A stretch of DNA of 19,472 bases from Nitrospinota bacterium (lineage in GTDB: Bacteria > Nitrospinota > Nitrospinia > JACRGO01). Where the stretch lies: the NCBI GenBank assembly GCA_016212295.1, contig JACRGO010000050.1, positions 1 through 19,472 of the forward strand. The letters run 5' to 3'. The position numbers and the translations under genes were made by a program. The notes under the pieces were generated by a model. It searched no databases. It had not been told where the DNA came from and saw nothing but the letters and a program-made list of their open reading frames with translations. This document shows positions 1-19,472 of the stretch, one piece after another. Every line of letters starts with the position of its first letter. The stretch's first letter is position 1.

Positions 1-145
1 ATAAATCATCGAAGCCAACGACGATGCCGACCTCTCAGAGATGGAGAAAGCCTCTATGCAGGATTGCGTAGAATGGGCTATGAACCTCTTTGATACCAGC
101 AGAATCGGGCTTTCCTGTGCATGCCTTGCGACTAGAATAACGGGT
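1..145 (+). other. Unassigned stretch upstream of intron domain V
   Basis: A reading frame is open from position 5 to a stop at 155-157, encoding about 50 residues that end in TRITGEPY. I do not recognise it as an intron-encoded reverse transcriptase, maturase or HNH segment. It could be the tail of a decayed gene, or intron domain IV sequence. No start codon or ribosome binding site supports translation within the window. Confidence 0.25.
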
Positions 146-219
146 GAGCCGTATTAGTGGAAATCTCTGTCTACGGTTCGACGAGGACCCCGGGATTAAA
201 CCCCCGGGGTTACTCTACT
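146..219 (+). mobile_element. Group II intron 3' end remnant (domains V and VI)
   Basis: Positions 146-179 form a 34-nt block starting GAGCCGTA and ending TACGGTTC with a GAAA loop at 160-163 in the expected place. This is the size and layout of group II intron domain V, including the AGC catalytic triad near the 5' end. It is followed by a domain VI-like hairpin: ACCCCGGG at 187-194 pairs with CCCGGGGT at 203-210. The stretch then ends in TACTCTACT, a common kind of bacterial group II 3' end. The distal stem of domain V pairs poorly (about three of six positions, two of them wobble), and no reverse transcriptase is visible upstream. I read it as a decayed or incomplete intron. Confidence 0.55.
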
Positions 220-283
220 GCGATTGATACAAGATATTAAAGGTTTTTTTTTGTTCAATGTCAAAAATCCTGGAGGTAAACCT

Positions 284-499
284 ATGTTCGATCGAATAAC
301 ATTTGATCAGGAAATAATGGGAGGACGGGCCTGTATCCGTGGAATGCGCGTCACGGTTTCCATCATTGTGAATCAGATCGCGCATGGCGCGGCATTTGAT
401 GAAATCCTGGAAGGCTATCCCGACCTTGAAAAAGAGGATATTGAGCAGGCCTTGGAGTATGCAGCCTGGTTGGCCCGGGAAGAAGTTCATTATTCATAA
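284..499 (+). CDS. DUF433 family antitoxin-like protein
   Basis: This 71-residue protein matches the DUF433 pattern: an N-terminal strand ITFDQEIMGGRACIRG, then RVTVSIIVNQIAHG, then a winged-helix-like segment FDEILEGYPDLEKEDIEQALEYA. Family members are usually small DNA-binding antitoxins encoded just upstream of a DUF5615 (PIN/Mut7-C-like) toxin. The start at 284 is preferred over an in-frame upstream ATG at 224 because GGAGG sits at 272-276 with normal spacing and the family motif begins a few residues in. The gene appears intact. The partner toxin downstream is only a fragment, so this antitoxin seems orphaned. It may still act as an autoregulator. The family call is firm; the antitoxin role is inferred from typical context. 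Confidence 0.85.
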   Translation: MFDRITFDQEIMGGRACIRGMRVTVSIIVNQIAHGAAFDEILEGYPDLEKEDIEQALEYAAWLAREEVHYS

Positions 500-500
500 C

Positions 501-644
501 ACCCGAAGGTTTAACGTAATTAAGCGCCTTTCTTCCGTACTTCAAGATTCCAAGGAAGCCCTTGATAAAGGCGTTGTGATTGTAGTTGAAGAATCCCGCC
601 ATCGGGTCAGATATTTTCCTATTGGCGGCGAGAAGCAAATGTGA
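501..644 (+). pseudogene. C-terminal remnant of a DUF5615 PIN-like toxin
   Basis: Right after the DUF433 stop codon, in another frame, the translation reads RRFNVIKRLSSVLQ, then ALDKGVVIVVEE, then RHRVRYFPIG. This resembles the last 45 or so residues of DUF5615/Mut7-C-like toxins, which end in a G-x-VVVVE-xxRxRVRxLPI strand pair. A full protein has about 110-120 residues. The N-terminal two thirds, including the LxDEN acidic residues of the PIN-like active site, are absent. The only open frame extending upstream overlaps the antitoxin in a different frame and is not toxin-like. An internal deletion probably removed the toxin start and fused its tail to the end of the antitoxin gene. The fragment should be non-toxic. 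Confidence 0.6.
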
Positions 645-666
645 ATCAGGTAAAAAGCGCTAACAA

Positions 667-1341
667 ATGAACATCATCAATCTTGCCCGCGACAACCCCC
701 TTTATCCACCCAACCTGATGAAGGTCCCTGGCTACTATGTCCCGGATAATATTGAGGCCATCGGCGGCCTGAGAATTCTTGAATCCCCAAAAATCGCGCT
801 GTTTTGCTCCATCAAATGTCCTGGAGAAATGATCCTCAAGGCTTATGATCTGGCCCATGCCCTTTGCGCGACCGGCGCGTCGGTTGTCAGTGGTTTTCAC
901 TCCCCCATGGAAAAGGAGGTTTTGAATGTCCTTTTCCGCTCCCGGAATCCCGCCATTATATGTCCTGCCAGAAGTATTGAAGGAATGCGCCAGCCAAAAG
1001 AATATCAAAGGCCCATTGAAGAAGGGTGTCTGCTTCTTTTGTCCCCTTTTGAAAAAAAGATAAAGCGCGCCACGGTCCAGACCACCATAGTCCGCAACAG
1101 GTTCGCGGCCGCCCTGGCCGATAGAATATTGATCGCCCATGCCTCAGAGGATGGCAAGATGGAGGCATTTTGCCGGGAAATCCTTGAGTGGGGCAAACCG
1201 GTCTTTACACTGGAAAGCGATTACAATAAACGGTTGATTGCCATGGGCGTGAAAAAATTCAGCCAGGAAATATTAAAATTTCAAGACTTCAACCGGCAGG
1301 AAATGAACCGCGGAGGCACAGAGACGCGGAGATTTTTGTAA
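667..1341 (+). CDS. DprA/Smf-like Rossmann-fold protein
   Basis: This 224-residue protein resembles the central nucleotide-binding domain of DNA-processing protein DprA/Smf (SLOG-type Rossmann fold). Visible landmarks are NPLYPPNL near residue 10, PKIALFCS at 41-48, ASVVSGFHSPMEKE at 71-84 where DprA has its SGxAxGID loop, EEGCLLLLSPF near 118-128, and RNRFAAALADRILIA at 143-157 matching the DprA RNRxIAGLSD motif. DprA loads RecA onto incoming single strands. This protein lacks the N-terminal SAM-like and C-terminal winged-helix domains, and its GID-H loop is altered, so a different ligand or role is likely. No good ribosome binding site precedes 667. The last ten residues or so (RGGTETRRFL) are encoded by a palindromic repeat and are probably an acquired tail. 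Confidence 0.7.
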   Translation: MNIINLARDNPLYPPNLMKVPGYYVPDNIEAIGGLRILESPKIALFCSIKCPGEMILKAYDLAHALCATGASVVSGFHSPMEKEVLNVLFRSRNPAIICPARSIEGMRQPKEYQRPIEEGCLLLLSPFEKKIKRATVQTTIVRNRFAAALADRILIAHASEDGKMEAFCREILEWGKPVFTLESDYNKRLIAMGVKKFSQEILKFQDFNRQEMNRGGTETRRFL

Positions 1342-1392
1342 AAGGCGAGCAGTTTTTATTTTTTTCTCAGCGCCTCCGCGATCTCCGCGGTG
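1306..1392. repeat. Imperfect palindromic repeat with CCGCGGAG arms
   Basis: The left arm starts CCGCGGAGGCACAGAGACG at 1308 and the right arm ends CTCCGCGATCTCCGCGGTG at 1392. They are imperfect inverted copies flanking an AT-rich centre. Similar GCGGAGACGCGGAG repeats are dispersed in many bacterial genomes. The left arm lies inside the 3' end of the DprA-like gene, supplying its last codons and stop. The hairpin followed by AAAAAATTTTT could also act as a weak bidirectional terminator. Confidence 0.65.
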
Positions 1393-1434
1393 AAAAAATT
1401 TTTAAATTTTAAACATCTTTGGTCAGTTCTTGGA

Positions 1435-1947
1435 TTATTTATTCTTTCGATATGGAGGCGGGTCCATTACCATTTGGGGGACCGCCGCAGGGTCTGGGGA
1501 GTCCTGGAACCATCCGATCATGGAGTTAGGGCCTGAGGGAGAGGCGATAGGGGCCTTTCCGTCCAGATAGAATTTATACTCGTACGTGAAGAGGAAGGAC
1601 TTTTCCCTACCATCCCTTGGGACAATGATTTCGAATTCATCGGATTCGTTGATCTCCAGGTCCATCAAGGGCTGAAGTTTAGTGTTGAGCCGTTTTTCTT
1701 CCGGGTCCAATCCGGTAATGGATAGTCTCACCGATTCGAATTTAAATCCGTTGATATTTTTCACCATTCCTCTTATGGTTATTTCCTTTTCCCTGGAGAG
1801 GTCATATTCCCACTTGAAAAGTAAATGTCTGTCTTGAAAAGTCTTAACCCCCTCTTTTTGCTCACCGTATGCGCGCGGGGAGTTCCACGCGAAAAGGGAA
1901 TAGAGGCAAAATGCGAAAATCAAAATGGTTTTTCGAGGGGGCCGCAT
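1435..1947 (-). CDS. Small exported protein of unknown function
   Basis: This 170-residue protein has a clear signal peptide: basic MRPPRK, a hydrophobic core to about residue 21, and a likely cleavage site after AYG at residue 28. The mature part looks beta-rich. It contains KWEYDLSREKEITIRGMVKN and SVRLSITGLDPEEK, then FLFTYEYKFYLDG, reminiscent of FxLYD-like immunoglobulin-type folds, although I cannot assign a family. The C-terminus is proline-rich. The start at 1947 is chosen over ATGs at 1953 and 1971 because GGAGG lies 7 bases upstream of it; the upstream ATGs are too close to, or upstream of, that site. A perfect 17-bp inverted repeat lies immediately upstream, so the mRNA leader may fold into a hairpin. 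Probably periplasmic or membrane-associated. Confidence 0.75.
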   Translation of the reverse strand: MRPPRKTILIFAFCLYSLFAWNSPRAYGEQKEGVKTFQDRHLLFKWEYDLSREKEITIRGMVKNINGFKFESVRLSITGLDPEEKRLNTKLQPLMDLEINESDEFEIIVPRDGREKSFLFTYEYKFYLDGKAPIASPSGPNSMIGWFQDSPDPAAVPQMVMDPPPYRKNK

Positions 1948-1962
1948 AGTCATTCCTCCAGT

Positions 1963-2023
1963 ATTAGTCATTGGTCATTTGTCATTGATAAGCAGGAAGA
2001 CGGCCTAATGACCAATGACTAAT
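1963..2023. repeat. 61-bp dispersed inverted-repeat element, copy 1
   Basis: ATTAGTCATTGGTCATT at 1963-1979 is the perfect 17-bp inverted match of 2007-2023. Its centre shares the 20-mer CATTGATAAGCAGGAAGACG (1983-2002) with a second copy near 12075. The element lies in the leader of the exported protein gene and ends 15 bases upstream of the chosen start codon. It looks like a non-autonomous mobile repeat. Confidence 0.8.
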
Positions 2024-2079
2024 GGCCTCGCCCGCAGGGCGATAAATTCTTGTTGCGCTGATGCCGCTTTAGGATTTAT

Positions 2080-2115
2080 ATTATACCATGGAACATGGCG
2101 CGGCTTCGCCGCAAC
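2080..2115 (-). promoter_or_regulatory. Promoter-like palindromic motif, copy 1
   Basis: On the minus strand the stretch reads TTGCGGC-GAA-GCCGC, then CCATGTTCCATGG, then TATAAT (the -10-like box is at 2080-2085). The GCGGC-TTC-GCCGC palindrome is at 2100-2112. It resembles three other copies in the window, but here seven extra bases separate the CATG step from TATAAT. If active, it would drive the exported protein gene with a leader of about 130 bases. Confidence 0.4.
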
Positions 2116-2129
2116 CAAATTTAAAGTGC

Positions 2130-2160
2130 CTAAAGTGAACTAAGCTTTAGCTAACTTTAG
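2130..2160. repeat. Short AT-rich inverted repeat
   Basis: CTAAAGTGAACTAA at 2130-2143 and TTAGCTAACTTTAG at 2147-2160 pair at 12 of 14 positions around a 3-base loop. It lies about 70 bases upstream of the 524-residue protein gene. It may be an operator, a leader hairpin or a dispersed repeat. Confidence 0.5.
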
Positions 2161-2232
2161 TCACTCGCACTGCAATCTCGTTGATTTTAAAAGAAAAAAT
2201 TTGAAATTCCGATGCAATCAGGGGAACCAGCC

Positions 2233-3807
2233 ATGGCGGAACAAAAGCCAAGAATAGATTTGAGCCAGTTGAAGCTTTCCACGCAGGACATAAGGGAGAT
2301 GATCTCTTACGTCCTTTTTTACGGTGAGAAGAAAAAGTTTTTTGAATTACTGGAAAGCAGGATGTATGAAACGGACAGGATGTCGGAAAACGCCAAACTG
2401 TTGGACCTTGCCCAGCATAAAATAGAGCAGAACAAAATCCGCGAATTATCCAAAATCGACTGCTCCATCCTCTTCAAATACCTTGTAACCAGCCTTGGAA
2501 ATAAATTTTTCGATACATTTGCCAGCGTGGTGGAAAATCAATTGAAAAAGAGCTTGTCCGTGCTCAGGACCGGCATAATTTCCCGCGACGTTTCCATGGA
2601 ATTGGAGGAACTGGAGTCATCCAAAATCAGCAAGTACCTCAAGCAACTAAACAAGGAGATGCTGCTGAAGTGGGTTTTTTTCCTTGACAACCTTCCCATG
2701 GTTTCCAAGGACGAAACCGAGGAAACGGAAGTCAGGGAAGCCACGGAGCGCATTGTTGAATGCTTTACCAAGGCCACTGTCCGGGAAGAAAATCTGAAGG
2801 CAAAGGATTGGAAAATACTGAAGAATTGCGTGAGATATTTTGGGGCCGCGGAATTTTTTAAAAAGGAAAGCGAGTTGCCGCAAAGCACCTACCACGGGAT
2901 TATACCCTATTCAGTGGACAGTTTGATCCTGGGATTGAGCAAGGGCGCCAGGGAAGCATTTATAAGAAAGAGCGTGGAGGAAAGGCTGTCCGTCTCCAGG
3001 CCCCCGGTGTTAAAAAGGGAACAGTTGAAACCCTTCCTTCTCGATGGGCAAAGGAACAGCGAGATTCTGAAGGCGCTGGAGAATTATTTTAAGAACCTTG
3101 ACAAGGACATCAAGAGAAGGAGGCGTTCTCTTCGGATATTCAGCGTGTATTACAGCACCTTGGCGGAGGGAGTGAAGGGCTGCCGCGGAGGGGACGAAAA
3201 GATGCTGCAACCGGCCTTTCTCGATTCCATTTATTACGCCGTTAATTTCGAGGATTTCAGGAATTTGAATGAGGACGGGTTTGGAATCGATCTCCATACA
3301 AAAGGGAAATGGTTAAGAAAGACCGTGGCCCAACAGCTCGGCCTTAAAATGCATCCCCTGTTTTTGGGTCCAGTCCAGAACCTGCGCAAAGTGGTCCACG
3401 GCGGAGATGTGGAGGTCTATGTTCCTCTCCCAGGAGAGGTCCTGTACTATGATGGTGAAAGAGAGGATACGCCTGAAACAGACGAGGCAGTCCCGGAGGC
3501 GGAAACCAAAAGCGATATAAGCGTAAAATCCGGAGGCATGGAGGATTTTTCTTTAGGGACGGCGTTAGTGGCGGAGCCGGAAAGAGCTCCATTGGAAAGG
3601 CCATTGGTGAAGACGGCGCCGGCCAGGCATGTTGCTCCGGAAAAACATTGGGGGAATGAATTGGTCCCTCCTCCGCCCCTGGCGCCGGAATTAATCAAGG
3701 AAAACCGTAACAGCCATGTGCTGCCGATCGACACTGATAATATTTTGGTGGCCTTGGTGGGAAATAAACCGCCCGGCGTCTTCCACAAGGAAGACGAGGA
3801 CTCATGA
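2233..3807 (+). CDS. Unrecognised 524-residue cytoplasmic protein
   Basis: I do not recognise a family. The protein is largely alpha-helical and highly charged, with no signal peptide or membrane segment. The N-terminal 330 residues or so are helical and rich in Lys/Glu. A conserved-looking segment, ending in PLFLGPVQNLRKVVHGGDVEVYVPLPG, lies at about residues 365-405. The last 110 residues are Pro/Glu-rich and probably disordered (PPPPLAPE), ending in an acidic tail. The start at 2233 is chosen because GGGGA at 2220-2224 gives a plausible ribosome binding site; an in-frame ATG at 2212 has none. The stop codon overlaps the convergent receiver gene: the palindrome TCATGA at 3802-3807 supplies both TGA stops. 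The disordered tail suggests a scaffold or partner-binding role, but that is a guess. Confidence 0.8.
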   Translation: MAEQKPRIDLSQLKLSTQDIREMISYVLFYGEKKKFFELLESRMYETDRMSENAKLLDLAQHKIEQNKIRELSKIDCSILFKYLVTSLGNKFFDTFASVVENQLKKSLSVLRTGIISRDVSMELEELESSKISKYLKQLNKEMLLKWVFFLDNLPMVSKDETEETEVREATERIVECFTKATVREENLKAKDWKILKNCVRYFGAAEFFKKESELPQSTYHGIIPYSVDSLILGLSKGAREAFIRKSVEERLSVSRPPVLKREQLKPFLLDGQRNSEILKALENYFKNLDKDIKRRRRSLRIFSVYYSTLAEGVKGCRGGDEKMLQPAFLDSIYYAVNFEDFRNLNEDGFGIDLHTKGKWLRKTVAQQLGLKMHPLFLGPVQNLRKVVHGGDVEVYVPLPGEVLYYDGEREDTPETDEAVPEAETKSDISVKSGGMEDFSLGTALVAEPERAPLERPLVKTAPARHVAPEKHWGNELVPPPPLAPELIKENRNSHVLPIDTDNILVALVGNKPPGVFHKEDEDS

Positions 3808-4158
3808 GGAAAGCACTTTTCTTATGGTGGACTTCAGTTCATTAAGGTCTGCTGACTTGACCACATAAGCCTCGGAGGCCCATGTCCTGAAATCCTGCTT
3901 GAAACTCCCGTAGGCGGAGCAAATGATGATCTTGGCCTTTGTGTTTTTTTCCTTCAAACGCCTCAGGAACTCTATCCCGTCCATTCCTGGCATTTTGATA
4001 TCCAATGTTATGAGGTCCGGCTTGAAGGTTTCGATTTTCCCGGCGGCGTCCTCGGCGTTGGCCGCGACCTCCACCTCGTAGCCTTCTTCCACAAGCTCTT
4101 CCTTGAAAAGGAGCCGGATGTTTTCCTCGTCATCCACAACCAGTATTCTGTTTCCCAT
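3802..4158 (-). CDS. Single-domain response regulator (CheY-like receiver)
   Basis: This 118-residue stand-alone receiver has a complete phosphotransfer site: acidic pair D9/D10 in ILVVDDEE, phospho-acceptor D53 in LITLDIKMPG, S81 in IIICSAYG, and K101 in YVVKSAD. There is no output domain, so it would act through protein contacts or as a phosphorelay intermediate. Its ATG begins directly after the TAA of the histidine kinase gene (4159-4161), and there is no clear Shine-Dalgarno site, which suggests translational coupling to the kinase. The kinase lacks its own receiver, so the two are a likely cognate pair. The segment SAYGSFKQDFRTWASEAY between strand 4 and the lysine is common in stand-alone receivers that follow multi-GAF kinases. 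Confidence 0.95.
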   Translation of the reverse strand: MGNRILVVDDEENIRLLFKEELVEEGYEVEVAANAEDAAGKIETFKPDLITLDIKMPGMDGIEFLRRLKEKNTKAKIIICSAYGSFKQDFRTWASEAYVVKSADLNELKSTIRKVLSS

Positions 4159-6579
4159 TTATTTAGTCTCGCAAGGTAAAATCAACGTTAATATTAAACC
4201 AGTTCCCGCTAGATTTTCAACCCCTATCTTTCCTTTATGGTTTTCCACTATCTTTTTAACAAGCGGCAGTCCTATTCCGGTGCCGTATTTTTTAGTTGTG
4301 AAAAAAGGGTTGAACATGTTTTTTGCCGTGTCCTCGGACATGCCGCCTCCCGTGTCGGCGAATTTTAAAATGACGTGTCCGTCGTCCCTGAATGTGGAAA
4401 TTTTCAGTTCCCCGCCCGCCTCCGCCATGCTTTCAATGGCGTTGGAAACGAGATTGGAGACCACCTGTTTCATTTGGTTCGGGTCGAAATAGGTATCCGG
4501 AACGTCATTGCCTAAATTGCAAATTAACCTGATATTGTTTTCCTCAATGTCCTCCTTCATCAGGTGGATGATGTCCTCTATGGCCTTATTGAGGTTTCCC
4601 GGTGAGAATACCGGCTCGATTTTTTTGGAGTAGTTCAAGACGTTGCTGAGAAGCAATTCCAGCCTTGCCACTTCATCCACGATGATCCTGGCGTACTTCC
4701 TGGAAGGGCTTTCCTTCTCCAGCTTGTGAAACAGCCGCCGCGCGAAGCCGCCTATGGGCACCAACGGGTTTTTTATTTCATGGGCTATTTCAGCGCTGAG
4801 TTCCCCAAGCACGGCGAAATGCTCCGAATCGCTCAGCCTTTTTTGGGTCAGGAAAAGGTCCTTGTTAACTTCTTCCAGCTTGGTGAATATGGAGGAATTT
4901 TGGATGGCCCAGCCCGCCTGGGACCCGAAATGGGAGAGAAACTGAAGGTCGCTGTCTGTTATGGGGGCGCCGGAGTATAAATTGTCCACTAGTATTACGC
5001 CCAATGCCTTTTCGCCCGCCATTAAAGGCGCCGTTGCGAAACTACGGCAGCCAAGTTTTACTAAAAGATCCTTTTTTACGTATTTATCATTCGCGGCGTT
5101 TTTTACGTTGAAGGGCTTTTTTTCCGCGATGGTCCTGGACAAAATGCATTCGGCTGGATTCACCGGGAACCTCAATGATTTAGCCAGATCATTGAAATAC
5201 GATTTTTTTTTCAAAGGTTCTTCGGCGTTTTGGATAAGCCACTCCGAGAGGTCCGGTTTCTTTTGTCTGGAAACTCTTTCCCATATTTCTCCCGCTTCCC
5301 TGGCGGAATCCGGGCCCACGCCCATCATTCCCTGCAGCATGGAGCCGTCATCGTTCAAAAGAAGAAGGATAGCGCGATTGAAGCCGAGGCCGTCTCCCAC
5401 CGTAACAGCGTTAAGGGCCATCCTCAGGCATTTATCCAGGTTCATCATGTTTGTCCCCATGGCCTGTGTCGCTTCGTACAGGATATTCAACTCCCGAAGA
5501 TGGCTCAGGCTCTTTTCGTTTAAATTTTTAAGCCTGTCGTGTGTCAAGGCATTGTCTATGGCCAAGCCGGCCTGGCTGGCCAGGAGGGCCAGGAGCCTCA
5601 TCTCGCTTTCGGAATAGTGGGATATCCTGGAATGGGGTTTTTCCCGGTAAACGCTGAGCATCCCTAATAAATTGGACTGGGAAAGCAGGGGGAAGCAACA
5701 ATATTTTCCCCGGATTTCCTCATCCAGGGAACAAGTTATTTTAGGCTTCAGGCCGGAGATTACTGGAAGAATGCTAGACACATCAACACGGCAGCCATGG
5801 CCTGAAACATTATGGTCCGGCCCGCAAATATCGAAATGCTGCTTCATTTGCGAATCGGCGTCCGGGCCGGCGGAGCATTTTTTAATGAATTCGCCGCTGC
5901 TTTCATCCCGCAGCCATAGAGCGGAACAGTCGGCCTGGATAATTTCACGGCAGCCTTGGGTAATGGCATTGATAAGCTCAGGGACCGTGAGAATAGAGCT
6001 GATTTTCCTGCCGGTTTCCTGAATCAGGGACAACTCCCTAAGCGAGCCGGCGTTTTTCTCGTAAAGATAGGAAATTTTTATGATCCCGGAAAGCTGTCCC
6101 GCGAGGGTTTCCAGTGTCTGAATTTCAACTGGCGAAAAATCCCGTTGGTCTTTTGTATGAACGTTGATTACCCCGATGCATTCGCCGTCGGACAAGATGG
6201 GGGTGGAAATGATTGATTGAAATTGCTCCTCGCCGGTTATTGGAAGATAAACATATTTGGGATGGGAAGGGGCATTGCGGGTAAAAATGGTTTTTTTTTC
6301 AGCCACCGCGGTTCCGGTGATCCCCTCTCCTACCTTCAATTTTACCTGGTCCACGGAATCGGGATGGAGCCCCTTGCTGGCCTTGAGGACCAGTCCGGAG
6401 AAATCGTCAAGCAAGAACACGGAACAGCAATCAGCTTGCAATTTTTCCGAGACGAGGTTCACGATCATTTGAAGGCGCTGCTTCAGGTCAGGGGAGGAAT
6501 TGGCTATCTTGCACACGCCCCTGATCAGATCGAGTTTATCTTCAAGAACTTGCCCCAAAGCTTCCATGGCCGTTTTCAT
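4159..6579 (-). CDS. Soluble triple-GAF sensor histidine kinase
   Basis: This 806-residue cytoplasmic kinase has three GAF-type sensor modules at about 25-170, 185-347 and 362-562, a HisKA dimerisation helix at about 582-650 and a HATPase domain at about 655-803. The phospho-accepting histidine is H600 in ELSAEIAHEIKNPL. The ATP site shows an N box (QVVSNLVSNAIESM, N709 and N713), a G1 box (D742 in FADTGGGM), an F box (FNPFFTTK) and a G2 box (YGTGIGLPLVKKIV). It has no transmembrane segment or signal peptide. GAF2 carries several cysteines and histidines (CGPDHNVSGHGC, residues 252-263), which could bind a metal or sense redox state; this is speculative. It is the first gene of a two-gene operon with the receiver. 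A promoter-like sequence lies 18-45 bases upstream of its start. Confidence 0.95.
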   Translation of the reverse strand: MKTAMEALGQVLEDKLDLIRGVCKIANSSPDLKQRLQMIVNLVSEKLQADCCSVFLLDDFSGLVLKASKGLHPDSVDQVKLKVGEGITGTAVAEKKTIFTRNAPSHPKYVYLPITGEEQFQSIISTPILSDGECIGVINVHTKDQRDFSPVEIQTLETLAGQLSGIIKISYLYEKNAGSLRELSLIQETGRKISSILTVPELINAITQGCREIIQADCSALWLRDESSGEFIKKCSAGPDADSQMKQHFDICGPDHNVSGHGCRVDVSSILPVISGLKPKITCSLDEEIRGKYCCFPLLSQSNLLGMLSVYREKPHSRISHYSESEMRLLALLASQAGLAIDNALTHDRLKNLNEKSLSHLRELNILYEATQAMGTNMMNLDKCLRMALNAVTVGDGLGFNRAILLLLNDDGSMLQGMMGVGPDSAREAGEIWERVSRQKKPDLSEWLIQNAEEPLKKKSYFNDLAKSLRFPVNPAECILSRTIAEKKPFNVKNAANDKYVKKDLLVKLGCRSFATAPLMAGEKALGVILVDNLYSGAPITDSDLQFLSHFGSQAGWAIQNSSIFTKLEEVNKDLFLTQKRLSDSEHFAVLGELSAEIAHEIKNPLVPIGGFARRLFHKLEKESPSRKYARIIVDEVARLELLLSNVLNYSKKIEPVFSPGNLNKAIEDIIHLMKEDIEENNIRLICNLGNDVPDTYFDPNQMKQVVSNLVSNAIESMAEAGGELKISTFRDDGHVILKFADTGGGMSEDTAKNMFNPFFTTKKYGTGIGLPLVKKIVENHKGKIGVENLAGTGLILTLILPCETK

Positions 6580-6596
6580 GTCCCAGGAAAATTTTT

Positions 6597-6624
6597 ATTA
6601 TATCATAGCGCGGCGTGGGCGCAA
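6597..6624 (-). promoter_or_regulatory. Predicted promoter of the kinase-receiver operon
   Basis: On the minus strand TTGCGC (6619-6624) and TATAAT (6597-6602) are 16 bases apart. The predicted transcript start is about 11 bases before the kinase ATG, so the leader would be very short. The spacer contains the CGCCGCGCTATGA block shared with the other copies of the palindromic motif, although the palindrome is imperfect here (GCGCCCACGCCGC). Confidence 0.6.
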
Positions 6625-6639
6625 CCAAAGGGAAAGTAA

Positions 6640-6917
6640 AATTCCAAATTACAAATAACAAATCTCAGATAAATTACAATTACTGAATGTACAAAGTAAT
6701 TCAGCAATTCTCGGTGAAAAAGTGAGATTGCCACGGCGCTGAAAGGCGCGCATCGCAATGACATCACGAAAACTATTTTTGTCATTGCGAGCGAAGCGAA
6801 GCAATCTCAAGCCCATGCCAATTCACCGAGAATTGCTGAAAGTAATTCCATTTCCTTGTTTGTTTTTTGTAATTTTGGTTATTGAGATTTATTTGTTATT
6901 TGACAATTGAGATTTGT
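6640..6917. repeat. AT-rich imperfect inverted repeat split by a MITE
   Basis: The left arm, about 6640-6683, includes ACAAATAACAAATCTCA. The right arm, about 6866-6917, reads as its inverted counterpart with shared AAATAACAAAT and AAATCTCA blocks. Such CAAATAACAAATCTCA repeats are common intergenic palindromes. The 139-bp MITE at 6701-6839 sits between the arms, so this appears to be the older element. Together with the next repeat it accounts for most of the 473-base gap between the kinase and ahcY. No gene is supported in that gap. Confidence 0.6.
6701..6839. mobile_element. 139-bp MITE with perfect 18-bp terminal repeats
   Basis: TCAGCAATTCTCGGTGAA at 6701-6718 is exactly inverted at 6822-6839. 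The 7-bp sequence AAGTAAT directly abuts both ends (6694-6700 and 6840-6846), as expected for a target-site duplication. Inside lies a second palindrome: GAGATTGC at 6724 pairs with GCAATCTC at 6801-6808, and GCAATGAC at 6755-6762 pairs with GTCATTGC at 6781-6788. The inner part contains the GCGAGCGAAGCGAAGCAATC motif seen in repeats of many bacteria. There is no coding capacity, so it would need a transposase encoded elsewhere. Confidence 0.8.
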
Positions 6918-6935
6918 AGTTTAATGCGATTTATA

Positions 6936-7038
6936 AGGCGAAGGGTGAAGGGTGAAGGGTGAAGGGAGAACGAAAGGCAAAAGGCAAAGGAAATAGGGGG
7001 ATTGGGTTTTCCTTTCACCCTTCGCCCTTCGCCTTCCA
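6936..7038. repeat. GGGTGAA tandem with inverted counterpart
   Basis: GGCGAAGGGTGAAGGGTGAA and further AGGGTGAA units run from 6937 to about 6966. The inverted form (CCTTTCACCCTTCGCC, then CTTCGCC) is at 7011-7037. The arms form a long purine/pyrimidine-asymmetric hairpin just downstream of the ahcY stop codon. Without a clear U-tract I do not call it an intrinsic terminator, but it could impede transcription from either side. Confidence 0.6.
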
Positions 7039-7052
7039 CCCTATTTCAGATT

Positions 7053-8384
7053 CTAATACCGGTAATGGTCCGGTTTGTAAGGCCCATCAGCGGAAATACC
7101 TAGATAAGCCGCTTGTTTCTTGGTAAGCCTGGTAAGTTTCACTCCCAGTTTTCCCAAGTGCAGGCGCGCCACCTTTTCATCCAGGATCTTGGGGAGGACG
7201 TGGACGCCAAGGGGGTATTTTTGCGGTTCGGTCCAAAGAGCGATCTGGGCTATAACTTGGTTGGCGAAGGATGTGCTCATTACAAAGGAAGGGTGGCCGG
7301 TGGCGCAGCCAAGGTTTACAAGCCTGCCCCTGGCCAAAACGATAAGGGTCTTTCCGTCAGGATATATGAACTGGTCCACCTGGGGCTTTACGTTCACTTC
7401 CTTTATATCGCCACGTTTTTCCAGATAAGCGATCTCTATTTCCAGGTCGAAGTGCCCGATATTGCAAAGGATGGCCTGGTGCTTCATCCGGTCCATGTGC
7501 TCGGCGCGGACTACGTCCCTGCAGCCGGTGGCCGTGACGAAGATGTCGCCGGCTGGAGCCGCGTCTTCCATTGTGGTGACCTCGTAGCCTTCCATTGCCG
7601 CCTGAAGGGCTATGATGGGGTCTATTTCCGTTATCAACACCCTTGCGCCAAGTCCCCTCATGGCTTGGGCGCAACCCTTGCCGACGTCTCCGTACCCGCA
7701 AACCACCACTACCTTTCCAGCAACCATTATATCAGTGGCCCTCTTGATGCCGTCACCCAAGGACTCCCTGCATCCGTACAAATTGTCGAATTTTGATTTG
7801 GTCACGGAGTCGTTCACGTTAATAGCCGGTATTTTTAACTCACCCTTCTCCGCCATTTGATAAAGCCGGTGGACGCCGGTGGTGGTTTCTTCCGATACGC
7901 CCTTGATGTCCCTTAGAAGCCGTGGAAATTTTTTGTGAACCATGAGGGTCAGGTCGCCGCCATCATCCAGAAGCATGTTAGGCCCCTTCCCTCCGCCAAA
8001 GTCGAGCGTCTGCACAATGCACCAATCGTATTCTTCCTCTGTCTCGTTCTTCCAGGCAAAGACCGGTATTTTCGCCGCCGCTATGGCCGCGGCCGCGTGG
8101 TCCTGGGTTGAGAAGATGTTGCAACTGGACCAGCGGACTTCCGCCCCGAGGTGGATCAGGGTCTCAATGAGAACGGCGGTCTGTATGGTCATGTGCAGGC
8201 ATCCGGCGATTCGGGCCCCCTTCAAGGGTTTGGACCTCCCATATTCCTTGCGCAGGGCCATAAGGCCCGGCATCTCCGTCTCGGCCATGATGATTTCCTT
8301 CCTGCCCCATTCAGCCAAACCTATATCCGCTACCTTATAATCTGTAAAGTTTCCCATGTTTTTCTTAGTCGCGAGTTTATGCAT
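7053..8384 (-). CDS. ahcY: S-adenosylhomocysteine hydrolase
   Basis: Adenosylhomocysteinase (443 residues) cleaves S-adenosylhomocysteine to adenosine and homocysteine with bound NAD, clearing the inhibitor of methyltransferases. It has the substrate-side residues H64 (CLHMTIQTA), D141 (LLDDGGDLT), E166 (SEETTTG), K196 and D200 (VTKSKFDN) and C205. The NAD loop is CGYGDVGKG at 229-237. GHPSFVMS lies near residue 364, and the C-terminus PDHYRY supplies the conserved lysine/tyrosine tail. Length is normal for bacteria. The start at 8384 is backed by AAGGA 6 bases upstream; an internal ATG after ten residues has no better site. The gene starts 26 bases after a tRNA-Met on the same strand and probably shares its promoter. 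No SAH or SAM riboswitch fits in that gap. Confidence 0.98.
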
Positions 8385-8410
8385 CTTGGTTCCTTCTCCT
8401 GGTTTAAAAA

Positions 8411-8487
8411 TGGTGGCGGTGCAGGGACTTGAACCCCGGACACTACGGATATGAGCCGTATGCTCTAACCAGCTGAGCTACACCGCC
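8411..8487 (-). tRNA. tRNA-Met (CAU), elongator-like
   Basis: On the minus strand the 77-nt cloverleaf has acceptor GGCGGTG/CACCGCC, D arm GCTC/GAGC, anticodon stem TACGG/CCGTA with loop CTCATAT (anticodon CAT), T arm CGGGG-TTCAAGT-CCCTG, discriminator A and an encoded CCA. The standard first acceptor pair argues against initiator tRNA. A tRNA-Ile with lysidine-modified CAU cannot be fully excluded by eye. It lies 26 bases upstream of ahcY, so methionine tRNA and a methionine-cycle enzyme may be co-transcribed. Confidence 0.95.
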
Positions 8488-8507
8488 TGTATTATTCAGA
8501 ATTTTTC

Positions 8508-8536
8508 ATTTTAGAGAAAATAGAGATGGAAATCAA
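8508..8536 (-). promoter_or_regulatory. Predicted promoter of tRNA-Met and ahcY
   Basis: On the minus strand TTGATT (8531-8536) and TAAAAT (8508-8513) are separated by 17 bases, a good sigma-70-type arrangement. The transcript would start about 15 bases before the mature tRNA 5' end. No other convincing promoter lies between the tRNA and ahcY. Confidence 0.55.
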
Positions 8537-8693
8537 GATAACCCGGCCTGAATTTAATAATAGCGGAATTTTGGTCGTATCCAGGCTTCGAGATGTCTTC
8601 CGTTTCCGGGTGGTGCCTTGCGGGGAGGAAAAGGTTGTTTCAAGGGTTTTCCTTTGCTAAGCTAAGACATTGTTTCCTTTGATTTTTAAGTTC

Positions 8694-10250
8694 ATGGAAA
8701 AAGAAAAAATCTGCCTGTATGAAGGCCATTATAATAACCTCTCGGATATCTGCGGACACGAGAAGGAAAATGGTTATATCCTGGCCGCCATTGCCTCGGA
8801 CAATGCCAGGAAGATCATAAAAAATCTGTTGGTCAAAAGCGATATTCTCGTATACGAAACCGGAGACTTCCGGAAAACAATGGAGGCGCTAAAGGACCCT
8901 TCCCTTGCGGCCCACCATTTAAAAGCCAATATCCGCGGCTGCCTTTGCGCTATCCTTGAGGAAAAACCTGGTGAATTTCCGGGAATAAGCCTGCTCCAGG
9001 AAATCCGAGCGGATAAAGACATGGAAAGCCTTATCGTGATAATAATTTCCGGGGAGAGTGAATCCGGGGATATTGGCTTTGCCTCAGAGGCCGGGGCCAA
9101 TGGCTATATTACCATCGCCGAAGGGATAGTTCCGAAGGTCATTGAAAGAAAACTGCTGAAAGCGGTGAATGACAGGGCCGATCCGCCTCAATACGTGCAA
9201 CTTATCAGGGCCGGGGAGGCGTTACTGGAGCAAAAGGACGCGGAAAAAGCCCTTCAATGCTACAACGGCGCCTTGGAATCCTATCAAAAAATGGCGGTGG
9301 GGAAAATAAGCCATTTAGCAAATGAGGAGCTTAAAACAGGGTTGCTTAGCGCGGGTGACCGCAGGGCAAACGCCGAAAGGACGGTTCAAAAGGCCAGGGA
9401 ATACCTGGAAAAAAAAGATTATGAAAAAAGCATTGAAAAGTTTGAATGGGCGTTGGATTATCTTGGACTGTCCGTGAAATTAAGGGAATTCAAAAGCAAC
9501 AAGAGTTCCAGTCTGGCCAGGATTTTTATTCATATAGGCAATGCCTTGGAACAAAAGGGTGATTCAAAAGCGGCGGAGAATTATTATAGGCAGGCGGCGG
9601 ATATTAACCCTATTTCCCTGAAGGCTTGCCTTGAGATGCTCCACGTTTGCGAAAAAAAGGGAGACAAGGAGGGAATTTTAAAATACTTGAAGCAGGTCAA
9701 CAGCATCAATCCTCATAACGGAGAGCGCCAACAGAAATTCGGCGAGTTATGTCTGACAATAGGCGACTCGGAGGACGCCAGGATGGCCTTTGACCAAGCC
9801 ATACATGAAGATACTGGAAGTATCAGGAGAATATCCCGAATATGCCTGAACGCCGAGAATACCGCCCTAGCTTCCTATTTCCTGGACAAGGCGGTCAAGA
9901 AAAGCAGGGCGCTGGGCGCGGACACTGATTTTGTCCAGGATATTGTCGACCAGTATAATGAACTTGGCAGGCAGCTCAGGCTGGAAGAAAAATACAACCA
10001 GGCAATAGTGGAATACGATAGGGCCCTTAACGTTGCCGCTGATGACGCCAGGCTGATCTTCAATAAGGGCAGGGCCTTCTTTGAATGGGGTAAAACGGAC
10101 AAGGGCAAGACCCTGGAATCCAAGCAATGGCTGGTAAGGGCGGCTGAGATCTATTTGAAAAAAGGAGAAAGAGACGAAGAGCTTGAGAAAGGATTGGATA
10201 CTTATTTGGAAAAATTCGGCGGTTCGCTTGCCCAAATGCGCGGTAAATGA
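8694..10250 (+). CDS. Degenerate-receiver/TPR repeat protein
   Basis: In this 518-residue protein the first 165 residues look like a receiver fold: YILAAIASDNARKIIKNLL at 28-46, GCLCAILEEKPGEFPGISLL at 82-101 and IVIIISGESESGDIGFASEA at 114-133. The phospho-acceptor aspartate is missing (ILEEKPG replaces the usual LDxxMPG) and so is the terminal lysine, so it is probably a non-phosphorylated pseudo-receiver. From about residue 165 helical TPR units follow, for example QYVQLIRAGEALLEQKDAEK, SKAAENYYRQAADINPIS and EEKYNQAIVEYDRALNVAAD. The family role is inferred to be signalling or scaffolding by protein contact. A TTG at 8670 would add eight residues. Neither start has a strong ribosome binding site, so I prefer the ATG. 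It is cytoplasmic and transcribed divergently from the tRNA-Met/ahcY unit. Confidence 0.8.
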   Translation: MEKEKICLYEGHYNNLSDICGHEKENGYILAAIASDNARKIIKNLLVKSDILVYETGDFRKTMEALKDPSLAAHHLKANIRGCLCAILEEKPGEFPGISLLQEIRADKDMESLIVIIISGESESGDIGFASEAGANGYITIAEGIVPKVIERKLLKAVNDRADPPQYVQLIRAGEALLEQKDAEKALQCYNGALESYQKMAVGKISHLANEELKTGLLSAGDRRANAERTVQKAREYLEKKDYEKSIEKFEWALDYLGLSVKLREFKSNKSSSLARIFIHIGNALEQKGDSKAAENYYRQAADINPISLKACLEMLHVCEKKGDKEGILKYLKQVNSINPHNGERQQKFGELCLTIGDSEDARMAFDQAIHEDTGSIRRISRICLNAENTALASYFLDKAVKKSRALGADTDFVQDIVDQYNELGRQLRLEEKYNQAIVEYDRALNVAADDARLIFNKGRAFFEWGKTDKGKTLESKQWLVRAAEIYLKKGERDEELEKGLDTYLEKFGGSLAQMRGK

Positions 10251-10262
10251 GAAAAAATAATT

Positions 10263-10291
10263 TTGACATTTTTTTAATTGCTTGATATATT
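10263..10291 (+). promoter_or_regulatory. Near-consensus promoter of the small Ser/Gly/Pro-rich gene
   Basis: TTGACA at 10263-10268 and TATATT at 10286-10291 are separated by exactly 17 bases. It lies 66 bases upstream of the ATG at 10358. This is one of the best promoter matches in the window. Confidence 0.7.
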
Positions 10292-10357
10292 AATGGTAAA
10301 TCTGTTGAAGAGGGATAGAAAAATAGGTCTCACATTAATTTTTTGAAAGGGACAAAA

Positions 10358-10681
10358 ATGTCATCATTAAGCATGATAGGAGGAACCGGCATAGATTTAG
10401 GAATGTCCGCCGCAAGCTCTCAGACCGCGCCTCCCAACGGCGTGGCCGGAACGGTGAATGCCCCTCAAGACACGGGAAATATAGCCCCATCACAAGGCAA
10501 CATCAGTCCTGGGACCCCTTCCCAAACCAGTGATCTGGGAGGCGGTTCTCCAGGGGCCGTGGCTGATTCGAGAGGTTCGGTCAGTCCCGCTTCAAGTCCT
10601 TCGGGCAGCGGCAGTTCACCGGCGGCAGCGGCCGCGAGCGTGGAAACAGGGTCGGGTGCGACGGTTAGTTTTAACGCTTGA
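10358..10681 (+). CDS. Small low-complexity Ser/Gly/Pro/Ala-rich protein
   Basis: This 107-residue protein has extreme composition: mostly Ser, Gly, Pro, Ala and Thr, with no Lys, Cys, Trp, Tyr or His and a single Arg. It is therefore acidic and almost certainly disordered. The short N-terminus MSSLSMIGGTGIDLGMSAAS could form a helix; there is no typical signal peptide. It has no recognised family. Reality as a gene is supported by the near-consensus promoter upstream and by GAAAGG about 7 bases before the ATG at 10358; an in-frame ATG at 10343 lacks such a site. Its 3' end overlaps the convergent cca gene by 11 bases. Exported linker-like or stress-related roles are possible but unsupported. 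Random open frames in GC-rich DNA can look like this, so confidence is moderate. Confidence 0.6.
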   Translation: MSSLSMIGGTGIDLGMSAASSQTAPPNGVAGTVNAPQDTGNIAPSQGNISPGTPSQTSDLGGGSPGAVADSRGSVSPASSPSGSGSSPAAAAASVETGSGATVSFNA

Positions 10682-12008
10682 TTTCCGTTTCCAGAATCTC
10701 TTTTAGTTTTTGAGGAGTATTTTTCCCGGGATCCTCTAAAACCATTTCCAGAAGGGATTTTAGAATTTCTCCCACCTTTTTGCCCTGCCTGATTCCTAGT
10801 ATAGCGATCACTTGGCTCCCATTGATGGCAAGGTCAGAGACCTTCCTTGCCTCCTTTTTGGTTTTTATCCCTTCGATTCTTTTTCTAAGGCCCTCCAGTT
10901 GTGAGTGGCCGCGCCTTCCCTTGCCCAAGGCTTTCTTGTCCGCCTCATAAAGAAGAAAAAAATCCTCAAGTTGATTCTCTCCCAATCTGGCCAACAGTCT
11001 TTTTACGGCGCAGTTCTTCCATTCCTCCCGATAATCCAGCATGTGATGTCTGACGAGATGGGTAATTCGTTTCCTTTCCACATTGCTGAATCGAAATCTC
11101 CGTAAAAAGGAGCCGGCTATTTTTTCCCCCTCTTCCGCGTGTCCGAAGAACCGGAATTCCCCCTTTATTTTCGTTCTTGTATAAGGTTTGCCTATATCAT
11201 GCAGCAGGCCCGCCAGCCGCAATATGGGGTCCGGCGGAAGGAAATCCATGGTAAGAAGGCTGTGCTTGTAAACATCGAAGGCGTGAAATTTCTCCCTCTG
11301 TTTCATCCTGTGTCCCTTGAGTATTTCCGGAAAGATAACGGCCAAAAGCCCGGTTTTGCGCATCATGTCAATGCCTATTGATGGTTTGGCGGATTTCAGG
11401 ATTTTAAGCAACTCATTCCTGATCCGCTCCGGAGCCATGCGGTTCAGGGCGAGAGTGAAATCCGGAATCCTTTTTAAAGTGTCCCTGTGGACACGGAAGC
11501 CTAATTCCGAGGCGAGGCGAAGGGCTCGCAAGGCCCTTAAAGGATCTTCACTGAACCGCTCTATTGGGTCTCCAACGGCGCGAATGGCCTTTTTCCCCAT
11601 ATCCTTTTCTCCCCCGAAAGGATCGATAAGATTTCCCTTGGCCGGATCGAAGGCAAGCGCATTGATTGTGAAATCGCGATGGGACAAATCTTCAATTATG
11701 GTTTCGCCCCTTTTGTCCTTAGCGGAGCGATATGAGGTCACCTCGTACTGCATCCGGTCATGGACTACCGTCATGGAGCCATGGTTTTTGCCGAGTGGAA
11801 TGGTTTTTTTAAAAAGTTTGGAAATTCCCACGGAGGGGGCGTTTGTTGCTATGTCCCAGTCCCGGACGTTTTTCCTGAGCAAAATGTCACGAAGGCATCC
11901 TCCAACGAGAAAGGCTTCGTATCCCGCTTCGCGCAGTTTTTCCAGGATAAACATCGGGCCTGGAGGCAATTTAAAACGATTCAATATTTTCTCTGCTTTG
12001 GAAGGCAC
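10671..12008 (-). CDS. cca: CCA-adding tRNA nucleotidyltransferase with HD domain
   Basis: This 445-residue class II nucleotidyltransferase adds or repairs the 3' CCA of tRNAs. The catalytic head shows VGGCLRDILL at 35-44, metal-binding D50 and D52 in VRDWDIATNA, and HRDFTINALA at 110-119. A neck follows with EDPLRALRALRLA at 154-166. An HD domain (H270-D271 in LLHDIGKP, then FFGHAEEGEKIA) may give phosphohydrolase activity. The segment LGKNHGSMTVVHDRMQYEVT is of CCA-enzyme type; poly(A) polymerases carry a GRRFRL-like motif there instead. The likely start is a GTG at 12008 with no clear ribosome binding site. The next ATG, 18 codons in, would still precede the catalytic motif. The two tRNAs in this window encode CCA, so repair is its probable main duty for those. 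Confidence 0.9.
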   Translation of the reverse strand: MPSKAEKILNRFKLPPGPMFILEKLREAGYEAFLVGGCLRDILLRKNVRDWDIATNAPSVGISKLFKKTIPLGKNHGSMTVVHDRMQYEVTSYRSAKDKRGETIIEDLSHRDFTINALAFDPAKGNLIDPFGGEKDMGKKAIRAVGDPIERFSEDPLRALRALRLASELGFRVHRDTLKRIPDFTLALNRMAPERIRNELLKILKSAKPSIGIDMMRKTGLLAVIFPEILKGHRMKQREKFHAFDVYKHSLLTMDFLPPDPILRLAGLLHDIGKPYTRTKIKGEFRFFGHAEEGEKIAGSFLRRFRFSNVERKRITHLVRHHMLDYREEWKNCAVKRLLARLGENQLEDFFLLYEADKKALGKGRRGHSQLEGLRKRIEGIKTKKEARKVSDLAINGSQVIAILGIRQGKKVGEILKSLLEMVLEDPGKNTPQKLKEILETEIKR

Positions 12009-12066
12009 GGCAAATGGGGAAAAAAATTTGAGATTTGAGATTTTGGATTTGGCAAATAGTCAATTG

Positions 12067-12117
12067 TCATTGGTCATTGATAAGCAGGAAGACGCCCCTA
12101 TGACTAATGACCAATGA
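12067..12117. repeat. Dispersed inverted-repeat element, copy 2
   Basis: TCATTGGTCATT at 12067-12078 is exactly inverted at 12106-12117. The 20-mer CATTGATAAGCAGGAAGACG at 12075-12094 is identical to copy 1 (1983-2002). It fills the gap between the start of cca and the end of radC. The arms are shorter than in copy 1, which suggests more decay. Confidence 0.8.
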
Positions 12118-12127
12118 GGCTGTAAGC

Positions 12128-12835
12128 TCATGCTCTGAGACTTTCATATTTTCTGATAAGGGCGTCTATCTCTCCCTCAGAGGCGAAACTATAAATATTT
12201 TGTCCCCCAAGGATCAAATGGTCATGAAGGGTGATCCCAAGGGGCCTGGCGGCGAAGAGGATGTCCCTTGTGATGGACCTGTCCTGCGGCGAGGGTTGGG
12301 GATTTCCGCCGGGATGGTTGTGGAAGCATATAAGGCTCGCGGCATGGCGCTTCAGGGCAAGCTCTATAATCTGCCTGGGATAAACAGTGGCCGCGTTTAC
12401 GATTCCCTGCTGAAGGGTTTCAATGGCGATAACGCCGTTGGAGGAATTCAGAAAAGCCGCCTTGAACTCCTCATGCTTCAGTCCCCCCATGGAAAGGCGT
12501 ATGTACTCCGAGACGGCGCGGAAATTGTTGAAATAATCCATTTGCAGGACCTTTTCCTTAAGGAGCGCTTCTGCTATCCCTTGAACGAGGCGGATGAGCA
12601 CAGCCGCGCTTTCTCCTATTTGCCTGGATTCCGTCAGTGAGTGAATCGGGGCGCTGAAGACGCCGGTGAGGGATTTGTATTTATTCAACAACTCCTTGGC
12701 CAGTGGCTTGCAATCCTTCCTGGGTATTCCGTAGGTTAGCAGCAATTCCACGATTTCATAGTCATGAAAACCAGTTATCCCGCTCTTTAAAAACCGTTCC
12801 CTGGTCCTTTTCCTGTGCCCTGATTGGTCGTCCAT
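12128..12835 (-). CDS. radC: RadC family JAB/MPN-domain protein
   Basis: This 235-residue protein has the usual RadC layout: an N-terminal helix-hairpin-helix-like region (about 20-90) and a C-terminal JAB/MPN metalloprotease-like domain. The metal site is complete: E122 or E123 in KHEEFKAAFLN, H172 and H174 in CFHNHPGG, S182 and D185 in PSPQD. The conserved HDHLILG and YSFASEG follow. Despite the name, a direct role in DNA repair is doubtful, and the molecular function remains unsettled. Length is normal. The ATG at 12835 lacks a visible ribosome binding site. Directly upstream lies an ATTAC-N5-GTAAT operator-like palindrome that is repeated near sucC. Confidence 0.95.
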   Translation of the reverse strand: MDDQSGHRKRTRERFLKSGITGFHDYEIVELLLTYGIPRKDCKPLAKELLNKYKSLTGVFSAPIHSLTESRQIGESAAVLIRLVQGIAEALLKEKVLQMDYFNNFRAVSEYIRLSMGGLKHEEFKAAFLNSSNGVIAIETLQQGIVNAATVYPRQIIELALKRHAASLICFHNHPGGNPQPSPQDRSITRDILFAARPLGITLHDHLILGGQNIYSFASEGEIDALIRKYESLRA

Positions 12836-12840
12836 GTTTT

Positions 12841-12930
12841 ATATTATTACGCGCAGTAATTTCCGTTTTCCGCACAATACGTCGAGATTTATTTTGGCTG
12901 CGGCCATGCCGCTCTATGGTATCTCATCAT
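12841..12930 (+). repeat. Intergenic repeat unit, copy A (a-b), with operator-like palindrome and motif copy
   Basis: Segment a (12841-12877) begins with ATTAC-GCGCA-GTAAT at 12846-12860 and runs to CGCACAA. Segment b (about 12879-12922) contains ACGTCGAGATTTATTTTGG followed by the motif TGCGGCCATGCCGCTCTATGG. Both segments recur at 13104-13314, where an inverted pair separates them. The b part is a copy of the palindromic promoter-like motif on the plus strand. Downstream of it the only open frame I see is 26 codons long (12956-13036), without a ribosome binding site. No gene is supported between here and sucC. Confidence 0.7.
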
Positions 12931-13056
12931 TTTAATCCCTGTCCAGAACCCGAAAATGAATAAAAAATTATATGTGCTCCTTGAATCCAAGGCAAATGTT
13001 ATCGAATTTAAAAATTTCCGGTACTCAGGATTTTGATCCATTAATTTTACGCGCCC

Positions 13057-13085
13057 TTGTAATTTATTCCAAGGATGAATATAAT
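13057..13085 (+). promoter_or_regulatory. Predicted promoter for sucC
   Basis: TTGTAA at 13057-13062 and TATAAT at 13080-13085 are spaced by 17 bases, pointing at sucC. The transcript would carry a leader of about 235 bases that contains the whole inverted-repeat array. Confidence 0.5.
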
Positions 13086-13103
13086 CTTTTTTTCGTTTCT
13101 TAA

Positions 13104-13302
13104 ATATTATTACGTGCAGTAATTTCCGTTTTCCGCACAAGTTTTTCAACCGCTTCCTGGAGCGCACATGGCCGCAATCAAAAGAAATTTCTCTTGAAGC
13201 ACTCGGCGCTGATTTTATTTCAAGCGGAAAACGTAAACTTCTGGATGTAATAATATCATCAATAGTTTTAAAACGTCGAAATTTATTTTGATTGCGGCCA
13301 TG
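13104..13302 (+). repeat. Intergenic repeat unit, copy B (a-b'-a'-b array)
   Basis: Segment a (13104-13140) matches copy A almost exactly, with ATTAC-GTGCA-GTAAT at 13109-13123. Then follow b' (CATGGCCGCAATCAAAA from 13168, inverted), a' (13221-13256, containing GCGGAAAACGTAAACTTC and ending GTAATAATAT, inverted) and b (13271-13302). a can pair with a', and b' with b, which interlocks like a pseudoknot. In copy A, a and b are directly joined, so this copy gained or kept an inverted pair between them. Confidence 0.7.
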
Positions 13303-13319
13303 CCGCGCTATGATAGGAA
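13292..13319 (+). promoter_or_regulatory. Palindromic promoter-like motif upstream of sucC
   Basis: TTGCGG (13292-13297), CCATGCCGCGCTATGA, then TAGGAA align base for base with the motif upstream of the histidine kinase. The -10-like box is poor, and a transcript from here would start at or after the ribosome binding site AGGA (13315-13318). It is therefore unlikely to be a conventional sucC promoter. It may be a protein-binding site or part of the repeat. Confidence 0.35.
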
Positions 13320-13326
13320 AACAAAC

Positions 13327-14487
13327 ATGAAAATCCATGAATACCAAGCCAAGAACGTTTTAAAGAAGTATGGAGTCGCGGTCCCCAAGGGAAGGATCGC
13401 CTTTAATCCCCACGAGGCCGAGGAGGCCGCCAAGGAGTTGGGGGGGGCCGTGGTGGTGAAGGCCCAGATCCACGCGGGCGGCAGGGGAAAGGGCGGCGGC
13501 GTCAAACTCGCGAAATCGCCTGAAGAGGCAAATAAAAAGGCCCAGGAAATCCTCGGGATGCGGCTGGTCACCCACCAGACCGGCCCGGAGGGGAGGATAG
13601 TTAAGACCGTGCTCGTTGAAGAAGGCATGAACATCGAGAGGGAACTGTATTTGGGGATCGTGATCGACAGGGCCATATCCAGGACGGTGATCATGGCCAG
13701 CGAGGCCGGCGGAATGGACATAGAAGAGGTGGCCGCCTCCACCCCGGAGAAGATACTGAAGGAAAGCATAGACCCTGCAGTCGGCGTCATGCCCTATCAG
13801 GCAAGAAGGCTGGCCTTTGCCTTGAACCTGAAGCCGGAAATGCTCAGGACCGCGGTCCCCTTCATCATGAACCTTTACAAGGCGTTTGAACAGGAAGACT
13901 GTTCCTTGCTGGAGATCAACCCCCTGGTGGTGACCGTAGACGGCCGGCTCCTGGCCCTGGATGCTAAGATCAATTTCGACGACAACGCCTTTTACCGCCA
14001 CAAGGAGACCACGGAATTACGCGACCTCGACGAGGAAGATCCCTTGGAAGTGGACGCCTCCAGGTACAATCTTAATTACATCAAATTGGACGGAAACATA
14101 GGGTGCATGGTGAACGGGGCCGGGTTGGCCATGGCCACAATGGACATCATAAAACTCTCCGGCGGCGAGCCCGCCAACTTCCTGGACGTGGGCGGCGGGG
14201 CCAACGCGGAGATGGTGGAGAACGCCTTTCGCATCCTCCTGTCAGATAAGCATGTCCAGGCGGTGCTGATCAATATCTTCGGAGGCATCCTGCGCTGCGA
14301 CGTCCTGGCCGACTGGGTGGTTAAGGCCGCAAACAAGCTTAATGTGAAGGTCCCGGTTGTGGTGAGGATGGAAGGCACCAACGTCGACCAGGGCAAGCAA
14401 ATCTTGAAGGAATCGGGGCTTAACTTCATTCTGGCGAACGGGATGAAGGACGCTGCTGAGCGGGTCGTGGCCTCCATAAGGAAATAG
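13327..14487 (+). CDS. sucC: Succinyl-CoA ligase beta subunit
   Basis: This is the beta subunit (386 residues) of the citric-acid-cycle enzyme that interconverts succinyl-CoA and succinate with formation of ATP or GTP. An ATP-grasp domain occupies the first 240 residues or so: [17 protein letters not shown] at the N-terminus, K46, the loop GGRGKGGGV at 51-59, E196 and N198 in LLEINPL, and D212 in LALDAKINF. The ligase domain follows with [15 protein letters not shown] near 259, [19 protein letters not shown] near 315 and VRMEGTN near 347. The start at 13327 is chosen for the canonical MKIHEYQ N-terminus and AGGA 8 bases upstream. The frame is open further upstream but enters the repeat array. 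Its usual partner sucD follows after an unusually long repeat-filled gap. Confidence 0.98.
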
Positions 14488-14563
14488 GCATAATTTTAAT
14501 CCTTATAAAAGAATTTCGTAACATTTTAGCCTTTTGAAAAAAGTCTGTTTTAGATAAAGAAGG

Positions 14564-14820
14564 AACCACGAATGGACACGAATGAACACTAATTATTTTT
14601 AAAGGAAAAAGTCCACCAGCGCTCAGAGTTGGAATGGAAAAGAGTAGTTTTAACCTAAATTGAACGATTTTTAATAAAAAAATGCTCGTTGCAGGTTTGT
14701 AACCTGCAACGCCACTCCACTGGGAGTTATAATCCCGTTGTTTTAAAAGGCTGGGATTGCAAATCCGCAACCAGCATAAAATTCCCCTCCTTGGAGGGGT
14801 GGCGCGGAGCGCCGGGGTGG
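14564..14820. repeat. Mosaic of different palindromic repeats between sucC and sucD
   Basis: Several unrelated short repeats lie end to end. CCACGAATGGACACGAATGA at 14566-14585 is a known kind of dispersed repeat. CGTTGCAGGTT-TGT-AACCTGCAACG at 14687-14711 has perfect 11-bp arms. GGATT-GCA-AATCC is at 14754-14766. CCCCTCC-TT-GGAGGGG at 14784-14799 is directly followed by GGCGC-GGA-GCGCC at 14801-14813. The rest of the 375-base gap shows no gene. These hairpins sit inside what should be one operon, so they could cause premature termination, RNA processing or altered sucC:sucD ratios. Confidence 0.75.
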
Positions 14821-14862
14821 GTTATATCAATACTATTTTGAGACTTTCAGAGGAGAAACTTC

Positions 14863-15729
14863 GTGAGCGTTCTAGTCAATAAAGACACCAAGGTTATCGT
14901 CCAGGGAATCACAGGCCAGGAAGGGAGCTTCCACGCGAAGCAGTGCCTGGCTTACGGCACAAAGATCGTTGGAGGGGTGACCCCTGGGAAGGAAGGACAG
15001 TACATGGACGGCGTGCCGGTATTCAACACGGTTTCCAACGCCGTCCGTAAAACCGGCGCAACGGCAACTGTTATTTTCGTCCCGCCGCCCTTCGCTGGCG
15101 ACGCTGTTCTCGAGGCCATGGACGCTGGAATTAAACTCATAGTCTGCATCACCGAGGGGATACCCACTTTCGACATGGTCAAGGTCTACAACCGCTTGAG
15201 GCAAAGCACCTCAAGGCTCATCGGCCCGAACTGCCCGGGCATCATCTCCCCTGGGAAGTGCAAGATCGGCATCATGCCCGGACACATACACAAAGAGGGA
15301 AGAGTAGGAGTGGTATCAAGGAGCGGGACATTGACCTATGAAGTGGTTGGGCAGCTCACCGGACTCGGCATCGGGCAGTCCACTTGCATAGGCATAGGCG
15401 GCGATCCGATCATCGGGACAAATTTCGTGGACGCGCTGGGGCTCTTTCAGGAGGACAGCGAAACGGACGCGATTTGCATGATCGGGGAAATCGGCGGGAC
15501 CGCCGAAGAGGAGGCAGCGGCCTTCATTAAAAAGAACGTCACCAAGCCTGTTATAGGCTTCGTGGCCGGCCAGACCGCCCCTCCAGGCAGGAGAATGGGC
15601 CACGCAGGCGCCATCATCTCAGGCGGCAAGGGAACAGCGGAAGAAAAGATGAAGGCCATGAAGGACGCCGGAATCAAGGTTTGCAAAAGCCCCGCCGAGC
15701 TTGGGGAAACCATTAAGTCAGCGCTTTAA
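14863..15729 (+). CDS. sucD: Succinyl-CoA ligase alpha subunit
   Basis: This is the alpha subunit (288 residues), carrying the CoA site and the phosphohistidine of succinyl-CoA ligase. CoA-binding loop [10 protein letters not shown] is at 15-24, [12 protein letters not shown] near 74, and CITEGIP at 95-101 with E98. SRSGTLTYE lies at 152-160. The active-site histidine is H247 in [17 protein letters not shown], which is phosphorylated during catalysis. It starts with GTG at 14863, preceded by AGAGGAG at 14849-14855. The protein is full length with all key residues. It forms a heterotetramer or dimer with SucC, but the two genes here are 375 bases apart rather than overlapping. Confidence 0.98.
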
Positions 15730-15740
15730 AATAGTTTCCA

Positions 15741-15885
15741 GGGGACAGTTGTCAGGGTTCGGCTATCCGGGAACATACGGCTTTACTTCAAGGCGCTGTG
15801 ATAATTTGCTTTGCACTCAACCGTGCGGACATTTTTCAGAATATATTCCTTTTCCCGCATTCCACTGCACCCTGACAACTGCCCC
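15741..15885. repeat. 145-bp inverted-repeat element
   Basis: GGGGACAGTTGTCAGGGT at 15741-15758 matches ACCCTGACAACTGCCCC at 15869-15885 in inverted form, with one extra A in the left arm. The 110 bases between them show no gene. It has the size and layout of a MITE; I see no clear flanking duplication. Confidence 0.65.
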
Positions 15886-15914
15886 GACGAGCTATTGAGC
15901 GGATTTTAGATTGT

Positions 15915-16667
15915 ATGATTAAACTTTTTTTATCCCTCTCCATTTCTGTTTTCCTTTTCCTTTTTACCCATTCCCGTCCCGCATTGGGAGGGGAATGGGA
16001 GGCCCGGCAGCAGGAAATTCAAAGGCTCCAATCCTCCCTCGCCGGACGGCCCCATGACCCGGATCTGCTGTGGGAACTGGCGAGGAACTATTATAACCTC
16101 GGCAACCTGGAGACGGACAAGGAAAAGGGCCTGGACGCCTACAGGAAGTGCCGGGATTATTCCAAGAAGTCCTTGGCGATAAAGGAAAATTCCGCGCAGG
16201 CCCATTTTTGGCTAGGCCTCTGTTACGGGAAAGAGGCCGGCGTGGAGGGCGGGCTCAGCGGCCTTTCCTTTGCCGATAAGATTAAAAATGAGATGACGCG
16301 GGTCATAGAACTCGATCCCAATTACAGCAGTGCCGGCGGCCACAGGGCCTTGGGCAAGCTGTTTTCCAGGCTCCCCCGCATTGCAGGAGGCGACACGGAC
16401 CAGGCCCAGCGCCATTTGGAGGAGGCTGTGCGTATCGCGCCAGACTTTTCCACCAACCATCTCTACCTGGCCGAGGTCTATCTTCAAAGGAAGAATTATG
16501 ATCTCGCCTATAAGGAAATTGAAACCGTGATGAATCGTCCATTCGACTCGATGGACCCTGCCACCATCGCAGAGGAGAAGAAAAAGGCCAAGTCCCTCTT
16601 GATGGATATCCCCACCCCGATCAGAAAGAAACTCGCCACCGCCAAGGCGGAAAATAAATTTTTTTAA
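15915..16667 (+). CDS. Exported TPR protein, TatT-like
   Basis: This 250-residue protein has a signal peptide (MIKLFLSLSISVFLFLF, cleavage probably after ALG at residue 25) and TPR-like helices. These include DPDLLWELARNYYNLGN, a long second repeat SAQAHFWLGLCYGKEAGVEG, and FSTNHLYLAEVYLQRKNYDL. The motif RLPRIAGGDTDQAQRHLEEA is typical of TatT-like proteins, the TPR periplasmic component associated with some TRAP transporters, and of related deltaproteobacterial TPR proteins. No transporter genes are adjacent, so a general periplasmic scaffold role is equally possible. The ribosome binding site is weak. It probably has its own transcript, because the sucD gap contains an inverted repeat. Confidence 0.75.
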   Translation: MIKLFLSLSISVFLFLFTHSRPALGGEWEARQQEIQRLQSSLAGRPHDPDLLWELARNYYNLGNLETDKEKGLDAYRKCRDYSKKSLAIKENSAQAHFWLGLCYGKEAGVEGGLSGLSFADKIKNEMTRVIELDPNYSSAGGHRALGKLFSRLPRIAGGDTDQAQRHLEEAVRIAPDFSTNHLYLAEVYLQRKNYDLAYKEIETVMNRPFDSMDPATIAEEKKKAKSLLMDIPTPIRKKLATAKAENKFF

Positions 16668-16821
16668 ATCTCAAATGAAAAATCCAGGCAAGGGTTATCG
16701 CTGGGCTTGCGCTTGGAAGGCTTTCTTGACAACGATCTTCATTGGTGAAAAAATAGAGTCCTAAGCACTCTCCATCCGAACCAGTTTTATCTTAAAATCC
16801 TTCCGGTAAAACAGAATACAC

Positions 16822-16898
<77 letters not shown>

Positions 16899-16911
16899 TA
16901 TTTTCAATGAC

Positions 16912-17976
16912 TTACAACAAACCTCCAGCTTCTTTTTTTTCGAGTGTAGTCAAAATGTAGTCAAAATTCGCCGATTTTTCCAAAATATCCACCCCGTCCC
17001 GCAAAGATTCCGGGTAATGGTGGGCATACCTTTGGGTTGTTCCAATGTCCCTATGTCCAAGCAATTTGGATACCTTGTAGAGGTCTACCCCGGCTTGAGC
17101 CAGCCGCGTTGCAAAGGTGTGGCGAAGGCAATGAAAGGAAAAATCCTCTATTCCCGCTTTTTTTAAAGTCTGCCTGAAGACATTCCCTATTTTTGCAATG
17201 TCTCTTTTCTTCCCGGCCTCGTTAAAAAAGACAACCTTGGATTGAAGGCTTCGTACCTTCGACTTTTCCACCAGGATGGACATGGCACTCTTGTTAAGGG
17301 GAATGGTTCGCGGTTTCCCGTTCTTTGCAAACGCGCCTGGGATAGTCAAGGTTTGCCGGAAAAGATCAACCCAAGACCATTCCATTGAAAGAACCTCATT
17401 ACAGCGCATTCCAGTGTGAAGATCAAAAAGAACGATACTTCGGAGCCATTGAGGACAATGAGATAAAAGCCTTTCCTCTTCCTCCCTGGTAAGCCATCGG
17501 TCCTTTTGGTTGTCTTCCTTTTCCTTAGAGACCTTGGACAATGGGTTTTCCTTTGCCCATCCCCACTCCTTGACCGCAAGACTGAAAGCCTTTGACAGCA
17601 TCGCAAGTTCCCGGTTAATGGTAGCAGGCTTTTTTCCGGCTTCCCGCCTTTTCACTTTATATTGTGAAATAAGAAAGGGGTTTATTTCGGATATGGAATA
17701 ATTTTCAAAAAAAGGCATAAGGCTATTTAGACATACCTTATAACGAATTCTCATTCCCTTTGACACCCTTGGCCCATGTTCCCTCATAAAGCGGTCCATG
17801 AAGTCTTTGAAACTTCTGGTTGTGAGTTTATCAAAGAACTTTCCCTCTGTAATATCCGCCCTGATCTTGGCCTCAATGGCCTGGGCCAATTTCCAGTCAG
17901 GCGTTTCCAGACTCTTTTGAATCTTCCTCCCGTTGTGTCGTATACAGGTCCACCAGACACCTTTTCGCCTAAACAT
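16912..17976 (-). CDS. Tyrosine recombinase / site-specific integrase
   Basis: This 354-residue phage-type integrase has an N-terminal arm-binding segment (MFRRKGVWWTCIRHNGRKI), a SAM-like core-binding domain (about 55-145) and a catalytic domain (about 160-325). The active site is complete: R191 in HTGMRCNEVL, K218 in the beta hairpin AFAKNGKPRT, H282 and R285 in FHCLRHTFATRL, H308 in LLGHRD and nucleophile Y317 in TTQRYAHH. GGGAGG lies 8 bases upstream of the ATG at 17976; a TTG two codons earlier is too close to that site. It ends 13 bases from the 3' end of tRNA-Arg, the standard position for an integrase at its attachment site. It is probably the last gene of the transcribed cluster described here. 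Confidence 0.96.
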   Translation of the reverse strand: MFRRKGVWWTCIRHNGRKIQKSLETPDWKLAQAIEAKIRADITEGKFFDKLTTRSFKDFMDRFMREHGPRVSKGMRIRYKVCLNSLMPFFENYSISEINPFLISQYKVKRREAGKKPATINRELAMLSKAFSLAVKEWGWAKENPLSKVSKEKEDNQKDRWLTREEEERLLSHCPQWLRSIVLFDLHTGMRCNEVLSMEWSWVDLFRQTLTIPGAFAKNGKPRTIPLNKSAMSILVEKSKVRSLQSKVVFFNEAGKKRDIAKIGNVFRQTLKKAGIEDFSFHCLRHTFATRLAQAGVDLYKVSKLLGHRDIGTTQRYAHHYPESLRDGVDILEKSANFDYILTTLEKKEAGGLL

Positions 17977-18035
17977 AGACAATACCTCCCTTCCTGGCCT
18001 GATTGGTGTCTGAATGGCCGCTATCTGTTTTGGGA

Positions 18036-18275
18036 TTATACCCCATTGCCTCGAACCCCTCCAAGTATTTTATTTGCCGTCCGATCCGCTTCACCAGGAA
18101 TGCGCTTCAGGCTTGCCATTAAGGTGTCGATATCATTCAAGTCGAAGAGGACGCGCCGCCCTATCTTGATTGAGGGTATGCGGCCCAAGCTTGCCCACTC
18201 GTAAAGCGTCTTGACGGGCAGGCTCGTATATCCCGAAACTTCTTTTATATCGCAGTAACGCTTAGTCACATTCAT
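18036..18275 (-). CDS. AlpA/excisionase-like helix-turn-helix protein
   Basis: This 79-residue protein has a MerR/HTH_17-type winged helix: YCDIKEVSGYTSLPVKTLYEWASLGRIPSIKIGRRVLFD, with the typical KTLYEW recognition helix and a basic wing IGRR. This family includes excisionases and AlpA regulators, which steer integrase direction or activate element genes. It lies 59 bases upstream of the integrase start, on the same strand. Its first 14 bases overlap the end of a 28-codon ORF, which suggests translational coupling; the Shine-Dalgarno site is weak (AGAAAG). Excisionase and transcription-regulator roles cannot be told apart here. Confidence 0.85.
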   Translation of the reverse strand: MNVTKRYCDIKEVSGYTSLPVKTLYEWASLGRIPSIKIGRRVLFDLNDIDTLMASLKRIPGEADRTANKILGGVRGNGV

Positions 18276-18348
18276 TTTCTTTCTGTTCTTCCATCAATGC
18301 GTCCGCCTCTTCCAAGACACCTATATAGAAATTACCGTTTGTCCTCAT
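18262..18348 (-). CDS. Small overlapping ORF in the mobile element
   Basis: This ORF has 28 codons (MRTNGNFYIGVLEEADALME, then EQKENECD). Its ATG shares one base with the stop codon of the terminase-like gene (TAATG), the classical arrangement for coupled translation. Its end overlaps the AlpA-like gene by 14 bases. The product is acidic and probably helical, with no recognised family. It may encode a real micro-protein, or serve only to carry ribosomes to the AlpA-like start, which has a poor binding site of its own. Confidence 0.45.
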   Translation of the reverse strand: MRTNGNFYIGVLEEADALMEEQKENECD

Positions 18349-18923
18349 TAAGCTTTTTCCTCATCCCCATCCACCCAGTCGGGATCATATAGAGGATGCT
18401 CAAGTAGCTTCGTGAGAGTATCACGCACCTCGTTGATATCGATTTGAACGCCGACGTTGATATTTTTTCCTTCGTCGCCATACATCCCCTCGACTTTCCA
18501 GGACTGGTCTAACGCTTTAAGTGATACATTAGGGTCCCGGTTCTCTATGTGGTTTCGGAGTTTTTGTAAACGATAACGGCGGTCCATGCCGCACTCCTCC
18601 AGCAATTCCGAAATGGCCACTTGCAAGGCGGGCTTTTGCATTAATTTGGCCCCCATCGCTTTGGCCGAATTCCTAGAGCCGCAATCAAAAGATTTCAGCG
18701 CGGCATTAGTTTGAGTTTCACCGGATGCCACTTCCAGGCAAAATTTTTGCTCTTTGACGGTCAGTGCTTCCAGGGAGGGAGGAAGTTCCGCCTGGAGCCG
18801 CTTTAGTTTTTTACATATTGCGGCACCACTTACATTAAAAAGCCGTGCAAGTTCCTTTTGATTGAAATTGCCAGACTCAAACATTTCCAAAAGCTTTGCG
18901 TCATTTATTATCCTTTTGCCCAT
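18348..18923 (-). CDS. Terminase small subunit-like protein
   Basis: In this 191-residue protein residues 5-45 form a helix-turn-helix (LLEMFESGNFNQKELARLF, then NVSGAAICKKLKRL). Residues 53-112 match the phage terminase small subunit pattern: LTVKEQKFCLEVASGETQTN, AALKSFDCGSRNSAKAMGAK, LMQKPALQVAISELL. Terminase small subunits recognise the viral packaging site and load the large ATPase/nuclease subunit. No large subunit is visible in the window. A good ribosome binding site (AAGGAG, 8 bases before the ATG) supports the start. It lies between a nuclease gene and the int/alpA genes, unlike the late-gene position usual in full prophages. It could instead be a regulator derived from this family. 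Confidence 0.7.
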   Translation of the reverse strand: MGKRIINDAKLLEMFESGNFNQKELARLFNVSGAAICKKLKRLQAELPPSLEALTVKEQKFCLEVASGETQTNAALKSFDCGSRNSAKAMGAKLMQKPALQVAISELLEECGMDRRYRLQKLRNHIENRDPNVSLKALDQSWKVEGMYGDEGKNINVGVQIDINEVRDTLTKLLEHPLYDPDWVDGDEEKA

Positions 18924-18944
18924 TTGGTTTACTCCTTGACATGG

Positions 18945-19472
18945 TTAAATGGTTAAAGTGCCGGAATCGTTAATAACGGCGTGGTTTTTCGGGGTTAATT
19001 TTTGCTTAATGCCTTCTCTCTCCCTGGTAATTCTACAATCGAATTTGGACAGAATTTGAAATTTCTGATAGCACATTCTCCCGTATTTTTCCAGGATGGA
19101 TAATGTGAGCCGCTCCGCATAGGCCCGGTTATCACAGAAGAGAACATGACAGCGATATTTAACACTCCAGGAAAGCAAGGTCTGGACTATGGATTCAGGC
19201 AAAGCCTTGCTCCTGTAGTGGCCATTGGCCAAATCGCTAAGGCTGGCTTCTATCACCAGGGCGAAGTAGTAAAGCCGGCTACCGCGCCTCATTTCAGCCT
19301 CAAAGCGTTCCCGGCCACTGGTGAGGCTCCCACAATGAGATCATCAACTGATTTGCGCTCTATGGCGATTTCAGGGCATCCAGCAAGGCCGTAATCCCCC
19401 ACGTCCAGCTTTTCAACAACCGTCCGGTGTCCTGGGAAGGAGTAAGGCAATTGCTCACGGCTATCCACAAGG
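18945..19472 (-). pseudogene. ERCC4-type nuclease gene, frameshifted and cut by the window edge
   Basis: On the minus strand the frame entering from the edge reads LVDSREQLPYSF, then KLDVGDYGL, then IAIERKSVDDLI, the start of an ERCC4 (XPF-type) nuclease domain including the ERK catalytic motif. It then runs into a stop. The rest continues in another frame: SGRERFEAEMRRGSRLYYFA, then LVIEASLSDLANGHYRSKA and a C-terminal part ending at 18945. Removing two bases near 19332-19334 restores DDLIGSLTSGRERF, the family consensus across the joint. The break is therefore a two-base insertion, by mutation or assembly error. Family members are structure-specific DNA nucleases found in phages and mobile elements. 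The true start lies beyond 19472. A start at 19292 would give only a catalytically dead C-terminal fragment. Confidence 0.8.

What the first reader, a model, noticed from the sequence alone, without database searches (positions are those of the whole stretch)
12841..13326. a-b / a-b'-a'-b repeat array in the sucC leader with ATTAC-N5-GTAAT sites
Copy A (12841-12922) joins segments a and b directly. Copy B (13104-13302) has an inverted pair inserted between them, so a can pair with a' and b' with b in an interlocked way. A TTGTAA-17-TATAAT promoter at 13057 would transcribe all of copy B as a leader of about 235 bases before sucC. Conserved ATTAC-N5-GTAAT palindromes also sit just upstream of radC. 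This could be a regulatory RNA or repressor-controlled leader, or a duplicated mobile repeat.
Basis: partly seen in the sequence, partly recalled or inferred. Interest (0 to 1): 0.6.

Follow-up and report, generated by a model that had tools for sequence, protein, structure and literature searches.

The report
Nested mobile repeat in gene leaders
The odd repeat in front of the sucC gene is one of roughly two hundred scattered copies of a small mobile DNA element in this bacterium; some copies carry a second, inverted copy inside, and the matching arms of these nested copies seem to keep correcting each other at the DNA level.

Summary
The repeat geometry is real. Copy B (13104-13312) is a-b'-a'-b and copy A (12841-12918) is a-b. 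It is not a sucC-specific device. The genome, probably a Nitrospinota MAG, holds about 189 a and 215 b segments (0 in reversed-pattern controls). In the stretches I read there are 30 full 209-bp a-b'-a'-b units, nine direct a-b forms and many other truncated forms. Nearly all lie between genes, with no orientation bias. Most recognisable copies keep one or both termini (ATATTATTACG..., ...GCGCTATG) around variable interiors; the shortest is 39 nt. The family is nearly absent from a same-genus genome. Best reading: a species-specific, non-autonomous mobile repeat (REPIN/BIME/MITE-like) with one unit nested inverted inside another. The long-range arms covary (47 both-sided changes against 14.7 shuffled; local hairpins none). 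One-sided changes show no preference for keeping G-U pairs, and paired changes come in tracts, so arm homogenisation at DNA level fits better than RNA selection. Copy B does lie in the sucC 5'UTR: the promoter is conserved in the sister species, which lacks the element. The ATTAC-N5-GTAAT palindrome is private to the two window copies. The mobilising enzyme is unknown. New variant of a known kind.

The parts
12841..12918 (+). Copy A: 78-nt direct a-b form (consensus positions 1-37 joined to 168-210), likely an internal-deletion derivative. It lies 5 nt upstream of the radC start codon (radC on the - strand).
13104..13312 (+). Copy B: full 209-nt a-b'-a'-b nested unit, ending 14 nt before the sucC ATG (13327).
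13104..13136 (+). arm a (left end of the outer unit)
13161..13191 (-). arm b' (right end of the inner, inverted unit)
13224..13256 (-). arm a' (left end of the inner, inverted unit)
13278..13312 (+). arm b (right end of the outer unit) with hairpin GCGGC-CAT-GCCGC
13057..13085 (+). sucC promoter TTGTAA-17-TATAAT; TTGAAA-17-TATAAT lies at the same place in the same-genus genome G001, which has no element there
12967..12995 (-). promoter-like TTGCCT-17-TATAAT that would carry copy A in the radC leader; consensus match only
2094..2125 (-). further right end of the wider family (TTTGGTTGCGGCGAAGCCGCGCCATG), different interior
6604..6646 (-). further right end of the wider family (TTTGGTTGCGCCCACGCCGCGCTATG), about 25 nt before a sensor-kinase start codon

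Best explanation
Copies A and B belong to a high-copy, species-specific, non-autonomous mobile repeat. Its outer ends are fixed (left ATATTATTACG..., right hairpin ...GCGCTATG), there are no terminal inverted repeats and no visible target duplication, and the interior is variable. The 209-bp unit arose once, when one a-b unit came to lie inverted inside another, and was then amplified as a whole; direct a-b forms such as copy A are internal-deletion derivatives (inferred). Copies land between genes, often close to start codons, and copy B landed in the sucC 5'UTR. A transposase supplied in trans moves it (inferred; enzyme not identified). The paired arms a:a' and b':b are kept alike by copying of one arm onto the other at DNA level, through template switching or a folded single-strand intermediate (inferred), not by selection for an RNA fold.
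For: Dispersed copies: about 189 a sites and 215 b sites with up to 3 mismatches and 0 in reversed-pattern controls; 30 full units. Termini kept across many interior variants, down to 39 nt; several copies of the ~78-nt a-l1-GGAGCGCGCATGGCCGCGCTATG form. Direct a-b forms have varied breakpoints. All full units share the same inner linker, so one origin. Same-genus genome nearly empty: one weak a segment by DNA search, three 3-mismatch b sites. Intergenic, unbiased orientation. Arms covary: 17 pairs and 47 cells changed on both sides against 6.6 and 14.7 shuffled (0/500), while the local hairpins show 0. G-U-keeping and pair-breaking one-sided transitions are equal, 25 and 25 unique events. Sister-pair comparison: 79 breaking one-sided changes and 22 compensatory ones. 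Paired changes cluster, 28 adjacent against 9.5 permuted. Near-perfect a-a' hairpins with the same private variant on both arms in C81 and C128. Multibase compensatory change by template switching is documented (PMC8794818).
Against: No transposase was found between a and b ends. The only full-length Y1 transposase has GGGGTCA-type ends of its own. No empty or filled site proves movement; sister sucC lacks the element, but that leader is too diverged to show the exact junction. Part of the covariation and clustering comes from shared ancestry of subfamilies.
Confidence: 0.78

Rival explanations
1. A dedicated regulatory leader RNA (pseudoknot or two-state switch) controlling sucC and other genes.
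For: A promoter conserved with the sister species transcribes copy B. RNA fold z = -4.1. Alternative a:a' and b':b folds at -58.5 and -59.6 kcal/mol in this copy. Arms covary.
Against: About 200 copies before unrelated genes in both orientations. One-sided changes do not favour G-U pairs. The mean difference between the two folds is 10 kcal/mol across copies, so the balance is not conserved. The a-b form in the radC leader lacks the partner arms, z = 0.3. The same-genus sucC leader has no element.
Confidence: 0.06
2. Arm covariation is purifying selection for pairing in single-stranded DNA during transposition (IS200/IS605- or REPIN-like), with both interlocked helices needed by the transposase.
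For: Long-range arms covary, local hairpins do not. The ends are asymmetric, without terminal inverted repeats or visible duplication. REPINs show compensatory changes on both sides of their hairpin (PMC3116915).
Against: Most one-sided arm changes break pairs and persist (79 against 41). Position 28:128 is mismatched in 12 of 30 copies. Forms without one or both inner arms are common and at least one is multi-copy.
Confidence: 0.2
3. A REP/REPIN family served by the genome's single full-length Y1 (RAYT-like) transposase.
For: An a segment lies 4 nt after the stop codon of the Y1 gene at C179:6934; NF047646 REP_Tyr_transpos scores 78.8 bits, cut-off 80. rayt genes often have a REP right after the stop codon (PMC2817692).
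Against: No a or b segment on the 5' side. GGGGTCA at its 5' end marks TIR-flanked tyrosine transposases that are unrelated to REPs (PMC3733652), and same-genus homologues have GGGGTCA...TGACCC ends. No GTAG/CGTC tag. One adjacency among about 190 sites could be chance.
Confidence: 0.2

Closest known systems
REPINs / BIMEs (REP doublets in inverted orientation; PMC3116915, PMC2817692)
   Same: Hundreds of short extragenic palindromic units, modular combinations, inverted pairs, compensatory changes between arms, nearly species-specific expansion.
   Different: Two different end modules (a and b) in interlocked order a-b'-a'-b instead of one REP inverted on itself. No GTAG or CGTC tag. The local palindromes do not covary, only the long-range arms. 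No REP-flanked RAYT found.
Bacterial MITEs and intergenic repeat units (ERIC, RU-type)
   Same: 100-200 bp, non-coding, intergenic, internal-deletion derivatives, probably moved in trans.
   Different: No terminal inverted repeats and no target-site duplication detected.
IS200/IS605-type non-autonomous elements
   Same: Asymmetric ends, potential hairpin near each end, no inverted repeats or target duplication seen.
   Different: No conserved flanking tetranucleotide (only T-rich on the left); no related transposase with these ends in the genome.
Template-switch corrected hairpins (PMC8794818)
   Same: Multibase compensatory changes in inverted repeats without G-U intermediates.
   Different: Here in a dispersed mobile repeat with two interleaved arm pairs about 87 nt apart.

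Membership tests
REP/REPIN | High copy number, extragenic | tested here: met
   189 a and 215 b sites; of 158 sampled elements that could be classified, 155 between genes and 3 inside (simple ORF calling)
REP/REPIN | GTAG or CGTC tag at the palindrome foot | tested here: not met
   reverse b starts CATAGCGCGG; a has no tag
REP/REPIN | rayt gene flanked by the same repeat on both sides | tested here: not met
   single a at the 3' side only; 5' end is GGGGTCA
REP/REPIN | Inverted doublet with compensatory changes between arms | tested here: met
   arms are interlocked, not a simple doublet
Classical MITE | Terminal inverted repeats | tested here: not met
   left ATATTATTACG, right end read inward CATAGCGCGG
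Classical MITE | Target-site duplication | tested here: inconclusive
   none seen in flanks of 26 full copies; no clean empty site
IS200/IS605-derived element | Hairpin near each end | tested here: met
   potential stems 92% and 88% paired, but no covariation
IS200/IS605-derived element | Conserved target tetranucleotide at one flank | tested here: not met
   only T at -1 in 20 of 26 and at -3 in 17 of 26
IS200/IS605-derived element | Cognate transposase | tested here: inconclusive
   two Y1 genes, no TnpB, in a 90.5% complete genome
Regulatory leader RNA | Selection on RNA pairing | tested here: not met
   25 G-U-keeping and 25 breaking unique transitions
Regulatory leader RNA | Transcribed leader | not testable with these tools
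   conserved promoter position only
Known Rfam family | Match over gathering score | tested here: not met
   best sub-threshold hit MicA, 22.9 bits, cut-off 41

The most novel reading that the evidence does not exclude
A mobile repeat whose transposition substrate is an interlocked (pseudoknot-like) single-stranded DNA with two long helices, a:a' and b':b, so that each round of movement copies one arm onto its partner and keeps both inverted pairs matched.
Probability: 0.1. Interest if true: 0.6.

Novelty: new variant of a known kind. Interest (0 to 1): 0.4.

Why it matters
The family gives about 30 natural replicates of two interleaved inverted repeats, in which covariation can be separated from RNA function: pairing covaries strongly, yet one-sided changes show no G-U preference. 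It is a warning that covariation in dispersed repeats is not proof of an RNA structure, and a test bed for template-switch or hairpin-borne arm correction in bacteria. It also shows a repeat expansion in a little-studied lineage, with no known mobiliser, that has placed copies in the leaders of housekeeping genes such as sucC.

Tried and rejected
Rfam search of the region: nothing above threshold. Exact a pattern in viral contigs and in named genomes, and the full unit against phages and plasmids: none; records of the source genome or near ones may be left out there. IS110 and TnpB families: absent. The single Y2 (IS91-type) fragment at C194:827-991 is a 107-aa remnant whose frame ends 28 nt from a 50-nt a-b copy but lies outside it and is fused to a GGGGTCA end, so it is a lead only. 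Search for an autonomous a-gene-b element among the listed sites: the two longer a..b spans I inspected hold ordinary or degraded genes. Conserved bistability of the two folds: rejected. Repressor palindrome: rejected.

Full report
What is in the window. The TTGTAA-17-TATAAT promoter at 13057-13085 is present. sucC (PF08442/PF00549) starts at 13327 and radC (PF04002) at 12835 on the other strand. Two more right ends of the same wider family lie at 2094-2125 and 6604-6646 on the minus strand, with other interiors.

Dispersal. The window is contig 225 of a 3.74-Mb, 237-contig genome. The 251-bp query found dozens of copies. With up to 3 mismatches there are 189 a sites and 215 b sites; the reversed, non-complemented control pattern gives 0 in both cases. 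In about 424 kb of stretches taken around these sites I count 30 full a-b'-a'-b units, nine direct a-b forms and many truncated ones. The same-genus genome has a single weak a segment by DNA search and three b sites with 3 mismatches; other genomes of the class have few or none. The organism is most likely a Nitrospinota MAG, judged from SucC (67-71% identity to Nitrospina and other Nitrospinota records); this is an inference.

Anatomy. Full units begin ATATTATTACG and end GCGCTATG, with a T-rich left flank (T at -1 in 20 of 26), no inverted termini and no visible duplication. Interiors vary widely; the shortest form is 39 nt, ATATTATTACGTTCAGAAATTTGCGTTTTCCGCGCTATG, at C188:16358. Direct a-b forms have different junctions (1-55|165-210, 4-48|156-210, 1-49|159-203, 2-33|160-210, 1-28|166-210, and 1-37|168-210 for copy A). 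They therefore look like independent internal deletions rather than the ancestral form (inference). The inner a'-b' unit, read backwards, is itself an a-linker-b unit of about 100 nt, so the composite is one unit nested inverted in another. Its inner linker is shared by all 30 copies, so the composite arose once and was then amplified (inference).

The ATTAC-N5-GTAAT sites. The consensus at this place is ATTACGTTCAGAAAT. Of 30 full copies only copy B carries the palindrome-making bases, and copy A shares several of its otherwise rare variants. The two window copies are therefore close relatives, and the palindrome is not a conserved operator.

Leader. In the same-genus genome the sucC gene has TTGAAA-17-TATAAT followed by a short leader and a Shine-Dalgarno, with no element (L225). 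Copy B therefore sits in a native sucC 5'UTR. A minus-strand promoter-like site at 12995-12967 would likewise place copy A in the radC leader, but this rests on a consensus match alone. Across the sample, 155 elements are between genes and 3 inside, with 42 in the same and 47 in the opposite direction to tandem neighbours (simple ORF calling, no genome-wide baseline). That is not what a directional leader RNA would show.

Covariation. On 30 full copies the interlocked structure has 93.8% of cells paired, and 17 pairs and 47 cells changed on both sides against 6.6 and 14.7 in shuffles (0/500). Sliding the partners destroys this. The local hairpins inside a and b show no both-sided change at all. 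Three results point away from RNA-level selection. One-sided transitions that would leave a G-U pair equal those that break the pair, 25 and 25 unique events, 47 and 41 in all. In sister-copy comparisons breaking changes dominate (79 against 41), while compensatory ones (22) sit in a few copies. Both-sided changes cluster in tracts, 28 neighbouring pairs against 9.5 expected; examples are C151 and C49:29751, and C81 and C128 show hairpins with the same private variant on both arms. Shared ancestry inflates some of these counts. Multibase compensatory change without G-U intermediates is the signature described for template switching (PMC8794818), and REPIN arms also show compensatory change (PMC3116915). 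I conclude that the arms are homogenised at DNA level; which mechanism does it is inferred.

Energy. In the window copy the a:a' and b':b folds are nearly equal, -58.5 and -59.6 kcal/mol, but across 30 copies the mean difference is 10 kcal/mol, so there is no conserved two-state switch.

Mobiliser. Two Y1 genes were found. The full-length one (NF047646, 78.8 bits, cut-off 80) has an a segment 4 nt after its stop codon, but its 5' end carries GGGGTCA, the mark of TIR-flanked tyrosine transposases that are not REP-associated (PMC3733652); same-genus homologues have GGGGTCA...TGACCC ends. A lone Y2 remnant ends 28 nt outside an a-b copy. No IS110 or TnpB. DDE transposases were not surveyed. The enzyme remains unknown.

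Verdict. The mobile-repeat reading is supported, and the leader is real as a location but not as a dedicated regulator. The interleaved a-b'-a'-b layout with DNA-level arm correction is an unusual variant of REPIN/BIME/MITE-like repeats.

Noticed in passing
window 16822-18923: A tRNA-Arg gene (16822-16898) with a phage-type integrase right beside it (16912-17982, - strand) and a borderline terminase small subunit (18348-18923): the end of an integrated phage or island runs off the contig.
   Followed up: partly
window 254-499: DUF433 (PF04255) protein, antitoxin-like, at the left end; the overlapping downstream frame may be a decayed partner.
   Followed up: no
L115 1429-2453 (G000:C179): RAYT-like gene with a GGGGTCA 5' end and an a segment 4 nt after the stop codon; two more GGGGTCAAACCTTGA copies lie close to contig ends (C156:83, C179:22551), suggesting unassembled copies.
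   Followed up: partly
L150 714-1114 (G000:C194): A 107-aa Y2 (IS91-type) transposase remnant fused to a GGGGTCAAAACC end, 28 nt from a 50-nt a-b copy.
   Followed up: partly
L034, L035 around 1501-1526 (G009): b-like right ends (CATAGCG(C/T)GGCATAGCCGCAACC) on unrelated interiors in another family of the class: the right-end hairpin is more widespread than the a end.
   Followed up: no
L031 about 1446-1533 (G001); copies at G000 C111:14381, C139:14088 and C34:12650: Some a segments carry an inserted hairpin (like GCCTGCCTGTGCGTCGCACGCGGACAGGC) at about the same point in both species.
   Followed up: no
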